From assembly GCA_012735465.1 (NCBI GenBank), contig JAAYHJ010000015.1, forward strand, positions 1 through 64,000: a stretch of 64,000 bases of DNA. The letters run 5' to 3'. The position numbers were made by a program, and so were the translations under genes. Shown one piece after another: positions 1 to 64,000 of this stretch (positions are counted from its first letter, which is position 1; the number at the start of each line of letters is the position of its first letter). A model generated the notes under the pieces. The model searched no databases. It was given only the letters and a program-made list of their open reading frames with translations, and had not been told where the DNA came from. Origin of the DNA: Clostridiaceae bacterium (GTDB lineage Bacteria > Bacillota > Clostridia > SK-Y3).

Positions 1-103
1 AAAAAACTCCAATATCAACAATTTTAAAGGGCATACAACGCAGCGGGTATGTGATATAGCCCGTTGTATCAAAAAGATGGGGATACCTTTAAGTTTAATT
101 ATC
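1..103. other. Non-FliG sequence abutting the truncated fliG gene
   Basis: These bases lie where the last third of fliG should be encoded on the minus strand. I translated all three minus-strand frames and none shows the FliG C-terminal motor domain. The stretch holds an inverted repeat, ATACAACG at 33-40 and CGTTGTAT at 62-69, with a possible inner GG/CC extension, so it can form a stem-loop. This could be the edge of an inserted element (an IS, a group I or II intron, or an IStron), a rearrangement joint, or an assembly fault. No transposase or intron core is visible in the few bases available. Confidence 0.4.
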
Positions 104-751
104 CTACAACAAATTGACACTATCATTCAGTATTTCCACTATTGATTGAATTCCTCCTGCTGTTGTATAATCATCGGTTACAAGGGATGATAGTTTTTTC
201 TCTAAAACTTTTTCTACTTCTTTGATAATTTCCGGCGATGTTCTGTCCATCATGGCAATTCTCCTGGCAACATCAGCCTGCTTATCAGGAGGTAATGCGG
301 AAAGTACAACTGCAGCTTGAGATGGTTTTAAATATGCCAGAATCAGTGCAATGGTTTGGGGATGTTCGCCTTGAATAAAATTCAGAAGCTGGATTGGATC
401 GGTTTTTCTTACAAAATCAAAAGGCCTAACCTGCAGAGATACAGTAAGACGGTTAATTATTTCAAGGGCTTTCTGTGTCCCTAATGCCTTTTCCAATATC
501 TCCTTTGCATAAGCTATACCCCCTTCTGCGATATATTCCTGCGCAAGGCAGATCTGGTAAAATTCATTCAAAACCTTTTCCTTATCTGCGGGGCTTACCG
601 TCCGTATATTAGCAATCTCCAATGTAAGTTGTTCTATCTCTTCCTCTTTTAAATGCTTAAATATTTCAGAAGACTGCTCCGGACCTAAGGCTATTAACAA
701 CATGGCTGCCTTTTCACGGCCTGTCATCTCTGTCTTTGTGCCACGAGGCAT
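104..751 (-). pseudogene. fliG: Flagellar motor switch protein FliG, C-terminally truncated
   Basis: FliG is the rotor protein that sits on the FliF MS ring and receives torque from the stator through its C-terminal charged domain. This copy has 215 residues, against about 335 for the family. The N-terminal FliF-binding domain (about 1-100) and the middle domain with its EHPQ motif (129-132) are intact. Homology stops after the VEILN sequence near residue 209; a few unrelated residues and a TAG stop follow. The missing part is the motor domain. The start is ATG with the SD AGAGGTG 7 bases upstream. It follows fliF by 52 bases as the last visible gene of flgB-flgC-fliE-fliF-fliG. Unless the rest lies beyond an intervening element, the product should assemble on FliF but not generate torque. 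Confidence 0.85.
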
Positions 752-803
752 CCATACTCACCTCTATTCTATTTTTTCTGCATCATTATATAATCTATAT
801 ATA

Positions 804-2348
804 CTACTCCCAATCATCTGCCAACCAATTTCTCAGTAATTGTGCTACAGCCTCCGGTTTTTGTTTTACAAACTTTTCAATTTGCTTCTTGATTTCTGAC
901 TTTTCTCCAATATCAATTTCCGGTATGACTTCTTCTTCCCTGACAGGTGCTACAAAGCTAGGAGCTTCCACTTGTGGTTCAAGCTGCTCTTGTGACCTGG
1001 CTCTGAATATCATCAGTACAAGAAGTGCTATTATGATCAATATCAAAGCAATTGGCCCATAGGTTTCCAACAGTTGACCAAATTGCAGTTGCGGTTCGCT
1101 TTCTCTTGGAGACACTATATCAAGGGTTTCCACCGTTATATTGTTTTGAGGAATACCGGTGGCTGATGCAATCATTGACCTAATCTTATCAAGATCAACC
1201 GGCGTTTGTGCCGTCCTTGTCACATTAAGTTCCGTACCATCGCTTTGCACAATATAATACAGGGCAACTGCAATGGATGAATTTTCTTTATCCATTTTAC
1301 CAATTTCTTTTGTAGATTGGGTAACCGTTTTGTTTATATCATAATTAACTGTTTTATCAGTTAAATTGTATTCACCGTTTTCGTTGGTTGAGACATTTGG
1401 ATAAACCGGAATATTGGAATCGGTTCCCGGAACTCCTCCGGCCGTGCCATTAACAAGATTTTCTTTTCTTTCACTATAACTTCTTATTATTCCTTTTCCA
1501 TCTACAACGGGCTCATATATTTCCTGGCTGGTAACCAGTGTATCAAAATCCAGTTCAAGGTTTGCTACCACTCTGACATTATCTGCAATACCTGTTAGTA
1601 ACTCTTTCACCCGTTCTTCCATATTCCTTGTTATTTGCTGCCTTAAAGCATATTGCTTATCTGCTCCGGTGTATACATCATCTTCTTCCTTTTCATTTAA
1701 TATATTCCCGTTGTTATCCAATATGGTCACATCATCAGGGGATAGGTTTTCCACGCTACCGGCAATAAACCTTTCAATACCTCTAATCTGTTTTTCTGTA
1801 AGTTCATGATATGGCTCAATAATGACGCTTGCACTGGCGGCCTTTTCCTCTGAATTAAAAAAAGCACTTTTCTCCGGAATAGTAAGCTTGACCACAGCAT
1901 TTTTTATATTATCCATTGTTTTTAATGCTCTTTCAAGCTCACTTTGCTTATACAGCTGATATTTTTTATTTCTTTCGGCCTCGGTGGTACCTAAACTTGT
2001 TGTCTTTATGTCTTCAAAGGTTAACCCGTCCTTTGGATAACCTGCTTCTGCTAAAGACACTTTTGCTCTGTCCAAATCCTGTTTTTTAACTTCAATGGAT
2101 GTACCATTGTTCCCAAGGCGATAATCAATATTTAATTTTTCAAGCTCCGTACTTATTTCACCAGCATCCTTCGGTTCCAATTGCGAAAACAGTACCTCAT
2201 ACCGCGGCCTGCTCACTACAAATATAGCCACTAAAACACTCACAAAAACAACAGCAGAAGTAATAATTATTTTATTTCGATTGCTTTTATCCAGGTTATT
2301 CCAAAACTCTGAGAATTGCTGGGGAATTTGTTTTAAAATGTTAGGCAT
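804..2348 (-). CDS. fliF: Flagellar MS-ring protein FliF
   Basis: FliF forms the membrane-embedded MS ring on which the C-ring and export gate are built. The 514-residue product has a transmembrane helix at about 27-45, a long periplasmic-type part with ring-building motifs (SRPRYEVLFSQLEPKDAGEI near 46), and a second transmembrane helix near 430-448. A cytoplasmic acidic tail ends in KPEAVAQLLRNWLADDWE, the conserved FliG-binding end. Length and order match the family. The start has the SD GAGGTG 5 bases upstream. It lies between fliE and fliG in the standard basal-body order, so it is probably co-transcribed from the flgB promoter. Confidence 0.97.
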   Translation of the reverse strand: MPNILKQIPQQFSEFWNNLDKSNRNKIIITSAVVFVSVLVAIFVVSRPRYEVLFSQLEPKDAGEISTELEKLNIDYRLGNNGTSIEVKKQDLDRAKVSLAEAGYPKDGLTFEDIKTTSLGTTEAERNKKYQLYKQSELERALKTMDNIKNAVVKLTIPEKSAFFNSEEKAASASVIIEPYHELTEKQIRGIERFIAGSVENLSPDDVTILDNNGNILNEKEEDDVYTGADKQYALRQQITRNMEERVKELLTGIADNVRVVANLELDFDTLVTSQEIYEPVVDGKGIIRSYSERKENLVNGTAGGVPGTDSNIPVYPNVSTNENGEYNLTDKTVNYDINKTVTQSTKEIGKMDKENSSIAVALYYIVQSDGTELNVTRTAQTPVDLDKIRSMIASATGIPQNNITVETLDIVSPRESEPQLQFGQLLETYGPIALILIIIALLVLMIFRARSQEQLEPQVEAPSFVAPVREEEVIPEIDIGEKSEIKKQIEKFVKQKPEAVAQLLRNWLADDWE

Positions 2349-2401
2349 ACCTACACCTCATTAAAAGATAATATATCTAAACATTTTCCTCATAAAAAGT
2401 A

Positions 2402-2698
2402 TCAAATTTGCATTCGCATGATTTCATTATATGCATCCATAATTTTATTTCTGACTTGAATTGTAAACTGCAATGCTATTGAAGCCTTTTCTGATTCGAT
2501 AAATACCTGGTGAAGGTTATCCACTTTGCCCGCTGCCAGTAATGCATCCAAGTTGGCAGACTTTTTTTGCATTTCATCAACATATTTAATTGCTTTATTA
2601 AGAAATTCAGAAAAACTTATATTTTTTTCTGAACCATTCTCTACAGGAAGTTGATTAACATTTATTGGATTAAACGGATAACTGGAATTAATCTTCAT
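2402..2698 (-). CDS. fliE: Flagellar hook-basal body protein FliE
   Basis: FliE is the small adaptor between the MS ring and the rod. The 98-residue protein shows the family pattern: a polar N-terminus, a central NISFSEFLNKAIKYVDEMQK segment, and a conserved C-terminal helix ending in FTIQVRNKIMDAYNEIMRMQI-like sequence (residues about 76-98). Length is normal. The start has a strong SD, AAGGAGG, 5 bases upstream. It sits 25 bases after flgC and about 50 bases before fliF in the same operon. Confidence 0.95.
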   Translation of the reverse strand: MKINSSYPFNPINVNQLPVENGSEKNISFSEFLNKAIKYVDEMQKKSANLDALLAAGKVDNLHQVFIESEKASIALQFTIQVRNKIMDAYNEIMRMQI

Positions 2699-2723
2699 AG
2701 CTGCCTCCTTAAACCGTTGTTAT

Positions 2724-3170
2724 TTATTTACCAATCTCCAATGCCTTCATTGCCATACTCTTTGTTGAATTTATGGCAGCAACATTTGCTTCATACGAAC
2801 GTGTGGCTGAAATCATATTTACCATTTCAGTCATTATATCTACATTTGGCATCAATACATAACCGTCTTCATCCGCATCAGGATGACCGGGATTATAAAC
2901 TCTCTTAAAAGGAGAAGGGTCTTCAGTTATTCTGCTCACCCTTACACCATTCACATTTACATTTTTACTGCTCTTGGATAAGTAATCGGAAAAGGACATG
3001 CCACCTTCTCTTTGCTCAAATACGGCAACCTTCCTCCTGTAAGGCATACCGCTTTCAGTTCGTGTTGTATCTGCATTGGAAATATTTTGTGCAATCAAAT
3101 CCATTCTCACTCTTTGGGCAGTAAGGCCACTGGCACTTATATCAAAAGATTTTAAGAATGACAAGATCAT
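2724..3170 (-). CDS. flgC: Flagellar basal-body rod protein FlgC
   Basis: FlgC is one of the proximal rod proteins exported through the flagellar type III apparatus. The 148-residue product carries the rod-protein N-terminal motif, SASGLTAQRVRMDLIAQNIS at about 12-31. Its conserved C-terminal helix contains MVNMISATRSYEANVAAINS, used for rod coiled-coil packing. Its ATG overlaps the flgB stop codon by 4 bases (ATGA), with GGAGG just inside flgB, so translation of the two is probably coupled. Confidence 0.97.
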   Translation of the reverse strand: MILSFLKSFDISASGLTAQRVRMDLIAQNISNADTTRTESGMPYRRKVAVFEQREGGMSFSDYLSKSSKNVNVNGVRVSRITEDPSPFKRVYNPGHPDADEDGYVLMPNVDIMTEMVNMISATRSYEANVAAINSTKSMAMKALEIGK

Positions 3171-3580
3171 CTACCTCCGTCCTGTATAACATTCTTAAGG
3201 CTGCTTAATCTGCGCGATACCTGCTGAATTAAGGCATTATAATAAATGTTATTCTTAGCCAATAAGGACATCTCCATATCAATATCCACATTATTGCCAT
3301 CGGTTCTCATTGTGTTTTGCGAGTTATCCTGCCGTACCTTAATTGAAACATCTGCAGGGGATTGTCTGCCAATGGGAATATGCTTTTCGTGCGTTAAATA
3401 TCCTTTGATCTTTCTTTGTTCCAATGCTTCTGATAAAAAGCTTTCGAACTCTACGTACTGCCTTTTATATCTTGGGGTATCCACATTGGCAAGATTGTTT
3501 GAAATGACTTCGTTTCTAAGCCAGGAAGCATCTAAAGCTTTCTCCAACAGAGATAAATTGTTAAACAGCCTAATACCCAT
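3167..3580 (-). CDS. flgB: Flagellar basal-body rod protein FlgB
   Basis: FlgB is a proximal rod subunit and the first gene of the visible basal-body operon. The product has the rod motif NEVISNNLANVDTPRYKRQY near the N-terminus and a conserved C-terminal helix. I place the start at the ATG at 3580 (MGIRLFNNLS, 137 aa), because the SD GAAGGTG lies 6 bases upstream of it. A GTG at 3589 would lie inside that SD and is less likely. In Bacillus, flgB follows codY; here the next upstream gene is trmFO, after 364 bases without a gene. Confidence 0.95.
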   Translation of the reverse strand: MGIRLFNNLSLLEKALDASWLRNEVISNNLANVDTPRYKRQYVEFESFLSEALEQRKIKGYLTHEKHIPIGRQSPADVSIKVRQDNSQNTMRTDGNNVDIDMEMSLLAKNNIYYNALIQQVSRRLSSLKNVIQDGGR

Positions 3581-3589
3581 GTTCTTCAC

Positions 3590-3944
3590 CTTCTTAAAAT
3601 TGTTGAAAAAGTAGAATATCCCTTTTTGAAATATTCGACAAATGTTTTATTTTTCCTTCAATAATAATAATTTTTATATTATTATGAAGGAATATATTTA
3701 CACACCTTTTATAATATTTATGATACATAATTTACTTATTATTGTAAAGAAAAAAACCTTTTAACTTGATGATTCTTATGTACTAAATTGGTAGGACTAT
3801 TGTATTATTTAAACGTAATTTAGTATGTTAATTTGTCGATTATGCTCATTTTATTGTTTATATCTTTTAATTTATGCAGAAGATTTTTGTATTCAGCCTA
3901 ATATTTTACAAAATCAAATAATTAAACCAAAATAAACGCAAATT
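3590..3944 (-). promoter_or_regulatory. flgB upstream region with candidate promoter and leader hairpin
   Basis: This AT-rich gap between trmFO and flgB holds no credible gene. On the minus strand I see a candidate vegetative promoter: TTTACA (3743-3748), a 17-base spacer, and TATCAT (3720-3725). Downstream of it, in the predicted leader, an inverted repeat (TTCCTTCA/TGAAGGAA arms with AT-rich inner pairing) spans 3653-3692. It is not followed by a U tract, so it is more likely an mRNA leader structure than a terminator. A second 9-bp inverted repeat, TACTAAATT/AATTTAGTA, is at 3781-3824. No sigma-D-type motif was found here. Confidence 0.4.
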
Positions 3945-5249
3945 TTATTTTTCATTGATATGCATACTTTTAATAATATTAATGGCTCTTTCAGAAATCC
4001 TGCGTTTCTTTACCCTCTTGTCCCTGATTTTTTCTTCCAATTCGGGCATTAAACCAAAATTAATGTTCATCGGCTGAAATATACTTATGGAAGATTCGGA
4101 TATATAGTGGCTCAAAGCACCATGGGCTGTCTCCCTTGGGAACACTATTTTGTCCTTTCCTAATATCATTCTGGCCATATTGATACCAGCTACCAATCCT
4201 GAAGAAGCCGACTCCACGTAGCCTTCGACTCCCGTTATCTGCCCTGCAAAAAAAACCTTTTCATTTTTCCTGCTTTGATAGATGGAATTTAAAACCTTTG
4301 GGGAATTTATATATGTATTTCTATGCATAACCCCATACCTTACAAATTCTGCCTTTTCCAACCCCGGTATCATGCTGAATACCCTTTTTTGTTCTCCCCA
4401 TTTAAGATTAGTTTGAAACCCTACGATATTGTATAAGGTTCCTTCGCTGTTATCCTGCCTTAACTGAACAACTGCATAAGGCTCTCTTCCGGTCCTTGGA
4501 TCAATTAATCCCACAGGTTTTAAAGGTCCAAACAGCAATGTGTTTTCTCCCCTTTTTGCCATGACTTCCACCGGCATACATCCTTCAAAGACCATTTCCT
4601 TTTCAAAACCTTTTAATTCTATTACCGATGCATTAATTAATTCATTCCAGAAACGCAGGTATTCCTCCTTTGTCATAGGACAATTGATGTAATCATCATC
4701 TCCCCTGCCATAACGAGAAGCTTTAAATACAATCTCCTTATTAATGGATTCATAGGTTACAATGGGAGCGGCCGCATCATAAAAATACAGGTAATCATCG
4801 CCTATAAACTCTTTTATACTGTCAGACAGGGCATCGGAAGTAAGGGGACCGGAGGCAATTATTACGTATTCATCTTCGGGTATGGTTTTAACTTCCTCTC
4901 GAATAACCTGAATATTAGGATGGCTGCTGATTTTTTCCGTTACCATCTTAGCAAATTTAGTTCTGTCAACAGCCAGTGCTCCCCCTGCAGGTACCCTTGT
5001 TGCATCGGCACAGGCCATGATCAGGGAATCCATTTGCCGCATCTCTTCCTTTAATAATCCGACTGCATTTTCCAATTGGTCTGAGCGCAGTGAATTACTG
5101 CAAACCAATTCCGCAAGATAGGGTTCATGGTGGGCGGGCGTGTACTTTACCGGCTTCATTTCAAATAATTTTACCTTGATTCCCCTCTTTGCGATTTGCC
5201 ATGCTGCTTCACATCCCGCAAGGCCCCCACCTATGATTATCGCTGTCAT
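3945..5249 (-). CDS. trmFO: Methylenetetrahydrofolate-tRNA-(uracil-5-)-methyltransferase TrmFO
   Basis: TrmFO makes 5-methyluridine at position 54 of tRNA, using methylenetetrahydrofolate and FAD. The 434-residue protein starts with the FAD-binding motif [19 protein letters not shown] and keeps the family signatures [11 protein letters not shown] (about 47-57) and [17 protein letters not shown] near residue 335. Length is typical. Its ATG overlaps the topA stop by 4 bases, so it is translationally coupled in a dprA-topA-trmFO arrangement common in Firmicutes. CodY and the HslUV/XerC genes that often follow trmFO are absent here. Confidence 0.97.
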
Positions 5250-7330
5250 TCATCCAGTCTCCTTTCATAATTACACTCCTTGTTAAAACATCTAACCACT
5301 GCATTTTTTCCTGATGTTTTTTTTACCAGTATCCCACCGCATTGGGGGCAGAATTCTTTTACTGGTTCATCCCAGGACATAAACTCACACTTTGGATTGT
5401 TTTCACAGCCATAGTACTTTTTCCCTTTTTTTGTCTTCTTGATATATATTTTCCCACCACACAGGGGACAGTTAACACCTGTATTTTCCAATAAAGGCTT
5501 TGCATTCCTGCACTCAGGGAACCCAGGACACGCAAGAAACTTACCATACCGCCCATGCTTTATGACCATGTTCCTTCCGCATTTCTCACATTTTTCATCG
5601 CTAACTTCCTCTTGTATCTCTATAGGCCCTATTTTGGCTTCAGCCTGCTTCAGGGTATTCTCAAAGGGTTCGTAAAAATCCCTTAATACTTCCACCCATT
5701 CTTTATTTCCTTCTTCGACTTCATCCAACTGCTGCTCCATGTTGGCCGTAAATTCCACATCTACAATATCTTTAAAATACTCCTTCATAATATCGGTTAT
5801 AATCCTGCCCAACTCTGTCGGTTTTAACTGCTTTTTTTCCCGCTCCACGTAGCCCCTTGATATGATGGTGGTAATGATGGGAGCATAGGTGCTTGGACGT
5901 CCTATACCCTTTTCTTCCAGCGCCTTAATTAATGTTGCTTCCGTGTACCTGGGCGGTGGCTGAGTAAAATGTTGTTTTGGCTCCAGCTTTTTTAGTTTTA
6001 ACTGTTGGTTTTCCACCAGTTCAGGAATCCTATCCTCCTTTTCTTCGTCAGCATCATCTTTTCCTTCCACGTAAAGGAGCATAAAGCCCGGAAAACGTAC
6101 ATTGGAACCGCTGGCTTTAAAAAGATAATCATTTGCTTCAATATCCACACTTAAAGTGTCAAATACTGCTGATGACATCTGGCTTGCTATAAAACGTTCC
6201 CAGATCAGTTTATACAGCTTATACTGGTCCGGCTTTAAGGAATCCTTTACCTGCATGGGCTCCAGCGATATATCGGTGGGCCGAATGGCCTCGTGGGCAT
6301 CCTGGGCACCCTTTTTACTTTTATACTGCCTGGGCTCCTCAGGAACATATTCGCTGCCATATTTACGCCTGATATACTCCCGTGCTGCATCCTGTGCTTC
6401 AGTGGAAATGCGGGTTGAATCGGTCCTCATATAAGTGATTAAACCCACTGTTCCCAGACCTTTAATGTCCACACCTTCATAAAGCTGTTGTGCCGCCATC
6501 ATGGTTCTCTGGGATGTAAAACCCAGCTTCCTTGATGCTTCCTGTTGCAGTGTACTGGTTATAAAAGGCGGAGCAGGCGCCTTACTTCTCTGACCTTTTT
6601 TAATCTGGGTCACTACATATTGGGCATCTTTCAAACTGGACAGTATACTTTTTACATCTTCTTCACTCTTAAGTTCTATTTTTTCTTTTTTCATGCCGTA
6701 AAACTTTGCTTCAAAACTACTGCCGGACTTTTCATCCACAAGATGGGCCAGAATGGACCAGTATTCCTGGGGTACAAAGGATTCTATTTCTTCCTCCCGG
6801 TCGCAAATTAAACGGGTAGCAACCGATTGTACCCTTCCTGCACTAAGACCCTTCCTCACCTTTCTCCATAAAAGGGGACTTAATTTATATCCCACAATGC
6901 GATCGAGAATTCTTCTTGCCTGTTGGGCATTGACAAGATCTTGATCAATCGGGCGTGGCGATTTTATAGCATTTTTAATAGCCGGCTTTGTAATCTCATT
7001 AAAGACAATTCTGCATTTCTGATTTTTATCAATATTCAGTACAGTGGCAAGATGCCATGAAATGGCTTCCCCCTCCCGGTCAGGGTCAGTAGCAAGGAAT
7101 ACTTTATCTGAATTTTTTGCTTCTTTCTTTAATTGACTAAGAAGTTCTCCCTTACCCCGTATGGTAATATACTTGGGTTCAAAATTGTTTTCAATATCCA
7201 CACCCATCTGGCTTTTAGGTAAATCACGCAGATGGCCCATGGATGCAAGTACTTTATAGTTTTTACCAAGATATTTTTTTATCGTTTTAGCTTTTGCAGG
7301 AGATTCTACAATTACTAAATAATTCGGCAT
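5246..7330 (-). CDS. topA: DNA topoisomerase I
   Basis: Type IA topoisomerase that relaxes negative supercoils. I choose the ATG at 7330 ([20 protein letters not shown]), which has GGAGGG 6 bases upstream; the in-frame ATG 28 codons further upstream has no support. That gives 694 residues. Seen: the N-terminal TOPRIM domain ([21 protein letters not shown]), the active-site region [12 protein letters not shown] near residue 300, and the central RPSTYAPI motif. Three C-terminal Cys4 zinc ribbons begin [18 protein letters not shown] and CPQCGGILV. It sits between dprA and trmFO. Confidence 0.97.
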
Positions 7331-7490
7331 CTTTTCCCTCCTAATATTAGTCTCAATATCTTTATTTTTTAGCAACAATTCATCTCCCACTGTTAACGCA
7401 AAAGTATCCGCCACTTACAAAAGTGGGACATCTTTAACGCCTCATTGTAGAATATGGGAGAACTCTTGCTGTTTTTAGTTAAAAAATATA

Positions 7491-8591
7491 TCAGATCCTA
7501 ACAAAATATTTACCAGGCATCTGACGTATCATTCCCTTCATTTCCAAAAGGATTAAAATGGCACTTATTTTGTTTATACTTATACCCGATTTTCTGCATA
7601 ATTCATCAATATGAACCGGTTCACTGGACAAATGTTTTAATACATCCTTCTCTTCTTCAGGTATCTCAATTTCAGCAGGTTGTACATCGGTCAAATCATT
7701 ATTATTATGACTGAAACCTTCATAATTTATAGGTAATTCTTCTAATATATCCTCAACGCACGTAACCAGCTTGGCACCCTGCCGGATAAGATTATTGGTA
7801 CCCTTGCTGAACAAGCGGTCTATATTGCCGGGGACTGCAAATACATCCCTGCCCTGTTCCAGGGCCAGGTCAGCAGTGATAAGAGAGCCGCTTTTTTTCC
7901 CGGCTTCAACAACCAATACCCCGCACGATAACCCACTGATTATCCTGTTCCTTGCCGGGAAGTATCCCGGAATTGGTTGCGTGCCCGGAGGATACTCAGA
8001 TATTACTGCACCAAACTTTTTTATATAATCAATCAACTCTGCATTTTCAGGCGGATAATCAATATCAATACCACAGCCTAGCACGGCAATTGTCTGGCCT
8101 CCGGCCTTCAGAGCCCCCTTATGGGCACAGGCATCAATTCCCCTTGCAGCTCCGCTTACAATCATAATTCCCCTTTGGGCAAGCTGGAAGGAAAGGGATT
8201 CGGCAATATTTTTCCCGTAGGGAGATGCATTTCTTGAACCTACAACCGCAACGGCAATAGATTCATACCGGCGCAGTTTACCTTTCACATATAGTACACC
8301 CGGCGGGTCATATATTTGTTTTAATCTACTGGGATACCTTTCATCGTTAATATTTATTATATCTATTCCCAACATTTTTGACTTCTTGAGTATCCTGTAA
8401 GCCGTGTCCAAATCTTTATTCATAAGGTTTGCAATATCCTGTTTATTAAACAAACCGGTACTTTCAATATCGCTTTTTGATGCTTTCCATACAGCTTCAG
8501 CAGAATGAAACACATCTATTATCCTTTTTAGTTTTACACTGCCAATCCCAGGCAGATTGGTAAGCCATATCCAATACCTTATGTCATCCAT
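7491..8591 (-). CDS. dprA: DNA-processing protein DprA (Smf)
   Basis: DprA binds incoming single-stranded DNA during transformation and loads RecA. The 366-residue product has an N-terminal SAM/HhH-like part (WIWLTNLPGIGSVKLKRIID). The Rossmann-type core carries AVVGSRNASPYGK, IVSGAARGIDACAHKGAL and GCGIDIDYPPEN. The C-terminal DprA winged-helix part lies at about 300-366. It precedes topA by 160 bases. That gap contains short inverted repeats, including CCACTT/AAGTGG near 7420-7440, but I cannot assign a clear terminator there. No other competence gene is in the window. Confidence 0.95.
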   Translation of the reverse strand: MDDIRYWIWLTNLPGIGSVKLKRIIDVFHSAEAVWKASKSDIESTGLFNKQDIANLMNKDLDTAYRILKKSKMLGIDIININDERYPSRLKQIYDPPGVLYVKGKLRRYESIAVAVVGSRNASPYGKNIAESLSFQLAQRGIMIVSGAARGIDACAHKGALKAGGQTIAVLGCGIDIDYPPENAELIDYIKKFGAVISEYPPGTQPIPGYFPARNRIISGLSCGVLVVEAGKKSGSLITADLALEQGRDVFAVPGNIDRLFSKGTNNLIRQGAKLVTCVEDILEELPINYEGFSHNNNDLTDVQPAEIEIPEEEKDVLKHLSSEPVHIDELCRKSGISINKISAILILLEMKGMIRQMPGKYFVRI

Positions 8592-8693
8592 GATTAATCA
8601 CCTGCTGGTATTGCTCCTATCAACCAGTTTATCTTGCACCCTTTATTAAATCAACGTGCAAAAGGAATTTTTTCACATCATACAGTACTATAA

Positions 8694-8754
8694 AAAAACC
8701 TTTCTGTAAAGTGCTTTTTTCAAAATCAAGCAATCACTTTACAGAAAGGTTTTT
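8694..8754 (-). terminator. Intrinsic terminator with a 20-bp perfect stem
   Basis: The arms at 8694-8713 and 8735-8754 are perfectly complementary over 20 bases with a 21-base loop. On the minus strand the right arm runs into a T7 tract, fitting termination after the TrmH-family gene. The stop codon of that gene lies inside the hairpin, so the last codons form part of the stem. Confidence 0.85.
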
Positions 8755-9561
8755 ACCCAGTCGTTGTCTTACTGCCTCATATATCAAGATGCCTGAAGCA
8801 ATACCTGCATTTAATGATTCGGCTCCCCCGCACATTGGTATCTTAACATGGTAATCAGCCATCCCGGATACTTCTTTGGATACCCCCTTTGCTTCATTAC
8901 CAATTACAATGACCACTCCTTCTTCCATATTTACTTCAAAATAATACATCCTGGAACCAAGCTCACTGGATATAATTCGTATACCCCTTTGTTTAAGATA
9001 CTCCAATGTTTTAATGCTGTCTTCCACTTTTACAATGGGTATGTGAAACAAGGAGCCCATTGTGGACCTTACTGTTTTGGGATTATATACATCCACACAT
9101 CCTTTTGATAAAATAACCCCATCGGCTCCTGCCGCATCGGCAGTCCTGATTATGGTTCCCACATTCCCAGGATCCTGTACACTGTCGCAAAATATTAAAA
9201 GGGGGGATCCTTTATCCCTCAGTAGTATGTCTTCCACAACAATTGATTGGACGGAAACGATTCCCAGAATGCCCTGGGGGGTTTCCGTTTGAGCCGCTTC
9301 CTTAAACAAACGGTCCGGAAATTGGTAAATGGGAAGCTTTAAATCCAGCAATGCACCCAGCACATTTTTATGCTCTTCCTTTTTAATAAAGCTTTCGGAC
9401 ACCACAATGGACCGGACTGGCGCCCGGGCCTTCAAGGCATCTTCCACCAAATGGATTCCTTCAATAATGAATTCACCGTTTTTATCCCGATTACTCTTTA
9501 TGGATAAGGACTTTATATGTTTATATAGTTTATTTGAACTGCTGGTAATAACTTTGTACAT
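8734..9561 (-). CDS. TrmH/SpoU-family RNA 2'-O-methyltransferase
   Basis: A SPOUT-class methyltransferase predicted to methylate a 2'-OH in rRNA or tRNA using SAM. It has an N-terminal substrate-binding part (GEFIIEGIHLVEDALKA). The trefoil-knot SpoU domain carries the three motifs DSVQDPGNVGTIIRTADAAG, VIVIGNEAKGVS and VKIPMCGGAESLNAGIASGI. The start is best placed at the ATG at 9561 (MYKVITSSSNK), about 10 bases after AGGAG; an upstream in-frame ATG at 9582 would put the SD inside the gene. It lies just after rplT, the position in which an RlmB/YsgA-like enzyme is often found. The exact target nucleotide is not shown by the sequence. Confidence 0.92.
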   Translation of the reverse strand: MYKVITSSSNKLYKHIKSLSIKSNRDKNGEFIIEGIHLVEDALKARAPVRSIVVSESFIKKEEHKNVLGALLDLKLPIYQFPDRLFKEAAQTETPQGILGIVSVQSIVVEDILLRDKGSPLLIFCDSVQDPGNVGTIIRTADAAGADGVILSKGCVDVYNPKTVRSTMGSLFHIPIVKVEDSIKTLEYLKQRGIRIISSELGSRMYYFEVNMEEGVVIVIGNEAKGVSKEVSGMADYHVKIPMCGGAESLNAGIASGILIYEAVRQRLGKNLSVK

Positions 9562-9650
9562 AAAATCCATGCTCCTACACATCTAAGTTTTTTATACCCA
9601 AAGATCTCAAAACACTTTCATCTGTTACATAATCGTTTTATTATTTACAT

Positions 9651-9694
9651 AAAAAATCTAAATAGGCTTGTTTCCAAGCCTATTTAGATTTTTT
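9651..9694 (-). terminator. Intrinsic terminator after rplT
   Basis: A 20-bp perfect stem (9651-9670 with 9675-9694) with a 4-base TTTC loop and A/T-rich outer ends gives a U-tract on either strand. It begins three bases after the rplT stop and should end the infC-rpmI-rplT transcript. Confidence 0.9.
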
Positions 9695-9696
9695 AA

Positions 9697-10050
9697 CTAC
9701 TGGTTTGCTTTTACCTTTTCCACCAATTGGGCAAAAGCTTCCGCATCATTTACAGCCAATTCAGCAAGCATTTTCCTGTTCATTTGAATACCGATATTCT
9801 TTAAACCATTTATAAACCTGCTATATGTCATACCATTCATTCTGGCAGCTGCGTTTATTCTGGAAATCCACAACTTTCTAAAATCTCTTTTTCTCCTTTT
9901 TCTCCCAATATACGCATAAACAAGAGATTTCATCACTGCCTGATTTGCTGTCCTGAAAAGCTTACTTTTGGCACCTCTATATCCTTTTGCAAGCTTAAGA
10001 ATTTTCTTTCTTCTTTTTCTGGTGTGCATGCCACCTTTTACCCTAGCCAT
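9697..10050 (-). CDS. rplT: 50S ribosomal protein L20
   Basis: L20 is an early-assembly 23S rRNA-binding protein and, in Bacillus and E. coli, a translational or transcriptional repressor of its own operon. The 117-residue, highly basic product starts [20 protein letters not shown] and has the normal length. The SD AAGGAGG is strong. It is the last gene of infC-rpmI-rplT, 26 bases after rpmI, and is followed at once by a terminator. Confidence 0.98.
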
Positions 10051-10076
10051 TTATTTAATCCTCCTTCGGTTTCTTC

Positions 10077-10274
10077 TTACTTGTATGGAATTAGCTTTTT
10101 GATCACTGCTGCATTTGCTGCACTTGCATAAGCTGTCTTTCTTAAATTTCTTTTTCTTTTGGTAGACTTTTTAGTTAGGATATGACTCTTAAAAGCTTTT
10201 GCTCTTTTTATCTTCCCAGTCTTGGTAAAATTAAATCTTTTCGCAGCCCCTCTATGGGTTTTAATTTTGGGCAT
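10077..10274 (-). CDS. rpmI: 50S ribosomal protein L35
   Basis: L35 is a small basic large-subunit protein. The 65-residue product begins [20 protein letters not shown] and has the usual K/R-rich composition and length. The SD is GAGAGGAG. It lies between infC and rplT. The 132-base infC-rpmI spacer is long enough to hold regulatory RNA structure, but I could not assign a specific L20-binding element to it. Confidence 0.98.
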
Positions 10275-10406
10275 TTAGTACACTCCTCTCGATCATTTAT
10301 AAGTATTCCACTATATAAGGTCTTACTATATCTTTAAACCTATTACGGCTAAAGTCCATAGGATTTCCTGTTTCCTAAAAAAAACTAGTAAGACAAATAA
10401 TAGTCC

Positions 10407-10922
10407 TTATGATTTCGGTGCAATAAACATTGCCATGCTTCTTCCTTCAAGCTTGGGCTTCTTTTCAACTACTCCCAGTTCATTTACTGATTCTGCAAAC
10501 CTCTGCAACAGAGACTCGCCTAATGAGGAATGATTTACCTCTCTACCTCTAAACCGAACAGTAACCTTAACCTTATCTCCGGACTTAAGGAATTTTATTG
10601 CATGATTGATCTTTGTGTTAAGGTCATGCTCATCGATAGAAGGAGAAATCCTGACTTCCTTAATATTTACAACATGCTGGTTCTTACGTGCTTCCTTTTC
10701 TTTCTTAGCCATCTCAAACTTATACTTACCATAATCCATGATTCGACACACAGGTGGATTGGCATTTGGAGCAATCTTCACCAAATCCAGATTTTTCGAA
10801 TTTGCAATCCTTTGTCCTTCCTTAGCTGACAAAATACCTATCTGAGTACCATCAACATCAATCAGTCGGATTTCTTTGTCTTTAATTTCCCCATTAATCG
10901 CTAATTCTTTTTCTTTGCTAAT
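10407..10922 (-). CDS. infC: Translation initiation factor IF-3, ATT start codon
   Basis: IF-3 binds the 30S subunit and rejects non-standard start codons. I place the start at the ATT at 10922-10920. AGGAGGTG lies 7 bases upstream of it, and the resulting N-terminus (ISKEKELAINGEI, read as Met at position 1) aligns with the family. An ATG far upstream at 11000 would run through the SD and is rejected. The rare AUU start is the classical means by which IF-3 represses its own translation. The 171-residue product has the N-domain (INGEIKDKEIRLIDVDGTQ) and the C-domain ending in KLEGRSMAMFIAPK. Confidence 0.97.
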   Translation of the reverse strand: MSKEKELAINGEIKDKEIRLIDVDGTQIGILSAKEGQRIANSKNLDLVKIAPNANPPVCRIMDYGKYKFEMAKKEKEARKNQHVVNIKEVRISPSIDEHDLNTKINHAIKFLKSGDKVKVTVRFRGREVNHSSLGESLLQRFAESVNELGVVEKKPKLEGRSMAMFIAPKS

Positions 10923-11142
10923 AGTAGTGCACCTCCTAAAAATAAATTGATATAAAAATAAAAGTGAACAGACAAAGTCCATCCACTTATTAACCAACAA
11001 TTATCATTGCTAAAGGCCTATTAACCTTATCAACACAATGTCGTAAGGTGAGAAGTGGAAGACTTCTTCTTTGTTTTCAATAATACTCTACCATCAAATA
11101 ACTGGAATGTCAATAGGAAATTTATGAAAATAAGACATGTTA
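10923..11142 (-). promoter_or_regulatory. infC leader region
   Basis: This is the untranslated stretch before infC on the minus strand. It holds two small inverted repeats. One is near 11049-11073 (GAAG/CTTC based). The other is at 10962-10988 (AAGTG/CACTT), followed in the minus direction by a T-rich run that could act as a weak attenuator just before the SD. In Bacillus the infC leader is controlled by L20 through such an attenuator. I see the hairpins; the L20 link is inferred from operon order only. Confidence 0.35.
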
Positions 11143-11187
11143 AAAGTGATGAATATTATTTCCGCTTTCCATAATACCCATCACTTT
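11143..11187 (-). terminator. Terminator after the CBM gene
   Basis: An imperfect stem with outer arms AAAGTGAT (11143-11150) and ATCACTTT (11180-11187) and an inner ATATTAT/ATAATA pairing. On the minus strand it is followed by TTTAACATG. It lies 35 bases after the stop of the CBM protein gene. Confidence 0.65.
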
Positions 11188-11221
11188 ATTATTCATAAGA
11201 TATTAAAAACCGTGGTTATGG

Positions 11222-11659
11222 TCACTGCTTGTAAAAATTATTTGCAAAACAGTAGTTCATACCGTTGTTATTATCCCAGTTATTAGCACCATCTTTGAAA
11301 GAAATATTAATATTACCTTCCCTTTTTACGTCTATTATAAGCTCAAAATTCTGGGGTGCGGTTTGATGCAAATGATGGTACTCCACGTCCTCCCATTTAA
11401 GGTTGTTGCCGTATCCAATTACAGCATATATATCCTGCGCACCGCTCTTTGCCAGCAAGCCGTTATAGCGTATTCTAAAAGCTCTGTCCACCTTTTCCAA
11501 CTCTACTCCGTTTGTCGTATAAGGATTATAGGTTTCATTGAAATAGGTATCGTATAATTCCGTTGAAAATTCTTCATTAAAAAAGCCCGTATCATTATCT
11601 GCCTCTTCCTGCTTCTTAGCCTTTTCCCTTCCATTAAACAAAAAGTCCCAAAACGCCAT
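11222..11659 (-). CDS. Small protein with a starch-binding-like CBM25/53-type domain
   Basis: The 145-residue product (ATG at 11659, chosen because GGGAGG lies 7 bases upstream) has a short N-terminal helix with FWDFLFNGREKAKKQEE. A beta-rich domain from about residue 50 follows. The segment ISFKDGANNWDNNNGMNY is the hallmark of CBM25/CBM53 starch-binding modules, and YNGLLAKSGAQDIYAVIGYG fits the start of that fold. No signal peptide, transmembrane helix or enzyme domain is present. The protein therefore appears to be a cytosolic stand-alone carbohydrate binder, perhaps acting on glycogen. That role is inferred; the module call rests on motif recognition. It is monocistronic, between infC and a 37-codon ORF. 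Confidence 0.7.
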   Translation of the reverse strand: MAFWDFLFNGREKAKKQEEADNDTGFFNEEFSTELYDTYFNETYNPYTTNGVELEKVDRAFRIRYNGLLAKSGAQDIYAVIGYGNNLKWEDVEYHHLHQTAPQNFELIIDVKREGNINISFKDGANNWDNNNGMNYCFANNFYKQ

Positions 11660-11745
11660 AACCATGCCTCCCGTTATTCTTATATCAGTATAAGTATGCT
11701 CATTTTTTATATTTTTGATGCTGCAAAAAATTGGAAATTATAAAA

Positions 11746-11780
11746 CGCAAAGGGATGAACAGATTAATCATCCCTTTGCG
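11746..11780 (-). terminator. Intrinsic terminator after the 37-aa ORF
   Basis: A 13-bp perfect stem, CGCAAAGGGATGA (11746-11758) with TCATCCCTTTGCG (11768-11780). On the minus strand it runs into TTTTATAATTT. It supports the small ORF upstream being a real transcription unit. Confidence 0.8.
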
Positions 11781-11800
11781 CCCTTTTAGGTTTTTCAAGC

Positions 11801-11914
11801 TTATCTTCTTCCATAACCGTATCCACGGCTGCCCCAGAAGAGTAATAAGAACAAGAGTATGAACCACAGGATTTCATCATTATCAAATATTCCGCTTAAA
11901 AAGTTATCTGACAT
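11801..11914 (-). CDS. 37-residue single-pass membrane peptide
   Basis: The ORF MSDNFLSGIFDNDEILWFIL... ends in GSRGYGYGRR. It has a perfect SD, AAGGAGG, 9 bases before its ATG and a strong terminator 20 bases after its stop. One hydrophobic helix (about residues 15-27, ILWFILLFLLLFW) follows an acidic N-terminus; the C-terminus is short, basic and Gly/Tyr-rich. It resembles the short membrane peptides of clostridial spores and envelopes in size and pattern, but I do not recognise a named family. Upstream, at about 11940-11990, an AT-rich stretch could hold a promoter. It stands between purD and the CBM gene. Confidence 0.65.
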   Translation of the reverse strand: MSDNFLSGIFDNDEILWFILLFLLLFWGSRGYGYGRR

Positions 11915-12025
11915 TGAAACTGACCTCCTTGAATTTTTACAAACCTTATAGTTAGTTTACTATATCCTATGCAGCATACCATACTTATGTTACTTGGCCA
12001 GTTTCTAATTATTTGTTTTTTCCTT

Positions 12026-13285
12026 TTATTTACGCCCAATGTCTTTTCTATAATGCATATCAGTAAAAGATATTTTTTGTACCCCTTCATAGGCTTTTTT
12101 AATAGCGTCATCCAAATCCGAACCTATGGCAGTTACGCCCAGTACACGTCCTCCGGCAGTTACTGTTTCCCCTTCCACACATTTGGTACCCGCATGGAAT
12201 ACAATAATACCCTCCAGGGCCTGGGCATCTTTTATTCCATGTATCGTATATCCCGTTTTATATTTTTGCGGATACCCGCCGGACGCCATAATAACACATA
12301 CTGCCGCATTATCTTCCCAGGTTATGTCAATATCCGATAATCTTTCGTCAATTACCGCATTGCATATTTCAACCAGATCGGTTTTTAACCTCGGTAAAAC
12401 CACCTGGGCTTCCGGGTCACCAAACCGGGCATTATATTCCAATACTTTTACCCCGTCTTTTGTAATAATCAGACCAAAATAAAGTATTCCTTTAAACATG
12501 CGCCCTTCTTCCCTCATTGTCCGAACGGTTGGCTTAAAAATATTTTCCATGCAATAGGCGGCAATCTCCGGAGTATATATCCTGCTGGGCGAAAAGGTTC
12601 CCATTCCACCCGTATTTGGCCCCTCATCATTATCATAGGCCCTTTTATGGTCCTGGGCGCTGACCATTGGAACCACCGTATACCCATCCGTAAATGCCAA
12701 TACCGAAACTTCCTGTCCGGTTAAAAATTCTTCTATGACCACCCTGTTTCCGGCCGCACCAAATACCTTTTGTTCCATTATATTATCTATTGCCTGAACT
12801 GCTTCATTATAATCCTGGGCAATTATTACCCCTTTACCCAGGGCCAATCCTTCTGCTTTTATAACTATAGGATAGGAAACATCTTTTAAATGAGCTATTG
12901 CTTCCTGACTTTTATCAAAAACCTCATAAGCTGCCGTGGGAATGTTGTATTTTTTCATGAGGTTTTTGGAAAACACCTTGCTCCCTTCTATAATGGCCGC
13001 ATCTTTTCTGGGACCAAATACCCTTAAGCCCTTTTCCTCAAAAGCATCAACAATCCCTGCCGCCAATGGATCATCAGGACCTACGATGGTAAGATCAATG
13101 CCCTTTTCCTGGGCAAATTCTGTCAAACGTTCAAAATCCATAACCCCTATGTTTACGCACTCTGCCAACTCCTGTATCCCGCCATTACCGGGAGCACAAT
13201 ATATCTTATCCACCAATGGGCTTTGGCTGATTTTCCACACGATGGCATGTTCCCTGCCGCCACCGCCCACTACAAGCACTTTCAT
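12026..13285 (-). CDS. purD: Phosphoribosylamine-glycine ligase
   Basis: PurD joins glycine to phosphoribosylamine with ATP, step 2 of IMP synthesis. The 419-residue protein begins MKVLVVGGGGREHAIVWKIS. It carries the ATP-grasp signatures IKAEGLALGKGVIIA and GGMGTFSPSRIYTPEIAA, and LEYNARFGDPEAQVVLPRLK in the C-terminal half. Length is normal. It is the last gene of purE-C-F-M-N-H-D, 37 bases after purH. No clear terminator follows in the 111 bases before the next small gene. Confidence 0.98.
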   Translation of the reverse strand: MKVLVVGGGGREHAIVWKISQSPLVDKIYCAPGNGGIQELAECVNIGVMDFERLTEFAQEKGIDLTIVGPDDPLAAGIVDAFEEKGLRVFGPRKDAAIIEGSKVFSKNLMKKYNIPTAAYEVFDKSQEAIAHLKDVSYPIVIKAEGLALGKGVIIAQDYNEAVQAIDNIMEQKVFGAAGNRVVIEEFLTGQEVSVLAFTDGYTVVPMVSAQDHKRAYDNDEGPNTGGMGTFSPSRIYTPEIAAYCMENIFKPTVRTMREEGRMFKGILYFGLIITKDGVKVLEYNARFGDPEAQVVLPRLKTDLVEICNAVIDERLSDIDITWEDNAAVCVIMASGGYPQKYKTGYTIHGIKDAQALEGIIVFHAGTKCVEGETVTAGGRVLGVTAIGSDLDDAIKKAYEGVQKISFTDMHYRKDIGRK

Positions 13286-13322
13286 ATCACTACCTCCATA
13301 ATAAAGCCCTGTTAAGCCGTTT

Positions 13323-14867
13323 TTAGTGTTTGAAATGACGCATTCCCGTAAAGATCATTGCAATACCGTATTTATTGCATGCATCAATGGAATCCTGATC
13401 CCTTATAGAACCCCCGGGTTGAATAATTGCAGTGATACCGGCCTTTGCAGCCGCTTCCACGCAATCGGAAAACGGGAAAAAGGCATCGGAAGCCATTACC
13501 GAACCTTTAGCCCTATCCCCTGCATAATTTATTGCCAGGTTGGCTGCCGTAATACGATTGGTTTGCCCCGGTCCGATTCCAACCGATTGATTATTTTTTG
13601 CCAATGCAATTCCATTTGACTTGGTATGCTTTACAATTTTCCATGCAAAAATCAAATCCTTCATTTCCTGTTCGGTAGGTTTGCGCTCGGTTACATATTT
13701 TATTTCTCCCATGTTCAACAGAGCGTCATCCACATCCTGGACCAATAACCCTCCTGCCACTTTCTTCATGTCTAATGCACCCTTAGGAAGTTTTGAACCA
13801 ATGGTTTTCAGCTCCAGTATGCGTATATTCTTTTTCCGGGTTAAAATTTGCAGTGCCTCTTCCGTATAGGAAGGAGCAATAACAATTTCTATAAATATCT
13901 TATTTATTTCTTCTGCGGTTTTTGCATCAATTTCACGGTTGGCAGCAATAATACCCCCAAAGATGGAAACCGGGTCCGCTTCATAGGCTTTCAGATATGC
14001 TTCATATATGGTTTCCGCACTTGCTACACCACAAGGGTTGGCATGTTTTACCGCAACCACCGTCGGCTCATCAAACTCTGCCAGTAAAGCAAGGGCGCCA
14101 TTGGCATCGTTAATATTGTTAAAGGACAATTCTTTCCCGTGAAGCTGTTTAGCCGATGTAAGGCAACCGGGGTTTTCCCCTATTTCTTTATAAAACACCG
14201 CCCTTTGATGAGGATTTTCACCGTATCTCATATCCTGAACCTTTTCATAGGTAAGGGTAAGGGTTTGAGGGAATAATTCGTCCCCTATCTGCTGCCTGAG
14301 GTATTGAGCAATCAATGTATCATAATGGCTGGTATGTTCAAATACTTTATAGGCCAGTTTAAACTTAGTTTCCTTGGATACCTCATTTTTTTCCTTTAAT
14401 TCCTTTATCACTAAGGCATAATCCGAAGGGTCCACGATGACTGCCACATCCTGAAAATTCTTTGCAGCAGCCCGAATCATGGTAGGACCGCCTATATCTA
14501 TGTTTTCAATTGCTTCTTCCAGGGTTACATTTTCTTTTAAAATGGTTTGCTTAAAGGGATATAAATTAATAGCCACAATATCAATTGCATCCACACCCAG
14601 CTCTTTTAATTGTTTCATATGCTCTTCATTATCCCTTATTGCTAAGATTCCGGCATGAATTTTGGGGTGAAGGGTTTTTACCCTTCCGTCCAGGCATTCA
14701 GGAAAACCTGTTATATCGGATACATTTAATACTTCGATTCCCGCATCCCTTAATACCTTTGCAGTACCCCCCGTAGATATTATTTCATATCCAAGGCTAT
14801 GTAGCTCTTTTGCAAATTCATTCACACCTGTCTTATCCGAAACGCTTATGAGTGCACGTTTTGCCAT
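13323..14867 (-). CDS. purH: Bifunctional AICAR formyltransferase / IMP cyclohydrolase
   Basis: PurH does the last two steps to IMP. The 514-residue protein has the MGS-like cyclohydrolase domain at the N-terminus ([31 protein letters not shown]) and the AICAR transformylase domain after about residue 200 ([40 protein letters not shown]). The start is the ATG at 14867, with GGAGGAG 4-5 bases upstream; a start six codons earlier would cover the SD. It is five bases short of touching the gene region of purN. Confidence 0.98.
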
Positions 14868-14890
14868 TTTTCTCCTCCTTGCCAATCTGT

Positions 14891-15517
14891 TTAATCATCT
14901 ATAAATACCTTACGTCCTTCTACTCTAACCTTGCCCTCACAAATAAGGTTTACAGCTTTGGGCAATATTTTCCATTCAGCTTCTTCCATCACTCTTTTTT
15001 GCAGTATTTCAGGCGTATCATCCGGAAATACCTCCACGGCTTTTTGAAGAATAATAGGCCCTCCGTCGGTAATTTCATTTACAAAATGCACGGTAGCTCC
15101 CGTCACTTTAACACCATACTCCAAGGCCTTTTGATGCACCTTTAACCCATAACATCCGTCCCCGCAAAAGGACGGTATAAGGGAAGGATGCACGTTTATA
15201 ATTTTATTTGGATAATTTTGAATAAACTTTGGTCCCAAAATGGATAAAAAGCCTGCTAATACAACAAGATGCACATCGTGTTTTTTCATATGGCCAAGTA
15301 ATGCCTCATCGTATTCTTCCCTGGTTGCGTACTCTTTTCTTGGGATTACGGTACAGGGAATATTATGCTTTTTCGCCCGTTCCAGTGCATAAACTCCGGC
15401 ACGGCTGGATACAATGGTCACAATCCTGCCATTTTTAATTTCACCCTTTTCAATTGCATCGATAATTGCCTGTAAATTGGTACCGCCGCCCGATACAAGC
15501 ACCCCAATATTTAACAT
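14891..15517 (-). CDS. purN: Phosphoribosylglycinamide formyltransferase
   Basis: PurN transfers a formyl group from 10-formyl-THF to GAR, step 3 of purine synthesis. The 208-residue product has the family start [20 protein letters not shown]. The catalytic stretch is [20 protein letters not shown], with Asn, His and Asp placed as in the family ([20 protein letters not shown]). It overlaps the purM stop by 7 bases, with its SD inside purM. Confidence 0.97.
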
Positions 15518-16548
15518 ATCTCCACCCCATTACTTCCTTCTGTCACTTCTCCGATAATGTATGCGGTCTGGCCACTGTCCTTTAAAATCTTAACTGCCGT
15601 ATCGGCCTGGCCACTTTCTACTGCCAGTACCATCCCTATACCCATATTAAACGTATTAAACATATCCCTTTCAGAAATATTTCCTAGACTCTGAAGGATG
15701 CTAAATATGGGCAGTATATCCCACGTTCCTTTTTGCACCCTGGCACATAAATTTTCCGGAAGCATTCTGGGTATGTTTTCAATAAAGCCTCCGCCTGTAA
15801 TATGCGCAATGGCATGAACCGGTACCTTTTTCATCAACTCCAGAACGGGCTTTACGTAAATGCGCGTGGGTGTAAGAAGTTCTTCCCCTACGGTACGGCC
15901 TAAAGATTCGACATATCTTTCTAATTTCTTTTCATCCTCATATCCGTTTAGATTAAACAGCTTTCTTACCAATGAATAGCCGTTGCTGTGGATTCCGGAA
16001 GAGGCAAGACCAATCAATACATCCCCTTTTTTTGTACATGAGCCGTCAATTATTTCATCCTTCTCCACAATACCAACGGCAAATCCTGCCAAATCGTATT
16101 CCCCTTCCGGATAAAATCCGGGCATTTCAGCGGTTTCCCCTCCTATAAGGGCACAACCGGCCTGCAGGCACCCATCGGCCACCCCTTTTACAATTTCTGC
16201 CACCTTCTTAGGCTTATTCTTACCAACGGCAATATAATCAAGGAAAAACAAGGGTTTTGCGCCGGAGCAGACAATATCATTTACACACATGGCCACACAG
16301 TCCTGTCCCACCGTATCGTGCTTGTCCATGATAAAGGCAATCTTTAACTTTGTACCCACTCCATCGGTCCCGGAAACCAATACGGGGTTACTGTATTTCC
16401 TGATATCCAGCTCAAAAAGGCCGCCAAAACCACCTATATCGGACAATACACCCGGAATAAAGGTTTTGGAAACATGCTCTTTCATTCGTCTGACCGCCTC
16501 ATACCCGGCTTCCACATCCACCCCTGCAGCCTTGTACGCACTGTTCAT
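15511..16548 (-). CDS. purM: Phosphoribosylformylglycinamidine cyclo-ligase
   Basis: PurM closes the imidazole ring to give AIR, using ATP. The 345-residue protein has the AIRS motifs [34 protein letters not shown] and [16 protein letters not shown], and the C-terminal domain with [16 protein letters not shown]. Its ATG shares one base with the purF stop codon (TGATG), so the two are coupled, and it overlaps purN at the other end. Confidence 0.98.
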
Positions 16549-17983
16549 CAGTAGTGCCTCCTTTCAAATTTTTCCTTTTCTTCTTCCGCAGGCACCTCCA
16601 TTGGATACTGTCCGGTAAAACATCCGGTACAAAATCCGCACCGGGTTCCAGCCTCAATTTTAGACAATCCTTCCAGGCTCAAATACCCCAGGCTGTCCGC
16701 ACCTACCATTTCCCTTATTTCTTCAATAGAATTAGTAGAAGCTACAAGATGTTTCCTTGAAGGGATATCCGTCCCAAAATAACAAGGCCACTTAAAGGGA
16801 GGTGAGCTGATGCGCATATGCACTTCCCTGGCACCGGCGTCTTTTAACATTTGCACAATTCTTCCGCTGGTGGTGCCCCGCACAATGGAATCGTCCACCA
16901 TTACAACCCGCTTTCCTTCTATGCTATTGCGCAACGCATTTAGCTTTATTCGTACACCGGTTTCCCTCTGACTTTGGCTTGGCTGAATAAAAGTTCTGCC
17001 AACGTACCGGTTTTTTATCAACCCTTCTCCATAAGGTATACCCGATTCCTGGGCATATCCTATGGCTGCTGAGATACCCGAATCGGGAACCCCAATGACT
17101 AAATCTGCTTCTACCGGGTGTTCCCGTGCCAGTATCCTTCCCATTTCTTTCCTTGCTTCGTAAACGCTGGCCCCTTCAATGATGCTGTCCGGCCGTGCAA
17201 AATATATAAACTCAAAAATGCAAAGTTTGGACTCTCCAATGCAATTGGAGCGTATGGAACGCATACCCTTTTCATCAATAACCACCACTTCTCCCGGCTC
17301 CACGTCCCTTACAAATTCGGCATTAATAGCATCAAAGGCGCAGGTTTCGGACGCCAATACAAAACTGTCACCCAACTTGCCTATGCTCAAAGGCCGGATA
17401 CCGAAAGGGTCCCGGGCAGCAATTAATTTTCTCGGGCTCATCACCACCAGGGAATAAGAACCTCTGACCTGTTTCATCATGCGTGTAATCGCTTCTTCAA
17501 TAGAACTGCTTTTCAAGCGCTCGCGGGCAATCAAATAGGCAATTACTTCCGAGTCGCTTGTGGTCTGAAATATTGCACCTTTTTTTCCAACTCTGAGCGT
17601 ATTTCTTTCGCATTCACCAGGTTGCCATTATGGGCAACCGTTAGAGTCCCTTTCACGTACTTGGTAACCAGGGGCTGAGCATTTTCCCTCATACTGGATC
17701 CTGTTGTGGAATACCGTACATGGCCCACTGCAATCTGACCCTTAAGATGCTCGAGAACCACATCATTAAAAACTTCAGGTATCAATCCCATATCCTTATG
17801 ATAAATAATGGTGCCATCATCGTTTACGGCAATTCCACAGCTCTCTTGTCCCCGGTGTTGAAGCGCATACAATCCATAATAGGTGAGGCGGGCACAGTCT
17901 ATGTCACCCTTTCCATATATTCCAAATACTCCACATTCTTCTTTTAATTTATCGCATCTCCAGTCAAAATCAACACACTTCAT
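16548..17983 (-). pseudogene. purF: Amidophosphoribosyltransferase, frameshifted at an A7 tract
   Basis: PurF makes phosphoribosylamine from PRPP and glutamine, the first committed purine step. The coding information is complete but in two frames. From the ATG at 17983 (SD GGAGAGG, 8 bases upstream) come MKCVDFDWRCDKLKEECGVF, with the Cys of CGVFGI as glutaminase nucleophile, up to SELEKK. Frame is then lost at 17580-17586, an A7 run on the coding strand. With eight A the reading continues as KKGAIFQTTSDSEVIAYLIA into the intact remainder (PRPP-loop VVMVDDSIVRGTTS; C-terminal RCGFCTGCF cysteines). One base is missing in a homopolymer, so this may be a sequencing error, a real mutation, or a site of polymerase slippage. 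Confidence 0.9.
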
Positions 17984-18002
17984 AACAAAAACCCTCTCCG
18001 AA

Positions 18003-18710
18003 TTATTCACCCATTAATCTTTTCAACACTTCTTTATACGCATCTTCAACATTCCCCAAATCTCTCCTGAAGCGGTCTTTGTCCAGCTTTTCGCCCGTCT
18101 TGCTGTCCCAGAAACGACAGGTATCCGGTGAAATCTCATCGGCCAGTATTATGTCTCCCTTATGTCTTCCAAATTCCAGTTTAAAATCAATAAGCTCAAT
18201 ACCCAAATCTTTAAGGTAATTTGACATTATTTCATTAACCTTAAAGGCAATGGATGTAATTTTATCCAATTCCTCCCGGGTCGCAAGACCTAAAGCAAAA
18301 ATGTGATAATCATTAATCATGGGATCGCCCAACTCATCATTTTTGTAGCAGTATTCAAGAACCGTAGTCTTTAGCTTGGTACCTTCAGGCAAGCCCAATC
18401 TCTTGGATAAACTGCCTGCTGCAATATTTCGCACAATCACTTCTACAGGTACAATTTCAACCTTTTTTACAAGGGTTTCCCTGTCGCTTATTTCTTCTAT
18501 AAAATGAGTGGGGATTCCTTCCTTTTCCAAAAGCTTAAACATATGATTGGAAATCTTGTTATTTATGATGCCTTTGTCCTGTATAGTCCCTTTTTTCAGC
18601 CCGTTAAAAGCTGTTGCGTCATCCTTGTATTCAACAATATACATGTCTTCCTTCTCAGTTTTGTAAACCTTTTTTGCCTTTCCTTCGTATAACATATCAA
18701 GCTTTTTCAT
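18003..18710 (-). CDS. purC: SAICAR synthetase
   Basis: PurC joins aspartate to CAIR. The 235-residue protein begins [20 protein letters not shown] and has the family motifs [36 protein letters not shown] and SPDTCRFWD. Length is typical of the bacterial monofunctional enzyme. Its ATG overlaps the purE stop by 4 bases, and it ends 20 bases before the purF start. Confidence 0.98.
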
Positions 18711-19213
18711 ATTTTTAGAACCTCCTCTTTGATCATTGCATCTTTTTCTTGTACTTCCTTTTCCATATCCGTTTTAAAAGCCTTCAGCTTTGTCCTTAAT
18801 TCTTCATGGGCAAGGGACAGCATTTGAACCGCCAGCAATGCAGCATTATCGGCACCGTCTATTGCTACGGTGGCTACAGGAACCCCCTTGGGCATTTGAA
18901 CAATGGACAGGAGTGAATCCAGTCCATCCAGGGTTGATGACTTAATGGGCAGTCCAATGACAGGAAGTGTGGTAAAAGCCGCAAGTACTCCCGGAAGATG
19001 GGCTGCTTTTCCTGCGGCAGCAATAATAACATCAATACCGTTTGCTTCCGCATTCTGGGCAAACTCCTTTGCCTTTTCCGGTGTACGGTGGGCAGAAATC
19101 ACATGAACCTCCACTTCTACCTCAAATTTTTTTAAAGTCTTTATCGTTGTTTTTAAAACAGGAAAGTCCGAATCGCTTCCCATAACAATTGCCACTTTAG
19201 GTTTTTTATTCAT
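18707..19213 (-). CDS. purE: N5-carboxyaminoimidazole ribonucleotide mutase
   Basis: Class I PurE moves the carboxyl group of N5-CAIR to C4 of the ring. The 168-residue protein has [10 protein letters not shown] near the N-terminus, the catalytic [13 protein letters not shown] motif and [23 protein letters not shown]. No purK is seen in the window. purE is the first gene of the operon and has AAGGAGG upstream. The 130 bases between it and the permease terminator contain a possible weak promoter but no riboswitch of their own. Confidence 0.97.
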
Positions 19214-19349
19214 ACTTTAAAATATAACCTCCTTGCAAATTTTAATCTATTTAAAATATCAATTGATACCGGACAATGGATAATAAATTATCAGGATTAA
19301 CCATTCTCAGCTATCAACCGATGCACTTAATAAGGTATTAGAATTAAAT

Positions 19350-19375
19350 GAAGTCCGATAAGCTTATCGGACTTC
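19350..19375 (-). terminator. Terminator between the purine permease and purE
   Basis: A 26-base perfect palindrome (two 13-base arms meeting at 19362/19363) stands 18 bases after the permease stop. On the minus strand ATTTAATTCT follows, a modest U-tract. It may allow some read-through into the pur operon. Confidence 0.6.
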
Positions 19376-19393
19376 GTATCCGGTTGTAATAAA

Positions 19394-20719
19394 TTAAAGT
19401 AATATCTTTAATATGAATAATAAAGCTATAACATACATGATTGCCGGTATCTTTTTTGCTTTTCCTGTCAACAGCTTTAAAATAACCCATGATAACATTC
19501 CAAACATGATACCGTCAGCAATGCTGTAAGCAAGAGGCATCATGATTAAGGTTAAGAAGGCCGGAAAAGCTTCCGTATAATCGCTGAAATCAATTTGGGT
19601 TATAGAAGTCATCATAAACAAGCCCACAATGATTAAAGCAGGAGCCGTTGCAAAGGAAGGTATTATTGTAAGTATGGGTGAAAAGATTAATGCAACTAAA
19701 AGTAAAATACCTGTAACTAAGGAGGTTAAACCTGTTCTGCCGCCTTCAGCCACACCTGCCGCACTTTCAACATAACTGGTTACCGTAGATGTTCCCAGGC
19801 ATGCGCCTGCTACGGTTCCAATAGCGTCTGACAATAAAGCTTCCTTAACTTTTGGCAGTTTTCCATCTTTGTCTAATAAATTTGCCTTGTTAGCAACTCC
19901 AATCAAAGTTCCTACCGTATCAAAAATGTCTACAAATAAGAATGAAAACATAATAACAATAAATTCAAATCCTAAGGCAAAAGAACTCGCAAAGTCAAAC
20001 TTCATAAAAATGGGGCTGAGGGATGGCGGTAGAGAAATAATGGCGCTGGGGATCAGGCTATACATACCTGCATCGGGGTCTACTTTATATAATCCTGTAA
20101 GCTGACATACGATACCTATTGCATAAGTAATTAATATTCCCCATAATAAGGCACCCTTTACATTTTTATGCACCATGTATATGGTTAATACCAGTCCAAT
20201 GAGGGAAAGGATGATGGTTATACTGGTAAGATCGCCCAATGAAATTAATGTGGAAGGATTATCAACAATAATGCCTGCATTTTGAAAACCTATAAAAGCA
20301 ATAAACAAACCGATTCCTACGGTTACCGCATATTTCAAATTTTTAGGAACAGCATTTACAATGGCTTCTCTAAAATTAACCACAGATAATAAAATAAAAA
20401 TAATTCCTTCTATAAAAACAGCCGTTAATGCAATTTGCCATGAATATTTTGCTGCAATATTAAAAGCAAAAAATGCATTAAGTCCCATGCCTGAAGCCAA
20501 TGCAACAGGATAATTTGCCAGAAAAGCCATCACCAATGTTGCTAAAGCAGCCGATATTGCCGTTGCTGTAAATACGGCTCCCTTATCCATACCGGAAGCA
20601 GACAGGATATTGGGATTCACAATTAAGATATAAGCCATTGCCATAAATGTCGTTATGCCAGCCACAATTTCTGTTTTAACATCCGTATTATGCTCTTTGA
20701 GCTTAAAAAACTTTTCCAT
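19394..20719 (-). CDS. NCS2-family purine permease (AzgA/PbuG type)
   Basis: A membrane permease of the nucleobase/cation symporter-2 group, AzgA branch, which takes up hypoxanthine, guanine or adenine with protons. The 441-residue protein begins MEKFFKLKEHNTDVKTEIVAGITTFMAMAYI and has about 12-14 hydrophobic segments. The branch signatures ANYPVALASGMGLNAFFAF, DIFDTVGTLIGVANK and GACLGTSTVTSYVESAAGVA are present. The last one contains the conserved substrate-binding loop. It is preceded by a guanine riboswitch and a terminator, so purines should shut it off. This supports guanine or hypoxanthine as substrate. Confidence 0.95.
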   Translation of the reverse strand: MEKFFKLKEHNTDVKTEIVAGITTFMAMAYILIVNPNILSASGMDKGAVFTATAISAALATLVMAFLANYPVALASGMGLNAFFAFNIAAKYSWQIALTAVFIEGIIFILLSVVNFREAIVNAVPKNLKYAVTVGIGLFIAFIGFQNAGIIVDNPSTLISLGDLTSITIILSLIGLVLTIYMVHKNVKGALLWGILITYAIGIVCQLTGLYKVDPDAGMYSLIPSAIISLPPSLSPIFMKFDFASSFALGFEFIVIMFSFLFVDIFDTVGTLIGVANKANLLDKDGKLPKVKEALLSDAIGTVAGACLGTSTVTSYVESAAGVAEGGRTGLTSLVTGILLLVALIFSPILTIIPSFATAPALIIVGLFMMTSITQIDFSDYTEAFPAFLTLIMMPLAYSIADGIMFGMLSWVILKLLTGKAKKIPAIMYVIALLFILKILL

Positions 20720-20839
20720 AATGATTTAGCCCCTTTCATGTGTTTGAATAAAATTTTATCATTTAATTATTTTCAGGATTCATAAAGCTACAACCGAAAC
20801 CTACTAAATGAATTATCACCTCCAAATGAATCCGCAAAC

Positions 20840-20879
20840 AAAAAAAGGACAAATAAATTTCGAGTGAAATCTATTGTCC
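20840..20879 (-). terminator. Terminator in the permease leader, likely riboswitch-controlled
   Basis: On the minus strand the arms 20866-20879 (beginning GGACAA) and 20847-20861 (ending TTGTCC) form a stem with a short loop, followed by seven T (20846-20840). It stands about 120 bases before the permease ATG and 155 bases after the purine aptamer. Two further hairpins lie between: AGAATTTTTTT/AAAAAAATTCT at about 20969-21003, and GGTTTGC/GCAAACC at about 20905-20935. Ligand-bound aptamer would be expected to favour this terminator; the alternate pairing has not been worked out. Confidence 0.75.
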
Positions 20880-21033
20880 GTTTACTTGCATAAGGTTGTT
20901 AAGGTTTGCATGCTGTTTATACCTGCAAACCCAAACCTTATAATTGCGGATTACTGATTTATAACGCAGAATCAGAATTTTTTTCTCTTAAAGGAAAAAA
21001 ATTCTTACATTCATGCGCTTCTTTTTAGATTCA

Positions 21034-21100
21034 CTCATAGTCAAACAATTTACGGTTGTTTGGTAGAAACTTTCGGGCCATATTCCCGAAATTATATGAG
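21034..21100 (-). promoter_or_regulatory. Guanine-class purine riboswitch aptamer
   Basis: The minus strand reads CTCATATAAT, then AATATGGC, GTTTCTACC, CCGTAAATTGTTTGACTATGAG. P1 is CTCATA with TATGAG. The J1/2, J2/3 and J3/1 core bases match the purine riboswitch consensus. P3 is CAAACAA with TTGTTTG. The specifier base is C in GACTAT (U in adenine sensors), so guanine or hypoxanthine is predicted. It lies upstream of the purine permease on the same strand. Confidence 0.95.
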
Positions 21101-21220
21101 CCATTATACTATTTTGTTTACATGCTTATACTATCAGATGACATAAATTTTGTCAATGTAAAAAATACAAAAACCTGAACTTTTTTTTAAATGTTTCGCC
21201 GAACATTCGCATGTTAATTT

Positions 21221-22756
21221 TTACTCCCATTCGATGGTAGCCGGCGGCTTGCTTGTGATATCATATACCAATCTGTTGACATGCTTTACCTCATTTACAA
21301 TCCTATTTGAAATCCTCTCCATTACATCATAAGGAATCCTGGCCCAATCGGCTGTCATAAAATCCGTTGTGGTTACAGCCCTAAGCGCAATGGTGTAATC
21401 ATAGGTTCTCTCATCACCCATTACTCCAACACTTTTCATTCCCGTCAACACTGCAAAGTATTGGTTGATTTCCCTATGAAGCCCTGCCAATAATATTTCC
21501 TCTCTAAAGATTGCATCAGCTTCCCTTAGTATATCAAGCTTTTCTTTGGTAACTTCTCCCATAACCCTTACAGCAAGACCCGGACCGGGGAAAGGTTGTC
21601 TCCACACTATATGCTCAGGAATGCCCAGTTCCAAACCCACCTGTCGGACTTCGTCCTTAAAAAGGCTTCTTAAAGGTTCTATTATTTCTTTAAAGCCAAC
21701 CTGTTCCGGGAGACCTCCCACATTGTGATGGCTTTTAATTACCGCTGCATCCCCCACCCCGCTTTCAATAACATCGGGATAAATGGTTCCCTGGACAAGA
21801 TAATCAACTGTTCCAACCTTTTTTGCTTCTTCTTCAAACACTCGGATAAATTCTTCACCTATGATTTTTCTCTTTCTTTCAGGATCGGTAACCCCCTTCA
21901 GCTTTTCTAAAAATCTGTCCTGAGCATTTACCCGAACCAGGTTCATATCAAATTGCTCACGGAATACCTTTTCCACCTGATCTCCTTCATCCTTACGCAA
22001 TAAGCCATGATCAACAAAAATGCATGTAAGCTGCTTACCTACCGCTTTGTGCACCAAAACTGCTGCAACGGAAGAATCCACCCCTCCGGATAAGGCACAA
22101 AGCACTTTTTTATCTCCTACCTTGCTTTTGATCGACTCAATGGACTGTTCCACAAAGGAAGACATTTTCCAGTTACCGCTGCATCCGCATATGTTATACA
22201 GGAAATTTTTTAATATTTCTTTTCCCTTTGGAGTATGAACCACCTCAGGATGGAACTGTACCCCATACAATTTTTTGCCCTTGTTTTCTATTGCTGCTGC
22301 AGGGCAGTTGCCTGTTCTTGCTGTGATATCAAACCCTTCAGGAAGCAGCTCAACATAATTGGTATGGCTCATCCAGCACACTATTTTTTCTTCCATATGT
22401 TCAAATAATTTGCTTGTACTGTCAATACTTACTTCTGTCTTACCATATTCCCTTTTAGGTGCCTTTGACACCTTACCCCCAAGAAGATGAGCCATAACCT
22501 GTAAACCGTAGCAAATACCAAGCACAGGTATACCCAGTTCAAAAATTTCTCTGCTGCACATGGGAGCGTTTTCTGCATAAACGCTTGCCGGGCCCCCTGT
22601 AAATATAATCCCCCGGGGATTCTTTTCTTTAATTTTGTCGACAGAGACATTATAGGGTAACACTTCGCAATATACTCTGCACTCCCTGACCCTTCTTGCA
22701 ATAAGCTGATTATACTGTCCTCCAAAATCTAGGATTAATATCATTTCATTATTCAC
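21221..22756 (-). CDS. guaA: GMP synthase (glutamine-hydrolysing)
   Basis: GuaA aminates XMP to GMP. The start is taken as the GTG at 22756 ([21 protein letters not shown]), 8 bases after GGAGG; an ATG 11 codons upstream would cover that SD. The 511-residue product has the class I glutaminase with GICYGLQ (Cys nucleophile) and QFHPEV. Next comes the ATP-pyrophosphatase loop [17 protein letters not shown], and then the C-terminal dimerisation domain ending [12 protein letters not shown]. It is separated from the flagellin cluster by a terminator and lies upstream of the riboswitch-permease unit. Confidence 0.98.
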
Positions 22757-22920
22757 GTTCACAACCTCCATAAGATTTCGTTTTTCCAATAAAATAATGA
22801 TGATTTATTATATATGAAAAATTAACAAAATAAAAGAATTTTCTATAAATTTAGGGACAGGGTATATTTTCTTAATTTAATAGTAATAGGGCTGAAATAA
22901 CTTTTTAACACATAATTAAA

Positions 22921-22946
22921 GGGGCAGTACCTAATGTACTTGCCCC
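22921..22946 (-). terminator. Terminator after the flagellin cluster
   Basis: The stem GGGGCA...TGCCCC with an inner GTAC/GTAC pairing lies 24 bases after the FliS-like stop codon. On the minus strand it is followed by TTTAATTATG. It separates the flagellar genes from guaA. Confidence 0.7.
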
Positions 22947-22969
22947 AAATTACCTGTATTTTCCCCTTA

Positions 22970-23446
22970 TCACACCTTAAATCCACTGTTTGGATCAGTA
23001 AGAACCGTTTCGGTCAGATTACCTTTTCCATAAGTCATACCTGCAACAATACCTGTAATTTTTTTATTTGCCTTTGCAGGTGCTTCCTGCGTGGATGATA
23101 TCTCATTAAACCCTTCATACAAAGGAGTAAGAATCTTTTTTACATCCTCAAGCATTGATTCCTTTCTTGTGACAGCCGCAATTGACAATTGATTTTTACA
23201 AAAGAAGTAGATAGCTCCTATGTCCTTTGATAAATCAACATCAAAATCCAACGATGTAAATAATTCATCTAAAAGAAGTTCAGCCCTGGCCAATTCAGTG
23301 TCAAAGATTACATAATCCTTATTTTCATAAGCCTCGCGCGCTTCATCCAACGCCTTGAAGATACCTTCATAGGTAATTAATGTAAGCTGAAGCGGGGTTG
23401 CGTTTACCACTTTGCTGGCAATATAATTACTATCCGGTCTTGCCAT
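22970..23446 (-). CDS. fliS: FliS-like flagellar export chaperone
   Basis: FliS binds the C-terminus of unpolymerised flagellin and escorts it to the export gate. The 158-residue protein shows the FliS pattern: ASKVVNATPLQLTLITYEGI near the N-terminus, helices with ALDEAREAYENKDY, and AELLLDELFTSLDFDVDLSK with YFFCKNQLSIAA. The match is to a divergent member. There is an added C-terminal tail of about 40 residues (from SSTQEAPAKANKK) that ordinary FliS lacks. It lies 19 bases after flagellin, the usual place for this chaperone. Confidence 0.8.
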   Translation of the reverse strand: MARPDSNYIASKVVNATPLQLTLITYEGIFKALDEAREAYENKDYVIFDTELARAELLLDELFTSLDFDVDLSKDIGAIYFFCKNQLSIAAVTRKESMLEDVKKILTPLYEGFNEISSTQEAPAKANKKITGIVAGMTYGKGNLTETVLTDPNSGFKV

Positions 23447-23465
23447 GGCCTTTTACCCCCTCTTT

Positions 23466-24272
23466 TTATTTCAATAGCTGCAGCACTCCCTGAGGCATCT
23501 GGTTTGCTTGCGCCAGCATTGCCTGAGCAGCCTGCAGTATAATATTGTTCTTAGTATAATTTGACATTTCCAAAGCCATATCAACGTCTTCAATACGTGA
23601 AAGGGCAGCCGTAAGATTTTCACTTGAAGTATTCAAATTATTGATAATATGATCCAGCCTATTTTGCATAGCTCCCAATTTAGAACGTTCGGTTAACAGT
23701 TTTTCAATAGCATCATCAATAGTACTAATTGCATTATCCGCGTCATTTTCAACATCAATACCATCAACTCCAAGATCACTGGAACCTAAACTGGCAATAT
23801 CTAACGTAATTGATTGGCCTGCATTTGCACCTACCTGGAAAACCAATGAATCTTGACTTCCGTCTAATAAAGTCATAGTATTAAATTCTATAGTAGTACT
23901 TATTCTGTCTATCTCCTCAATAAGCTGGTCTATTTCCTGTTGTATCTGACTTCTATCCTCATCGGTATTAGTACCGTTTGCACTTTGAACAGCCAGTTCC
24001 CTCATCCTTTGAAGGATGCTGTTTATTTCTGCCATTGCACCTTCAGCTGTCTGGATAAGTGAAATCGCGTCCATAGCATTTCTTGATGCCTGATTCAAGC
24101 CTCTAATCTGAGCATCCATCTTTTGTGCAATTGCCATACCTGCAGCATCATCTGCTGCCTTATTGATTCTTCTGCCGGAAGATAATCTCTCTAAAGATTT
24201 TGACATCTCGGCATTCCCAAGCATTAACCTCCTATGAGCATTTAAAGCAGCAATATTATGTCCTATAATCAT
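23466..24272 (-). CDS. hag: Flagellin
   Basis: Flagellin is the filament subunit. The 268-residue protein has the conserved N-terminal D0/D1 region (MIIGHNIAALNAHRRLMLGN, SLERLSSGRRINKAADDAAG, RELAVQSANGTNT). The C-terminal D1/D0 ends in ILQAAQAMLAQANQMPQGVL plus QLLK. The variable middle is short (about 130-190), as in small Firmicute flagellins. The SD is AAGGGGG. A FlhB-like gene precedes and a FliS-like chaperone follows. No separate sigma-D promoter is visible directly upstream. Confidence 0.98.
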   Translation of the reverse strand: MIIGHNIAALNAHRRLMLGNAEMSKSLERLSSGRRINKAADDAAGMAIAQKMDAQIRGLNQASRNAMDAISLIQTAEGAMAEINSILQRMRELAVQSANGTNTDEDRSQIQQEIDQLIEEIDRISTTIEFNTMTLLDGSQDSLVFQVGANAGQSITLDIASLGSSDLGVDGIDVENDADNAISTIDDAIEKLLTERSKLGAMQNRLDHIINNLNTSSENLTAALSRIEDVDMALEMSNYTKNNIILQAAQAMLAQANQMPQGVLQLLK

Positions 24273-24320
24273 TTTATTTATCCCCCTTAAAAAATTAGAT
24301 TTATTTATTATAACGCATCG

Positions 24321-24587
24321 TTATAAATAGTCCACTTCCCCATCACAATCCATTTCTTCAACAAAAATCAATATCTCTGCAACTAAATCATAAAGAAATT
24401 TTGGCACCTTGTCACCAACATTAAAAGAGGCCAAGGCATTCGTTTGGAATTCATCCTCTACAATTGGAACACCGCTGTCATCGGCAGCCTGCATTATTTT
24501 TTCAGCAACTAGCCCCTTACCAACAGCAGTTATTATAGGCACATTTTCTTTACCAGGCTCATATTTTATAGCAACTGCTTTTTTCAT
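24321..24587 (-). CDS. Short FlhB-like protein (export switch C-domain only)
   Basis: The 88-residue product matches the cytoplasmic C-terminal domain of FlhB/EscU-type export switch proteins (AVAIKYEPGKENVPIITAVG, GLVAEKIMQAADDSGVPIVE) but has no membrane part. Such stand-alone FlhB C-domain homologues (YlqH-like) occur beside flagellar genes in many Firmicutes. They may modulate substrate switching at the export gate. The NPTH autocleavage motif of full FlhB is not present. Its place between a FliK-like gene and flagellin fits a role in export control, which is inferred. Confidence 0.85.
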   Translation of the reverse strand: MKKAVAIKYEPGKENVPIITAVGKGLVAEKIMQAADDSGVPIVEDEFQTNALASFNVGDKVPKFLYDLVAEILIFVEEMDCDGEVDYL

Positions 24588-24626
24588 CTCATCATCCCTT
24601 TTTATTTCTTCACAAAGCCATTATAA

Positions 24627-27521
24627 TCATATGCTAACTTCAAAACGGCTGGCGCTATTTATATTTATATTCATATCTTGTATGTCTGTCGGTTCGTTAT
24701 CGCTGTAATCCGTTTGCACATGAGCGCTTTTGCAATTTATATGAGATACTTTAAATCCGGCATTGGTTATGCGGCGTGAAAGCATATCGCCAAAGGATTT
24801 AAGATACTTGCTGTCCCTGGGTAATGCCATCATAATGTCCACTCCAACCGTTTTACCTTGTATATGTAAATTTATATCCAAATTGCCCAAAGAACGGGTT
24901 TCAAGATTTAGCACCACGTCCAGACTATCATCACCCATACTGGCTTTTTTCCTTCTATTTCTATTGAAAACATGAACATTTAAGTTTGCAATTTTATCAT
25001 GCAGTAAAATTGGAATTTGAAAGAACACATCATTGCGATTCAAATAATTTTGAACTTCAATATTTTCACGTATATTTGATGCCAATTGCCGGACAGAATT
25101 TGCCCATTCAGCACCAACATCTTTAACTTGTTGTTCCAATAACAAAATTTTTCTTGCAAGCTGATTCTGTATTTCCGATAAATCATCTCCTTCCTTAAGT
25201 AACCTTAAATCGGTTTGAGGTATATTTTTTTTAGCAAAGGCCAACAACTCTTTTATCTTATCTCCTAAACCGCTTTTTTCTACATCAGGCATTTGAGAAA
25301 TTTTATCCAATTCCCTGATTGCTTTTGCAATTGAAAATTCATTATCAATAATCCGCTTTAGTGCCCCTGCTTTTTGGATATTAGCAGGAATATCATTTTT
25401 AAGCATAATTGCCAGGTGATTGCGGTTTATACCTTTAAGCGGGAGAACCTCCTGAAGTATTCTATTAACTTGCTGCAACATAGAAGTAGATTCATGAGTT
25501 TTTAAATCCTGGTCAACTGTTTCCTTTTTTTGCTGAACAAGGGCCTTTTCCAGCATATCCAAAGGCGTGGTTTCTATATCTATATTCTGCCTTACAAGCC
25601 TGTCATACATAGCCGGAAAATACCTATCCCTTGAGATGGCAGCTATACGGTTTAACTGGCTGTATGCTTCATATGTTTTAGCAACATTAGCTTCATTTAC
25701 GGGCAGTGTATTTTCCAACAGTGCTTTGCTTGTTTCCACCATATCCCTTGTTACAGGAATATTTAAAGCTTCAAGTTTCTTTTCAATAACTCCTTCCAAT
25801 TCATTCATATTAGATACATCCAACATTTTGGGAAGGATTAAATCTTTTATAGGAATATCAAAGGTATCATCAAGTACAATATCAACCATTGCATTGTTTT
25901 TAGCTGACAATACCCGATGGGCCATATCCAAATTTCTTATATTCAAAGGAAGATTGTTTTTCATCAGCATAGCAATGGAGGTTAAGCTTTTATACTGTAT
26001 CCTTTCTAGTTTGTAAATCAGCTGCTGCAACTCTTTGTGCTCTTTGCTGCCGTACCCATGGACCATTGTTACTGCTTCTTCACTGTTTTTTAAGGTTTGC
26101 AGTAAAGAATCAATGGAAGATATATCCACGGGTTTACCTTTAAAAATAATCTTATCCCTTATACCTGTTCCTTCATGGGAATTATAAAACTCGTCAAGCA
26201 ATTGCCGGAAAGCTGCAATATTTTCCTCGTTCACATCAATCCCACTTTTAATCAGGGCACGGGATATTTGTAGATTTTCATGGGTCGGTTCAATACCACG
26301 AAATTCCAAATAACGCTTTATTTCGTCATCCATTAACTTTAATTCTGAAAAAGATATATCCTTTATCTGCCTGTTTGCATCCTTTTCTTCATAGGCTTTT
26401 AAAAGCTCTTTATTTATATTAGCTGTAACCTCAGTATCTTTCAAAGGTTCTACGTCATTTGTAAACTTCGGTTCAATATCTGTTTTATTTTTATAATTTA
26501 ATAAATAATCCTTTACAATGGCAATAAGTTTATCCAACTGGGCATATTCTATATCAATCCCCCGACTGACAAGAAAAGACGCTACTTCCTCATTATTTGA
26601 GTTTATCAGCATTTCAATATTGCTTTGCGTACTTATAGTATTTAAAATATTCTCTTTATTTAAATCCGCATCGCAGCGTATCAGAGCTTTGGCTGCATCC
26701 ATCACCTTAGATGTGATTTCAAACCCATTTGCCTTTAAAATTCTAACAATATCATCTTCCAGCTGGCTCAAATCCTGTGGTGTAAGTCTGTTTCTATCAA
26801 AATAACCGGCCTTAATATATCCATCCGCCTTCATCAATGATACAATGGTAACATCCATTTTTTTTGATAATGCAAGGGTAATGGCTTCAACATCAATATT
26901 CTTTAACTTTTCAATGCTATCCATGCATTTTATTGCCGTACTTATGTTCTTGTACGTAACCGGGGTTCCTATAGACATTAGGTGCTTGGCTATCTCCCTT
27001 TCCGTTTTGCTAAAGGGTTTATTCCCATAAATATTTTTCAGTTCCATATCCACCTGCTGATCTGAAACGGGAATTTTTTCTGCAAAAATATTTTCTTCAC
27101 TCATTTTCTTTAGTTCAGCAATTTTATGACAGAGCTCAGAAATATCCCATGTAAAGGAACCATCTTTCAGTAGACGGTATACCATGTCAGGCGTCAGATC
27201 ATTTACAAGCATATCAATTTTATTATGCATATCAAATATTTTTAAGAAATTCTCTTTTGTAAGCGGAATACCGTTACGGATCATGCTTTCTACTATCTTT
27301 ACATTCTTATCATCAGCAGGCATATTAACTGCATTTATAAACTGATCAGCCTGGGTTTTGATATTTTCATTGTTGGACAACAATGATATAGTGTCACATT
27401 TACTCGAAGACGACGTTTCAATTTCTGTATTTCCTCCTGAGCCGTTTTTTTCAGTTTTAGATGTATTCAATTGCGCAGCACTATAAAATCGGTTTGAAAG
27501 TGGATTCGTAACCACAACCAT
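24627..27521 (-). CDS. Large helical repeat protein with FliK-like C-terminal domain
   Basis: The 964-residue protein has no signal peptide. A Ser/Thr-rich N-terminus is followed by a long helical region. A 14-residue motif recurs there at least seven times, at about 80, 181, 280, 423, 519, 601 and 706. Its pattern is hydrophobic pair, two variable, G/N, x, P/D, hydrophobic, T/N, two variable, N, hydrophobic (LIKSGIDVNEENIA and LLENTLPVNEANVA are examples). The last 140 residues (IPILLHDKIANLNVHVF, VLNLETRSLGNLDINL) resemble the FliK hook-length control C-domain. I think this belongs with the DUF6240-type proteins of clostridial flagellar loci. A role as hook-length ruler or export switch partner is inferred from the C-domain and from the FlhB-like neighbour. 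The SD AGGGGG supports the start. Confidence 0.75.
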   Translation of the reverse strand: MVVVTNPLSNRFYSAAQLNTSKTEKNGSGGNTEIETSSSSKCDTISLLSNNENIKTQADQFINAVNMPADDKNVKIVESMIRNGIPLTKENFLKIFDMHNKIDMLVNDLTPDMVYRLLKDGSFTWDISELCHKIAELKKMSEENIFAEKIPVSDQQVDMELKNIYGNKPFSKTEREIAKHLMSIGTPVTYKNISTAIKCMDSIEKLKNIDVEAITLALSKKMDVTIVSLMKADGYIKAGYFDRNRLTPQDLSQLEDDIVRILKANGFEITSKVMDAAKALIRCDADLNKENILNTISTQSNIEMLINSNNEEVASFLVSRGIDIEYAQLDKLIAIVKDYLLNYKNKTDIEPKFTNDVEPLKDTEVTANINKELLKAYEEKDANRQIKDISFSELKLMDDEIKRYLEFRGIEPTHENLQISRALIKSGIDVNEENIAAFRQLLDEFYNSHEGTGIRDKIIFKGKPVDISSIDSLLQTLKNSEEAVTMVHGYGSKEHKELQQLIYKLERIQYKSLTSIAMLMKNNLPLNIRNLDMAHRVLSAKNNAMVDIVLDDTFDIPIKDLILPKMLDVSNMNELEGVIEKKLEALNIPVTRDMVETSKALLENTLPVNEANVAKTYEAYSQLNRIAAISRDRYFPAMYDRLVRQNIDIETTPLDMLEKALVQQKKETVDQDLKTHESTSMLQQVNRILQEVLPLKGINRNHLAIMLKNDIPANIQKAGALKRIIDNEFSIAKAIRELDKISQMPDVEKSGLGDKIKELLAFAKKNIPQTDLRLLKEGDDLSEIQNQLARKILLLEQQVKDVGAEWANSVRQLASNIRENIEVQNYLNRNDVFFQIPILLHDKIANLNVHVFNRNRRKKASMGDDSLDVVLNLETRSLGNLDINLHIQGKTVGVDIMMALPRDSKYLKSFGDMLSRRITNAGFKVSHINCKSAHVQTDYSDNEPTDIQDMNININSASRFEVSI

Positions 27522-27549
27522 GGTTTGACCCCCTGCCTATCAGTGTACT

Positions 27550-27987
27550 TTAAACTACTACATTTAATAACAAACCTCTTATGTCATCCAGCCTGGAAAG
27601 AATATCAATACGGCTTTTTTCCTTTCTCAGAATCTCCTTTGTAAGACTGTCCAGGTGCTCATTCACCTTTTTAACAATCGAAAACACACGATATCGGCCC
27701 CTGCTGTCCAAGAACTGCTGTTTTTCAAATCTATAAGAATTTTTTGTTACAATGTGTAGAAATTCCTGTACCAGCCGCTTATATTCTTTTAATTCAGCAA
27801 TGTTCATGTTATTGGACAGTCTCTCTGCCTGTACGTCTATGCGCTCAAGCAAATTTTTTAATTTTTGTTTTATATCAACTGCCTCACGCTTTTCAGCCAA
27901 TTTCTGTCCAAACTCATCTTCTGCCTTTTCAGTAACCCTCTGCCGCATTAAAGCTTCGCCGGTAGTATTAATAGTTGAAACACGCAT
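27550..27987 (-). CDS. YaaR family protein (DUF327)
   Basis: A 145-residue, charged, mostly helical cytosolic protein. It matches the YaaR/DUF327 family in its central LKNLLERIDVQAERLSNNMN region, in ELKEYKRLVQEFLHIV, and in the C-terminal part with KEKSRIDILSRLDDIRGLLL plus NVVV. Function is not established; in clostridia the gene tends to lie among flagellar genes, as here. The SD is AAGGGGG. It appears to be the first gene of the yaaR-repeat protein-FlhB-like-flagellin-FliS unit. Confidence 0.85.
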   Translation of the reverse strand: MRVSTINTTGEALMRQRVTEKAEDEFGQKLAEKREAVDIKQKLKNLLERIDVQAERLSNNMNIAELKEYKRLVQEFLHIVTKNSYRFEKQQFLDSRGRYRVFSIVKKVNEHLDSLTKEILRKEKSRIDILSRLDDIRGLLLNVVV

Positions 27988-28056
27988 ATTTTTCCCCCTT
28001 GCAGCAGGCTAAAAAACAAAGAACATATTTAGCCACTATTTTTTATTTCAGTTACT

Positions 28057-28083
28057 ATATCGTCAGTTTAACAGGAATTATTA
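28057..28083 (-). promoter_or_regulatory. Candidate sigma-D (sigma-28) promoter upstream of yaaR
   Basis: On the minus strand TAAT (28083-28080), 15 bases, then GACGATAT (28064-28057). The consensus is TAAA-N15-GCCGATAT, so 3 of 4 and 7 of 8 positions agree. It is about 70 bases before the yaaR ATG, at the head of the flagellin-containing gene cluster. Confidence 0.4.
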
Positions 28084-28120
28084 ATAAAAATACTTAAAAT
28101 ACATGCCTTCCAAGAGCTAT

Positions 28121-29883
28121 CTACACAAGGAAATAATTCAACGACACAGGAATTGCCTTTGAATGGGCATAATCAAAAATAATAATCGTTTGCTCCAAAT
28201 GTTCCGTATCGGTCTTTTCATCCAACACATTAAAATCAAAAACTGCAAATTCTATCTCCTTGATTATCTTTTTAGGCGGAACCCCTGTAAAATGAGGCAA
28301 GAACCTGGAAATATTATCTTCATTTCTTAAGAAATCAAAACATTTCTGTTTAAAACCCGGAACAGGCTCCGTTGATGCCCAATAAGGCAACTGCATACCC
28401 CTCTGGTGGTACAAAAAATCAAATTTCAAGTATTGCGTAAATATATTCATTTTTTTACCAATGACTTGTACATAAAACTCATATAATATGTCATACAATG
28501 CTTTCCGGCTATGGGAACGCCTGTCCAGGCCCTTGTGTTCAAAGTAGTTGGCAAGTTGCTCAAAAAATTTAAAGGGTGAAGGATAAAAGCTTTTTAATAT
28601 AAATGCCAGTGATTTTTCAAAAGCCCCGGAATTATAGTACTTTTCCAATACATCTTCAATTCCTTTAAGCTTTAAAATATCACTAGCTTTAAAATATCAC
28701 TGTAGGACATGGCATTGTTTGACAGTACCTCATAAGGCGGACGACTGGTATAGCGGTATTGGTATTGCTGTGCCTGGCTGCGTATCTTTGAACCCTTCAG
28801 CAATTTTAAGAAACCAAGCTGAAGCATGTGAGGTGATAAATAAAACACATCATTAAAAGATTTTTCAAAGCAAGAATAATTTTCTTCCGGTAGTCCTGCA
28901 ATAAGATCTAAGTGAAGATGTATATTTCCTGCCTCTTTAAGCTTTCTTACATTAGATGCAATTTTATAAAAATTTGTTTTCCTTTCTATTTTTTCAATCG
29001 TAATCGGATTGGTGGATTGTACGCCTATTTCAAACTGAAATAATCCTTCAGGAGCATTGGATAAACATTCAATCATTTCATCATCCAGCAAATCTGCTGC
29101 AATTTCAAAATGATAGGTGGTATTTTTTTGATGCTTCATCAAAAAATCAAAAATTTCCATAGCCCTTTTCTTGTGGCAGTTAAATGTTCTGTCCACAAAC
29201 TTCACTTGTTTTACGTTATTGTTAATTAACGTTAATAGGTCTTTTTTTACCCTTTCCATTGAAAAAAAACGTACTCCGTCTATGGTGGAAGATAAGCAGT
29301 AGCTGCAATTAAAAGGGCATCCCCGGGAGGTTTCATAATATATAATCTTATCGGATAGTTTGAGCAAATCACCTGAATCATAAGGAAAGGGAATGCTGTC
29401 CAGGTTGTCAATCAATGGCCTCGATTCATTCACAAAAACATTGCCCTGTTTATCCCTAAATGCAATCCCTTTTATATGTCTCATATCGTTGGCCTTATCA
29501 GTTAAAGCCTGGAGCAATTCCTTAAAGGTTTCTTCTCCCTCCCCTGTAACGATGTAATCAATAAATGGATATTTTTTCAGCATATCGCCTGCATCATAAG
29601 ATACTTCCGGCCCACCCAGGATAATAATGCTGTCTTCCCTTACTTTCTTCATCTGATCCGCAATTTCTATTATCATTGAAATATTCCATATATAGCACGA
29701 AAAAGCAATTACATCCGCTTTTGTCTTAAATATGCTGCCCGCAATGGTATCCATATTGTCATTTATGGTATATTCTTCTACAACAACTTCACAGTCCGTA
29801 CACTTACAGTATTTTTCCAAATACCTCAGTGCCAAGGAAGAATGTATATATTTTGCATTTAGTGTCGTCAATAAAACTTTCAT
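28121..29883 (-). pseudogene. B12-binding radical SAM protein (DUF4080 type), frameshifted by a 17-bp duplication
   Basis: The intact reading would encode about 575 residues. These are an N-terminal cobalamin-binding-like domain (IILGGPEVSYDAG, DYIVTGEGEETF), a radical SAM core with the CPFNCSYC 4Fe-4S motif and HLDLIAGLPEE, and a C-terminal DUF4080-like part. Frame is lost near residue 398, where AGTGATATTTTAAAGCT is present twice in tandem (minus strand of 28668-28701). Removing one copy restores SDILKLKGIEDVLEKYYNSG and joins both parts. As written, translation stops at 28672 and the C-terminal 175 residues are in another frame. The start has the SD AAGGGG, 7 bases upstream. The substrate is unknown; the family methylates or rearranges unactivated carbons. 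Confidence 0.9.
28668..28701 (-). repeat. 17-bp perfect tandem duplication
   Basis: On the plus strand AGCTTTAAAATATCACT occurs at 28668-28684 and again at 28685-28701. The extra 17 bases shift the frame of the radical SAM gene. Perfect identity indicates either a recent event or an artefact. Confidence 0.97.
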
Positions 29884-29922
29884 AAAAAAACCCCTTAAAA
29901 ATCATTTATATTTAAAAACAGC

Positions 29923-29947
29923 AAAGGACAGGTAGTACCCGTCCTTT
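29923..29947 (-). terminator. Terminator after ilvE
   Basis: The stem AAAGGAC (29923-29929) with GTCCTTT (29941-29947), plus inner GGT/ACC pairing, lies 23 bases after the ilvE stop. On the minus strand GCTGTTTTTAAAT follows. Confidence 0.65.
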
Positions 29948-29969
29948 ATCATGTATCATTCCAAGTTAA

Positions 29970-31037
29970 TTATACTTCTTCGGTCCATCCCAAAAAATCT
30001 TCCAGCACACCATTTTGAATACCCGTTATGGTGTCGTAAAGTCTTTGAGATACTTCCCCAATCTTTCCGTCATTTACCGTAATTACTTTTCCTTCCCAGT
30101 TAAACTCGCCTATAGGTGAGATTACAGCGGCAGTTCCTGTACCAAAAGCCTCTTCCAATTTGCCGTTTGCATGGGCATCATACAATTCCTGGATGGAAAT
30201 CCTTCTTTCAGTTACCTTCATACCCCAAGATTTCAAAAGTTCAATGCACGAATCCCTGGTGATACCTGCCAAAATACTTCCTTCCAAAGACGGGGTTATA
30301 ATTTCTCCATCTATCTTAAAGAATACGTTCATCGTACCGACTTCTTCAATATACTTCCTTTCAATACCATCCAGCCACAATACCTGTGTATATCCCAATT
30401 CTTTAGCTTTCATTTGCGATTTTAAACTTGCAGCATAATTTCCGCCTGTTTTTGTAAAACCAACTCCACCCTTTACTGCCCGAACATATTCATTTTCAAT
30501 ATATATCTTTACCGGATTTATTCCTTCAGGATAGTATGCACCTACCGGTGACAGTATAACAATGAATTTATACGTAAGAGATGGTCTTACTCCTAAAAAC
30601 GGGTCCGTTGCAATAATAAAAGGACGAATATAAAGGGATGTGCCTTCAGCAGTAGGAATCCAATCCTTATCCACATCGACCAGAGTTTTGATAGCCTCCA
30701 CTGAGAAATCGACATCTATTGTTGGTATACACAGCCTGTCATTAGAAACATTAATTCTCTCCATGTTTTTCCTCGGCCTAAAAAGAAGAACTCTTCCATC
30801 CTTTGTTTTGTAAGCTTTCATTCCTTCGAAAACAGCCTGACCATAATGAAATACCATGCAAGCCGGGTCCATGGACAAATTTGCATACGGTATGATTCTA
30901 GCATCATGCCATCCTTTTCCTTCGGTATAATCCATGACAAACATGTGGTCCGTAAAATATCTTCCGAAGCCTAGGTTTTCTTCATCCGGCTTTTGTTTAG
31001 GATTTTGAGTTTTCTCAATTTTGATGTTTGCAGACAT
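29970..31037 (-). CDS. ilvE: Branched-chain amino acid aminotransferase (class IV, BCAT II type)
   Basis: A PLP-dependent enzyme that interconverts Leu, Ile and Val with their 2-oxo acids. The ATG at 31037 (MSANIKIEKTQNPKQKPDEE) is chosen because GAGGAGG lies 8 bases upstream; the longer in-frame ATG at 31082 lacks an SD. The 355-residue length is that of the larger eukaryotic-like bacterial type. Seen: HYGQAVFEGMKAYKTKDGRV, GVGFTKTGGNYAASL (PLP lysine region), EEVGTMNVFFKIDG and FGTGTAAVISPIGEF. It is monocistronic, with a terminator after it and a divergent lipid kinase gene upstream. Confidence 0.95.
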   Translation of the reverse strand: MSANIKIEKTQNPKQKPDEENLGFGRYFTDHMFVMDYTEGKGWHDARIIPYANLSMDPACMVFHYGQAVFEGMKAYKTKDGRVLLFRPRKNMERINVSNDRLCIPTIDVDFSVEAIKTLVDVDKDWIPTAEGTSLYIRPFIIATDPFLGVRPSLTYKFIVILSPVGAYYPEGINPVKIYIENEYVRAVKGGVGFTKTGGNYAASLKSQMKAKELGYTQVLWLDGIERKYIEEVGTMNVFFKIDGEIITPSLEGSILAGITRDSCIELLKSWGMKVTERRISIQELYDAHANGKLEEAFGTGTAAVISPIGEFNWEGKVITVNDGKIGEVSQRLYDTITGIQNGVLEDFLGWTEEV

Positions 31038-31180
31038 TGATTTGACCTCCTCTATACTTGTAAAAATTATTGCATTTATCACATATACATGTTTAAATTA
31101 TATTGTACTTAAAAGAAAAGCAAAATACAATGTATGAATAATAAAAATTTCAAATAAGTTAAAATATGGGGGAATACATT

Positions 31181-32050
31181 TTGAAAATTAAATTTATAAT
31201 CAACCCTGTAGCTGGGAAAGGCAAGGCATTAGGAATTAAGGACAATATTTTAAATAAACTGATAAACTCCTCCGTTTCCTTCTCATTGACAGAAACCGCC
31301 GCACCGGGAGATGGTATCAGGCTGGCAAAAAAGGCTGTAATAGAAAAATATGACATAATAGTAGCTGTGGGCGGTGATGGAACAGTGAACGAAGTTATTA
31401 ACGGAATGGTTGGAAGCAATGCAGCATTAGGTATAATACCTGCCGGTACCGGAAACGATTTTGCCAAGTCTTTGAACATCCCTGCTGATATTGATAAAGC
31501 CCTTGATGTATTGCTTCATGGAAAAGAAGAAAAAATAGATATAGGCAAGGCCTGCGGCAAATATTTTATGAATGTGGCAAGTATTGGCTTTGATGCCAAA
31601 GTTATTGAACAGGTAAATACCATCAAAAAGTATATATCAGGAACATGGTCTTATATCATAGCCGTGTTTAAAACATTGCTAAATTACAAGCCTATCAAAG
31701 TCAGGGTATCCATGGATGGTATGATTATTGATAAAGAAGTATTTTTAATTGCCATTGCCAATGGAAAGTATTATGGAGGGGGTATGATGATAGCCCCTCA
31801 TGCCCATGTAAATGACGGCTATCTGGACATATGCATAATAAGCAAAATCAGCAAACTCAAAGTTGCAACGCTTTTCCCTACTATTTTTAAAGGAAAGCAT
31901 ATTCACCAACCGGAAGTAGAGTGTTTCAAGGCTAAGAAAGTAGAAGTTTTTGCAAAGGGCGCATCAATTAATTGCGATGGTGAATTAATTGGCAAATCTC
32001 CTACTACTTTTCAAATTGAAAATATAAAACTAAATGTAATGGTAGGCTAA
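31181..32050 (+). CDS. YegS/BmrU-type diacylglycerol/lipid kinase
   Basis: A soluble lipid kinase of the DAGK catalytic family, which phosphorylates diacylglycerol or a related lipid at the membrane. It begins LKIKFIINPVAGKGKA and has the nucleotide loop VGGDGTVNEVINGM. GIIPAGTGNDFAKSL and the C-terminal INCDGELIGKSPTTFQIEN follow. I prefer a TTG start at 31181, because GGGGGA lies about 7 bases upstream; an ATG at 31166 would be the other option and gives five more residues. Its stop overlaps the convergent ogt stop by 4 bases. The true substrate is not shown. Confidence 0.92.
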   Translation: MKIKFIINPVAGKGKALGIKDNILNKLINSSVSFSLTETAAPGDGIRLAKKAVIEKYDIIVAVGGDGTVNEVINGMVGSNAALGIIPAGTGNDFAKSLNIPADIDKALDVLLHGKEEKIDIGKACGKYFMNVASIGFDAKVIEQVNTIKKYISGTWSYIIAVFKTLLNYKPIKVRVSMDGMIIDKEVFLIAIANGKYYGGGMMIAPHAHVNDGYLDICIISKISKLKVATLFPTIFKGKHIHQPEVECFKAKKVEVFAKGASINCDGELIGKSPTTFQIENIKLNVMVG

Positions 32051-32544
32051 TATTGTACTCCTTCAATTTCAAGAAGCTTTGTTTTTATATCCAGGCCACC
32101 ACCATAACCCACCAGGTTCCCCCTGGCACCAATAACCCTGTGGCATGGTACGATAATTGGCACAGGGTTTTTATTATTGGCACTGCCTACTGCCCTGCTT
32201 GCCTTTATATTTCCTATTTGTGAAGCAATAAAACCATAGGAAACGGTAGTACCATAGGGTATTTCCATCAATTTATTCCATACCCTTTTTTGGAATTCCG
32301 TTCCAATGAGGTGTATTGGAACGGCAAATACTTTTCTTTTGCCAATAAAATATTCATTCAACTCGTTTATCGCCTGAGCAATCATATCCGTCTTTTGCTC
32401 AACACAAGTATTGAAATTTTTTTGAAGCCATTTAAAAAATTTTTCCTTTTGCCCTGGAAAAGAAATATTACATATTCCTTGTTCATCATTGGCAATATAT
32501 AATTTACCCAGGGGTGATGCATATTCAGAAAAATATACTTTCAT
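32047..32544 (-). CDS. ogt: Methylated-DNA-protein-cysteine methyltransferase
   Basis: A suicide DNA-repair enzyme that takes the alkyl group from O6-methylguanine onto its own cysteine. The 165-residue protein has the C-terminal DNA-binding domain with FQKRVWNKLMEIPYGTTVSY. SRAVGSANNKNPVPIIVPCHRV places the acceptor cysteine at residue 134. The first 75 residues are the N-terminal domain. It is convergent with the lipid kinase gene. Confidence 0.96.
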   Translation of the reverse strand: MKVYFSEYASPLGKLYIANDEQGICNISFPGQKEKFFKWLQKNFNTCVEQKTDMIAQAINELNEYFIGKRKVFAVPIHLIGTEFQKRVWNKLMEIPYGTTVSYGFIASQIGNIKASRAVGSANNKNPVPIIVPCHRVIGARGNLVGYGGGLDIKTKLLEIEGVQY

Positions 32545-32636
32545 AATAACACCTACTCTGTTTCAACAGTAATATCTTATTTTTGAAATATATAACTACT
32601 AACAATAGTATCATATAGTATATTTTGAGTCAATGA

Positions 32637-32660
32637 AAAGCAGTCCCTAAGGACTGCTTT
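32637..32660 (-). terminator. Terminator after the small unknown gene
   Basis: A 10-bp perfect stem, AAAGCAGTCC (32637-32646) with GGACTGCTTT (32651-32660), and a CTAA loop. It lies 16 bases after the stop of the 60-aa ORF and is followed on the minus strand by T and CATTGACTC. Flanking AGTCAA/TTTGACT bases extend the symmetry. Confidence 0.8.
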
Positions 32661-32676
32661 ACCTAACTTTGACTCT

Positions 32677-32859
32677 TTAACGCATACCTGTAAAACCATC
32701 TGTATCAGTGGCCTTCTTAGCCCCTGTAAACGAAGCACGGTTAGCATAAGGTTCACTGGTCGTACCTTGATGTCCGGTTTCAATCATTTGTGCAATCTTC
32801 CAATCGGAAACAAACTCATATTCATTTCTTTTTAAAATTTCCTTATCAATTTTTTTCAC
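32677..32859 (-). CDS. Small protein of unknown function, 60-61 aa
   Basis: The product begins VKKIDKEILKRNEYEFVSDW and ends in TGAKKATDTDGFTGMR. It starts at GTG (32859) or the preceding TTG (32862); AGGAGG lies 8 bases upstream of the GTG. A terminator follows directly. The N-terminal half is charged and helical, while the C-terminal half is Gly/Thr/Ala-rich and probably disordered. There is no signal peptide or membrane helix. I recognise no family. The SD plus terminator makes it a believable gene. Confidence 0.6.
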   Translation of the reverse strand: MKKIDKEILKRNEYEFVSDWKIAQMIETGHQGTTSEPYANRASFTGAKKATDTDGFTGMR

Positions 32860-32967
32860 CAAAGCATCCTCCTGTTATCATTTATACAATTCTTGATTAA
32901 GTTTATACTCATTTTTTCACGTTTTAATTAAAATATTCTAATTCTGCAATATAAATTATATTATCTA

Positions 32968-32996
32968 TTGAACTTTTATTCATATTTATGTATAAT
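32968..32996 (+). promoter_or_regulatory. argC promoter with ARG-box-like operator over the -35
   Basis: TTGAAC (32968-32973), a 17-base spacer and TATAAT (32991-32996) make a near-consensus vegetative promoter 55 bases before argC. TGAACTTTTATTCA (32969-32982) is a TGAA-N6-TTCA palindrome close to the ArgR/AhrC box core TGAATAAAAATTCA, placed so that a bound repressor would cover the -35 element. The same layout recurs before argD. Confidence 0.75.
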
Positions 32997-33050
32997 TATA
33001 AGCATGTTATTTCGCGGTTGTTTATTAGTTAATAATTTGGAGGGTTTGAC

Positions 33051-34091
33051 ATGATTAAGGTAGGCATACTGGGTGCTACTGGGTATGCAGGAATAGAATT
33101 AGTAAGAATTTTATCCCAACATACACAAGTTCAGATTGTATCCCTGGTATCACAAAGCTTTGCAGGCAGGAAGATTTACGACATCTATCCCAACCTGCAA
33201 GGAGTAGTAGACTTAGTTTGCGAAGAACTAAACATTGAAGAAATTGCAGGCAAGTGCGACCTGGTGTTCACTGCACTGCCCCACGGTATTTCAAAAGAGG
33301 TTATTCCCAATTTAACCAGGCTGGGTCTAAAAGTCATTGACCTGAGCGGTGACTTCAGGTACAAGGATGTATCCGTATACGAGAAATGGTATGGTATGGA
33401 GCATGGCAATCCTGAACTGCTTAAAGATGCTGTGTACGGTTTACCGGAATTACATAGAAATGAAATAAAGAATGCTTACCTGGTTGGAAATCCGGGATGC
33501 TACACCACATGTTCCATTCTTGGATTGGTCCCACTGCTGGACAAAGAATTGATTTACCTTGATAATATAATTATAGATGCTAAATCGGGGGTATCGGGAG
33601 CAGGCAGAAATGTATCCCTTGACTACCATTTTTGTGAATGCACCGAAAACATGAAGGCGTATAAAATTGCAACCCACAGGCATACTTCTGAAATTGAACA
33701 AGAGTTAAGCCTGGTAGCAAATACGAATGTACAGGTATCCTTTACCCCTCACCTTGTTCCCATGAAACGGGGTATACTAAGTACGATGTATGCCAATTTA
33801 AAAGAATCCCTTACCACATCTCAAGTATTGGACATTTTCAAGGATTATTATAAAGGCGAATATTTTATCAGGATATATGATGAAGGTCATATTCCGGAGG
33901 TAAACCATGTCACCGGCTCGAATTTCGTAGACATAGGGCTTGTGGTGGATGAAAGATTAAACCGGGTAGTTGTTGTGGCTGCAATAGACAATCTGATAAA
34001 GGGTGCGGCCGGCCAGGCGGTTCAAAACATGAATATCATGTTTGGTCTGGATGAAAAAAAAGGACTTACTGCTCCGGGGCTATATATATAA
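33051..34091 (+). CDS. argC: N-acetyl-gamma-glutamyl-phosphate reductase
   Basis: ArgC reduces N-acetylglutamyl-phosphate to the semialdehyde with NADPH, step 3 of arginine/ornithine synthesis. The 346-residue protein has the nucleotide motif VGILGATGYAGIELVRIL at the N-terminus and the catalytic cysteine in GNPGCYTTCSILGLVPLL (Cys150). ATHRHTSEIEQEL and SFTPHLVPMKRGILST follow. The SD is TTGGAGGG. It is followed by argB after 29 bases; the argJ gene often found between them in Firmicutes is absent. Confidence 0.98.
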   Translation: MIKVGILGATGYAGIELVRILSQHTQVQIVSLVSQSFAGRKIYDIYPNLQGVVDLVCEELNIEEIAGKCDLVFTALPHGISKEVIPNLTRLGLKVIDLSGDFRYKDVSVYEKWYGMEHGNPELLKDAVYGLPELHRNEIKNAYLVGNPGCYTTCSILGLVPLLDKELIYLDNIIIDAKSGVSGAGRNVSLDYHFCECTENMKAYKIATHRHTSEIEQELSLVANTNVQVSFTPHLVPMKRGILSTMYANLKESLTTSQVLDIFKDYYKGEYFIRIYDEGHIPEVNHVTGSNFVDIGLVVDERLNRVVVVAAIDNLIKGAAGQAVQNMNIMFGLDEKKGLTAPGLYI

Positions 34092-34120
34092 TATATTAAA
34101 GACAAAGGCAGGTTATTAAA

Positions 34121-34990
34121 ATGGAAACTTTTATAAAAAAGGCAGGCATACTAATTGAGGCATTGCCTTATATACAAAAACTGTACGGTAAGACGGTCGT
34201 AATAAAATACGGCGGAAATGCAATGATAAATAACAGTTTAAAAAACTCCGTCATGGAAGACATTACCCTTTTAAAATATGTAGGAGTAAATCCAATTATT
34301 GTACATGGCGGAGGACCGGATATTACTGAGGCATTAAAAGCTTATAACATTGAAAGCACTTTTATAAACGGATTGAGGGTAACCGATGAAAAAACAATGC
34401 AGATTGCTCAAATGGTATTGGTAGGAAAAACAAATAAAGAAATTGTATCCATGCTTAATGCCAAAGGCGGTAAAGCTATCGGTTTATGCGGTATTGACGG
34501 GCATCTTATCGAATGTGAACCCTATAGGCCTGTCATAGATGGCAAAGAAGTAGATTTGGGATATGTTGGAAAGATCATAAATATCAATTCAAAATTGTTG
34601 GAATTGATTGCAAAGGATGAGTATATCCCTGTTGTGGCTCCCATCGGTGTGGGCAAGGACGGCCAAAGTTATAATATAAATGCGGATACGGTTGCCGGCG
34701 CAGTAGCGTCCGCATTAAAAGCAGAAAAATTAATGCTTCTTACCGATGTGGAAGGAATTAAGTACTCGGACAACAGTGATGACATTATTTATGAAATCAG
34801 CAAAAAAGAGGTTTATGAGCTCATAGAAAAAGGCATAATCAACGGTGGCATGATTCCTAAGGTAAAAGGATGTATTGAGGCCATTGACGCAGGAGTAAAC
34901 AGGGTTCACATAATTGACGGGCGTATCCCCCACTGTATACTGCTTGAAATTTTCACAGACACGGGAATTGGAACAATGATTACAAAATGA
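34121..34990 (+). CDS. argB: Acetylglutamate kinase
   Basis: ArgB phosphorylates N-acetylglutamate, step 2 of the pathway and the usual point of arginine feedback in organisms with a cyclic route. The 289-residue protein has [37 protein letters not shown] and [10 protein letters not shown]. The C-terminal part ([39 protein letters not shown]) is of the long kind seen in feedback-sensitive kinases. It ends the short argCB unit at a bidirectional terminator. Confidence 0.98.
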
Positions 34991-35005
34991 TGAATAAAAC
35001 AAAAA

Positions 35006-35050
35006 GGGCGGTTTTAAGCCATAGGAAGCTCTACAGATGCAAAACCGCCC
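35006..35050. terminator. Bidirectional terminator between argB and clpC
   Basis: The arms GGGCGGTTTT (35006-35015) and AAAACCGCCC (35041-35050) with a 25-base loop. ATCATTTTTTTT follows on the plus strand and TTTTTGTTTT on the minus strand, so it can end both the argCB and the convergent clpC transcripts. Confidence 0.85.
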
Positions 35051-35068
35051 AAAATCATTTTTTTTGCA

Positions 35069-37525
35069 TCATACCTGCATTTTTTTCGCATTACGGATAA
35101 CAATTTTACCTTCCTGTCCATCAATTATAATATGGTCACCTGTTTTAATCTTTCCTTCCAACATTTCTTCCGCAATCACATCTTCCACCTTAGACTGTAT
35201 TGCCCTGCGCAAAGGTCTTGCTCCATAAACAGGGTCAAATCCTTCCTTTGCAAGTACTCCTTTTGCTGCATCTGTCACTTCTACTGTGATTCCGTTTGCC
35301 TTTAACCTGTCAATTAAACGTTGTAACATCAGTGCTGCAATCTGTTTGATATGTTCTTCCGACAACTGATGGAACACAATTATTTCATCCACCCTGTTTA
35401 AAAACTCGGGCCTGAAGGTACGCTTTAATTCGTCCATTACATTGCTCTTAATAGTTTCATAATTTTCCTTTTCACTATCCTTGGATACGGAAAATCCCAG
35501 CTTCTTAGGTTCAGTAATCATGCGGGCACCCACATTGGAAGTCATGATAATAATCGTATTCCTGAAATCCACCCTTCTGCCATGGGAATCGGTTAATATA
35601 CCGTCCTCCAGGATCTGTAATAATATGTTAAATACATCTGGGTGCGCCTTTTCTATCTCGTCAAACAATATAACCGAATAAGGTTTTCTCCTTACTTTCT
35701 CGGTTAACTGCCCACCTTCTTCATATCCTACATATCCCGGAGGAGAACCAACCAAACGGGATACGGTATGCTTTTCCATATACTCGGACATGTCAATGCG
35801 GATCATTGCTTCTTCATCGCCAAACATGGCTTCTGCCAATGCCTTTGACAGTTCTGTCTTACCCACTCCGGTAGGGCCCAGGAAAATGAAAGAACCTGTC
35901 GGCCTCTTTGGGTCCTTAAGTCCTACTCTTCCCCTGCGAATGGCCTTTGCAATGGCTCTTACAGCCTCATCCTGTCCTATCACCCTTTTATGAAGCACTT
36001 CTTCCATCTTTAGCAGGCGTTCTCCTTCTTCTTCCGCAAGCCTTTTTACAGGTATACCTGTCCAGCTGGAAATTATTTCAGCAATTTCCTCTTCCGTTAC
36101 TGTTGACATGTTTGTCTGGCTCTTTTGTTTCCAGCTGTTTTTCATTCCCTCCAGCTGGGCTCTTAAAGCTTGTTCTTCATCCCGGATCCGTGCAGCTTTT
36201 TCAAATTCCTGGGTGCGAATGGCTTCTTCCTTTTCCTTGCAAATCCTTTCAATCTTTTCTTCCAACTGCTTTAAATCGGGTGGAGCAGTAAAAGCCTTCA
36301 GCCTTACCCTTGATGCGGCTTCATCAATTAAGTCAATGGCCTTATCGGGTAGGAACCTGTCGGTTATATAACGGCTGGAAAGCTTTGCAGCTGCTTCCAA
36401 AGCCCCATCGGTTATTTTCACCCTGTGATGAGCCTCGTATTTGTCCCTGATTCCTTTTAAAATCTGGATGGTTTCTTCCACAGTGGGTTCCCCAACGATA
36501 ATGGGCTGGAACCGTCTTTCCAAGGCAGCATCCTTTTCGACATACTTCCTGTATTCATCCAAAGTGGTTGCACCAATGACCTGCAATTCTCCCCTTGCAA
36601 GGGACGGTTTTAGAATATTGGATGCATCAATTGCTCCTTCTGCTGCACCGGCACCTATAATGGTATGCATCTCATCAATGAATAAAATCACATTACCTGC
36701 CTTGCGAATTTCGTCTATTGCTTTTTTCAGCCTTTCTTCAAATTCGCCCCTGTATTTTGCCCCTGCGACCATGGATGATAAATCCAGTGTTACAACTCTT
36801 TTGTCCTTTAATATTTCAGGGATATTCCCTTCCACGATCTTTTGTGCCAAACCTTCTGCAATGGCTGTTTTTCCTACCCCCGGTTCGCCTATCAGGCAAG
36901 GATTGTTCTTAGTTCTCCTGCTCAAAATCTGTATAACCCTTTCAATCTCCTTATCCCTGCCTATAATGGGATCAAACTTCCCTTCCCTTGCCATATCGGT
37001 TAAATCCCTGCCAAACTGATTGAGGGTGGGTGTATTGGCATAGGTTGAAGCACTCCTGGGAATACCGGATACTCCCGGGGCTTCTTCGCTTAACAGGCGC
37101 AGTATCTCATTATAAGCCTTTTGCGCATCCAAGCCCAGGTCGCTTAAGATTCGTACAGCAACGCTGTCCCCTTCTCTCAAAATACCCAGCAGAATATGTT
37201 CTGTCCCAATATAATTATGTCCCATCCTCCTGGCTTCAATAAAACTCAGTTCCAGAACCCTTTTGGTCCTTGGAGTAAGGCCTGCCGGCTGTTCTCCCGT
37301 CCTTTCTCCAATCCCTATCAATTCTCCAATCCTTCGTGCAACTCTGTCGCTGTTAATCCCCTGACTTTGAAGGACCCGAGCGGCAACACCGCCGCCTTCC
37401 CTAAGCAACCCCAGTAAAATATGCTCCGTACCTACATAATTATGCCCGAATTCCATTGCACTTTCATGGGCCATGCGAAGTGCTTTTTCCGCTCTCTCGG
37501 TAAACCTGTTATCAAACATTGCCAT
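35069..37525 (-). CDS. clpC: ATP-dependent Clp protease ATPase subunit ClpC
   Basis: A Hsp100 unfoldase that feeds proteins, including McsB-arginylated ones, to ClpP. The ATG at 37525 ([20 protein letters not shown]) follows GAGGAG by 9 bases; 818 residues. Seen: two Clp N repeats ([28 protein letters not shown]), and a first AAA+ domain with [16 protein letters not shown] and [19 protein letters not shown]-type coiled coil lies near 420-460. The second AAA+ domain has [16 protein letters not shown] and [20 protein letters not shown]. It is last in ctsR-mcsA-mcsB-clpC. Confidence 0.98.
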
Positions 37526-37551
37526 ACTACCTGTCTCCTCTCTCATTTATA

Positions 37552-38583
37552 TTATATTGTCTTAAGCTTTTCACGAATCAACTCCGCCCTCTTAATATCC
37601 CTTTCCTCCGGACCTAAATTCTGTCCAAACTGTTTCATTATATTTGCAGGCTGGGTTATAATCATGAGTTCGTTTATTATTTCCAATAATTCCTCCTTAA
37701 GTATACCCATATTAATCCCTAACCTAACATCAGAAAACAGTTTCATGAACTCTTCCGATGACATTATCCTTGCATTTGCCAAGATACCGTAAGCACGGCA
37801 AAACCTGTCTTCCAACCGGGAACGATTTTCACTGATTAATTTTTTTCTTGCCATTCTTTCCTGTTCCACCAACTGCCTCACAATGCCTTTTAAATTTTCT
37901 ATCGTTTCTTCTTCTGATAACCCCAGTGTAACCTGATTGGAAATCTGGAACATATTGCCACGTGCTTCCGTCCCCTCACCATAGAGCCCCCTAACTGCAA
38001 TACCCATCTTACTTACTGCACTTAGAAGGTTATTTGCATAACCCAGCATAACCACTGCCGGCAGATGAACCATGACCGATGCCCTCATCCCCGTCCCCAC
38101 ATTGGTAGGGCAACTGGTCAGATATCCATATTGTTCGTGGTATGCATATTCAATCCTTTCTTCAAGCACATTATCTACCTTGTTTGCCAAATCATAAGCT
38201 TCATCCAATTGTAACCCTGTAAATAAACATTGAAGCCTTATATGGTCTTCCTCATTAATCATAATGCTGATGTTTTGATCCTTGTTTATAAGCAAGCCCC
38301 GTGAATTTACATTCTGAACCATTGCAGGGCTTATGAGATGCTGCTCCACCATTGCCTGCCGTTCCACAACGCTAAGGCTGCTCATCGGAATATATTCAAA
38401 TTCCCTGGATAATACTGTGTTGCTATTAAGTATTGCATCTTTACTTCTCTGCACTACCTGTTCTCCCTGTTCCCTGCTCATGCGTGACGGGAAAGGAATA
38501 TCGCTGAAATTTCTGGCAAGCCTAACTCTACTGCTTATTATGACATCCCATTCGGGTCCTCTCACCGCGTACCACCTTTTCAT
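37552..38583 (-). CDS. mcsB: Protein arginine kinase McsB
   Basis: McsB phosphorylates arginines on proteins, including CtsR, and marks them for ClpCP. The 343-residue protein has the phosphagen-kinase fold with SSRVRLARNFSDIPFP, LTSCPTNVGTGMRASVMVHL and RGLYGEGTEARGNMFQISNQ. I take the ATG at 38583, 6 bases after AGGGAGAGG, over the ATG at 38589 that overlaps the mcsA stop. Its activator McsA is encoded just upstream. Confidence 0.97.
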   Translation of the reverse strand: MKRWYAVRGPEWDVIISSRVRLARNFSDIPFPSRMSREQGEQVVQRSKDAILNSNTVLSREFEYIPMSSLSVVERQAMVEQHLISPAMVQNVNSRGLLINKDQNISIMINEEDHIRLQCLFTGLQLDEAYDLANKVDNVLEERIEYAYHEQYGYLTSCPTNVGTGMRASVMVHLPAVVMLGYANNLLSAVSKMGIAVRGLYGEGTEARGNMFQISNQVTLGLSEEETIENLKGIVRQLVEQERMARKKLISENRSRLEDRFCRAYGILANARIMSSEEFMKLFSDVRLGINMGILKEELLEIINELMIITQPANIMKQFGQNLGPEERDIKRAELIREKLKTI

Positions 38584-38585
38584 GA

Positions 38586-39131
38586 TCATCCTCTCCCTTC
38601 TAAATATGCCTTAAGGTCATTAATCTGATCCCTAAGCTTTGCTGCTTTCTCATATTCCTCTTTTTTAATTGCTTCATCAAGCAGTGATTTCAGCCGGTTT
38701 ATTTCCCTTTTTGCTTTTATTTCTCCTCCTGTCCTGTGAGGCATTTTGCCTCGATGATAGGTGTTTCCATGAATTCTTTTAAAAACAGGCTCCAGTTCAT
38801 TTTGAAATACGTTATAACAATTTGCACACCCTAATTGTCCGCTTCTTGCAAACTGATCATAGGTGGTACCGCATACCCGACAAAAGGATACATTGGTATT
38901 GTTCCGGAATTTTGCTTCATGTCCTGTTTTGCTCCCTAAAAAAGCGCTAATGAAGTTGTTAATACTAAAAGGCGACGTAAAATCAAAGGGATTATTATAC
39001 ATGTTGTTATACATAATATTCTCATTTTCCCTGGCACATTTTTCACATAAATGCATTTCTATTTTTTCATTATTTATTATTCGGGTAACGTGTACATTAG
39101 CCAACCTTTGTTGGCATTTCTGGCATAACAT
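38586..39131 (-). CDS. mcsA: McsA, zinc-finger activator of McsB
   Basis: McsA stimulates McsB and helps control CtsR. From the ATG at 39131 (SD GGAGTG, 8 bases upstream) come two Cys-rich zinc motifs: MLCQKCQQRLANVHV with CEKCA near residue 30, then CRVCGTTYDQFARSGQLGCA. A C-terminal UVR-type helix follows (LLDEAIKKEEYEKAAKLRDQ). An in-frame ATG seven codons upstream would overlap ctsR. Second gene of the ctsR operon. Confidence 0.95.
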   Translation of the reverse strand: MLCQKCQQRLANVHVTRIINNEKIEMHLCEKCARENENIMYNNMYNNPFDFTSPFSINNFISAFLGSKTGHEAKFRNNTNVSFCRVCGTTYDQFARSGQLGCANCYNVFQNELEPVFKRIHGNTYHRGKMPHRTGGEIKAKREINRLKSLLDEAIKKEEYEKAAKLRDQINDLKAYLEGRG

Positions 39132-39151
39132 CTCTGTCACACTCCATTCCA

Positions 39152-39601
39152 CTAATATAACAGATGCATAATCATATTTTTTAATAAAGTAGCCCGCAGC
39201 ATGTCCCTCTTAGGCTGCGGAATATTTAACACTTTATCACCTATTACACTTTTCATGATCCTTGCTTCCCTTTCCGTAATCGCATCATAATCATGAAAAT
39301 TGTTAATAAATGCCTCGGCGGTCTGCTGTGTAATAGAATCTCCTATACTATTTACTATATGCATCAAATAACTATTTTTATCTGGATTAATTCTGTTAAT
39401 TTTAATATAGCCTCCTCCTCCGCGGCGGCTTTGAACAATATAACCTTTTTCTATCGTAAACCGGGTATCAATCACATAATTGATTTGTGACGGAACGCAA
39501 TTAAAATAATTTGCCAACTCGTTCCTCTGTATTTCTACCACACCATCGGCCTCATTCAACATTTGTTTTAAAAAATCTTCTATTAAATCACTTATTCGCA
39601 T
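39152..39601 (-). CDS. ctsR: Transcriptional repressor CtsR
   Basis: CtsR represses clp and ctsR genes until heat or protein stress. The 149-residue product has the winged-helix DNA-binding domain (ELANYFNCVPSQINYVIDTR, RRGGGGYIKINRI, with the Gly-rich wing that senses heat) and a C-terminal helical domain with AITEREARIMKSVIGDK. It is the first gene of the operon and has its own operator directly in front. Confidence 0.97.
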   Translation of the reverse strand: MRISDLIEDFLKQMLNEADGVVEIQRNELANYFNCVPSQINYVIDTRFTIEKGYIVQSRRGGGGYIKINRINPDKNSYLMHIVNSIGDSITQQTAEAFINNFHDYDAITEREARIMKSVIGDKVLNIPQPKRDMLRATLLKNMIMHLLY

Positions 39602-39616
39602 ATCACCCCTCCTGAC

Positions 39617-39633
39617 TTTGACTATCTTTGACC
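39617..39633 (-). promoter_or_regulatory. CtsR operator
   Basis: The minus strand reads GGTCAAAGATAGTCAAA, the direct heptad repeat bound by CtsR (consensus GGTCAAA-N3-GTCAAA-like). It lies between the -10 element and the ctsR start, with the SD beginning a few bases after it. This predicts autorepression of the whole ctsR-mcsA-mcsB-clpC operon. Confidence 0.9.
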
Positions 39634-39641
39634 TTAATCTT

Positions 39642-39669
39642 ATTATATTTAATTTTTATAAAAAATCAA
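39642..39669 (-). promoter_or_regulatory. ctsR operon promoter
   Basis: TTGATT (39669-39664), a 16-base spacer and TATAAT (39647-39642) on the minus strand. The CtsR operator begins 9 bases after the -10 element, over the expected transcription start. Confidence 0.65.
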
Positions 39670-39827
39670 TATCAAATATTTATTAACTGGTAAAATAAAA
39701 TACCGTTTTCTCTCAATTAAGCAAAGTAGCACATATTTACATGTAATTTTGCCTTATAATGTATTTTTTAAACAAAAAATTTACCATATATTTTTATATA
39801 TTTTACGTTTTATATAACCTCTTAATG

Positions 39828-39856
39828 TTGAACTTTTATGCATTTAATTGTATAAT
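39828..39856 (+). promoter_or_regulatory. argD promoter with ARG-box-like operator over the -35
   Basis: TTGAAC (39828-39833), 17 bases and TATAAT (39851-39856), 53 bases before argD. TGAACTTTTATGCA (39829-39842) has 13 of 14 bases in common with the element before argC; the TATAATTATA block is shared as well. It should control argD-carA-carB-argF-GNAT. Confidence 0.75.
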
Positions 39857-39908
39857 TATAAAATAATATAAGACGCTTTTTTCTACTATTATTTTAGGAG
39901 GCTAAACA

Positions 39909-41105
39909 ATGGCTTTACAAGATATTATACAAAGGGATAAAATATATTTTATGAATGTGTTTGGAGACAGAACTCCCGTATGTTTTCAATACGGTAAAGG
40001 AATGTATCTCTGGGATACGGAAGGCAATAAATACTGCGACTTTTTGGCAGGAATTGCGGTCAATGCCCTTGGCCATTGCCATCCCAGATTTATAAATATT
40101 CTGAAAAATCAGTTGGATAAAGTTATACATACATCAAACCTGTACTATATAGAACCACAGGCTAAGCTTGCAGAGATGCTGGTAAACATATCCTGTGCCG
40201 ATAAAGTGTTTTTTGCCAACAGCGGCGCCGAGGCAAATGAAGGAGCTATTAAACTGGCAAGAATATATTATAAGAAAAAGAACTTGCCCCATAAGTATGA
40301 AATCATAACATTAAAAAAATCCTTTCATGGAAGAACCTTAGCAACCCTTGCTGCAACGGGGCAGGAAAAGTATCAAAAACCTTACTCTCCTTTGATGCCC
40401 GGCTTTAAACATGTTGAGATAAATGATATAGCTGCATTAAAGGACGCTATTACCCCTTCCACCTGTGCCATCATGCTGGAGCTTATCCAGGGAGAAAGCG
40501 GTGTTTACCCTGTAAACGGTGAATATTTATCAGAAGTTAAGAAAATATGTGAAGAAAACGACCTTTTGTTAATCTTTGATGAGGTCCAAACAGGAATGGG
40601 AAGAACCGGAGAAATGTTTGCATATCTCCACTACGGTATAGAACCGGACATATTCACCCTCGCAAAGGCATTGGGCGGCGGTATACCCATCGGCGCAGTT
40701 TGTGCAAAAGAACCTGTGGCATCTGCCTTTGCCCCGGGGGACCATGGTTCTACCTTTGGAGGCAATCCCTTTGCCTGTACCGCCGGCATAGCGGTCATTG
40801 ATATACTGCTTAACGAGGGCCTGGTTGAAAATGCCCGGAAAACGGGACAATATTTTATGGAGCAGTTAACACAGCTCAAGAATAAATATAAGGCTATTTC
40901 AGAAGTACGCGGCAAAGGGCTCATGATTGGAATGGAATTTAACAATAACGATGCAAAAATGATAGCAAAAAAATTATTTGAAAAAGGCTTTCTGGTTGGA
41001 TGCATTGGTACAGAAATCTTACGGTTCCTGCCTCCCCTGATTGTCACAAAACAGGACATAGACGCCCTTATTAATGCCCTTGATAAAGTATTATCGGATT
41101 ATTAA
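39909..41105 (+). CDS. argD: Acetylornithine aminotransferase
   Basis: A PLP class III aminotransferase that makes N-acetylornithine from the semialdehyde and glutamate. The 398-residue protein has DFLAGIAVNALGHCHPR, FFANSGAEANEGAIKLAR and the PLP aspartate region LLIFDEVQTGMGRTG. The lysine region is FTLAKALGGGIPIGAV, followed by HGSTFGGNPFACTAG. The SD TAGGAGG is strong. First gene of the second arg unit. Confidence 0.97.
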   Translation: MALQDIIQRDKIYFMNVFGDRTPVCFQYGKGMYLWDTEGNKYCDFLAGIAVNALGHCHPRFINILKNQLDKVIHTSNLYYIEPQAKLAEMLVNISCADKVFFANSGAEANEGAIKLARIYYKKKNLPHKYEIITLKKSFHGRTLATLAATGQEKYQKPYSPLMPGFKHVEINDIAALKDAITPSTCAIMLELIQGESGVYPVNGEYLSEVKKICEENDLLLIFDEVQTGMGRTGEMFAYLHYGIEPDIFTLAKALGGGIPIGAVCAKEPVASAFAPGDHGSTFGGNPFACTAGIAVIDILLNEGLVENARKTGQYFMEQLTQLKNKYKAISEVRGKGLMIGMEFNNNDAKMIAKKLFEKGFLVGCIGTEILRFLPPLIVTKQDIDALINALDKVLSDY

Positions 41106-41129
41106 GGATTTTGAAAGGAGTACAAAACA

Positions 41130-42203
41130 ATGCAGGCAGTACTTGTTTTAGAGGACGGCAATATGTATTATGGTACCTCCTTTGGTGCTACCGGGGAGAC
41201 CATTGGTGAAGTCGTTTTTAATACATGCATGACCGGGTACCAGGAAATACTAACCGACCCTTCATATAACGGACAAATTATCACCATGACATACCCCCTT
41301 ATCGGGAATTACGGGTTCAATGATTTTGACAATGAATCGGATAGACCTCATGCCCGGGGTTTCATAGTTAAAGAATTATGCGACACTCCCAGCAACTGGC
41401 GGTGTACCATAAAACCTGAGGACTATTTCAAGATGCATAATATCATAGGGATAAAGGATATAGACACGCGGAGCCTTACACAGCATATCCGCAACTTTGG
41501 GAGCATGTACGGCGCCATTTCCACCCAGTGTGACAAACGGGATGTATTGATGGAAAAAATCCATGAATATAAAAATAAGAAAAGGAATCTGGTAGATGAA
41601 GTAAGCACAAAGGAAATGTATCACCTGCCGGGTACTGGAAAAAAGGTGGCAGTAATTGACTTTGGCATAAAACACAATATACTCCGCTCTTTAAAGAAGC
41701 ACAACTGTGATTTATACGTGTTCCCTCACACAGCTTCACCCCAGGATATAATGGCCGTTGAGCCCAACGGTATCCTTTTATCCAATGGTCCGGGAGACCC
41801 AAAGGATTTGCCGGAAGCAGTAAAAAACATCAAGGAACTGCTTGGGAAAAAACCAATTATAGGCATCTGTCTGGGGCATCAGCTTCTTGGCCTATGTTTG
41901 GGCGGGGACACGTACAAGTTAAAATTTGGACATCACGGCGGCAACCATCCCGTGAAGGACTTGACCACCGGCAGAGTGTATATCACATCTCAAAACCATA
42001 ATTACGCACTTAAAAAAGATCTTGTAAATGATATTCATATAACACAGATAAATGTAAATGACAATACGGTTGAAGCTTTTAAGCATAAATATTTGCCTGT
42101 TATAGGTATACAGTACCATCCTGAAGCAGCCGCAGGGCCTCAGGATACAGCATATATTTTTAATGATTTCGTAAAAATGATGGAGGTAAGTTACAATGCC
42201 TAA
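41130..42203 (+). CDS. carA: Carbamoyl-phosphate synthase small (glutaminase) subunit
   Basis: CarA releases ammonia from glutamine for CarB. The 357-residue protein has the N-terminal CPSase domain ([20 protein letters not shown]) and the class I amidotransferase domain with [15 protein letters not shown] (Cys nucleophile) and [12 protein letters not shown] (catalytic His and Glu). It overlaps carB by 8 bases. Placement inside the arg operon suggests arginine control of this copy. Confidence 0.97.
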
Positions 42204-45200
42204 ACGAGCAGATATCAAAAAAGTATTGGTTATAGGTTCAGGTCCGATTATAATAGGTCAGGCTGCCGAATTTGATTATTCGGGTACCCAGGCATGTAAG
42301 GCACTGCGGGAAGAAGGCATTGAAGTAGTACTTATTAACAGCAACCCTGCCACCATTATGACCGATTTGGAAATGGCAGACAAAGTATATATTGAACCCA
42401 TTACGCTGGATTTCGTAAAAAAAGTAATCTACAAAGAAAAGCCCAACGGTATACTCCCCTCCCTTGGCGGGCAGACGGGGTTGAACATGGCAGTGGAACT
42501 TGCCAGGGACGGCATATTGGATGAAATGAACATAGAGCTTCTGGGAACTTCCCTTGAATCTATAAAAAAAGCTGAAGACAGGGAGCTATTTAAGAAAACA
42601 ATGGAAGAAATAGGCGAAAAGGTTCCCCACAGCACCATTGTTACAAATCTTGATGATGCCGTTTCTTTTGCCGAAAAGGTTGGATTCCCAATAATTATCC
42701 GCCCGGCTTATACCCTTGGAGGAACCGGCGGGGGCATTGCCCATAACATGGAAGAATTCAAATACATCACCGGCCGTGGGTTAAAAATGAGCATGATCCA
42801 TCAGGTGCTGCTGGAACAAAGCGTGGCAGGATGGAAAGAAATAGAATACGAAGTGATGAGGGATAATGCGGATAACTGCATCGTCATATGCAATATGGAA
42901 AATATTGATCCGGTAGGGGTACATACGGGAGACAGTATTGTCGTAGCTCCCAGTCAAACCCTTTCGGACATTGAATACCAGATCCTGCGTTCTGCTTCCA
43001 TAAGAATCATCCGTGCATTAAAAATCAACGGCGGTTGCAATATACAGTTTGCATTGAATCCTAAAAGCTTTGAGTACGTTGTAATCGAAGTAAATCCAAG
43101 GGTAAGCCGTTCCAGTGCCCTTGCTTCCAAAGCAACCGGCTACCCAATAGCACGGGTTACGGCTAAAATTGCCATTGGCATGAACTTGGATGAAATAAAA
43201 AACTCCGTTACAGGAAATACTTATGCCTGCTTTGAACCATCCATCGACTACGTGGTTACCAAAGTGCCCCGCTGGCCCTTTGATAAATTTGGTACCGCTA
43301 ACCGCTCCCTTGGAACACAAATGAAGGCAACGGGAGAAGTTATGGCAATTGGCAGAACCTTTGAAGAATCCCTTTTAAAAGCAATTGATTCTTTAGATAT
43401 AAAGTTTGATTACCAGCTTGGTTTAAAGGAATTTGAAAACAATACGGTGGATGAACTTCTTAAGTATATAGAAACACCCCGGGATGACAGAATTTTTGCA
43501 ATATGCAAGGCACTGCAAAAGGGAGTTACCGTTGAACAAATTGTTGATATCACAAAAATTGATTACTTTTTTATAAAGAAATTTGAAAAGATTGTTCGTT
43601 TGGCAGACGAACTAATGCATACCACAATTGATGATATATCCTTTGAAACCATGCGTAAGGCAAAAAAGATTGGCTTTGGGGATTCATACATTGCAAACCT
43701 ATTGGGTACAACAGTGGATAACGTAATAGCAAAAAGGAAGGAATTTAATATATACCCGGTTTATAAAATGGTAGATACGTGTGCCGGTGAGTTTGAAGCA
43801 GTTACTCCCTACTATTATTCCACCTATGAGGATAAAGATGACGTTATTGAAACCACCGGAAGAAAAGTGCTTGTAATTGGCTCCGGCCCCATCCGCATAG
43901 GACAGGGAATCGAGTTTGATTATTGCAGTGTTCATTCGGTACAAACATTAAGGGAACTTGGTATCGAATCCATAATAGTTAATAACAATCCGGAAACGGT
44001 GAGTACCGACTTTGATACATCGGATAAATTGTATTTTGAACCTTTAACAAAGGAATGTGTTTTGGATATTGTAAACAAGGAAAAGCCGGAAGGTGTAATT
44101 GTACAATTTGGAGGCCAAACGGCCATAAATCTTGCCGGACCGCTAAAAAAAGCAGGAGTAAACATCCTGGGAACGGATGTGGAAGATATTGACGTTGCCG
44201 AAGACCGGGATAAGTTTTTAAAGCTTCTGGATAGGCTCAACATTCCCATTCCTCCCGGAAGTACGGCATTTTCGGTTGAAGAGGCGGAAAAAATTGCAAA
44301 CACCATAGGTTATCCCGTGCTGGTCAGACCTTCTTACGTTTTAGGCGGTCGGGCAATGGAAATTGTCTATAATGACAAGGAACTACAAGAATATATGCAG
44401 CAGGCCGTAAAAGTTTCCATGCAACATCCCGTACTTGTGGACAAATACATCTTAGGTAAGGAAGTGGAAGTGGACGGTATAGCCGATGGAGAAGATGTAC
44501 TTATCCCAGGTATAATGGAACACGTGGAAAGAGCAGGAGTGCACTCCGGTGACAGCATAGCAATTTATCCTCCTCAAACCTTAAAGGATGAAACCAAAAA
44601 AACAATTGTTGAATACACCATTAAGCTGGCTAAAGCACTGCATGTTAAAGGATTATTTAATATCCAATTTGTATTGGATGAAAATGAAAAGGTTTATGTA
44701 ATTGAAGTAAATCCAAGAGCCAGCCGGACTGTACCCATACTTAGCAAAGTAACAGGGATTCCCATGATTTCCCTTGCTACCCGCATCATACTGGGGCAGT
44801 CGCTGAAAGAAATGGGGTATAAATCAGGCCTTGCTGAAGAATCGGATTTTATTGCCGTAAAAGCACCTGTTTTTTCCTTCTCCAAGCTCAGCGCAGTGGA
44901 CACTTTCCTGGGTCCGGAAATGAAGTCCACCGGAGAAGTAATGGGGGTGGATAAGGAATATTCCAAAGCATTGTACAAGGCACTCATTGCTTCCGGTCTG
45001 GAAATACCAAGCGGCGGTAATATACTCCTGTCCATTGCCCAAAGGGACCTTCATGAAAGCGTGGGAATTGCCCGGAAACTCATCGATATGGGCTATAAAC
45101 TGTATGCTACTGACAACACATATATATACCTGAATGAAAGAGGCATTACGGTTGATCTGATCCCTATGGTTGAAGTATTCCAGGAGATAAAGGAAGGCAA

Positions 45201-45402
45201 GATTGACATGGTAATAAATACTCCTACCAAAGGCAAAATTGCCAACCGAAACGGCTTTTTCCTACGCCGTACCGCCATGGAATACAATGTACCTTGCATC
45301 ACATCACTGGATACAGTAACTGCGACCCTTAAAGCCCTTGAAAAGTGTGGCAAAAACCATCCGATCGAGATTTATTCATTGGACGAATACTCACAAAAAT
45401 GA
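42196..45402 (+). CDS. carB: Carbamoyl-phosphate synthase large subunit
   Basis: CarB makes carbamoyl phosphate from bicarbonate, ammonia and two ATP. The 1068-residue protein has two homologous ATP-grasp halves, each starting with VLVIGSGPI (near residues 10 and 555). The first ends in [20 protein letters not shown] and the second in [21 protein letters not shown]-terminal MGS-like allosteric domain follows (from about 930). Length is typical. The SD GGAGG is inside carA. Confidence 0.98.
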
Positions 45403-45418
45403 AAGGCAGGACGCAAAA

Positions 45419-46372
45419 ATGAAGCATTTATTAAGCTTACATGAGATTACCGTGGAAGATATTAAACATCTATTATCCCTGGCTATAAAATTAAAAAAAG
45501 AGCTAAAGAGCGGAATACCCCATCCCCTGTTAAAGGGAAAAACGCTGGGAATGATTTTTTCCAAATCTTCCACCCGGACAAGAATATCCTTTGAGGTAGG
45601 TATGTACCAGCTCGGGGGTTATCCCCTATTCTTAAACTCAAGCGATATTCAGCTGGGAAGAGGAGAAACCATATATGATACGGCAAATGTTCTTTCAAGA
45701 TATGTGGATGGCATTATGATAAGAACCTTTAAGCACAGTGATGTGGAAGACCTGGCAAGATACAGCACGGTCCCGGTAATAAACGGACTTACCGATCTGC
45801 TTCATCCCTGCCAGGCCCTTGCAGATCTGTTAACCATATATGAGTACAAGTCAAAACTGGAAGGACTAAAACTGGCTTATATAGGGGACGGAAATAATGT
45901 AGCCCATTCCCTGTTGCACGGTTGTTCAAAAGTCGGAATGAGCATTGCAGTAGCAACCCCAAAGGGATATGAATGTAATGAAGAGATAGTGGAACATGCT
46001 AAAACGGATGCCCAAAAAACCGGTTGCAATGTAACCATTACCCATGACCCTGTGGAAGCTATAAAAGATGCGGATGTTGTATATACCGATACATGGGTGA
46101 GCATGGGAAAGGAAGCGGAAAAGGAACAAAGAATAAAAATATTCAAGCCTTATCAGGTAAACAAGGAACTGTTTTCCAAGGCTAAAGAAGATGCTATTTT
46201 CCTCCACTGTCTTCCTGCCTACAGGGGCTTTGAAGTAACAGAAGATGTAATCGATGGTCCCAGATCAGCAATATTTGATGAGGCTGAAAACAGACTGCAT
46301 GTACAAAAGGCAATAATGGTAATACTGATGGGAGAAAGGCATGGTGCAGATTATGGCCAGTTGGAGTTTTGA
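45419..46372 (+). CDS. argF: Ornithine carbamoyltransferase
   Basis: ArgF joins carbamoyl phosphate and ornithine to citrulline. The start is the ATG at 45419 (MKHLLSLHEITVEDIKHLLS), after the carB stop; an in-frame ATG at 45338 lies inside carB. The 317-residue protein has the carbamoyl-phosphate motif SSTRTRISFEV, HPCQALADLLTIYE, the ornithine motif DTWVSMG and HCLPAYRGFEVTEDV. No argG or argH follows here. Confidence 0.97.
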   Translation: MKHLLSLHEITVEDIKHLLSLAIKLKKELKSGIPHPLLKGKTLGMIFSKSSTRTRISFEVGMYQLGGYPLFLNSSDIQLGRGETIYDTANVLSRYVDGIMIRTFKHSDVEDLARYSTVPVINGLTDLLHPCQALADLLTIYEYKSKLEGLKLAYIGDGNNVAHSLLHGCSKVGMSIAVATPKGYECNEEIVEHAKTDAQKTGCNVTITHDPVEAIKDADVVYTDTWVSMGKEAEKEQRIKIFKPYQVNKELFSKAKEDAIFLHCLPAYRGFEVTEDVIDGPRSAIFDEAENRLHVQKAIMVILMGERHGADYGQLEF

Positions 46373-46832
46373 GGTAAGAAAAGCAACCGTTGAAGATATT
46401 CCTGAGATACAAAAAATTACAAAGGAAGCTTTTAAGAAATATATTGAACTGGCAGGCATTACGGATGAAATCGAGGCTCTTAATGAAACCTATGAAGATA
46501 TTAAAAGGGATATTGAAACAAAAGAGGTATTTGTTGCATATATAGACGGCATACCTGTTGGCAGCGCCAGGGTTGAAGTTTTCCCCGATGGCACGGCATA
46601 CCTTAGCCGGTTTGGTGTTCGCCTGGACTATCAAAACAGGGGAGTCGGCAAAGCAATCATAAATGTTGTGGATATGGCTATGAAAGAACTGGGTGTAAAA
46701 AAATTATATCTCCATACCGCATCCAAGGCTTTTCCACTAATACGTTTTTACTACGGGAGAAAATTTTATATTGTATCAACAACAACCGACCGAGGATATA
46801 TACGGGCATTGCTGTGCAAGGAATATGACTGA
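46341..46832 (+). CDS. GNAT-family N-acetyltransferase, last gene of the arg operon
   Basis: The 163-residue protein has the GNAT fold: FEVRKATVEDIPEIQKITKE, FVAYIDGIPVGSARVEV and the acetyl-CoA loop VRLDYQNRGVGKAIIN. ELGVKKLYLHTASKAFPLIR follows. Its ATG lies inside argF (32-base overlap) with GGGAGAAAGG in front, so it is translationally coupled to argF. In this position, and with argJ missing from the locus, a role in making N-acetylglutamate is possible. The sequence alone does not prove it, and other GNAT substrates are equally open. Confidence 0.85.
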   Translation: MVQIMASWSFEVRKATVEDIPEIQKITKEAFKKYIELAGITDEIEALNETYEDIKRDIETKEVFVAYIDGIPVGSARVEVFPDGTAYLSRFGVRLDYQNRGVGKAIINVVDMAMKELGVKKLYLHTASKAFPLIRFYYGRKFYIVSTTTDRGYIRALLCKEYD

Positions 46833-46863
46833 TACTATACTTTGACTTTACTGTTGTAAACAT

Positions 46864-46923
46864 CAAATAAACTCGTTCCTTTGCAAATAAAGTCGTTCCG
46901 CTGCAAATAAAGTTGTTCCTTCG
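46864..46923 (+). repeat. Three tandem 20-bp degenerate repeats
   Basis: Units start CAAATAAA at 46864, 46884 and 46904 and share the core CAAATAAANTNGTTCC. An inverted copy (GGAACAACTTTATTTA) is at about 47069-47084, and a weaker one at about 47139-47155. There are no spacers and no CRISPR logic; see the surrounding repeat cluster 46833-47311. Confidence 0.85.
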
Positions 46924-46980
46924 GAACAGGCTCAAGGGGCAAGGTTTAAGGTTCAAGGATATTATCCAATAAAATAAATC

Positions 46981-47021
46981 AATCCTTTGTAATCCACTTA
47001 TCATGCGGATTACGAAGGATT
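46981..47021 (+). terminator. Terminator of the argD-carAB-argF-GNAT operon
   Basis: The arms AATCCTTTGTAATCC (46981-46995) and GGATTACGAAGGATT (47007-47021) pair with one G-U, followed by TTTATTTTTT. A related hairpin of the same sequence family is at 47244-47296, facing the other transcript. Confidence 0.8.
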
Positions 47022-47243
47022 TTATTTTTTCCCTATATCCTTTTTTCCTTACCCCTTCTCCCTGTAAAAGGAACAACTTTATTTACTTTTTTCCCTTCCA
47101 TTTTTCCCATTTAATTCAATTCAACTACCCATTTTACGGAACATCTTTATTTTCATCCATTTTATCCCATCCATCAACCATGCGGGTTTGCAGGAACGGC
47201 GAGGGAATGAGTTTATTTTATATTCACAACTGTTGTAAACACT

Positions 47244-47296
47244 AATAAAATCCTTTGTAATTCTCTTATTTTATGCGAGTTACAAAGGATTTTATT
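47244..47296 (-). terminator. Terminator hairpin downstream of the AviRa-like gene
   Basis: A 17-bp perfect stem (47244-47260 with 47280-47296), extended by partial TTCTC/GCGAG pairing. It is 16 bases after the AviRa-like stop on the minus strand. Its core AATCCTTTGTAA/TTACAAAGGATT is shared with the 46981-47021 hairpin, so the two are copies of one repeat. Confidence 0.75.
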
Positions 47297-47311
47297 TAAC
47301 TCCTTTATATT

Positions 47312-48016
47312 TCATTTATTCTTTCTTAATATCTCAAATTTTCTTTTCCCAATTTGTTGTTTTTCTAATCGCATAAATTTCTCATTTCTAACTTTTTGCT
47401 TTTTATTCATACAAAGACCTATAATAGTATCGGAAGAACAAATTTCATAAAGTGAATCTAATAACTTATCTATAACATTTTCTTCATCACTTTTCCAATT
47501 CACCATTTTGCCATATGGCACATCAGTAATAATAATATCCGGTTTTATATCAAGATTAATAGTCCTTAATGCATCGCTCTGAAAAACTTTAAATTCTATA
47601 TCAGTTTTAATTAAACCTCTAAGTTTAATTGCACTATGCTTCGCTTCAATATGTGATTGCTTTTGATAGCTTTCTATCATATGTTCAATCTCCAGTATTC
47701 GTCTATTTATTCCTTCTTTACTTAACAATGAAAGATTCTTTTCTGCAATATCAAGTAACTCTATATTTATGTCACTTCCAATAATTTTTCCAATCGTATC
47801 CTGATTTAAGAATCCTAAGACCGTGAGTAAATAACCTCCACCACAACAACAATCATACAAACAAATATTATTCTTTATTGGCGAATATTGTAAACACCTG
47901 CCGAATATTTCCTGTGCCAATCTTACCGGAAAGTTTGTCATACCTTTTACATTATACAAGACACGACCGGCAGAAAAATCTTCGTAATTATCATTTTTAC
48001 CATATTTGTATTCCAT
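47312..48016 (-). CDS. AviRa-like 23S rRNA methyltransferase
   Basis: A 234-residue SAM-dependent methyltransferase. The order of motifs follows AviRa, the avilamycin-resistance enzyme that methylates a guanine of 23S rRNA: VKGMTNFPVRLAQEIFGRCL, CCCGGGYLLTVLGFLN (SAM loop), IIGSDINIELLDIAEKNLSL and the catalytic-type IITDVPYGKMVNW. The coding sequence is noticeably more AT-rich than the arg and ste genes on each side. It has its own promoter and terminator and lies next to a repeat cluster, all of which fits lateral gain. Whether it gives orthosomycin resistance or is a housekeeping methylase is not known. Confidence 0.8.
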   Translation of the reverse strand: MEYKYGKNDNYEDFSAGRVLYNVKGMTNFPVRLAQEIFGRCLQYSPIKNNICLYDCCCGGGYLLTVLGFLNQDTIGKIIGSDINIELLDIAEKNLSLLSKEGINRRILEIEHMIESYQKQSHIEAKHSAIKLRGLIKTDIEFKVFQSDALRTINLDIKPDIIITDVPYGKMVNWKSDEENVIDKLLDSLYEICSSDTIIGLCMNKKQKVRNEKFMRLEKQQIGKRKFEILRKNK

Positions 48017-48058
48017 ATATTAAACCTCTTTTATATTTAGTTATATACCAATATAAAT

Positions 48059-48087
48059 TTTATAACAATTACTACAAAAAATATCAA
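48059..48087 (-). promoter_or_regulatory. Candidate promoter of the AviRa-like gene
   Basis: TTGATA (48087-48082), 17 bases and TATAAA (48064-48059) on the minus strand, 42 bases before the ATG. The gene appears to be transcribed alone. Confidence 0.55.
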
Positions 48088-48163
48088 TATTTTTACCCAA
48101 TTTGAACAATAAGATGAGGAATCTGAAAAGAGAATTAAGAAGAACATCAAGATTCTTTTCTTT

Positions 48164-48973
48164 TTACAACCTGCCTAAATTATCAATAAAACGCAAGACA
48201 GGATTGCGCTCAATAATTCTTGAAAAAGAATACCGTTCACTGGCCACATTTAAAAACATTACAATAATAAATATAATCAATTTTAAAACAAAGTCCTGAA
48301 CCGAAATTGCCAGGCCTATTCCTAACATCATACCTATAAAATTTGCACCGGTGTCTCCCAGCATACCTTCTGCCTTTAAATCCAATGGTAAATAAGCAGC
48401 AAGCACTCCCAGTGATATATAATGTATACCTGTTAATCTTCCTGAAAACATGGGCAAAAATAAAAATATCATATATCCCTTAACGGCTCTTCCGGGTCTT
48501 GTATCAAGCAAATTTATTAAATTTGACGTCAGGCTTATTAAAAATGTATCAATCACAATATAATAAGGGTTTGATGATATTTGCAGGCTTACAAAAAATG
48601 ACGTAATAAAGCCTGCAATAGCTTTTACGCCTCCTGTAGTGAGCTTTCCCTTTAACAGAGAATTTATATGCCCTTTAAACCCTTTGGAATAACTATTTCC
48701 AAGAACATCATCAACCAAGCCTGCAAAACCCATGAATGCAGAAGGGAAAAAAACTGTAAATACTTGTCTGTTTTCAATCCATCCAAAAAGCGTATCAAAT
48801 CCTATGGCTACACCCATACTAAAAACAAGGGCAATGCCCATCGAATCCGGAATCCTTTCCCCCTTATAATTTTGTCTAATCCTCCCTGACTCTTTTAAAA
48901 TATGAATGACCTGTTTTTGAATAAATTGAGTGCATATAAAGCCTGACACAATCAAAAGAAAAATTTTAATCAT
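48164..48973 (-). CDS. MraY/WecA-like polyprenyl-phosphate glycosyl-1-phosphate transferase
   Basis: A 269-residue membrane protein with about eight to nine hydrophobic segments. It has the family's acidic motifs: FAGLVDDVLGNSYSKGFKGH (DD motif near 86), NLINLLDTRPGRAVKGYMIF and EGMLGDTGANFIGMMLGIGL. The NxxNxxDGxxG motif of classical MraY is altered to NLLDTRPGRA. It is shorter than MraY (about 320), so it is a divergent member that probably loads a sugar phosphate onto undecaprenyl phosphate. It is the last gene of steA-steB-GT2-mraY-like, overlapping the GT2 gene by 8 bases. Confidence 0.82.
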   Translation of the reverse strand: MIKIFLLIVSGFICTQFIQKQVIHILKESGRIRQNYKGERIPDSMGIALVFSMGVAIGFDTLFGWIENRQVFTVFFPSAFMGFAGLVDDVLGNSYSKGFKGHINSLLKGKLTTGGVKAIAGFITSFFVSLQISSNPYYIVIDTFLISLTSNLINLLDTRPGRAVKGYMIFLFLPMFSGRLTGIHYISLGVLAAYLPLDLKAEGMLGDTGANFIGMMLGIGLAISVQDFVLKLIIFIIVMFLNVASERYSFSRIIERNPVLRFIDNLGRL

Positions 48974-49673
48974 ATCTTTTCATGATCCTCTCACTTTCAT
49001 TTTTCCTGCGTTCTAAGGCTTTTAAGAAAAGCACTTGAAGGATGTGGCACATCTGCTTTCCCCTATGTATGAATCCCTTTAAATCCCTTCCTGTCTCCCG
49101 ATGCATCATGTTTACATCCCATTCAAGCAATGTATATCCTTTTCTCACAATATCAATAGTCATACCCACCTCTGCACCATATCCGTTCCCTATAGAAATA
49201 TTTTTTAAAACTTCTGCTTTAAATGCCCTTTGCCCCGATAATATGCTTTCTATGTAACGTCCGCATAATAAGAATGCACCATAGCGGCTTATAAGCTTTA
49301 CAAGGCCAAAACCTCCCTTTTTTTTAGCCCTCCCAAATCTTGCTATGGCAACATCGCAAATATCCATTTTAACCGGTATAATAATCTTTGATATTTCAAC
49401 GGCACTTCCGCCTACATCCGCATCTAAAAACACAATAACATCCCCGCTGCATTCCTGCAGTCCTTTCATTAAGGCATTACCTTTGCCCCTTTTTTTGTCA
49501 TTTCGAATAACTATTGCTCCGTTTTTCTTTGCAATATCATATGTGCTATCGTCTGACCCATCATCCACAACAATTATTTCATCCACCATTCCTGTCAGTT
49601 TAACGGAATTAATCGTTTTTTCTATGAATTCACTTTCATTATGGGCAGGAATAATGACGCTTGTTTTTTTCAT
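48966..49673 (-). CDS. Family 2 glycosyltransferase
   Basis: A 235-residue GT-A type transferase: TSVIIPAHNESEFIEKTINS, EIIVVDDGSDDSTYDIAKKN, then RGKGNALMKGLQECSGDVIV with the metal-binding FLDADVGGS. No transmembrane helix is clear, so it is likely cytosolic or membrane-associated. It resembles dolichol-phosphate-mannose synthase and glucosyl-3-phosphoglycerate synthase types. It starts 3 bases after the steB stop and overlaps the MraY-like gene, suggesting that the two make one lipid-linked sugar product. Confidence 0.88.
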   Translation of the reverse strand: MKKTSVIIPAHNESEFIEKTINSVKLTGMVDEIIVVDDGSDDSTYDIAKKNGAIVIRNDKKRGKGNALMKGLQECSGDVIVFLDADVGGSAVEISKIIIPVKMDICDVAIARFGRAKKKGGFGLVKLISRYGAFLLCGRYIESILSGQRAFKAEVLKNISIGNGYGAEVGMTIDIVRKGYTLLEWDVNMMHRETGRDLKGFIHRGKQMCHILQVLFLKALERRKNESERIMKRYD

Positions 49674-49676
49674 GCT

Positions 49677-50579
49677 TTACTCTCCTGTAGTTAATAGGTA
49701 TCGTCTCGATGTTTCATAATCTGGTTTAGGAAATAAGCTGACAGCCGTTTTCTTTACACCGTAATTTCCTGATGCACCTCTAAGGCACATCAGCAAAGAA
49801 ATCTTGCCATATACCGTATCCCCATGATCTATTGTAGAAAAACCAAACTTCTTAAATATATCGGTTGCAGAGTAAGGCGAATCAGACCTTTCAACAAACA
49901 TAACCGGAATATTTAATTTTTTTATAATTTCCAACATGGGAACATCCTCTTTATAAACCGATTCCCTCCCCTTTTCATTTGGTCCAATCCAAACAATATA
50001 GTCAATTTGTTCGTGGTAATCTCCCTGTGCTTCAATAAATCCCATGGATTCAGCCTGTTGCACAAGGTCCAAGTCCTTACCTGATATAAGGGATAACATG
50101 AGTTTTTGAACCCCATTCATACCATCAACCGGTGATTCCGCTCCCTGAGAATACAAATCCGTATATCCATATCCCATTGTCTCTATTCCCTGCAAATTTT
50201 TAATCAATGTACTGGAACATACAAAAGCACCTGCAGATTGCAGGAGTAAATTTATATCATCGAACAAGTCTGAATCTCCCGTTCCTATAAGGGCAATGTT
50301 CAGCCCTTCCAGTCCGCCCTTTATATATCCTTCATATATGCATTGGATAAGCTGATCCTTCCTATGCAGCTCCTGTTCTAATTTCCCTATTTCCTCATAT
50401 AGCAATTCTTTTTCCTTTGCTATTGTTCTTAAGCTGCCATCCAATTCGCTCATCAGTTTGCTTTGCTGTGTCGCAACCAGCCTTTCTCCGTTTAACATGG
50501 AACCAACAAATATCCCTACACCCAGGGCAGTAAATACAGCCACTATGGTAATAATATGGTACATAATGCCTTTGCCCAT
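49677..50579 (-). CDS. SteB/MctB-like protein (copper transporter family, DUF3186)
   Basis: A 300-residue protein with one N-terminal membrane helix (about 6-27), a coiled coil (about 35-75, KLMSELDGSLRTIAKEKELL) and an extracytoplasmic domain. The pattern is that of SteB of Corynebacterium and MctB of Mycobacterium, where the gene pairs with steA. Although the family is labelled copper transporter, it has a single membrane helix and no metal ligands that I can point to. In Corynebacterium, SteA and SteB link the division site to a peptidoglycan hydrolase; a similar role here is inferred. Confidence 0.8.
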   Translation of the reverse strand: MGKGIMYHIITIVAVFTALGVGIFVGSMLNGERLVATQQSKLMSELDGSLRTIAKEKELLYEEIGKLEQELHRKDQLIQCIYEGYIKGGLEGLNIALIGTGDSDLFDDINLLLQSAGAFVCSSTLIKNLQGIETMGYGYTDLYSQGAESPVDGMNGVQKLMLSLISGKDLDLVQQAESMGFIEAQGDYHEQIDYIVWIGPNEKGRESVYKEDVPMLEIIKKLNIPVMFVERSDSPYSATDIFKKFGFSTIDHGDTVYGKISLLMCLRGASGNYGVKKTAVSLFPKPDYETSRRYLLTTGE

Positions 50580-50598
50580 TTTAGCCCGCCACCAATCT

Positions 50599-51714
50599 TT
50601 ATCTTATCTTCATCTTTATTTGAAAAAGGTTAATCAACACCTCAATAGGAATGTATATCTTCATTACAGCAATTATTGGTATCAATGCAGATAATAATAT
50701 CGGAATACAGTAGGATAATCTTAATTTTTGTGGGTATAGTTTGCTTACTCCTTTAGCATCCACCAGCTTTGAGCCAATCTTTAATCTTGTCAGCATGGTG
50801 CTTGCCATACCTTTTCTGCCTTTTTCCAGAAAGTCAATCATATTGGAATGGGTTCCTACTGCTACAATCATATCCGCCTTTTTTTCATAGGCAATTATCA
50901 TTGCTACATCCTCGCTTGTACCCGGAAAAGGAAAGATTTTTGCCTTGAGCCCTAACCGTTCCACCCTGGCCAAACCCGGGGCTTTTCCATCAGGGAAAGC
51001 ATGAACAATGACCTCTTTACATTTCTTTAGTGCAATATCACTTACACTGTCCATGTCACCCACAATAATATCCGGTATCAACCCAAATTCTAATAGTGCA
51101 TCGGCTCCCCCGTCCACACCTATCAGCACCGGTTTAAAATCATTAATATATCCCTTAATGGCTTGAAGGTCCTGCTTATAATTACACCCTCTTACAACAA
51201 TAAGCACATGTTTCCCTTCCAACCTGGATTCAATAAAGGATAAGTCAGGTTTTTTTAAAATGATATCCTTTTCTTTTCCTGCATATTCCAGTGTATTGTC
51301 AATAAACTTCTCCAATTCAACGGTAAAATTGTCATAACTATCGCTTAACAGCTTTTCTACCTTCTCTGTTGTCATTATACAAAAGGGAAAAATACATCTA
51401 TTTCCATTTACATAAATTGACGAATTTTTTATTTCTATAAAATCTCCATCATTGACCCACTGAAAAAATTCTTCTCCTGCACTGTCAATGAGCATAATTT
51501 CATTTTCCAATAACAGTTTTGCACCCTTGCTTGGATACCTGCCGGAAATACTTTTACAGCAATTTATAACCGCCTTGACTTTTTTATCTATCAATGAATG
51601 TGCAGCAACTTCATCTAAATCTTCATGGCATAAAACAGGAATATTGTGCGGAGATAAAAACTTTATCAGTTCCTTTGTCTTCCTGCTTTTAAGTATATAT
51701 CCCCTTATTGCCAT
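50599..51714 (-). CDS. SteA-like cytokinetic ring-associated protein
   Basis: A 371-residue protein with a thiamin-pyrophosphokinase-like core (VLIGVDGGADALLEFGLIPD, IIVGDMDSVSDIALKKCKEV, FPGTSEDVAMIIAY). The N-terminal domain contains KVKAVINCCKSISGRYPSKG. A C-terminal membrane helix lies at about 338-360. This matches SteA proteins of Actinobacteria and some Firmicutes. The core looks catalytic, but no thiamine gene is nearby and the family is not known to make TPP. First gene of the operon with steB, GT2 and the MraY-like gene. Confidence 0.8.
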   Translation of the reverse strand: MAIRGYILKSRKTKELIKFLSPHNIPVLCHEDLDEVAAHSLIDKKVKAVINCCKSISGRYPSKGAKLLLENEIMLIDSAGEEFFQWVNDGDFIEIKNSSIYVNGNRCIFPFCIMTTEKVEKLLSDSYDNFTVELEKFIDNTLEYAGKEKDIILKKPDLSFIESRLEGKHVLIVVRGCNYKQDLQAIKGYINDFKPVLIGVDGGADALLEFGLIPDIIVGDMDSVSDIALKKCKEVIVHAFPDGKAPGLARVERLGLKAKIFPFPGTSEDVAMIIAYEKKADMIVAVGTHSNMIDFLEKGRKGMASTMLTRLKIGSKLVDAKGVSKLYPQKLRLSYCIPILLSALIPIIAVMKIYIPIEVLINLFQIKMKIR

Positions 51715-51784
51715 AAAATCATCCCTAATTTAAGTATTATCTATATTTTTTACAGTATTCTAAATAATATTAAGATAAACAGAC

Positions 51785-51815
51785 AAAAAAAGGGGGTGAT
51801 TTACAAATCACCTCC
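51785..51815 (-). terminator. Terminator after the GyrI-like gene
   Basis: An 11-bp stem (51792-51802 with 51805-51815, one G-U) followed on the minus strand by seven T (51791-51785). It lies 15 bases after the GyrI-like stop codon and just before steA. Confidence 0.85.
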
Positions 51816-51829
51816 TGATATTTTTCTCT

Positions 51830-52453
51830 CTACAGTCTCTTAACCATATATCTCAAAACCGTTTTTAATTTTGCAGGCTCAACTTTTCTAGGATCTGAAA
51901 GATATATTTCCCTATGTACCAAGGTTCTTAGTTCAAGGTTGTTTTCCCTGATAAATTCCTTCATTTTCTCAAAACTTTGCGGCTCATCATCATAAGAACC
52001 AATATGTAGCATTTGTACAGACAAACCATCTTCAATCGTATCAAATGATACTTCCTCAAGTAACGGATGATCTTTCTTTTTCCTTACGCTTTCGAAAGCT
52101 CTGTCCACTACTTCTTTTGTTACAAAATCCGGCTGTCTAATCATAATAGTATATAATAATTCATTTTTATACAGCACATCTGATTTTCTTCCCCTGTCCG
52201 TTAAAACCCAAAGCCCTTCCAGCGGATAGACGGTATATTCAAAGTATCCCTCTGGAGTATATCCCTGTTTGGGCATCATTTTGATAGCATAAGCAAGGGA
52301 ATAAAGAATTTCTACCTTTCTTGAAAATTCTACACTATTGGGATCTCCTTCTCCTTTTATCATAAGGAACTTATGTTTTGGAACAAATATAAGTTCCGGC
52401 TTTTGCTTCGGTATATATAGTTCCTTTTCATGCTTTCTCCACTCATGCTTCAT
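51830..52453 (-). CDS. GyrI-like domain protein
   Basis: The 207-residue protein matches the GyrI-like small-molecule-binding family (SAV2435/Lin2189 type): ELIFVPKHKFLMIKGEGDPN, YSLAYAIKMMPKQGYTPEGY and LEGLWVLTDRG. VSFDTIEDGLSVQMLHIGSY and a C-terminal LVHREIYLSDPRKVEPAKLK follow. Some members hydrolyse cyclopropanoid natural products and protect against them. Glu and Tyr residues are present at plausible places, but I cannot prove catalysis. There is no DNA-binding domain. The SD is GAGGTAA. Single-gene unit. Confidence 0.85.
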   Translation of the reverse strand: MKHEWRKHEKELYIPKQKPELIFVPKHKFLMIKGEGDPNSVEFSRKVEILYSLAYAIKMMPKQGYTPEGYFEYTVYPLEGLWVLTDRGRKSDVLYKNELLYTIMIRQPDFVTKEVVDRAFESVRKKKDHPLLEEVSFDTIEDGLSVQMLHIGSYDDEPQSFEKMKEFIRENNLELRTLVHREIYLSDPRKVEPAKLKTVLRYMVKRL

Positions 52454-52709
52454 TTACCTCACACTCCATTCTTATTCATACATAACCATCAAGAGTACTG
52501 CAACCATTTTCGCTGTCTCTGCGCGGTCGGCATAATACTGCTACCTCTACCTTGCTGCAGTTTATCTTATTTTAGAAAATATAATTAGCTGAACATAAAA
52601 ATTTTTAGATAATCTGTATAATTTATACATATCTTAATCAATTCTACAATAATATTATAAATCCTTTTTTTTTTGATACTTTTTTATGACTTTTTTTATT
52701 TCATACTGC

Positions 52710-52740
52710 AAAAAGCACGAGCAAATTGCTCGTGCTTTTT
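52710..52740 (-). terminator. Terminator after the SLH-cohesin gene
   Basis: A 15-bp perfect stem (52710-52724 with 52726-52740) with A/T-rich outer ends gives a U5 tract on either strand, 37 bases after the stop. The 324 bases from here to the GyrI-like start hold T-rich DNA and no gene that I can support. Confidence 0.85.
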
Positions 52741-52777
52741 CTTAACATATATTACCATTGTGCTTAATCATATGTTT

Positions 52778-54190
52778 TTACATCATATTGTTTTGAGCCA
52801 ACAGTCGGTATAACATAGTAGCAGCCTCAGCACGGGTTGCAGCTACATACGGTGCAAAGGATCCATTGGGCATCCCCATGATAATCTTCATATCATTTGC
52901 AATATATACAGCTTTCTTTGCCCAGCTGCTGATATTTGCATCATCAGTAAAAGTCATCTGAGAAGAAGGTTCCATTTCAGCATATTTATTTCCGGTTATA
53001 TAATCATATGCTCTCATTATCATTACTGCCATTTGTTCTCTTGTAATTTTTAAGTCCGGAGCAAACCTGTTATCTCCTACGCCAAATACGATACCGGTCT
53101 TAGCAGCAGTCATGACAGCATCATAATACCATCCCCCCGGCTTCACATCGGTAAATTCTACCTCGTAGCCACCTTTTTCCAAATTCAACGCATTCACAAT
53201 CATTGTTGCAAATTGAGCACGGGTAATATGTCCGTCAGGATTAAAGGTACCATTGGGCATACCTTTTATAATATTTTTTTCTGCCATTTTAATAATGGTG
53301 TCTTTTGCCCAATGCCCTTGTATATCGCTAAAATAAATCTCTTCTTGTATAGTTGTTGGCTCGGTTAATTCATCTATTACAGTAACAGTACAAGTGGCAG
53401 TCTTGCTTGAATCACTTATCGACTTTGCAGTAATGGTAGCTGTTCCGGGTGCCTTACCATAAACCTGGCCCCTTTGCGAATCATATACCGCAATACTTAC
53501 ATCGCTCGAACTCCATTGTACTCCTTTTTCAGTAGCATTTACAGGAGTTATTATAACCGAAATATCCTTATACTCTCCTACCTTTAAAACCATAGAAGAA
53601 GGGTCAACGTAAATTCCCGTAACTTTAACTTCCTTGGTACCTCCACTGCTTCCGCTGCTACCGCCGCCACCGCCGCTTCCGCCGCCATCGCCGGCGCCAC
53701 CTTGTGATTCAACATTTATTAATGCCTGCTTATTTACAGTATAAACACTACTTTCAGTATCATCACCTACCCTGTCTATTACCTTTACAGAAAGCAAATC
53801 TATTTTAATTTGTTCGGCTTTTAATGCTCTAAAGGTAAGTGTAGCCAAAGAAATATCGCCCTTTTCCTCTGGGACATTACCTATTTTTGTAAAACCAAAG
53901 GTGATTCTAGTGCCGTCTATCGCTGGTCCTACTGAAAATCCTAAAGGAATATCTGTTTTTGCGCTTACAAGTTCCAATTTTTGTGGCTCAAAAGATAATA
54001 CAAACTCAAAGGCATATAGCTCTGGAATATTTGTTCCTGCTATTTCAACGTCAAATATTTCCCCCTGTCCAACGGTAGAAGGTGCTATAATGGAAAAATC
54101 AGTGCTTTGTGCATATACCACACCCATCGGAACTACCATGGTACATACAAAAACAATCATTAGTATGTAGGTGTTTATCTTTTGTCTCAT
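52778..54190 (-). CDS. Surface protein: cohesin-like domain, Big2 domain, three SLH repeats
   Basis: A 470-residue exported protein. Signal peptide 1-27 (cut after VYA); cohesin-like beta-sandwich about 31-161 (FSIIAPSTVGQGEIFDVEIA, FEFVLSFEPQKLELVSAKTD); Gly/Ser linker 164-185; Big2 Ig-like domain about 188-273 (LKVGEYKDISVIITPVNATE, GTATITAKS). Three SLH modules follow at about 287-340, 345-398 and 413-466, with FSDIQGHWAKDTIIKMAE, FTDVKPGGWYYDAVMTAAK and FTDDANISSWAKKAVYIAND. SLH modules bind pyruvylated wall polymer, so the protein should display its cohesin on the cell surface. That is the design of an anchoring scaffoldin with a single cohesin. It lies directly downstream of the dockerin-bearing GH3 gene, on the same strand, behind a terminator and its own promoter. 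Confidence 0.85.
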   Translation of the reverse strand: MRQKINTYILMIVFVCTMVVPMGVVYAQSTDFSIIAPSTVGQGEIFDVEIAGTNIPELYAFEFVLSFEPQKLELVSAKTDIPLGFSVGPAIDGTRITFGFTKIGNVPEEKGDISLATLTFRALKAEQIKIDLLSVKVIDRVGDDTESSVYTVNKQALINVESQGGAGDGGGSGGGGGSSGSSGGTKEVKVTGIYVDPSSMVLKVGEYKDISVIITPVNATEKGVQWSSSDVSIAVYDSQRGQVYGKAPGTATITAKSISDSSKTATCTVTVIDELTEPTTIQEEIYFSDIQGHWAKDTIIKMAEKNIIKGMPNGTFNPDGHITRAQFATMIVNALNLEKGGYEVEFTDVKPGGWYYDAVMTAAKTGIVFGVGDNRFAPDLKITREQMAVMIMRAYDYITGNKYAEMEPSSQMTFTDDANISSWAKKAVYIANDMKIIMGMPNGSFAPYVAATRAEAATMLYRLLAQNNMM

Positions 54191-54386
54191 AATATCCTCC
54201 TTTTAAAATAACATGCTTCCAATAAATTAAACTTCACATTGCCTTAGTCAGCAATACTCCTCTTTCCTTTATTCAAAGAGTGCTCTTTCAAAATGTTACC
54301 TGCATTTACCATAGCTCTCCAAGGGCTTAAATTCCGATGTGACGACACTTAATTATATTATATAATACCAAGGCCTATGGACGCAA
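54191..54386 (-). promoter_or_regulatory. Promoter and long structured leader of the SLH-cohesin gene
   Basis: On the minus strand TTGCGT (54386-54381), 18 bases and TATAAT (54362-54357) form a candidate promoter. About 160 bases of untranslated leader follow. They contain an AAAGAG-CA-CTCTTT hairpin, a TTGC/GCAA hairpin, and the strings CCTTGGAGAGC and AATAAAGGAAAGAGGAG. Then comes AAAGGAGG before the ATG. It looks more structured than a plain leader, but I could not match it with confidence to a known riboswitch class. Confidence 0.45.
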
Positions 54387-54438
54387 ATACTATTCGTATA
54401 TTCTTATCAGTTGCCCATAAATAAGTATAAATACTAAA

Positions 54439-54472
54439 AAAAGAGGATATGTCCGTGGACATACCCTCTTTT
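54439..54472 (-). terminator. Terminator after the GH3 gene
   Basis: The stem GAGG-TATGTCC with GGACATA-CCTC (54439-54454 with 54457-54472, one mismatch), followed on the minus strand by seven T. It separates the GH3 transcript from the SLH-cohesin gene. Confidence 0.85.
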
Positions 54473-54519
54473 CCCAACAGAGGATGTATCCCCTTATGCC
54501 AGCTTCCAAACCATAATTC

Positions 54520-57500
54520 TTACTCATTCCATCCCAGTATTCTTATTGCGATAAATACGAAGTCTTCAATATCTATGATTCCATCCTTGTTAACGTCTGC
54601 TTTCCTTGCAAGGTTCCAGTCGGGATCTCCTTCTTTTACTTGGTAATAGTACGCAGCAACAGCAAGGTCTCCTATGCTTATCCTTCCATCTCCGTTAACG
54701 TCTCCTGGGATACCGAATTCTTCCACGGTGATGCTCAATACATCGCCCTGTAAGCCTATTTCATCACCATCTGAAGTACCAACGGTTGCTTCAGCGGCAA
54801 TATTTCCTGTTGTCGGCGAAGCTACATTCTTACTTGCGAAGGTAAGCTTAACCAGGTCTTCACCAGCTTTTATGCTAGGTGAACTTGCAATGATGATGCG
54901 TACAACCCCGTCTTCTACTTCTTCTACTGTACATAACAATATATTGTCACTTGCTTTATCACCTGCTACAAAGTCGAACAAATCAGTGTCATAGTTTACA
55001 GTTATATCGGCAGCATATACATCATCAGTAATGTCTTCCAGTGACAAGGTAACATCAAATTCTTTTTCCACGTCAACTTTGTCCGGACCTGCAATCTTCA
55101 CACCAGCTGCAGGAGACAGTACCTTTACATAGTGACAATAGGTATCCACTATGCTGGCCGTTGCTCCGCTCTTGGTTGCAAATACACCAATATGGGTGTT
55201 GCTCAGGTTCATCTTAACAGGACTACCCAGTTGTTTATAGTTTACACCATCCTGGGAATACATACCGGTGTAAGTGTTGCCTGATTTGATGATTCTGTAG
55301 TAAACGGTCAGGCTACCGTCCTCATCCTTGGCAGGTGCATCACTACCAATCGCTGCCCAAGTTCCGTTGGTTTCACGGGAGAACTGAATCATCAATCCGC
55401 TGTTGAATTCGCAATCCATCTTGAGATAGTTATTATCATCCTGCCATACCAACATTGCAATCTGCTGGTAGTTCTCAAAAGGTGCCTGCGGATAATAAAC
55501 TTTCATTACCACATCCCAGTCACCGGCAGCAGGACGGATGAATACATTCTTCCAGTTGGTTCCTGTTTGGTGAATATCACCCTCCAGGGTAGCCAGGCGT
55601 AAACCTTTGCCTGCTTCCAGTGAGTAGTTCTCCGGATCAGGATTCAGGATTTTCCATTCGCTGTCCATGGTACCATCCATAAAGTCGTCACTGGTTGGAG
55701 CATATCCAAAGGTAATGTTATAGGTTTTCGCACCTATAATGCTGGATACCTTCACCGTTGCTACACCCGGTATTGAAGAAGCCTGTGTGACTTCTAGCTC
55801 CAGCGAGGAATCAGCTTCAGCCGCAACTACAGGAATACGAGTATCTCCTTTCTTCAGTACCACCGAGTAATTAGTCTCATCCGGTGAGAAACCTGCCAAC
55901 GGCTTACCGTCTACAGTGATGGAGGATACCGAAGGACTTGCTTCTTCATCGCTAAACACTATAAAGTATGGGAATGTTACAGCGATGGAACCGGCTGTGG
56001 AAGGACTACCATTGGTAGCCAGCAATCCAACCTTCGGGCTAAGCCAATCAGCTTCCGTTGTACCAATCAAATTAAAGTTTATACCATCGGTTGAATAATA
56101 TGCTGTATATTTAAATCCTTGCTTAGCAATACGGAAATACATATTAGTCTGGTTAGAGAGGAATACCATACTGACCTGTGATTCTACACCATCTGTAGCC
56201 TTGACCATACGTATCATGCCCCCAAACCAGAAGAACTCATAAGCGACACGGAGATAGTTGTTATTGTCGTTATAAACAATCATACCTCCCTGCTGGCTGC
56301 TCGCACTGGGCGTTGCAGAGAATTTGACGTAGGTCTGGGCATTCCATTCTCCGCCAGCATCCTGTAAGAATACGTTCTTCACAGTCTGGCCGGTAATGCT
56401 TCCTTCCTGGGTTTTAATCGTCAGGCCGTTTTCATCCAGGCTGTAGTTTTCAGCATCCGGATTGAGAATGGTCCAATGCTCGTCCAGGGTACCTTTCCTA
56501 AAATCGCTTGAAACAGGAGGATAACCAAAAGCTATTGTATACGTAAACGATATACCGCTATTATTCGTCACGATTGTAGCAACACCTGGAACAGATTGTG
56601 CCTGATTAATGGTTATCTGTGTATCGGGATCATTGCTATAAGCCGTAACCACAGGAACACTGCTACCCTTAGGTACATTTACTGCATACCCGAAAGTATT
56701 GCTGTCAAAACCATCCAGCGGTTTACCGTCGATACTGATTCCGTCTAATTTTGCATCAGCTTTAACATATACGATGAAATCCGTGGACTTGCTTATGCCA
56801 TTATAGGTTACGGTAGCTGTAATGGTAGCCACACCAACCTTATCTCTCGTACGTATCACATTGTTCTCATCCACCGATACAATGGAAGGACGGTTACTGC
56901 TATACTTAACTGTCATGCCTTCCGGCAAGTCTTTACTCTTGCCCTTTGTGATATAACCATAGAGGGTTTCATCATTCATTGCAACGGTGACCTGCGGAAT
57001 TACAACTTTATTCTTGTCGAAAAGTAAACGTTTTGGAATATCCTTTTCCTTGTCGCCTTCCTGGATAGCCTTTACGGTTACAACTTCAATTTCATGCCTT
57101 AAGGTACCGGTTACATTGATGAAATCCTGGAGCTGTATATCTTCATCAGCACTGGACTTACTGATCTGGATGCCATAGCGGCCGTTATCCACCACATATC
57201 TGCCCAATTCTTCATTAAAGAATGCCAAATCTTCTACTTTTACGGTTATTGTAACCGTCTTGGTCTCACCCGGTTCAAGGTTAACCTTTTCAAATCCTTT
57301 CAGACGCTTAATCGGGCGTTCCAGTGCAGGATCAGCGTCAGGTGTTGTAACATACAGCTGTACAACCTCGGCTCCGGCTACATTACCGGTGTTCTTAACA
57401 TCTACGCTTACCTGGAAGGTATCGTTTGCATCCAATTCCTTCTTATCAATCCTGAGATTGGAATATTCAAAGGTGGTATAGCTCAAACCATAACCGAAGG

Positions 57501-59544
57501 GATAGGATACCGGTCCATTGAAATACATGTACGTACGACCGTTGAGCTCATCGGTAGGTCTGAGGGTATAATCGGTAATCGGCCCAAGCTGGGAAACACT
57601 CTGGTACCATGTAAATGGCAGGCGTCCACTGGGATTGTATTTGCCCATCAATACATCCGCCAAACCAGCTCCCTTTTGCTGTCCGTTGTAGCCGCTCCAG
57701 AGCATTGCGGATACATAAGGCTCAAAGGATGTAACCTCATTCATGCTAATGGTTTCCATAACAACAACGGTATTGGGGTTGCCCTGGGCTATCTGCTTAA
57801 TCAACTCGGCCTGTGCACCCGGTAAAGTAAGATCTGCGCGGTCTCCCTGCTCATTTGCAGTTCCACCGTCGGTACCTACATATACAATGGCAAGGTCTGC
57901 TGCTATGGCAGCCGCTACATGTTCACTATTGATATCGGTAAGTTGGGATGCCTGAGTGCCGGTATTGGTAAATCCCTTATAGAAGGTAACGGTAGCTTCG
58001 GGGTTAACAGCTAAAATAGCATCTCTTATACCCTGGTACGGATTTACCATCTTATCTGCCTTGGAAGCTCCCTGGTTACTGGAATAACCGCCAAAATACA
58101 TGCTGGGAGGATTTGCAAAATGTCCAACCACTGCAACGTTAAACGGACCGGATTCAGGAATCTGCAGAGGCAGAAGCTTACCTTTTGTTCCGTCCTTCTT
58201 GGTTGTCTCACTGTTTTTGAGCAGTACCAATGCTTTTGCAGCAATTTCCCTGGCCAATGCTAACCTTTCAGGAGTTTCGGTAACAGCACCGTTATCATCG
58301 CTATTTACCCATGTGCCCCTTGGGAGACGTTCACGAGCTTCTCTTACCCATTTTACCTTATCATCTTCAAATTCACCCAGTTGTATACGGGCCTCAAACA
58401 GGCGTTGCAATGAAACGTCCAGCTCATGTTCTGTGAACAAACCGGTTTCAGTAGTAATATTGCGGGCAACGGTAGTAGGCAGCGTATTTCCATATCCTAA
58501 ACCATCGGTGTAACCGGCATTACAGTTGAGGTCTACACCGGCGGAAAGTGAAAAAGCCATTCTTTCTACCTGGTCTACCGGACGGTCCCATCCTGGTGGA
58601 ATCCAACGGTGGCTCTGGCTGATATCCATGATGGAGTCACAGTCGGAAGTAACATATCCGCTAAATCCCCATGTCTGACGCAGCAGATTATCTACCAAAT
58701 ATACACTGGCAGATGTAGGTACACCGTTTACACGGTTATAAGAAGTCATTACCGAACGAACATCCGTCTTCTTTACAATATTTCTGAAAGTTGCAGTATA
58801 ATATTCTCTTATGGAACGTTCATCCGTATCGGAAGAACCGGTACGGCGGTTGACTTCACTATTGTTGAGCGCATAATGCTTTAAAGTGGTAATCGATTTG
58901 AGGTAACCATCGGGATCCAACAGGTTACCATTCATATCCTTACCTTCCATACCGTTTACAAATTGAGAAGCAATTTCGGTAGTCAGGAACACGTCTTCTC
59001 CGTAGGACTCGTCGTTACGGCCCCAGCGTGGGTCACGGGCAAGGTTTATGGTTGGTGACCAGAAAGTCAGTGATAAACGATTGTCCGGCACCACTTCACG
59101 GGCTTCGTCGGAAATCGCTACCGCATTGCGGTAAACCAATTCTCTATCCCAGGTTGAACCCATTGAAATATTAATAGGATAGGAAGTGGTATTAATAAGA
59201 ACCGTGGCATTACCCGAAGAATTATACTGAAGACGGGCAACACCGTGTAAAGCCTCGTTCCACCAACCGTAAGACTCGATACCAAGACGTGGGATGGCAG
59301 GAGCTTTACTACTGATCATTTGCGAAGCTTTTTCTGCTAAGGTCATACGAGCAACGAGGTCCGCAGCTCTTTCGGCAAAGGAATAAGAGGTATCCAGATA
59401 AATTGGAGTTTCTGGTTCGGTGTTCTCAGCCATAAGGAATACAGGGCTGTCCTCCTCAACAGCAAGAACCGGCATGGTACTAATAAGGCTCAAACAGAGG
59501 CTTATGGCAAGTACCAGGCACAAAATGCGTTTGCTTTTTTTCAT
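54520..59544 (-). CDS. Multidomain GH3 glycosidase with cohesin and dockerin modules
   Basis: A 1674-residue exported enzyme. The start is the ATG at 59544 (MKKSKRILCLVLAISL), with GAGAGG 8 bases upstream. Domains: signal peptide 1-28; GH3 catalytic barrel about 45-400 with nucleophile Asp301 in GFSGYVTSDCDS; GH3 C-domain about 435-685 with GGTANEQGDRADLTLPG holding a likely acid/base Glu565. Next are FnIII-like about 695-800 and an Ig/Big-like domain 840-928. Two copies of an Ig-like plus ConA-like pair follow (932-1195 and 1203-1473), then cohesin-like 1480-1608 and a type I dockerin 1611-1672 with two Ca-binding repeats (GDVNGDGRISIGDL, ADVNKDGIIDIEDF). The catalytic region is of the plant-type beta-xylosidase/alpha-arabinofuranosidase branch. 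Carrying both cohesin and dockerin, it could bind a scaffold and receive another enzyme. Confidence 0.9.
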   Translation of the reverse strand: MKKSKRILCLVLAISLCLSLISTMPVLAVEEDSPVFLMAENTEPETPIYLDTSYSFAERAADLVARMTLAEKASQMISSKAPAIPRLGIESYGWWNEALHGVARLQYNSSGNATVLINTTSYPINISMGSTWDRELVYRNAVAISDEAREVVPDNRLSLTFWSPTINLARDPRWGRNDESYGEDVFLTTEIASQFVNGMEGKDMNGNLLDPDGYLKSITTLKHYALNNSEVNRRTGSSDTDERSIREYYTATFRNIVKKTDVRSVMTSYNRVNGVPTSASVYLVDNLLRQTWGFSGYVTSDCDSIMDISQSHRWIPPGWDRPVDQVERMAFSLSAGVDLNCNAGYTDGLGYGNTLPTTVARNITTETGLFTEHELDVSLQRLFEARIQLGEFEDDKVKWVREARERLPRGTWVNSDDNGAVTETPERLALAREIAAKALVLLKNSETTKKDGTKGKLLPLQIPESGPFNVAVVGHFANPPSMYFGGYSSNQGASKADKMVNPYQGIRDAILAVNPEATVTFYKGFTNTGTQASQLTDINSEHVAAAIAADLAIVYVGTDGGTANEQGDRADLTLPGAQAELIKQIAQGNPNTVVVMETISMNEVTSFEPYVSAMLWSGYNGQQKGAGLADVLMGKYNPSGRLPFTWYQSVSQLGPITDYTLRPTDELNGRTYMYFNGPVSYPFGYGLSYTTFEYSNLRIDKKELDANDTFQVSVDVKNTGNVAGAEVVQLYVTTPDADPALERPIKRLKGFEKVNLEPGETKTVTITVKVEDLAFFNEELGRYVVDNGRYGIQISKSSADEDIQLQDFINVTGTLRHEIEVVTVKAIQEGDKEKDIPKRLLFDKNKVVIPQVTVAMNDETLYGYITKGKSKDLPEGMTVKYSSNRPSIVSVDENNVIRTRDKVGVATITATVTYNGISKSTDFIVYVKADAKLDGISIDGKPLDGFDSNTFGYAVNVPKGSSVPVVTAYSNDPDTQITINQAQSVPGVATIVTNNSGISFTYTIAFGYPPVSSDFRKGTLDEHWTILNPDAENYSLDENGLTIKTQEGSITGQTVKNVFLQDAGGEWNAQTYVKFSATPSASSQQGGMIVYNDNNNYLRVAYEFFWFGGMIRMVKATDGVESQVSMVFLSNQTNMYFRIAKQGFKYTAYYSTDGINFNLIGTTEADWLSPKVGLLATNGSPSTAGSIAVTFPYFIVFSDEEASPSVSSITVDGKPLAGFSPDETNYSVVLKKGDTRIPVVAAEADSSLELEVTQASSIPGVATVKVSSIIGAKTYNITFGYAPTSDDFMDGTMDSEWKILNPDPENYSLEAGKGLRLATLEGDIHQTGTNWKNVFIRPAAGDWDVVMKVYYPQAPFENYQQIAMLVWQDDNNYLKMDCEFNSGLMIQFSRETNGTWAAIGSDAPAKDEDGSLTVYYRIIKSGNTYTGMYSQDGVNYKQLGSPVKMNLSNTHIGVFATKSGATASIVDTYCHYVKVLSPAAGVKIAGPDKVDVEKEFDVTLSLEDITDDVYAADITVNYDTDLFDFVAGDKASDNILLCTVEEVEDGVVRIIIASSPSIKAGEDLVKLTFASKNVASPTTGNIAAEATVGTSDGDEIGLQGDVLSITVEEFGIPGDVNGDGRISIGDLAVAAYYYQVKEGDPDWNLARKADVNKDGIIDIEDFVFIAIRILGWNE

Positions 59545-59625
59545 GAATAATTCCTCTCCCTTCAGAATTTTATATTTTTCATTAATTCCGCCCTGACTTA
59601 TGATTGTGCGGACGGATATCATCAA

Positions 59626-59650
59626 CCGGATTAGGATATAACTAACCCGG
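59626..59650 (-). other. Leader hairpin between the lipoprotein and GH3 genes
   Basis: The inverted repeat CCGGATTAG/CTAACCCGG (one mismatch) lies about 80 bases before the GH3 ATG. No U-tract follows, so it is more likely an mRNA processing or stability structure than a terminator. This supports read-through from the lipoprotein gene. Confidence 0.4.
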
Positions 59651-59680
59651 AAGATTCCTCCATCATGTATCCGCTACCTC

Positions 59681-60091
59681 TTACTGGTTATAAAAACTAT
59701 CCTCACTACCGGAAACCTTATCATATGGCCAGTCATTAATACTGCCAAGATTGTGCACATCCTTGTAACCATTGGTACTGCCTTCTTTAGAGTCGGAATT
59801 GTTCGTCCCGCCCTCAGCAGCTGCAGTAACCTTTACGCTGGTATCGCCTGTTTTTGATACGATCGTATCCTTCGGCTCAGAATTGCTCTCTCCCACCAAT
59901 CCTTTACCTTTTGTACCGTTTTGCACATTGTTTTCGGATGGCAAAATTTCCTGTGAGACATCAGTCCTTTGGACATCCGATACACCCGAATTACAGCCGG
60001 TCATCATACTCAACAAAAGAACCATCAACAAAAAGCACACAAGCAGCTTTTTACATCTGATGATTGGAATTACTATATACGGTTCAGGCAT
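59681..60091 (-). CDS. Small lipoprotein of unknown function
   Basis: A 136-residue protein with a 32-residue lipoprotein signal (LLVCFLLMVLLLSMMTGC; lipid-bearing Cys33). The exposed tail is hydrophilic and Ser/Gly/Asp/Thr-rich, likely disordered, and ends NDWPYDKVSGSEDSFYNQ. No known domain is visible. The SD GAGGAGG lies 8 bases before the ATG. It lies 136 bases upstream of the GH3-dockerin gene with no terminator between, so the two may be co-expressed. It may be a membrane-anchored spacer or partner; that is inference. Confidence 0.7.
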   Translation of the reverse strand: MPEPYIVIPIIRCKKLLVCFLLMVLLLSMMTGCNSGVSDVQRTDVSQEILPSENNVQNGTKGKGLVGESNSEPKDTIVSKTGDTSVKVTAAAEGGTNNSDSKEGSTNGYKDVHNLGSINDWPYDKVSGSEDSFYNQ

Positions 60092-60779
60092 CCCAGCGTC
60101 CTCCTCAAACTTTTTTTAAATAACAAAGAAAGTATGTTTATAAGTGGTACACTACAAATAAACAACCGGAAAAATTGCATAATAATACACTATATATACA
60201 ACACCATCAAAGGATGGGAAAATAACAAGAAAATATAACAGGAATATAGTTAGAAAGCTACATCAACCTAATGTCTGACATCCAGAAATGGATCAGCAGT
60301 AAGATTGATATTTCAACATTCTCATATACATAGTGTATTAATACAGATTGAATTAATTCTATGACAGATAATTGACGGCTACTTCATGGCAATTATAAAT
60401 GATTTGTCTTAAATTGTATGAATTATCAATTTTTCATTCAGTGCTATAATTAAACTAAATAGATCGACTTTATATTAATTTTTTGCTAAACTTTGTATAA
60501 TTTTGTATTTACTATTTCTATCGTAATAATGCTATTTATTCGTGCTTTATTCTTTACCTAAACAAAATCCAATGGTTTATTTTTTTAACGAATGACGCTA
60601 ATATTTTACCATCAATAAGCACCTATTATCATTAGTATAAATTGCAATAGTTTGTACATGTTTAACAATAACTGACAAATACATATATATATCGAAGCAT
60701 TTTTGTATATTATTGATATGCAAAAAAGTCCATGTATTTTTTCAGTTCAAAATATTCATATTTGTTAAAACAAGAAATT
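60092..60779 (-). promoter_or_regulatory. Long AT-rich region upstream of the lipoprotein-GH3 unit
   Basis: About 690 bases without a credible gene on either strand. On the minus strand TTGATG (60210-60205), 17 bases and TATTAT (60187-60182) form a candidate promoter about 90 bases before the lipoprotein ATG. The rest is very AT-rich with scattered short palindromes and no clear operator. Such a long upstream region could hold sites for carbohydrate-responsive control. Confidence 0.35.
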
Positions 60780-60810
60780 AAAGCTGAGAAAAATCTACTT
60801 TCTCAGCTTT
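60780..60810 (-). terminator. Terminator after galM
   Basis: A 12-bp perfect stem (60780-60791 with 60799-60810) with a 7-base loop, 32 bases after the galM stop. TTTAATTTC follows on the minus strand, and a stronger T-tract on the plus strand. Confidence 0.75.
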
Positions 60811-60841
60811 TTTCAAACTCTAATTCGCCTGTGTTTGTATT

Positions 60842-61900
60842 TTATCGTATGTAAAATTTATAAATAGTGGTATGCTTATATTCCTCTCCCGCCCTTAATA
60901 TCGAAGAAGGAAAATTCTTATGATTTAAGCAATCTGGATAATACTGGGTTTCCAGGCATAAACCGTCCCTTTTTTGATAGACCGTACCACCTTTACCGAC
61001 ACCGGCGGTATCCAGATGATTACCACTATAAAACTGGATACCGGGTTTTGTTGTATAAACCTCCATAACCCTTCCGGTACTGGGTTCATATAATTCGGCA
61101 GCCTTTTCAGGTTCTTTGCCACTGACGTTTAAACACCAGTTATGGTCATAGCCACTTCCGAAAACTAATTGTTCATATTTGCTGTCGATCCTGGCACCTA
61201 TAGGGGTAAGGGCGGTAAAATCCATTGGTGTACCTTTCACAGGTACAATTTCCCCTGTAGGTATGCTCTTGTCATCGGTTGGCGTAAACTTGTCTGCATT
61301 AATCATAAGCTGATGCTTAAGTATGCTGCCCGAAGCATGTCCTGCAAGATTAAAATAAGTATGATTGGTGAGATTTACCGTTGTATCTTTATCGGAAACG
61401 GCATAATAATCAATTCTAAGAGCATCATCCTGAGTGAGGGTATATGTTACCGTAACATCAAGATTTCCGGGATAGCCTTCTTCCCCATCCTTGCTGATAT
61501 AGTTCAGCTTCAAATGTTCTCCCGAATCGTCCTGGACTATTTCTGCATCCCACACCACCTTATGAAAACCTTTTATTCCTCCATGAAGATGGTTTTCACC
61601 CTCATTTTTGTTTAAATGATACACCGTACCATTAAGCTCAAATTTTGCATTTGCAATTCTATTTGCATGCCGTCCTAATATGGAACCGAAAAATGGAGCA
61701 TTTATATAATAATCTTCAAGTCTATCATATCCTAGTGCAACATCATCAAGTTTTCCATTTCTATCCGGTACAAAAATTGATAATACGGTTGCTCCATAAT
61801 TAATGATTTCTACAATCATGCCATTAGAATTTTTTAGTGTGAATATATGCACTTCTTTTCCATCGTTCGTTGTTCCGAAAAGCTTACTTGTAATGCTCAA
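60842..61900 (-). CDS. galM: Aldose 1-epimerase (mutarotase)
   Basis: GalM interconverts the alpha and beta forms of hexoses. The 352-residue protein has NYGATVLSIFVPDRNGKLDD, GRHANRIANAKFELNG, the catalytic His in VNLTNHTYFNLAG and the catalytic Glu in GLCLETQYYPDCLNHKNFPS. There is no signal peptide, so it is cytosolic. No other galactose gene is next to it. Its nearness to the glycosidase locus is suggestive only, since 750 bases and a terminator lie between. Confidence 0.96.
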   Translation of the reverse strand: MSITSKLFGTTNDGKEVHIFTLKNSNGMIVEIINYGATVLSIFVPDRNGKLDDVALGYDRLEDYYINAPFFGSILGRHANRIANAKFELNGTVYHLNKNEGENHLHGGIKGFHKVVWDAEIVQDDSGEHLKLNYISKDGEEGYPGNLDVTVTYTLTQDDALRIDYYAVSDKDTTVNLTNHTYFNLAGHASGSILKHQLMINADKFTPTDDKSIPTGEIVPVKGTPMDFTALTPIGARIDSKYEQLVFGSGYDHNWCLNVSGKEPEKAAELYEPSTGRVMEVYTTKPGIQFYSGNHLDTAGVGKGGTVYQKRDGLCLETQYYPDCLNHKNFPSSILRAGEEYKHTTIYKFYIR

Positions 61901-62003
61901 CCTTATTCCTCCTTTATTACTTTATTAAGAGTAAACTTTGTATATATTAACATATCATAGATATTTTATCACAATTATCCTTTTTAAGATAGTAAAAATA
62001 AAA

Positions 62004-62040
62004 AAACAGTTCTTCAACAAAAAGGCGTGAAGAACTGTTT
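62004..62040 (-). terminator. Terminator after the 106-aa gene
   Basis: A 13-bp perfect stem (62004-62016 with 62028-62040) with an 11-base loop, followed on the minus strand by seven T. It begins 16 bases after the stop of the gene at 62056-62376. Confidence 0.9.
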
Positions 62041-62055
62041 ATAACATAATAATTC

Positions 62056-62376
62056 TCAGTGATAGCCGGAATTTTTCTTGTTTTTAATATCGTTAAAATA
62101 ACTACCATAATATCGGTTATAGGATGTGTGTTCATTTTCATCATAATGTATATTGGCAAAAATTCTTACGATATGTGCATTTTTATCGTGCTGTATTTGA
62201 ACATTGGACGGCTTGCCATCATCATTCCTGTTTTCAAGATAATAGGTCAAAAATTCCGATGCAATTTCAGGTGTGTACTGATCATAGACGATTTCATATT
62301 CTTTTTCCGGGATTTCCAACATGATACGATAAAACCCATTATCCATACTTCTTGTTTCCACAACACTGTTTAACAA
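62056..62376 (-). CDS. Protein of unknown function, 106 aa
   Basis: A soluble, polar protein (MLNSVVETRSMDNGFYRIML; C-terminus NRYYGSYFNDIKNKKNSGYH), Tyr- and Asn-rich towards its end. The start has AGGAGTGG-like purines upstream, and a perfect terminator follows. There is no signal, membrane helix or recognised domain. It lies between the DUF2905 gene and galM, in the same direction as both. Confidence 0.6.
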   Translation of the reverse strand: MLNSVVETRSMDNGFYRIMLEIPEKEYEIVYDQYTPEIASEFLTYYLENRNDDGKPSNVQIQHDKNAHIVRIFANIHYDENEHTSYNRYYGSYFNDIKNKKNSGYH

Positions 62377-62444
62377 AAAACACCACTCCTCTTATATTTT
62401 ATTTATAATATTTTGTGAAAAAAGGAGTGAAATTATTTTCAATA

Positions 62445-62672
62445 CTAGAAAATTTTTCGGATTATATTTAGAATCACAGTCATAATAATACTTATAATAA
62501 TGCATGTTACAATAGGAAAATAAAAGGAAAAATTCCCTTTCTTAATGGCAATATCCCCCGGCAGCCTTCCAATACCTATTTTGCCTCCTAATAAAAAAAG
62601 CACACCTACAATTATTAGAATCACACCAAACATAATAAGCATTTTACCCATTGATGAAGAAAAATCAAACAT
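62445..62672 (-). CDS. DUF2905 small membrane protein
   Basis: A 75-residue protein starting at the ATG at 62672 (MFDFSSSMGKMLIMFGVILI), with GGGAGGT 6 bases upstream. It has two membrane helices, about 7-26 and 46-66, separated by the conserved GKIGIGRLPGDIAIKKGNFS loop that defines DUF2905. Function is unknown. It commonly follows ruvB in clostridia and lies 29 bases after it here. Confidence 0.9.
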   Translation of the reverse strand: MFDFSSSMGKMLIMFGVILIIVGVLFLLGGKIGIGRLPGDIAIKKGNFSFYFPIVTCIIISIIMTVILNIIRKIF

Positions 62673-62701
62673 AATTATACCTCCCAGCAAATGACAGAAC
62701 A

Positions 62702-63709
62702 TTATCCTTCCTGATATTTTATACCAAAATGCTCATATGCCGCCTTTGTAATCACGCGTCCCCGCGGAGTCCTGTTAATGAACCCCAGCTGCAGCAAATA
62801 GGGTTCGTATACATCTTCTATTGTGTCGCTTTCTTCCCCAATTGATGCTGCAAGGGTATCCAGGCCCACCGGTCCGCCTCCAAACTTTTCTATAATGGTC
62901 ATGATCATGCGTCTGTCTATCCTGTCAAGGCCGATGTGGTCAATTTCCAGGGCATTTAACGCATAATCCGCCACCTCTCTAGTAATAATTCCATCAGCTT
63001 TGACTTGTGCAAAATCCCGCACCCTCTTTAACAACCTGTTTGCAATTCTTGGGGTGCCACGGGAGCGTTTTGCAATTTCTTCCGCCCCTTCCAAATCAAT
63101 TGCAATGTTCAAAAGGGAAGCCGAGCGCATTACAATATCTTTTAATTCCTTATGGGTATACATTTCAAGCCTGCTGATAACACCAAATCTGTCCCTTAAA
63201 GGTGAGGTAAGCAATCCCGCCCTTGTGGTCGCACCAATCAATGTGAACTTTGGAAGGTCCAATCGTATGGACCGCGCGCTGGGCCCTTTCCCTATAATAA
63301 TGTCCAGGGCATAGTCTTCCATTGCAGGGTATAATATTTCCTCCACGCTCCTGTTTAAACGATGAATTTCATCAATAAATAAAATATCATGCTGCCCAAG
63401 ATTGGTAAGTATAGCAGCCAGATCCCCTGCTTTTTCTATGGCAGGACCGGAAGTAATCCTTATGCTGACCCCCATTTCATTTGCTATTATATTTGCCAGG
63501 GTTGTCTTACCCAGTCCCGGAGGGCCATATAATAGCACATGGTCCAATGCCTCTTTTCTTCTTTTTGCAGCCTCTATGAAAATTGATAGGTTTTCCTTCA
63601 CCTTATCCTGTCCTATGTACTCATCCAGCCTTTTAGGCCTTAAACCGGTTTCTATGTCCATGTCTTCCTGTACAAATTCGGTTGTAATAATCCGATTATC
63701 AATATCCAT
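62702..63709 (-). CDS. ruvB: Holliday junction branch-migration helicase RuvB
   Basis: RuvB is the AAA+ motor that, with RuvA, drives Holliday-junction branch migration. About 335 residues: the ATG at 63709 is preferred; a GTG one codon upstream is possible. Seen: [20 protein letters not shown], Walker [21 protein letters not shown], Walker [21 protein letters not shown], sensor 1 LIGATTRAG and a C-terminal winged helix ending [19 protein letters not shown]. It follows ruvA by 21 bases. Confidence 0.98.
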
Positions 63710-63730
63710 CACAAGGCATCACCCCCACCA

Positions 63731-64000
63731 CTATCTCAATAATTGTTTCAATGCTTTACGGATTATTTCTTCAACTTCCATACCTTCCCGATGCACCGCC
63801 TTTACTGCCGCAGAAGCTTCTGCAAAAGAATAGCCCAGTACCACCAATGCACTGACTGCTTCCGATTGATGGTCCAGCCGCTCCAAAGGCATATTTTTCA
63901 TTTCTCTAATCCCTGCCAGATCCTCTGTTTTAATCTTATCCTTTAATTCTAAAATAATACGTTGAGCAAGCTTATTCCCTACCCCGGGAGCTTTTGTAAT
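63731..64000 (-). CDS. ruvA: Holliday junction protein RuvA, C-terminal part (gene runs off the window)
   Basis: I translated the minus strand from the window edge to the TAG at 63733-63731 and obtained 89 residues. They begin ITKAPGVGNKLAQRIILELK, the end of the RuvA helix-hairpin-helix domain II. A charged linker follows, and then domain III with VSALVVLGYSFAEASAAVKA, which binds RuvB, ending IIRKALKQLLR. The start codon lies beyond 64000. It is immediately upstream of ruvB. Confidence 0.95.
   Translation of the reverse strand: MTKAPGVGNKLAQRIILELKDKIKTEDLAGIREMKNMPLERLDHQSEAVSALVVLGYSFAEASAAVKAVHREGMEVEEIIRKALKQLLR

Follow-up and report, generated by a model that had tools for sequence, protein, structure and literature searches.

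A linked anchor–cohesin and GH3–cohesin–dockerin gene pair as a candidate scaffoldin-free surface-display cassette in Clostridia

Two neighbouring genes from a Clostridiaceae bacterium encode a wall-anchor protein with a single cohesin (P0001) and a large GH3 enzyme that ends in a cohesin and a dockerin (P0002). Similar pairs, in which a cohesin–dockerin (Coh–Doc) protein adjoins a single-cohesin surface protein, occur at 17 loci in 11 genomes, including the window. (By the window, we mean the whole 64,000-nucleotide stretch of DNA that was analysed.) Taken as a whole, the pair seems best explained as a scaffoldin-free surface-display cassette in which the enzyme's dockerin sits on the anchor's cohesin and the cohesin of the enzyme itself acts as a second acceptor. 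We consider this explanation probable, if by no means secure. Judging from the sequences, the cassette itself looks like a real and conserved kit for surface display.

In the mechanism that we propose, the dockerin of P0002 would dock on the single cohesin of P0001, and the enzyme would thereby be fixed to the cell wall. Genomic and co-divergence data make this bond likely. The cohesin of P0002 would be left accessible and could take up other dockerins of that class; the candidate guests are a sister GH3 enzyme and two proteins encoded elsewhere in the genome, a GH3–CBM6–Coh–Doc enzyme (C92) and a Coh–FIVAR-like–Doc adaptor (C84). It is possible that the cohesin of P0002 binds such dockerins, and it is also possible that enzymes stack or daisy-chain outward from one anchor. 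Against the mechanism, we count the hairpin between the two genes, co-divergence that in part reflects shared ancestry, pairing that is not universal, and enzyme-tail cohesins that group with those of the anchors in the cohesin tree.

Modules of the two neighbouring proteins

P0001 (52778..54190, minus strand; 470 amino acids) has AAAAGGAGG just ahead of its ATG. An N-terminal signal peptide is followed by a cohesin (53702..54106, residues 29-163), a Gly/Ser linker, a Big_2 Ig-like spacer (53384..53623, residues 190-269; Pfam 4.3e-13), and three SLH repeats (52799..53335, residues 286-464) with the motifs ITRAQ, ITREQ, and ATRAE, which Pfam matches in 3 stretches at 2.7e-42. The cohesin matches PF00963 at 8.4e-7 and passes the curated cut-off of that family (29.7 vs 24.1 bits), and our tree places it in what we call the anchor clade. 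Its AlphaFold2 model, which like that of the P0002 tail was built solely from sequences of the window and of the retrieved loci, is confident (pLDDT 96.5, pTM 0.89), and when the model was compared to solved structures with Foldseek, the first 34 ranks were all cohesins, with those of Clostridium perfringens on top; the matches include cohesins from C. perfringens and A. fulgidus and type II cohesins. By sequence, a phmmer search of the PDB with this cohesin alone gave no match, but a 13-sequence profile of the anchor clade does match type II cohesins among the solved structures. A csaB-type gene is expected where SLH anchoring operates, and because the same genome encodes a csaB-type pyruvyl-transferase homologue (PF04230), it is plausible that P0001 is anchored to the wall. 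P0001 also falls under the definition of SLH-anchoring scaffoldins in PMC11557425, which asks for a pairing of an SLH domain with one cohesin or more.

P0002 (54520..59625, minus strand) is listed at 1701 amino acids, but the ATG at 59544 is the likely start, which would give 1674. Its domains, which reach their Pfam cut-offs, run from a signal peptide through GH3, an Fn3-like domain, and two lectin-like folds to the cohesin and the dockerin. The GH3 fold of the catalytic part (57106..59400, residues ~76-840) is clear from the sequence: Pfam finds both the N and C domains of GH3, and the SDCDS nucleophile motif is present. We predict that the activity is beta-xylosidase-like, as the nearest solved structure is a xylan 1,4-beta-xylosidase (7vc7, 3.4e-84) and the NCBIfam model xylosidase_Xyl3A matches at 1.3e-136, yet under that model's cut-off. 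Next come two lectin-fold modules of the DUF1349/ConA-like kind, set apart by Cadherin-like spacers (55126..56508, approximately residues 1040-1500; PF07081, PF17851, and PF12733).

The cohesin of P0002 (54715..55107, residues 1507-1637) belongs to the clade that we call the tail clade and is merely 17% identical to the cohesin of P0001. Pfam (6.7e-10; 39.7 bits vs the PF00963 cut-off of 24.1), phmmer (5.6e-7 to the cohesin of NagJ), and the AlphaFold2 model (TM 0.85-0.88 by Foldseek to 2jh2 and 2vo8, crystal structures of cohesins from C. perfringens) all identify it as a cohesin. The models of both window cohesins have the jelly-roll fold of this family. The dockerin (54529..54711, residues 1639-1699; Pfam 8.5e-8) passes the cut-off of Dockerin_1, PF00404 (32.7 vs 22.9 bits); it forms three helices in the AlphaFold2 model, and both of its Ca2+-binding F-hand loops, DVNGDGRISIGD and DVNKDGIIDIED, are intact.

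So Pfam and AlphaFold2 with Foldseek bear out the first-pass annotation, which had described a protein with three SLH repeats and a single cohesin beside a large GH3 enzyme with a dockerin and a cohesin. It had also called the dockerin type I. We reject this as a functional class: it is just the name of the Pfam family and is silent on specificity, and the nearest solved dockerin by sequence, 2y3n_B (1.1e-6), comes from an entry that is labelled type II. And it had called the enzyme's cohesin internal. The cohesin is present, but it lies directly before the dockerin, almost without a linker.

This close spacing matters for two other readings of the tail. Many of the related tails have linkers of about 0-3 residues, and in several, 77-177 residues of FIVAR-like or Ig sequence lie between the cohesin and the dockerin (the stretch in L164 is FIVAR in Pfam). 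One reading is that the dockerin folds onto its own cohesin, so that both are masked until the anchor cohesin competes. All of the tails have the two modules in one chain, and the long linkers of some of them would permit folding back. But given the usual linker of almost zero, the geometry makes it unlikely that a dockerin could reach the binding face of its own cohesin, and the AlphaFold2 model of the P0002 tail (pLDDT 93.3) gave no firm arrangement of the domains (pTM 0.73), so the orientation of one to the other is uncertain. We think that such a clasp is very improbable.

The other reading is simple anchoring: the SLH cohesin takes up the dockerin, and the cohesin adjacent to the dockerin is a structural partner module and not an acceptor, by analogy to the X module of X-dockerin dyads or the FIVAR of FIVAR-Doc. 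Abutting modules are what we would see in a rigid dyad, and in partial correlations the dockerin co-diverges more with the anchor cohesin than with the cohesin beside it (see below). On the other hand, a rigid dyad fits poorly with the tails that have long stretches between the modules or with an enzyme that has two cohesins in tandem (L062). Also, cohesins of the enzyme-tail kind in G002 and G474 are on SLH proteins that have no dockerin of their own, and these look like acceptors. Finally, the acidic residue 1540 of P0002 is in what we take to be strand 3, where known cohesins carry acidic residues that contact dockerins, and 29 of 39 tail cohesins have D or E at the matching position. Simple anchoring seems unlikely to us, and we prefer the cassette whose enzyme cohesin would be a second acceptor.

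A strong terminator-like hairpin (54434..54477, minus strand; 20 paired positions and a T-rich tail) separates P0002 from P0001, so the two genes are neighbours but not an obvious operon. The hairpin parts the two genes here even though their adjacency is conserved elsewhere.

Just upstream of P0002 is a small lipoprotein, P0003 (59681..60091, minus strand; lipobox-like MTGC), which we reject as a component of the system; it is probably unrelated. It matched no Pfam family, and it was not seen to recur beside the other pairs. It ends in GYKDVHNLGSINDWP, which resembles the end of a rhodanese domain and could be a remnant of one, as the remainder of the domain is absent; in a single pair comparison with an SLH-rhodanese protein, BLASTP gave 2e-5. 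In L091:8527-9513, an SLH protein has the rhodanese domain intact, and it adjoins another pair of Coh–Doc and Coh–SLH genes.

Cohesins and dockerins elsewhere in the genome

The source genome (2.32 Mb, 98.6% complete) encodes 5 cohesins, one per protein, and 6 clear dockerins, and we consider all of these to be part of the picture. The search of this genome turned up no multi-cohesin protein and thus none of the scaffoldins with several cohesins that define a cellulosome. In phylogenies that also cover related genomes, the cohesins of enzymes and those of anchors separate mostly into two clades, and the dockerins sort into broad classes, which is all that we use the dockerin tree for (it has 61 columns and is poorly resolved).

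Outside of the window, C92 is a GH3–CBM6–Coh–Doc enzyme with no adjacent anchor. C16 (L060:9194-10336) is a second single-cohesin anchor with 3 SLH repeats, and its cohesin is outside the main anchor group. C84 (L059:4555-5589) is a Coh–FIVAR-like–Doc protein of 344 amino acids that combines a cohesin of a second class with a dockerin of the window's class. C33, C9, and C68 have dockerins only. One class comprises the window's dockerin and those of C92 and C84 (68% and 59% identical to the window's, respectively), while identity and the tree put those of C33, C9, and C68 (30-33% identical to the window's) in other classes. The dockerins of C9 and C68 (L007 and L008) are of the GDAILILR type; one is in a 2863-amino-acid frame and the other is in a secreted protein of 232 amino acids. 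Also, two genes upstream of C92 on its contig is an SLH-repeat protein in which a cohesin was not detected (L058:3094-4122).

With 5 cohesins and 6 clear dockerins to choose from, including the second Coh–SLH anchor (C16), the window's modules could have other partners: the SLH cohesin might recruit the dockerin proteins C9, C68, C33, C84, or C92, and the GH3 dockerin might use another cohesin. However, the dockerins of C9, C68, and C33 are of other classes. Dockerins of the C9/C68 class are also found in G003, where they adjoin a Coh–SLH protein (L099), and because the cohesins of C16 and C84 cluster with that protein's, they more likely belong to a separate second system. The conserved adjacency also favours the window pair, and we regard a swap of partners as quite unlikely. 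From its two modules, C84 may be an adaptor that joins the second system to that of the window.

Recurrence, co-divergence, and minimal genomes

We searched 391 class-level genomes with alignments of the tail and the anchor and 399 phylum-level genomes with the tail alignment only. Coh–Doc tails were found in 22 of the 391 and in 10 of the 399, so the earlier remark that an enzyme with both partners is uncommon is half right: such proteins are rare in these genomes, but similar ones have been published (see below). A scan of genome contigs with a cohesin pattern returned a single locus, which was very informative. The cluster on DUMB01000098.1 (MAG Clostridiaceae bacterium AS04akNAM_34) encodes a Coh–SLH anchor together with a GH2–Coh–Coh–Doc, a GH53–Coh–Doc, and another GH2–Coh–Doc enzyme, and three further pairs are elsewhere in this MAG (L091, L092, and L094). 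Other pairs from the same family are in G003 (two) and G001, and the wider searches gave pairs in G322, G160, G312, G270, G233 (two), G356 (two), and G617. The 17 loci include L099, even though it has the second dockerin class; we did not count L203 or L201 (an SLH protein in which a cohesin was not detected).

The anchors of these pairs vary. Besides SLH, there are CWB2 (G617), a C-terminal transmembrane helix (L166, L167, and L169), and an N-terminal one (L168 and L170); the C-terminal kind occurs in G270, G233, and G356, and helices of both kinds were read off the sequence. The anchor in G312 (L165) is cut at the end of a contig. The enzymes vary too: Coh–Doc loci have GH3, GH2, GH53, GH38, GH10, GH9-like, GH30, GH85, metallophosphoesterase, beta-helix, and esterase-like proteins.

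Could the neighbourhood be an accident, or could the modules be vestigial? The hairpin between the genes would fit with this, as would the genomes that have Coh–Doc tails with no neighbouring anchor: about 12 Coh–Doc loci lack one, including the C92 gene. (Some of the loci were retrieved for the very reason that they matched both profiles, so the ratio of 17 to about 29 is not an unbiased rate.) But of the several thousand genes in a genome, no more than a handful encode an anchor cohesin, so we estimate that chance adjacency should be seen at well under 1% per locus, and we saw 17 loci. And the calcium loops and the folds are intact. We find an accident or a vestige hardly credible.

There are also variant layouts. 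In L176:6065-8500 (G239), a single chain combines a dockerin with SLH repeats and a cohesin of the anchor side, and search matches suggest a similar layout in G275. The layout is reversed in L057:8827-13680 (G002) and L202:4158-9232 (G474), where GH53, one or more cohesins, and SLH are in one protein. In both cases, a small CBM-like–Big_4–dockerin protein adjoins it.

We built a tree of 60 cohesins, in which a branch with only moderate support (87/88) separates most anchor cohesins (17 of 19) from most enzyme cohesins (30 of 39). The labels change 7 and 8 times, as compared to 16.4 and 17.7 in shuffles. As exceptions, the tail cohesins of G312, G233, G270, and G356, and with them the enzyme cohesins of most membrane-anchored cassettes, are on the anchor side, and the cohesin of the GH53–Coh–SLH protein of G002 is in the enzyme-tail clade. 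Across 14 loci, the distances between dockerins are correlated with those between anchor cohesins (Spearman 0.71) and with those between the enzymes' own cohesins (0.62); the partial values are 0.49 and 0.26, and the tail and anchor cohesins are themselves correlated at 0.69. This mirror-tree comparison leans slightly towards the anchor cohesin as the partner of the dockerin, although it is confounded by shared ancestry.

The minimal genomes point to the same partner. G312 (99% complete) and G617 (96%) each have 1 Pfam-detectable dockerin and 2 cohesins, all within the pair. Because the only detected dockerin is that of the pair's enzyme, the anchor must bind it if the anchor is to have a partner in the same cell. 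In G474 (a single contig, 100% complete) and G002 (99%), the one detected dockerin adjoins the GH53–Coh–SLH protein, so its partner would be a cohesin of the enzyme-tail kind (in G474, the cohesins of the SLH protein match the enzyme-tail alignment). Together, these genomes suggest that both kinds of cohesin are open to dockerins of this broad class, as a chain would need. The reasoning is one of parsimony: divergent modules escape Pfam (an extra Coh–Doc in G270 was picked up by the tail alignment), and the partners could come from other cells.

Thus, the pairing of the GH3 dockerin with the SLH cohesin, as the first-pass annotation proposed it, is consistent with the recurrence of the pair, with genomes in which the modules would otherwise lack a partner, and, to a lesser extent, with co-divergence; we infer it from these. 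For chain building there is one line of support, which is that the lone dockerins of G474 and G002 adjoin an SLH protein with cohesins of the enzyme-tail kind. A bolder version is that the Coh–Doc tail is a self-polymerising connector: tail dockerins would bind both anchor-clade and tail-clade cohesins, and chains would grow from a single-cohesin anchor. We offer this tentatively and would sooner bet against it. If it is true, then linked genes would be a widespread route to multi-enzyme surfaces without a scaffoldin, with anchors and enzymes freely exchanged.

Relation to known systems and meaning

The basic idea is not new, as GH–Coh–Doc proteins with SLH anchors have been published for Paenibacillus guangzhouensis (PMC11557425). 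In that study, a protein with one cohesin and one dockerin is a monovalent adaptor, and P. guangzhouensis has 28 of these, many with GH domains, along with five SLH-anchoring scaffoldins (35 cohesin proteins are listed); the authors suggest an enzyme-rich surface that is distinct from cellulosomes. P0002 similarly joins a GH, one cohesin, and one dockerin, and SLH-cohesin proteins are the possible docking sites. By tblastn, a GH10-annotated protein on a P. guangzhouensis plasmid has a Coh–Doc tail that is 35% identical over 95% of the window's tail; no anchor is annotated beside that gene. Unlike in P. guangzhouensis, the system of the window and its relatives is reduced to two linked genes, at the extreme with a single dockerin detected in the genome, and the relatives also use anchors other than SLH.

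By both sequence (phmmer) and fold (Foldseek), the closest solved cohesins to that of P0002 are the NagJ and NanJ modules of the non-cellulosomal Coh/FIVAR-Doc system of C. perfringens (NagJ, NanJ, and NagH). These cohesins are also borne on glycosidases, and the FIVAR-Doc order of C. perfringens is seen in some of the related tails. However, the window's dockerin comes directly after the cohesin with no FIVAR, and it matches the C. perfringens FIVAR-Doc only weakly (3.7e-4). In the solved complex from C. perfringens, the cohesin and the dockerin are from different enzymes. We know of no SLH anchor that has been described for that system.

Enzyme-bearing scaffoldins are also known, such as ScaA of A. 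cellulolyticus (GH9), ScaR3 of B. cellulosolvens (GH44), and ScaO and ScaP of C. alkalicellulosi (PMC3413522, PMC6780208). Like P0002 with its single cohesin, ScaA, ScaO, and ScaP combine an enzyme and a dockerin with cohesins in one chain, and there are SLH cohesin anchors, but these proteins and ScaR3 belong to large multi-cohesin cellulosomes, while no multi-cohesin protein was found in our genome. As in type II anchoring (SdbA, ScaB/ScaA), an SLH-borne cohesin would be the wall anchor, and both the profile of the anchor clade and the model match type II cohesins. Nevertheless, there is no multi-cohesin scaffoldin and no X module here, and the likeness is remote: the C. perfringens cohesins rank first by fold.

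We found no report in the open-licence papers searched of linked Coh–Doc and anchor genes or of the swapping of anchors. What appears to be new, then, is the linked cassette with interchangeable anchors; the combination of GH–Coh–Doc with SLH was already known, so far as a prediction. The genomes with 1 detected dockerin and 2 cohesins are an unusually clean setting for the question whether one dockerin serves both the anchor and the growth of a chain. If the pairing is true, then a module of two genes would suffice to attach an enzyme to the cell wall via a cohesin–dockerin bond, across several unrelated anchors. Nature would then have a simple design for displaying enzymes at the surface, and it may be a starting point from which cellulosomes originated.
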